From Campylobacteraceae bacterium (lineage in GTDB: Bacteria > Campylobacterota > Campylobacteria > Campylobacterales > Campylobacteraceae): DNA of 10,151 nt. How positions within the stretch are numbered: the stretch's first letter is position 1; the number at the start of each line of letters is the position of its first letter. Shown here one piece after another: positions 1 to 10,151 of the stretch. Under the pieces are notes generated by a model. That model was not told where the DNA came from and did not search any database. It saw only the letters and a list, made by a program, of their open reading frames with translations. Both the position numbers and the translations under genes were made by a program. The stretch lies in contig JAIRQK010000038.1 in the NCBI GenBank assembly GCA_031256525.1, positions 1-10,151 on the forward strand, written 5' to 3'.

Positions 1-237
<237 letters not shown>

Positions 238-244
238 TCACCCT

Positions 245-1477
245 TTACGCACTTTTTTTATTTTTTTTAACAAAAATTGGTTTTTGACCATTTTTAACAA
301 CATCTTCATTCACAACAACCTCATAACCTTTAAACTCTGGAAGTTCAAACATTATATCTGTCATTACCTCTTCCATAATCGTCCTAAGTCCTCTTGCACC
401 AGTTTTTCTCTCTATCGCAAGAGTTGCTATCTCATCAAGTGCTTCTTTTTCAAAAACGAGTTTCACATCATCAATAGCAAAAAGTTTTTGATACTGCTTC
501 ACGATAGAATTTTTTGGTTCTAATAAAATTCTTATCATATCCTCTTTTGTTATGTTTTGCAAAATTGCATTTGCATGCAGGCGCCCAACAAGCTCAGGAA
601 TTAAGCCATAACGAATTAAATCATCTGGCTCTAATAGACTTAGTATATCTGCATTTTCACTTCTTCCGCGTTTATCTTGATTGAAGCCTAAAACATTTTT
701 ACCAATTCTCTGCTTTATGATATCTTCTAATCCATCAAAAGCCCCGCCACAAACGAATAAAATATTTGTTGTGTCAATTTGAACAAAGTCTTGACCAGGA
801 TGTTTTCTGCCACCCTTTGGTGGAACATTTACAAAGCTACCTTCAATTATTTTTAGCAAAGCCTGTTGCACGCCTTCGCCTGAAACATCTCTTGTTATTG
901 AGCGATTTTCACTGGCACGGGAAATTTTATCTACTTCATCTATAAAAACAATGCCTTGTTCAGCTTTTTTAACATCATAATCTGTTGCTTGTAAAAGTCT
1001 TGTTAAAATATTTTCAACATCTTCACCAACATAACCAGCCTCTGTTAAACTTGTCGCATCACAAATCGCAAGTGGAACATCAAGATAACGTGCTAATGTT
1101 TGAGCCATTAAAGTTTTTCCACTTCCAGTTGGACCAATGAGTAAAATGTTTGATTTTGAAATCTCTGTATCATCTTTTAAATCAGCACTATGTTGTTTAA
1201 AAATCCTCTTGTAGTGGTTATAAACTCCAACAGAAAAAACTTTTTTTGCTCTCTCTTGCCCGATAACATATTTATCTAAAACACTTTTCAAATCTTTTGG
1301 GGTCAATAGCTCTTTATTTAAAAACTCTTGTATTTTTTCGTTTTCAACATCACCAAATAAAATTTTATAAGCACTGCCTATACAATGCTCACATATATAA
1401 GCATTATGTCCAGCCAATATTCTTATTTTACCATCCTCATCATCACTTATACCACAAAAACTACACTCTTTTGCCAT
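245..1477 (-). CDS. clpX: ATP-dependent Clp protease ATP-binding subunit ClpX
   Basis: ClpX is the hexameric AAA+ unfoldase that recognises tagged substrates and feeds them to ClpP. The 410-aa product has the full family layout. A zinc-binding domain carries C5, C8, C29 and C32 (CSFC and CEHC). Walker A is GPTGSGKT at 115-122, the GYVG pore loop is at about 148-151, and Walker B is IVFIDEVDK at about 176-184. A GGRKH pore loop is at about 222-226, an LGF tripeptide at 263-265 stands where the ClpP-docking IGF loop is expected, and the sensor-2 GARGLR is near the C-terminus. Length matches the family (about 400-425). The ATG lies 3 nt after the lpxA stop, and mreB follows after 10 nt, so translation is probably coupled. 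No ClpP is in the window. The IGF loop varying to LGF is a common kind of substitution and does not suggest loss of function. Confidence 0.97.
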
Positions 1478-1480
1478 TTA

Positions 1481-2266
1481 TTAACTTCTTTCAAAAGGTA
1501 TTCCGCGTTTTGTATCAATAATAAATTGACAAAAAACACGCACCTTCTCATTATTTGTTGATTCTAAAAGCTCTAATGCACTATCTCTAATTGGAGCTGG
1601 ATTTTTAAAAATTTTTCTATATGCATCTTGTAGTGCTATTATGTTCTCCTTGTCTTCATGCCTTCTTAATCCAACAAGATTTAGACCTCTAACAGATGCT
1701 CTATTTCCTTCGGCTAAACAAAATGGTGGAACATCTTGAGAAAGAGCACTTGCTCCGGCAATCATACACCCCTCACCAATTTTAACAAACTGATGAACTG
1801 GAGTCATACCACCAATAACAGTGTTTGAACCCACTTCAACATGTCCTGCTAATGTTACTCCATTTGCCAAAATGATATTATCATAAAGTAAACAATCATG
1901 AGCAATATGACAAAAATTCATCATAAAGCAGTTATTCCCAATTCTCGTAGTAAAATCACCTTTTGCAGAACCGCCATTTATTGTTACAAATTCACGAATT
2001 GTACTATTGTCACCAACTATAACTTTTGAGACCTCTTCCCCAACTTTAAATGAGATATCTTGAGGGTCCCCGCCTACGATAGCATATGAATAAACTTTCA
2101 CATTTTTGCCAATTATCGTGCTTCCTAAAATTTGAGCACCTTGCATAATTTGCGAATTATCACCAATTCTACTTTGAGAAGATACAAAAGCATTTGGTCC
2201 AATAGTTACATTTTCGCCAATAACCGCTCCATTTTCGATTATCGCTGTTGGGTGGATTTTACTCAT
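1481..2266 (-). CDS. lpxA: Acyl-ACP--UDP-N-acetylglucosamine O-acyltransferase LpxA
   Basis: LpxA performs the first step of lipid A synthesis in the cytoplasm, moving an R-3-hydroxyacyl chain from ACP to the 3-OH of UDP-GlcNAc. The 261-aa protein begins with hexapeptide repeats that form a left-handed beta helix (IHPTAIIENGAVIGENVTIG and onwards to about residue 185) and ends with the helical domain (LRRHEDKENI and following). The catalytic base is His123 in NFCHIAHDC, equal to E. coli His125. G171 aligns with the chain-length ruler Gly173 of E. coli, which fits a long (C14-type) acyl group; this is an inference from position only. The start ATG overlaps the fabZ stop by one base (TAATG), so translation is probably coupled to fabZ, which supplies hydroxyacyl-ACP metabolism. 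Confidence 0.97.
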   Translation of the reverse strand: MSKIHPTAIIENGAVIGENVTIGPNAFVSSQSRIGDNSQIMQGAQILGSTIIGKNVKVYSYAIVGGDPQDISFKVGEEVSKVIVGDNSTIREFVTINGGSAKGDFTTRIGNNCFMMNFCHIAHDCLLYDNIILANGVTLAGHVEVGSNTVIGGMTPVHQFVKIGEGCMIAGASALSQDVPPFCLAEGNRASVRGLNLVGLRRHEDKENIIALQDAYRKIFKNPAPIRDSALELLESTNNEKVRVFCQFIIDTKRGIPFERS

Positions 2267-2712
2267 TATTTATCTACCACCATTGCTTTAAGTTCAGCCT
2301 CTGCTACTAATTTATCATCAGTATAAGCCTTTGCATCTAAAACCCAAATATTGCCCTTATGTTTTAAAACTTCAAGTTTATAAACGAGCTTATCACCGGG
2401 AGTTACCGGAACTCTGAACTTTGCTCTATCAATACTCATAAAGTAAACTACCTTATCTTTAGTATCTTTTTGCTCATCTTTATTCATACTAATAAAAGCC
2501 AAAACTCCACCAGCTTGTGCCATTCCCTCAATTATCATAACACCCGGATATATTGGGTGCTCTGGAAAGTGACCCTGAAATATCTGCTCCCCAATGGTTA
2601 CATTTTTATACGCTTCAATATATTTTCCATTTTCTACTTTTTCAACTCTATCAATAAGCAAAAAAGGAAATCTATGAGGGAGTATTTTTTGAATATCAAC
2701 TACATTTAACAT
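2266..2712 (-). CDS. fabZ: 3-hydroxyacyl-[acyl-carrier-protein] dehydratase FabZ
   Basis: FabZ dehydrates 3-hydroxyacyl-ACP to trans-2-enoyl-ACP in fatty-acid elongation and competes with LpxA for the same hydroxyacyl-ACP pool. The 148-aa protein is a single hot-dog domain. It opens with the family's IQKILPHRFPFLLIDRV and has the catalytic segment GHFPEHPIYPGVMIIEGMAQ, with His48 and Glu62 as the expected catalytic pair. Length is typical (about 145-150). It lies directly upstream of lpxA with a TAATG stop/start overlap and 38 nt after queH. The Shine-Dalgarno site is weak (AAGG about 11 nt before the ATG), while the IQKILPHRFPF alignment supports this start. Confidence 0.97.
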   Translation of the reverse strand: MLNVVDIQKILPHRFPFLLIDRVEKVENGKYIEAYKNVTIGEQIFQGHFPEHPIYPGVMIIEGMAQAGGVLAFISMNKDEQKDTKDKVVYFMSIDRAKFRVPVTPGDKLVYKLEVLKHKGNIWVLDAKAYTDDKLVAEAELKAMVVDK

Positions 2713-2750
2713 CTGTTATTTTACCTTACATAAAAAATCTTACCATTTTA

Positions 2751-3839
2751 TCAAATGCTTACTAAAACTTCCCTAATATCTTCATAACTCTTAGTTAATG
2801 AGTAAATTTCATACCCCCCATCTATAATTTCATCAAGTACAACAATTGGGGTAAGCGAAAACTTCTCATTATCTATTTTGGCTCTTATCTGCAGGGATTT
2901 TTTTATGGAAATTGAGCTGAATATCAAATTTTTTACACTCTCATATCTTGTCTTTGCCAATTTATTAAACTCTTTAAGACTTAAAAAAACAACCTCATCT
3001 TTATACGCAAAGTCTTTATCGCTCGCAAGTAAAAGAATTTTTATATGTTCTTTTTTAAAAATTGAATGAAATAAAATATAGCTTGGGATAGTTTTATTTT
3101 CATATTTAGTTTTTGCACTTAATAGTCTATAGTTTAAAAATCTTCTTTTTTCGATTTCAAACTCTTTCTCTCTTTTTTCATATTTTATAATTTTTTTATA
3201 AAGTTTCATCTTCTCCTCAATGGAGTTTGGCAAAATTTCTCTTCCAATAGGCATAAACATTTCGTCATTTATCTTTTTTTGTGCCTCTCTTTGCCTGTTT
3301 AATGCAAACATACACCCGCAATAGTTTTGATGATATAGTTTATCTTTCTTTGCCAATGCAAATTGGGCTTGTGTTCCGCCATTTTTTCTAAAATCAGGAG
3401 CAAAGACATTTAAATTATACTCCTTTTCAATTTTTTTTGAAGCCAAAATTAACTGCTCATGTGATTTTTTTGGACTCATAAAAAGCGTTGTTGTGAGTTT
3501 TTTTTCGCCAAGTTCTTTCGCTTTTTTAGCACTAATTTCAAGCCTTACATCAAAACAGATATCACACCTTTTCCCTTTCTCCCTCTCCTCTTCAAATCCA
3601 TTTACTCTATCAAACCAATGCGAAATATCATACTCACCTTCAATTAGGTCAATGCTGAGCTTTTTACAACTTCTTTTAACATCTTGCAATCTCAATTTGT
3701 ATTCGCTATATGGGTGAATATTTGGGTTGTAGAAAAAGCCTATTAATCTTTCGCACGGAAACTCTTCTTTTAATTTTTGCAAGAAAAAATGGCTATCAAC
3801 CGAGCAACAAATATGAACTAACAACTCTTTTGTCTCCAT
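2751..3839 (-). CDS. queH: Epoxyqueuosine reductase QueH (DUF208 family), long form
   Basis: QueH catalyses the last step of queuosine synthesis, the reduction of epoxyqueuosine to queuosine at the wobble position of GUN tRNAs, and is unrelated in sequence to the cobalamin-dependent QueG. The N-terminal half (about 1-190) has the family signatures: LLVHICCSVDS with C11-C12, FYNPNIHP(Y)SEY at 36-46, RCDIC with C92 and C95, and YCGC with C174 and C176. The first four cysteines probably hold the iron-sulfur/metal centre and the last pair may act as a redox disulfide; this is from family knowledge. The 362-aa length exceeds the roughly 200-aa core. Residues about 195-362 are a lysine-rich extension without a motif I recognise. 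I recall long QueH forms in Helicobacter relatives but cannot check. It is first in the minus-strand cluster. No strong Shine-Dalgarno precedes the ATG, and the leader is very A-rich. Confidence 0.9.
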   Translation of the reverse strand: METKELLVHICCSVDSHFFLQKLKEEFPCERLIGFFYNPNIHPYSEYKLRLQDVKRSCKKLSIDLIEGEYDISHWFDRVNGFEEEREKGKRCDICFDVRLEISAKKAKELGEKKLTTTLFMSPKKSHEQLILASKKIEKEYNLNVFAPDFRKNGGTQAQFALAKKDKLYHQNYCGCMFALNRQREAQKKINDEMFMPIGREILPNSIEEKMKLYKKIIKYEKREKEFEIEKRRFLNYRLLSAKTKYENKTIPSYILFHSIFKKEHIKILLLASDKDFAYKDEVVFLSLKEFNKLAKTRYESVKNLIFSSISIKKSLQIRAKIDNEKFSLTPIVVLDEIIDGGYEIYSLTKSYEDIREVLVSI

Positions 3840-3850
3840 ATTGTATTTTT

Positions 3851-3861
3851 TTTATTATAAC
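3851..3861 (-). promoter_or_regulatory. Candidate extended -10 promoter for queH-fabZ-lpxA-clpX-mreB
   Basis: On the minus strand the bases just upstream of queH read TGTTATAAT, a perfect -10 hexamer (3854-3859 complement) with the TGn extension, about 15 nt before the queH ATG. No clear -35 is seen, as is usual for sigma-70 promoters in Campylobacterota. It would imply a very short leader. It is the only convincing promoter-like site upstream of this five-gene run. Confidence 0.45.
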
Positions 3862-3865
3862 ATTT

Positions 3866-3895
3866 TTGCACATAAAAAGAATTTTTTGGTAAACT
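3866..3895 (+). promoter_or_regulatory. Weak candidate promoter for the EamA permease
   Basis: TTGCAC (3866-3871) and TAAACT (3890-3895) are 18 bp apart in the 84-bp divergent spacer and point at the permease gene starting at 3924. The -10 is poor and such matches occur by chance in AT-rich DNA, so this is only a suggestion. Confidence 0.2.
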
Positions 3896-3923
3896 TATCC
3901 AATCTTAAAAAAAGAGCTAAAAT

Positions 3924-4799
3924 TTGAGTAAAAAAACATTTTATATTTTAATGGTTTTTGCAATGTTTGCATGGGGTATAAGCTCGACGAATACGAAAAT
4001 TTTAAGTGAATATATACGAGCTGAAGAGATTGTTTTTGTAAGATATTTTATCAGTATGGTCTCATCTTTTTTCATCGTCATACTTGCAAAAAAGAGTTTT
4101 AAGATAGACAAAAAATCACTTTGTATCGCTTTTGCGGCTGGGCTATTGACCTCTATTTACACAGTTACAACTTTTTTTGGAATAAAACTTGGAACTGCTG
4201 GAGTTGCAGGAGCGTTTATAAACACTTTAGCCCCAATAAACACTTTTATAATATTAGCACTTTTCCTAAAAAGAAAAATGTATAAAATTGACATCATTGC
4301 TTTAGCGATTGGGTTTGTTGGGGCTATTTTGATTTTAGGTATTTGGCAATTTGATAAAGAAAAAATTTTTACAACATACAATATACTATTCATAATAAGT
4401 GCTTGGCTTTGGGCAATGCTAACGGTTGTTAGCTCATTTTCAAAAAAAATAGACCCTTTAATTTTCTCTTTTTATATGTATCTGTTTGTTGCGATTTTAG
4501 CTTTTCCATTTGCTGATTTAGGTTCTTTAAATCTATTAGAAAAAGACAGCACCTTTTGGATAAACCTCCTTTTTATGTCGATTATTAGCACCTCAGTTGC
4601 AACTTCCCTCTATTTTATCGGAGTAGAAAAACTTGGTAGCGTAGAGGTTAGTTCGTTTATGTTTATAACACCACTCTCTTCTATCTTTTTTGGAGCAGTT
4701 TTTCTTAAAGAAGAGATTGGTTTTTGGACAATTGTCGGAACAATTTTAAGTATCTGTGCGGTCTATATGATAAATAGAATAGGCGTTTTTAAAAATTAG
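3924..4799 (+). CDS. DMT-superfamily permease with two EamA domains
   Basis: This is an inner-membrane transporter of the drug/metabolite transporter superfamily, a family that mostly exports amino acids or other small metabolites; the substrate cannot be told from sequence. The 291-aa protein is almost all hydrophobic and shows about ten membrane segments in two repeats. The first repeat runs from FYILMVFAMFAWGISSTNTK to about 140, with FVRYFIS and the GTAGVAGAFINTLAPI helix. The second runs from about 152, ending with SSFMFITPLSSIFFGAVFLKEE, which is the typical last-but-one helix of EamA proteins. Length matches the family. The start is TTG at 3924, with an AAAGAG ribosome site about 8 nt upstream; it puts the charged MSKKT just before the first membrane helix. 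It is divergent from queH and convergent with bcp, so it is probably its own unit. Confidence 0.9.
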   Translation: MSKKTFYILMVFAMFAWGISSTNTKILSEYIRAEEIVFVRYFISMVSSFFIVILAKKSFKIDKKSLCIAFAAGLLTSIYTVTTFFGIKLGTAGVAGAFINTLAPINTFIILALFLKRKMYKIDIIALAIGFVGAILILGIWQFDKEKIFTTYNILFIISAWLWAMLTVVSSFSKKIDPLIFSFYMYLFVAILAFPFADLGSLNLLEKDSTFWINLLFMSIISTSVATSLYFIGVEKLGSVEVSSFMFITPLSSIFFGAVFLKEEIGFWTIVGTILSICAVYMINRIGVFKN

Positions 4800-4818
4800 C
4801 CTATAATATAAATCATCT

Positions 4819-4843
4819 ATTTTCTCTAAATTTTATAGAAAAT
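4819..4843. terminator. Possible bidirectional hairpin between convergent permease and bcp
   Basis: ATTTTCT (4819-4825) and AGAAAAT (4837-4843) form a perfect 7-bp inverted repeat around an 11-nt loop in the 49-bp gap between two convergent stops. The position suits a shared terminator, but the stem is almost all A-T and no clean T-run follows it on either strand, so efficiency would be low. Confidence 0.3.
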
Positions 4844-4848
4844 TAAAA

Positions 4849-5316
4849 CTATTTTTGCAAGTTAATAAGCTCTTTTTTTAGCTCTTCAATATGTCCTTTA
4901 ACTTTTACATTTCTATATATTTTTGCAATTTTCCCATTTTGGTCTATGATAAATGTTGAACGCTCAACTCCCATACTCTCGCGTCCACAAAACTTTTTTA
5001 ATTTCCAAACATCATATGTTGATAAAACTTTTTTCTCTACATCACTAAGCAGTGTAAAATTCAAAGATTGTTTATCTATAAATTTTTGATGACTTGCCGT
5101 ACTATCAGGACTAACTCCAAGCACAATCGCATTTAACTCTTCAAAATTTGGTAAACTTGAGTTAAAATCACAAGCCTGTGTTGTACAACCCGGAGTGTTA
5201 TCTTTTGGATAAAAATATAAAATTACCCATTTTCCAACTAAATCTCTTAAGCAAATCTCAACATTATCTTGATTTGGCAAACAAAATTTTGGTGCATCTT
5301 GACCTACTTCTAACAT
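4849..5316 (-). CDS. bcp: Thioredoxin-dependent peroxiredoxin Bcp/PrxQ
   Basis: This is a cytoplasmic thiol peroxidase that reduces H2O2 and organic hydroperoxides with electrons from thioredoxin. The 155-aa protein is a single thioredoxin fold with the AhpC/TSA signature YFYPKDNTPGCTTQAC at 34-49. Cys44 is the peroxidatic cysteine, preceded by T41 and P42, and Cys49 five residues on is the resolving cysteine of the PrxQ alpha-2 type. The VERSTFIID segment near 119-127 is also typical of PrxQ. Length is as expected. AAGGAG (5322-5327 complement) lies 5 nt before the ATG. It is divergent from ilvE across a 148-bp spacer that contains two palindromes. I recall bcp being close to ilvE and fabZ in Campylobacter as well. 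Confidence 0.95.
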   Translation of the reverse strand: MLEVGQDAPKFCLPNQDNVEICLRDLVGKWVILYFYPKDNTPGCTTQACDFNSSLPNFEELNAIVLGVSPDSTASHQKFIDKQSLNFTLLSDVEKKVLSTYDVWKLKKFCGRESMGVERSTFIIDQNGKIAKIYRNVKVKGHIEELKKELINLQK

Positions 5317-5378
5317 ACACTCTCCTTGAATTTTTAATGCTCTATTTTTACATAAATAAACTTAACAAAAGAGTATTT

Positions 5379-5397
5379 AAAACATTATTAATGTTTT
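5379..5397. promoter_or_regulatory. Palindrome upstream of bcp, possible operator or hairpin
   Basis: AAAACATT and AATGTTTT are perfect 8-bp arms around ATT, 62 bp upstream of the bcp start and 67 bp upstream of ilvE. A perfect 19-bp palindrome in a divergent promoter region suits a repressor site, for example of an oxidative-stress regulator controlling bcp. The T-run at its plus-strand end also allows a short hairpin terminator. It does not clearly match a Fur or PerR box that I know. Confidence 0.35.
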
Positions 5398-5416
5398 TTA
5401 GATAAAATCTTTAGTT

Positions 5417-5437
5417 TATACTTTAATTATAAAGTAT
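5417..5437 (+). promoter_or_regulatory. Candidate ilvE promoter -10 overlapped by a palindrome
   Basis: TATACT (5417-5422) and TATAAA (5428-5433) are both plausible -10 boxes about 27-40 nt upstream of ilvE. They sit in a perfect inverted repeat, ATACTTT (5418-5424) and AAAGTAT (5431-5437), with a 6-nt centre. If real, binding here would directly cover the promoter of the ilvE unit. Confidence 0.35.
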
Positions 5438-5464
5438 CTATGTTTGTTATTAAAAAGGTAAAAC

Positions 5465-6385
5465 ATGTTAGATGATTCTAAACTTATTTGGATGGATGGA
5501 AAATTAATTCCATGGAAAGATGCGACTGTGCACGTGCTATCACACACGCTTCATTACGGAAATGCCGTATTTGAAGGAACAAGAGCTTATAAAACAGAAA
5601 AAGGTTTGGCTATTTTTAGATTAAGAGACCATACTAAAAGGTTACTTGAATCTGCAAAAATCACGCTTATAACACCAAAATATTCACTTGAAGAGCTTGA
5701 ACAAGCTCAAATTGATGTTTTAAAAGTAAACAATTATAACAAAAATGTATATATCAGACCTCTTATATTTTTAGGTTATGGAAAAATGGGGGTTAGTCCA
5801 AAAGGTGCTCCAAGACAAGTTATGGTTGCAACTTGGGAATGGGGAAGTTATCTTGGTGATGATGGAATAGAAAATGGTATAAAAGTTAAGATATCTTCAT
5901 TTTCGCGATATTCTGTAAAATCGACAATGGGCAAAGCAAAAGCAGCTGCGAACTATCTAAATTCTCAGATGGCAAACGAAGAGGCTGTTGACGCTGGTTA
6001 TGATGAGGCTTTACTTTTAGACGAAGAGGGATTTGTTGCTGAGGGAAGTGGGGAGTGCTTTTTTATAGTTAAAAATGGAGTGCTTATTTCGCCCCCAAAT
6101 GACTATTCGCTAAATAGTATAACTCAAGATACGACAATTCAAATTGCCAATAAACTGAATATTCCTCTTCTTAGAAGAAAAATAACAAGAGATGAAGTTT
6201 ATACAGCTGATGAGGCATTTTTTACTGGTACTGCAGCTGAAATAACTCCAATAAACAATGTTGATGGAAGAGTCATAGGAAACGGTAAACGAGGTCACAT
6301 GACTGAAAAATTACAAAAATCTTACTTTGATGTAGTGTATGGAAGAGATAGCTCTTTTGAACACTTTTTAACTTATGTAAAATAG
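5465..6385 (+). CDS. ilvE: Branched-chain amino acid aminotransferase IlvE
   Basis: IlvE is the PLP-dependent fold-type IV aminotransferase that performs the last step of leucine, isoleucine and valine synthesis, with glutamate as amino donor. The 306-aa protein shows the family pattern throughout: IWMDGKLIPWKDATVHVLSHTLHYGNAVFEGTRAY in the small domain, then KAAANYLNS with Lys159 as the PLP lysine (same number as in E. coli), EGSGEC with Glu193, TFF-like FFTGTAAEITPI with Thr256, and the terminal YFDVVYGR. Length is typical. AAAGG precedes the ATG at a normal distance. A 15-nt gap separates it from the SPFH gene, so they should share a transcript. D-amino-acid aminotransferase and 4-amino-4-deoxychorismate lyase are related, but the LHYGNAVFEG and GTAAEITP motifs favour IlvE. 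Confidence 0.95.
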   Translation: MLDDSKLIWMDGKLIPWKDATVHVLSHTLHYGNAVFEGTRAYKTEKGLAIFRLRDHTKRLLESAKITLITPKYSLEELEQAQIDVLKVNNYNKNVYIRPLIFLGYGKMGVSPKGAPRQVMVATWEWGSYLGDDGIENGIKVKISSFSRYSVKSTMGKAKAAANYLNSQMANEEAVDAGYDEALLLDEEGFVAEGSGECFFIVKNGVLISPPNDYSLNSITQDTTIQIANKLNIPLLRRKITRDEVYTADEAFFTGTAAEITPINNVDGRVIGNGKRGHMTEKLQKSYFDVVYGRDSSFEHFLTYVK

Positions 6386-6400
6386 ATAAAAGGAGAAAAA

Positions 6401-7516
6401 ATGCCTGCTGATTTAAATGATTATTTTAAAAAAAGAAATGGTGGAAATGGTAACAATAATGATGGTGGAGACAATAAAAATTTTAATGTAAAAATGCCAA
6501 ATTTTGATGTTAATAATAAAAAATTAACTCCACTTTATATCGTTATCGTGGTTGTTATATTGCTTATTATTGCTAAGCCATTTACGATTATAAACTCTGG
6601 TGAGCTTGGTATAAAAGCAACTGCTGGTAAATTTGAACCAAATGCACTTGAGCCGGGTCTTCATTTTTTCATACCAATCATTCAAGATATTATAGTTCTT
6701 GATGCAAAGGTAAGAATGATAAGCTATAGCTCAACTGAACAAATTGGTGGAACTGGTATGTATCAGCAAAAAGTTATAAGTGGAAGTATAAGCAACGCAC
6801 CTTCAATTATCACAAAAGAGGCTATTACAGTTAAAGATGCTAGTGGACTTGACTTTAATATCGATCTAGCAGTCCAGTACCAATTAAATCGCGATAACAC
6901 GCCAAATACAATAGCAAAATGGGGACTTGACTGGGAAAACAAGATAGTCGACCAAGCTGTCCGTGAAGTTGTCCGTGAAGTTGCAGGAAAGTATAATGTT
7001 GAGCTTATTCCTCAAAAAAGAAGTGAGTTTGCTGATGAAATCAAACACGGTATTGAAAACAATATAAAATCACAAGAGGGAAATCCAGTAACCCTTCGTT
7101 CAGTTCAGCTTAGAGAGACGATATTTCCTAAAAATGTGAAAGAGCAGATTGAAAGAGTTCAACTTGCAAAACAACAAGCTGAAATTACAAAAAATGAAGT
7201 AAGTATTGCCGAAGAAAATGCAAAAAAATTGGTTGCTCAAGCTCAAGGTGAAGCAAATGCGGCTAAAACAAGAGCCCAAGGTGTTGCTGATGCATTAAAA
7301 ATAGAAGCTGATGCGAAAGCATACTCAAATAAAGAGGTGGCAAAAAGTTTAACAAATCAACTTTTAGAACTTCGCCAAATTGAAACACAAGCTAAATTTA
7401 ACGAGGCTCTAAAAGAGAATCAAAATGCACAAATTTTCTTAACTCCCGGTGGTGCTGTTCCGAATATTTGGGTTGATTCAAAAAGTGCCAAAAAAAGCAC
7501 AACTGTTTCACAATAA
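6401..7516 (+). CDS. Membrane-anchored SPFH/Band 7 (prohibitin-like) protein
   Basis: SPFH proteins form large ring- or cage-like membrane scaffolds; close relatives include prohibitin and HflK/HflC, which modulate the FtsH protease. The exact role here is not known to me. The 371-aa protein has a Gly/Asn-rich flexible N-terminus (about 13-30, HflK-like), then one membrane helix at about 43-60 (LTPLYIVIVVVILLIIA). The Band 7 domain follows (about 60-255, beginning INSGELGIKATAGKFEPNALEPGLHFFIPI). After it comes a long Ala/Gln/Lys-rich coiled coil (about 245-345), and the short tail is GGAVPNIWVDSK. AGGAG precedes the ATG by 6 nt, and ilvE and hisIE lie within 20 nt on either side. No FtsH is nearby. 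Confidence 0.88.
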   Translation: MPADLNDYFKKRNGGNGNNNDGGDNKNFNVKMPNFDVNNKKLTPLYIVIVVVILLIIAKPFTIINSGELGIKATAGKFEPNALEPGLHFFIPIIQDIIVLDAKVRMISYSSTEQIGGTGMYQQKVISGSISNAPSIITKEAITVKDASGLDFNIDLAVQYQLNRDNTPNTIAKWGLDWENKIVDQAVREVVREVAGKYNVELIPQKRSEFADEIKHGIENNIKSQEGNPVTLRSVQLRETIFPKNVKEQIERVQLAKQQAEITKNEVSIAEENAKKLVAQAQGEANAAKTRAQGVADALKIEADAKAYSNKEVAKSLTNQLLELRQIETQAKFNEALKENQNAQIFLTPGGAVPNIWVDSKSAKKSTTVSQ

Positions 7517-7535
7517 TTTATGATAAGGAGAAGCA

Positions 7536-8204
7536 TTGAAAATTAATTGGGAAAAGAGTTCTTTAATTCCAGCAATTGCTCAGGATATAAGAACCAATGA
7601 GGTTTTGATGCTTGGCTTTATGAATAAAGAGGCTTACGAACTAAGTCAAAAAACGAAAATTGCTCACTATTTTTCTCGATCCAAAGGAAGAATTTGGAAA
7701 AAAGGGGAAATTAGTGGGCATACTCAAACGATTAAAGAGATGTTGCTTGATTGCGACCAAGATACAATTCTTTTAAAAGTAGAACAAAATGGTGTTGCTT
7801 GTCACACTGGAAACAAGACTTGTTTTTTTGATGATATTCTTAATTGTAGAAATTTAGGTTTAGCCAATAAAGACAATTTTACATCTCACTATGGAATTTT
7901 GGATAGACTTTATCATACTTTGCAAAATAGAAAACAAGAAAACTCCGAAAACTCTTACGTGGCAAACCTTTTAAAAAAAGGTGAGAATGCCTACTTAAAA
8001 AAAGTGTCTGAAGAGGCTGCTGAGTTTTGTTTGGCGGTGAAAGACAACAGTGAGCAAGAGATTATTTACGAGGCTGCTGATTTGGTTTTTCATATGTTGG
8101 TTGCATTGGTTGATAAAAATATCCATCCAGACAAAATAGAACAAGAACTTGCTCGTCGCTTTGGAATAAGTGGGATAGAAGAGAAAAATTCTAGAAAAAA
8201 ATAG
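7536..8204 (+). CDS. hisIE: Bifunctional phosphoribosyl-AMP cyclohydrolase / phosphoribosyl-ATP pyrophosphatase HisIE
   Basis: This fused cytoplasmic enzyme performs steps 2 and 3 of histidine synthesis: the HisE domain splits pyrophosphate from PR-ATP and the HisI domain opens the ring of PR-AMP. In the 222-aa protein the HisI domain covers about 1-105, with LMLGFMN, the metal motif D72-C73-D74-Q75-D76, and C89 (GVACHTG) and C96 (KTCFF), which with C73 make the zinc site. The HisE domain covers about 120-212 and has a MazG-like all-helix pattern: E159, E160 and E163, then E179 and D182 (SEEAAEF, EAAD), ending in ARRFGISG. The start is TTG at 7536 with AAGGAG 5 nt upstream, and it gives the expected N-terminus INWEKSSLIPAI. 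The gap after the SPFH gene is 19 nt. It is the last gene of the plus-strand unit, and no clear terminator follows. Confidence 0.95.
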   Translation: MKINWEKSSLIPAIAQDIRTNEVLMLGFMNKEAYELSQKTKIAHYFSRSKGRIWKKGEISGHTQTIKEMLLDCDQDTILLKVEQNGVACHTGNKTCFFDDILNCRNLGLANKDNFTSHYGILDRLYHTLQNRKQENSENSYVANLLKKGENAYLKKVSEEAAEFCLAVKDNSEQEIIYEAADLVFHMLVALVDKNIHPDKIEQELARRFGISGIEEKNSRKK

Positions 8205-8244
8205 ATAATCTACCATTTGTATACGAAAAAGTGCTAAGATGTCA

Positions 8245-8262
8245 AATGTATTTGCAAATGTT
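8245..8262. repeat. Left copy of an 18-bp inverted site with core ATTTGCAAAT
   Basis: AATGTATTTGCAAATGTT contains a perfect 10-bp palindrome at 8250-8259. It is repeated in opposite orientation, with one mismatch in 18, at 8510-8527, so that the two copies bracket the 71-aa gene. The left copy lies 2 bp before a TAAAAT -10-like box (8265-8270), where a bound protein would block transcription. It may be an autoregulatory operator or the edge of a small inserted cassette. Confidence 0.45.
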
Positions 8263-8285
8263 CATAAAATAAACAAGGAGTTTTT

Positions 8286-8501
8286 ATGAAAGTAACAAAA
8301 AAAGATGTCTTAAATGCATTGGAAGAGTTTAAAAAATCAAACAAGAGCAGATTGAGAAAAGATATATACGAATTTTTGAATAAAAAATTTGGCACATCTG
8401 TTAGATGCTACAACTATAAAATCACTGACGATAAAGCAAAAGTTTCTTTAGAGGATGAAAGTGAAATGAAGTATGTAGCAAGCAAGTTTGCTAACGCGTA
8501 A
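8286..8501 (+). CDS. Small basic protein of unknown function, 71 aa
   Basis: I do not recognise this family. AAGGAG (8275-8280) lies 5 nt before the ATG, which is strong support for real translation. The protein is charged and lysine-rich, without a membrane segment or signal peptide. Residues 4-35 (KKDVLNALEEFKKSNKSRL, then KDIYEFLNKKFG) look like two or three amphipathic helices with a basic face. The rest, from TSVRCYNYKITDD, may form a short strand and a last helix. Nucleic-acid binding is a guess from charge only. It stands alone, 81 bp after hisIE, between two inverted copies of an ATTTGCAAAT site that could be its own operators. It marks the change from conserved housekeeping genes to the accessory part of the window. 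Confidence 0.75.
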   Translation: MKVTKKDVLNALEEFKKSNKSRLRKDIYEFLNKKFGTSVRCYNYKITDDKAKVSLEDESEMKYVASKFANA

Positions 8502-8509
8502 ATAAGCTT

Positions 8510-8527
8510 AATATTTGCAAATACATT
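8510..8527. repeat. Right copy of the 18-bp inverted ATTTGCAAAT site
   Basis: AATATTTGCAAATACATT is the reverse complement of the left copy at 8245-8262 except for one base; the palindromic core is 8513-8522. It starts 8 bp after the stop of the 71-aa gene and touches the stop of the decayed minus-strand fragment at 8526. Confidence 0.45.
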
Positions 8528-8713
8528 AATTATACATTTTTGCGTTGTTCCAAACCTTTTTTAGTTTATTGTCTGTAAAAGATTTTAAAAGTGGATGTAG
8601 CTTTTTCTTACAATCATTACGAGCTGCTACGGGCAATCCAAAATTTTATATAAGTTTTTCTATACTTAAATGTAAATGATAACTGTTTTTTAAAAGGCAA
8701 GTATGGCTAAACT

Positions 8714-8734
8714 TGTAATTTTTTAAAAATTACA
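8714..8734. repeat. Perfect 21-bp palindrome
   Basis: TGTAATTTTT and AAAAATTACA are perfect 10-bp arms around a single T. The sequence lies in the gene-poor stretch and is pure A/T apart from one G and one C. It could be a protein-binding site or a cruciform. As RNA the loop is too tight unless the central pairs open. Confidence 0.4.
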
Positions 8735-8750
8735 GTATTACTCAAATCAA

Positions 8751-8790
8751 TCTAAATTAATAGAGGGATTCCCCCCCATATTAATTTAGA
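8751..8790. repeat. 12-bp perfect inverted repeat with a GC-rich loop containing seven C
   Basis: TCTAAATTAATA (8751-8762) and TATTAATTTAGA (8779-8790) pair perfectly. The 16-nt loop holds GAGGG and a run of seven C (8771-8777), so that GGG can also pair with CCC inside. Such a G/C block is striking in DNA this AT-rich. No T-run follows, so it is not a standard terminator. It could be a small structured RNA, a cruciform, or the target of a site-specific enzyme. Confidence 0.5.
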
Positions 8791-8817
8791 AAAAGAATAG
8801 AAGTAAGAGGCTTAGTC

Positions 8818-8842
8818 GCAATAAGAACTTCTTGCTTTTTTT
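8818..8842 (+). terminator. Weak terminator-like hairpin with T-run
   Basis: GCAA (8818-8821) pairs with TTGC (8832-8835), with two more pairs inside, and seven T follow directly (8836-8842). It could end a short plus-strand RNA containing the hairpin at 8751-8790. The stem is short and has a mismatch. The same bases are Lys codons in the minus-strand fragment. Confidence 0.25.
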
Positions 8843-8910
8843 AACTTTAAGACTGAATTTAAAATCAGCTATCATTTTACTTCATTTTATACCAAGGTGG
8901 TAGGTATATA

Positions 8911-8944
8911 CAAAATATTTTTGTTATTCCATAAAAATATTTTG
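8911..8944. repeat. 12-bp perfect inverted repeat (A/T stem)
   Basis: CAAAATATTTTT (8911-8922) and AAAAATATTTTG (8933-8944) pair perfectly around a 10-nt loop, GTTATTCCAT. It is nested in a wider inverted pair, TTTTTTAACTT (8837-8847) and AAGTTAAAAAA (8953-8963). It is 55 bp upstream of the first CRISPR-like repeat. The function is not known. Confidence 0.4.
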
Positions 8945-8998
8945 AAGTTGTCAAGTTAAAAAACATTGTTGTTTTATTTCAGCAAAATTATTCTTTTA

Positions 8999-9164
8999 GT
9001 TATAGCAGCCTATCTTTCCAAAATATGTTATAATTCTAAGTTCTGAAATTGAGTAGTCCATTTTGTTATAGCAACCTATCTTTCCAAAATATGTTATAAC
9101 CTATAATCAAGTTATTATCATATCTTTGGTTATAGCTACTTTTCTTCCAGAAATATGTTACACT
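8999..9164 (+). CRISPR. Short degenerate CRISPR array, three 36-bp repeats and two spacers, type II-like
   Basis: Repeats lie at 8999-9034, 9065-9100 and 9129-9164, each exactly 36 bp; spacers are 9035-9064 (30 bp) and 9101-9128 (28 bp) and unrelated to each other. Repeat 2 is taken as consensus: it starts GTTATAGCAACC and ends TATGTTATAAC, so its ends are inverted (GTTATA/TATAAC). Repeat 1 matches it at 34 of 36 positions and repeat 3 at 27 of 36, as expected for a worn distal repeat. Length 36 with spacers near 30, a GTT start and the TATGTTATAA extended -10-like end recall type II-C arrays of Campylobacter and Neisseria, where each repeat carries its own promoter. No cas9, cas1, cas2 or anti-repeat (tracrRNA) was found in the window. 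It is probably a relic, or an orphan array served in trans. Confidence 0.75.
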
Positions 9165-9186
9165 TGCATAGATAATATATTTTTTG

Positions 9187-9192
9187 AGGAGG
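9187..9192 (+). promoter_or_regulatory. Strong ribosome binding site before a non-canonical ATA start
   Basis: AGGAGG is a perfect Shine-Dalgarno match, 5 nt before ATA at 9198 and directly followed by an in-frame TAA (9195-9197). It fixes the likely start of the Cys-rich frame although no ATG, GTG or TTG is available. Confidence 0.6.
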
Positions 9193-9197
9193 CGTAA

Positions 9198-9413
9198 ATA
9201 GAACTTAATAGAATTGATTTTGTTCAAGACAAAAAGTGCAATCGTTTTAAACGCCCATTAACAATTGCACATATTGCACTAAACAATGGAGAAGAGATCT
9301 GTTTTGGGTCAGAATGTGCAAAAAAAGAGATATTTAACCCAATATTTTTTTGTTGGTATAAGTTCAACGATAACACTTATTGTAGTTTATGCAGTTTTAG
9401 AGATAAAGCATAG
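9198..9413 (+). CDS. Small cysteine-rich (probable zinc-binding) protein, apparent ATA start
   Basis: The frame encodes 71 residues beginning (I/M)ELNRIDFVQDKKC and ending YCSLCSFRDKA, and contains no ATG, GTG or TTG codon. An in-frame TAA lies just before ATA, and AGGAGG stands 5 nt from ATA, so ATA is the best start; otherwise a former ATG has mutated by one base. Six cysteines, C14, C35, C40, C52, C62 and C65, and the segment NNGEEICFGSECAKK suggest a small zinc ribbon. I recall FGSECAKK-like motifs in small phage and archaeal zinc proteins, but cannot name a family. It starts 33 bp after the last CRISPR repeat and ends 19 bp from the convergent viperin stop. It may be a live gene with rare initiation or a fresh pseudogene. 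Confidence 0.5.
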   Translation: MELNRIDFVQDKKCNRFKRPLTIAHIALNNGEEICFGSECAKKEIFNPIFFCWYKFNDNTYCSLCSFRDKA

Positions 9414-9432
9414 AGAGCACTAAGCAATTTAT

Positions 9433-10151
9433 TTACATTGAGTATCTACTTTTGAATTTACCCTTGTCAAATGCGACCTGCGAAAAAGCTCGTTCTAAAC
9501 CAACTTCAAAAATAGGATCACTATAGCGGTATTTTTGACCATTTCCATTTTGAAAAAATCTGCCAGATGGGTCAATCATTAAGTAACCTTGAATCATTTT
9601 ATCCTCATCTTCTATAACAACATTTTCTTTTTTGATAGACTCTCCATTAATTCTTAAAAAATGCCTAAATTGTTCATCTGAAACACAATCTTCCCCATCA
9701 AAAGATAGTTGACGCAAAATTTTCAGCCTATGGGGTTTATATGCTTGTAATTGCTCCACGATATTTGTATTATAATTGTACTTGCTGACTACAATATTGA
9801 ATTTCAATCCGATTTTGTAATTGTTCAATTTTATTATATTGATAATATTTTCCAGTTTCTCTTTAGACAGATAGTTTTTGCCAAAATATCTACCTATGTT
9901 TAAACAAGTTGCCCTATCCAAACTATCTATTGAAATGCCTATCATATTTAAGTGTTCCAGTATATTTGAATGAGATTCAAGTAAAGAGCCATTTGTTATT
10001 AAAGAGGTGTCAAAACCCATCTCTTTTGCCTTAATAACTATTTTGTTAAAAATATTTTTTTTGAGCAGTAACGGTTCTCCGCCTGCAAAATTTAAGCGTA
10101 TAGAGGTGATCTCTTCACCCATCAATTTACTAATAACCTCTTTTTGCGATA
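9433..10151 (-). CDS. Prokaryotic viperin (pVip), radical-SAM ddh-nucleotide synthase, N-terminus beyond the window
   Basis: Viperins use a [4Fe-4S] cluster and SAM to turn nucleoside triphosphates into 3'-deoxy-3',4'-didehydro forms that stop viral RNA synthesis; bacterial and archaeal members defend against phage. The 238 visible residues are open to the window edge, so the ATG at 10122 is internal. Seen in order: RLNFAGGEPLL (human NFSGGEPFL), SLITNGSLL, MIGISIDSLDRATCLNIGR (human LAISCDSFDEEVNVLIGRG), LKFNIVVSKYN, HRLKILRQLSFDGED (human RWKVFQCLLIEGEN), GYLMIDPSGRFF (human SYLILDEYMRFL) and DPIFEVGLERAFSQVAFD. Human segments are from memory. The C-terminal match separates it from other radical-SAM activating enzymes. 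The CxxxCxxC cluster motif should lie about 15 codons beyond the edge and cannot be checked. It is convergent with the Cys-rich frame; any nucleotide-kinase partner would be outside. Confidence 0.88.
   Translation of the reverse strand, partial: SQKEVISKLMGEEITSIRLNFAGGEPLLLKKNIFNKIVIKAKEMGFDTSLITNGSLLESHSNILEHLNMIGISIDSLDRATCLNIGRYFGKNYLSKEKLENIINIIKLNNYKIGLKFNIVVSKYNYNTNIVEQLQAYKPHRLKILRQLSFDGEDCVSDEQFRHFLRINGESIKKENVVIEDEDKMIQGYLMIDPSGRFFQNGNGQKYRYSDPIFEVGLERAFSQVAFDKGKFKSRYSM

Follow-up and report, generated by a model that had tools for sequence, protein, structure and literature searches.

Viperins form a family of enzymes that produce chain-terminating antiviral nucleotides; the product of their reaction and the way it blocks RNA synthesis are established (PMC10732462; PMC9642334). 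The mouse enzyme RSAD2 (PDB 6q2p, 5vsl) shows about 27% identity to the structural model of P0002, a full-length prokaryotic viperin (pVip) of 284 amino acids. The membrane helix of animal viperins is not expected in the protein described here. P0002 is 71% identical to this protein and both end two residues past a conserved RY; it has a complete N-terminus with the CxxxCxxC motif, unlike our piece. A second relative, P0012, is encoded in Candidatus Fibrimonas sp. Mcx344_bin28 (locus L104, 10001–10864), a host of a different phylum, and is 59% identical to our protein along its entire visible part; its gene overlaps a downstream cytidylate-kinase-like gene, whereas ours is not followed by one. 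Finally, five pVips from the same phylum or order (L089 from Campylobacteraceae, L068 from Helicobacteraceae, and L131–L133) represent the same enzyme family and all carry CxxxCxxC, with about 35–42% identity to P0002.

The window analysed here, of 10151 bases, is the entire contig C22; the genome it belongs to totals 996,579 bases over 183 contigs, with 66.8% completeness and a contamination estimate of 0.06%. The host is a Campylobacteraceae metagenome-assembled genome (MAG). The gene order mreB, clpX, lpxA, fabZ found in the window is typical of Campylobacter. Among the best 120 matches listed for the window LpxA, the nearest named relatives are Campylobacteraceae MAGs (78% and below), and five closer matches lie at 83–99%, one of them probably from the host's own cluster. 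Together with the Campylobacterota-type Cas9 of the same genome described below, these relatives support the Campylobacterota host that the initial annotation had proposed.

The pVip open reading frame occupies positions 9433 to 10149 on the minus strand. It comprises 238 codons without internal stop, ends with a stop at 9433, is open at the contig end (10149) and matches residues 47–283 of P0002. The NCBIfam profile NF038283 (viperin_w_prok) recognised the piece with an E-value of 6.9e-72 and 242 bits, above its curated cut-off of 180, and the animal-type viperin profile TIGR04278 with 7.9e-23 (81 bits). The MoaA profile (1.2e-10, 40.9 bits) and the NrdG2 profile (21.5 bits) stayed under their cut-offs of 284 and 131, respectively. 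Several other radical-SAM families matched weakly, and Pfam Radical_SAM scored 29.4 bits for a cut-off of 29.5, a slight shortfall that is expected since the N-terminus is absent from the piece. Searching the sequences of solved structures returned nine viperins on top (best E 1.8e-19) and two MoaA last (2.9e-4), the solved viperins, mouse RSAD2 included, being aligned to window residues 18–235. The PADLOC pVip model, which covers viperins without kinase association, gave 3.9e-69 and the kinase-associated pVip model 1.2e-63; this gap is no test of kinase linkage, because the kinase-linked P0012 scores both models within about 1 bit. On this sequence evidence, which greatly exceeds what chance would give, the visible 238 residues belong to the prokaryotic viperin family (pVip, SAND). 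The viperin match claimed by the initial annotation for the whole visible length is thus upheld by curated profiles, by the solved viperins and by the trees presented below, and the two C-terminal segments that it had named, LKILRQLSFDGED and GYLMIDPSGRFF, are both found in the translation.

The AlphaFold model of P0002 (mean pLDDT 90) retrieved mouse viperin with bound CTP as first structural match (E 1.2e-20); the top 30 chains were viperins or viperin-like, and MoaA came next (E 1.1e-9). Two segments were located in the window protein. The first, RLNFAGGEP (10072–10098, minus strand, residues 18–26), includes the GGEP motif, which has a SAM-binding role in radical-SAM enzymes; its R, N and GGEP are invariant in all 21 aligned rows. 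The second is the C-terminal segment GYLMIDPSGRFF (9553–9588, minus strand, residues 188–199), with a tyrosine aligned to mouse Tyr302. Seven presumed NTP-site residues of the mouse enzyme, K120, R194, K220, N222, R245, K247 and Y302, were compared, the numbering being derived from the solved-structure alignment. In these columns the window protein has R, R, K, N, R, K and Y, and therefore differs from mouse viperin only by the K120 to R replacement. Six of the seven columns are invariant in the 21 rows, with Arg in every row at the K120-equivalent position, and at the R245-equivalent position 18 rows have R and three have K. The roles of these residues were looked for, and not found, in passages of PMC8124187. 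Apart from the absent N-terminus, the active site looks complete as far as the aligned columns indicate.

The contig is exactly 10151 bases long, with no sequence to the right of the pVip piece, which begins at the residue equivalent to position 47 of P0002; the first 46 or so residues, where CxxxCxxC would lie, are not in the assembly. A search of the host genome with P0002, at E-values up to 10, yielded nothing beyond the window piece itself and, on contig C67, a gene used as MoaA; the N-terminus was not recovered. A partial radical-SAM match on contig C151 was rejected as the missing part, because its frame reads like the beginning of another radical-SAM protein, presumably a biotin synthase by its motif. 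CxxxCxxC is present in the 20 other rows of alignment A1 and in 80/80 loci (the best 80 of the 208 confirmed), the latter count being biased, since CxxxCxxC served as the basis for one of the two search patterns.

The initial annotation had suggested looking for a flanking nucleotide kinase or other defence genes, and neither turned up in the frames searched: the query with the L104 kinase gave no match at an E-value of 10 among the 41 frames of window positions 8201–9480, while being positive in four loci, and the six neighbouring window frames had no match in PADLOC. The same kinase was not found in the host genome (67% complete), in a search that had no positive control. The L104 downstream gene is cytidylate-kinase-like (E 2.1e-15) and matches the PADLOC models VakA (1.6e-23) and pVip-kinase (2.4e-65). 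A relative of it was found near the pVip in four of 88 loci, namely L104, L135 and L031 from Fibrobacterota and L084 from Bacteroidetes. Its overlap with the pVip stop measures 4 bases; for L104 the choice of start can raise this to 17. A pVip was found in ten of 111 genomes from the taxonomic family of L104. The three nearest to P0002 (49–70% identity) have the kinase; at the seven more distant loci (34–42% identity to P0002) none was found within 1.5 kb, nor was one found at L034, L032 and L033, from the same wider clade, or at the six other Campylobacterota loci L068, L089 and L130–L133. At the window, the apparent absence of the kinase may reflect a loss or a branch that never had one.

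These observations bear on whether the window gene is still functional. It might be a decayed viperin gene, transferred, parted from its kinase and possibly broken at its N-terminal end, as could be argued from the overlapping kinase of the three nearest Fibrobacterota loci that is not seen downstream here, from the N-terminus absent from the assembly and from a relative within the phylum (genome G404) with a TAA inside its match. Against this stand 238 open codons, compared active-site columns that are kept, 71% identity to the full-length P0002 and the same end point, and we regard decay as unlikely.

The origin of the gene was addressed with three trees. The first, a quick one of 117 rows, comprised the window gene, 47 of the 119 other listed matches, 64 of the 80 loci and five MoaA; 16 loci (fragments, near-duplicates or exact copies of P rows) were omitted, as were two P rows shorter than 260 amino acids. 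The second was a careful tree of 50 of these rows, and the third combined 43 rows of the second with five new ones, L134 being omitted for its internal stop, L135 corresponding to P0019 and L136 lying on the contig of L042. L134 is the copy in G404, a Campylobacterota genome; its match spans residues 109–282 of P0002 only, with a TAA inside, and is likely a decayed copy. In the first tree the five MoaA rows fell outside the 112 viperin rows. The profile searches and the trees with pVips and a MoaA outgroup, both proposed by the initial annotation as a check, thus placed the window gene with the viperins and not with MoaA, SPASM or NrdG-type enzymes, the last two being alternatives that it had named: the MoaA and NrdG2 profile scores were under the cut-offs, and MoaA, the source of all non-viperin rows in the trees, lay outside the viperins.

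The window gene was sister to P0002 in all three trees (99; 100/99; 100/99). Both group with P0003 and with the Ca. Fibrimonas protein P0012 (92; 97/90; 97/89), and in the third tree this group of four sits inside a clade of ten rows (100/97), beside a group with P0019 from Fibromonadaceae. The five Campylobacterota pVips L089, L068, L131, L132 and L133 form a separate clade (100/96), apart from the window gene. A further one, L130 (genome G318), groups with Neisseria, Psychrobacter and Acinetobacter (100/100), with a weak placement within that group (93/39), and reads as another separate gain in the phylum. Forcing the window gene, L068 and L089 together, in an AU test designed with knowledge of the first tree, costs 88 log units and was rejected (p-AU 2.8e-5). 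Forcing all seven Campylobacterota pVips together costs 185 (p-AU 1.2e-112), and L130 alone would break that clade. The horizontal gain of a viperin gene, already put forward in the initial annotation, is therefore well supported for this Campylobacteraceae lineage by the trees together with the AU test. The tree positions further suggest that pVips within Campylobacterota have three or more independent origins. The donor most likely belonged to the Fibromonas/Fibrobacterota side, a direction of transfer that we infer from the tree position. Several relatives come from samples (Mp193P3, Mcx344, Gx485) whose names we take to designate termite-gut MAGs, which would make a transfer within one gut community plausible.

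A short CRISPR array is found at 8999–9164 on the plus strand, with its end some 270 bases away from the stop of the pVip; it is a neighbour of the pVip by position alone. It consists of three 36-nt repeats (8999–9034, 9065–9100 and a degenerate one at 9129–9164) and two spacers of 30 and 28 nt. Another contig of the genome, C119 (L121), encodes at 2002–4041 the N-terminal 680 residues of a Cas9 that is 65% identical to a Campylobacteraceae Cas9, its nearest relatives being from Campylobacteraceae and Sulfurovum. At C119 1934–1969, 32 bases ahead of cas9, a sequence can form 35 pairs, G-U counted, with the 36 positions of the window repeat; the runner-up among 8012 places on the contig reaches 26. 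On the opposite strand these bases are a 30/36 copy of the repeat, so that they may be a stray repeat or else the anti-repeat of a tracrRNA. A search for the 24-base core of the repeat, with up to three mismatches allowed, found only the two window copies. Rather than the CRISPR relic that had been described, this appears to be a small array, probably the short type II partner of the C119 Cas9, with the Campylobacterota-type Cas9 and the matching anti-repeat on another contig. Neither spacer had an exact match in viral contigs, and Rfam at gathering scores returned nothing in the window. Cas1 was not found in the host genome, an absence that means little at 67% completeness, with a control positive in 9/14 genomes. 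Between the array and the pVip lies a small frame of 71 amino acids with six cysteines (9198–9413, plus strand). It is preceded by a GGAGG resembling a ribosome-binding site (9188–9192) and has ATA at the start-codon position, which may be a rare start, a sequence error or the mark of a decayed gene; it had no match in Pfam or PADLOC.

Through the match between repeat and anti-repeat, the right-hand portion of the contig is linked to the host genome, and this weighs against the possibility that the contig end comes from a Fibromonas-like bacterium through a binning or assembly error. The pVip falls in a Fibrobacterota-like position in the tree, completeness is low with 183 contigs, and the codon usage of the pVip is only weakly host-like (+0.05 per codon), less so than that of ten of its eleven neighbours (+0.12 to +0.29). 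A misjoin may lie between the array and the pVip. However, as the repeats pair with an anti-repeat beside a Campylobacterota-type Cas9 of the same bin, a foreign part would have to start within about 270 bases before the pVip stop. Moreover, codon usage still leans towards the host, compared with +0.04 for the 71-aa frame and −0.07 to −0.33 for nine L104 genes, and estimated contamination is as low as indicated above. The GC content (0.31 for the pVip, 0.25–0.37 along the contig, 0.35–0.52 for L104 genes with 0.36 for their own pVip) does not decide the origin. We consider such an error quite improbable.

As anticipated by the initial annotation, pVips are rare and scattered: at an E-value of 1e-20 they were detected in 7/397 sampled Campylobacterota genomes, the host included, and in 2/153 of its family. 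Relatives were confirmed (208 loci) when genome contigs were searched with an alignment query; single-sequence scans of genome and viral contigs gave no confirmed relative. P0002 had no match among 50,697 phage records, and a pVip was present in 14 of 72,556 plasmid records, at 29–38% identity, so that members of the wider family, though not of the window branch, do occur on plasmids in this sample. Literature searches pairing viperin with Campylobacterota gave nothing beyond the PADLOC server paper, and those pairing it with termite gave matches unrelated by title. The gene could also encode a housekeeping nucleotide dehydratase instead of a defence enzyme, in line with the authors of PMC9642334, who argue for enzyme functions beyond the antiviral one; sporadic presence (7/397) and several separate gains fit defence better, and leave this proposal a very slight probability. 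Membership in another radical-SAM family (MoaA, SPASM or NrdG-type) that resembles viperin, to which the near-threshold Radical_SAM score and the weak matches to several such families might point, is refuted at the level of sequence and tree, with a viperin profile some 200 bits over MoaA, MoaA rows outside the viperins and a P0002 model that matches viperins first, and its probability is negligible.

We thus favour, with high confidence, a pVip that would make a ddh-nucleotide against phage and was horizontally gained in a Campylobacteraceae lineage. Its reaction is most likely that of the family, which follows radical-SAM chemistry. The enzyme would bind a [4Fe-4S] cluster, through putative ligands, and SAM, and form a 5'-deoxyadenosyl radical that would abstract the C4' hydrogen of a ribonucleoside triphosphate; elimination of the 3'-OH would then yield a 3'-deoxy-3',4'-didehydro-NTP. 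Use of this ddh-nucleotide by the phage RNA polymerase would stop the phage transcript, giving the putative antiphage effect of the window pVip. By analogy with its relatives, our guess for the substrate would be CTP, the likeliest one given that a cytidylate-kinase-like kinase is paired with the nearest named relatives. More tentatively, and with somewhat less than an even chance in our estimate, the gene may derive from a Fibromonas-like operon of pVip and cytidylate kinase and have been domesticated without the kinase beside the host's own type II array, its ddh pathway drawing on host nucleotide pools alone. If true, this kinase-less domesticated pVip would count among three or more independent gains in Campylobacterota. 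The locus is a further example of a known defence, the family mechanism being unchanged except for the apparent absence of the partner kinase. It also provides a clear instance of viperin transfer between phyla, and the contrast between kinase-linked near relatives and an apparently kinase-less gene offers a comparison for the role of the kinase and the nucleotide used in each branch.

Two features were noticed among the relatives. P0005, P0006, P0008 and P0010 are extended at the C-terminus by some 60 residues that include CGC, YKC and WHLTH motifs and resemble a zinc ribbon; the extension of P0005 matched no Pfam domain. In addition, the Fibrimonas pVip is adjoined, on the opposite strand, by a caspase-domain gene (L104 8873–9877; Pfam Peptidase_C14, PADLOC caspase).
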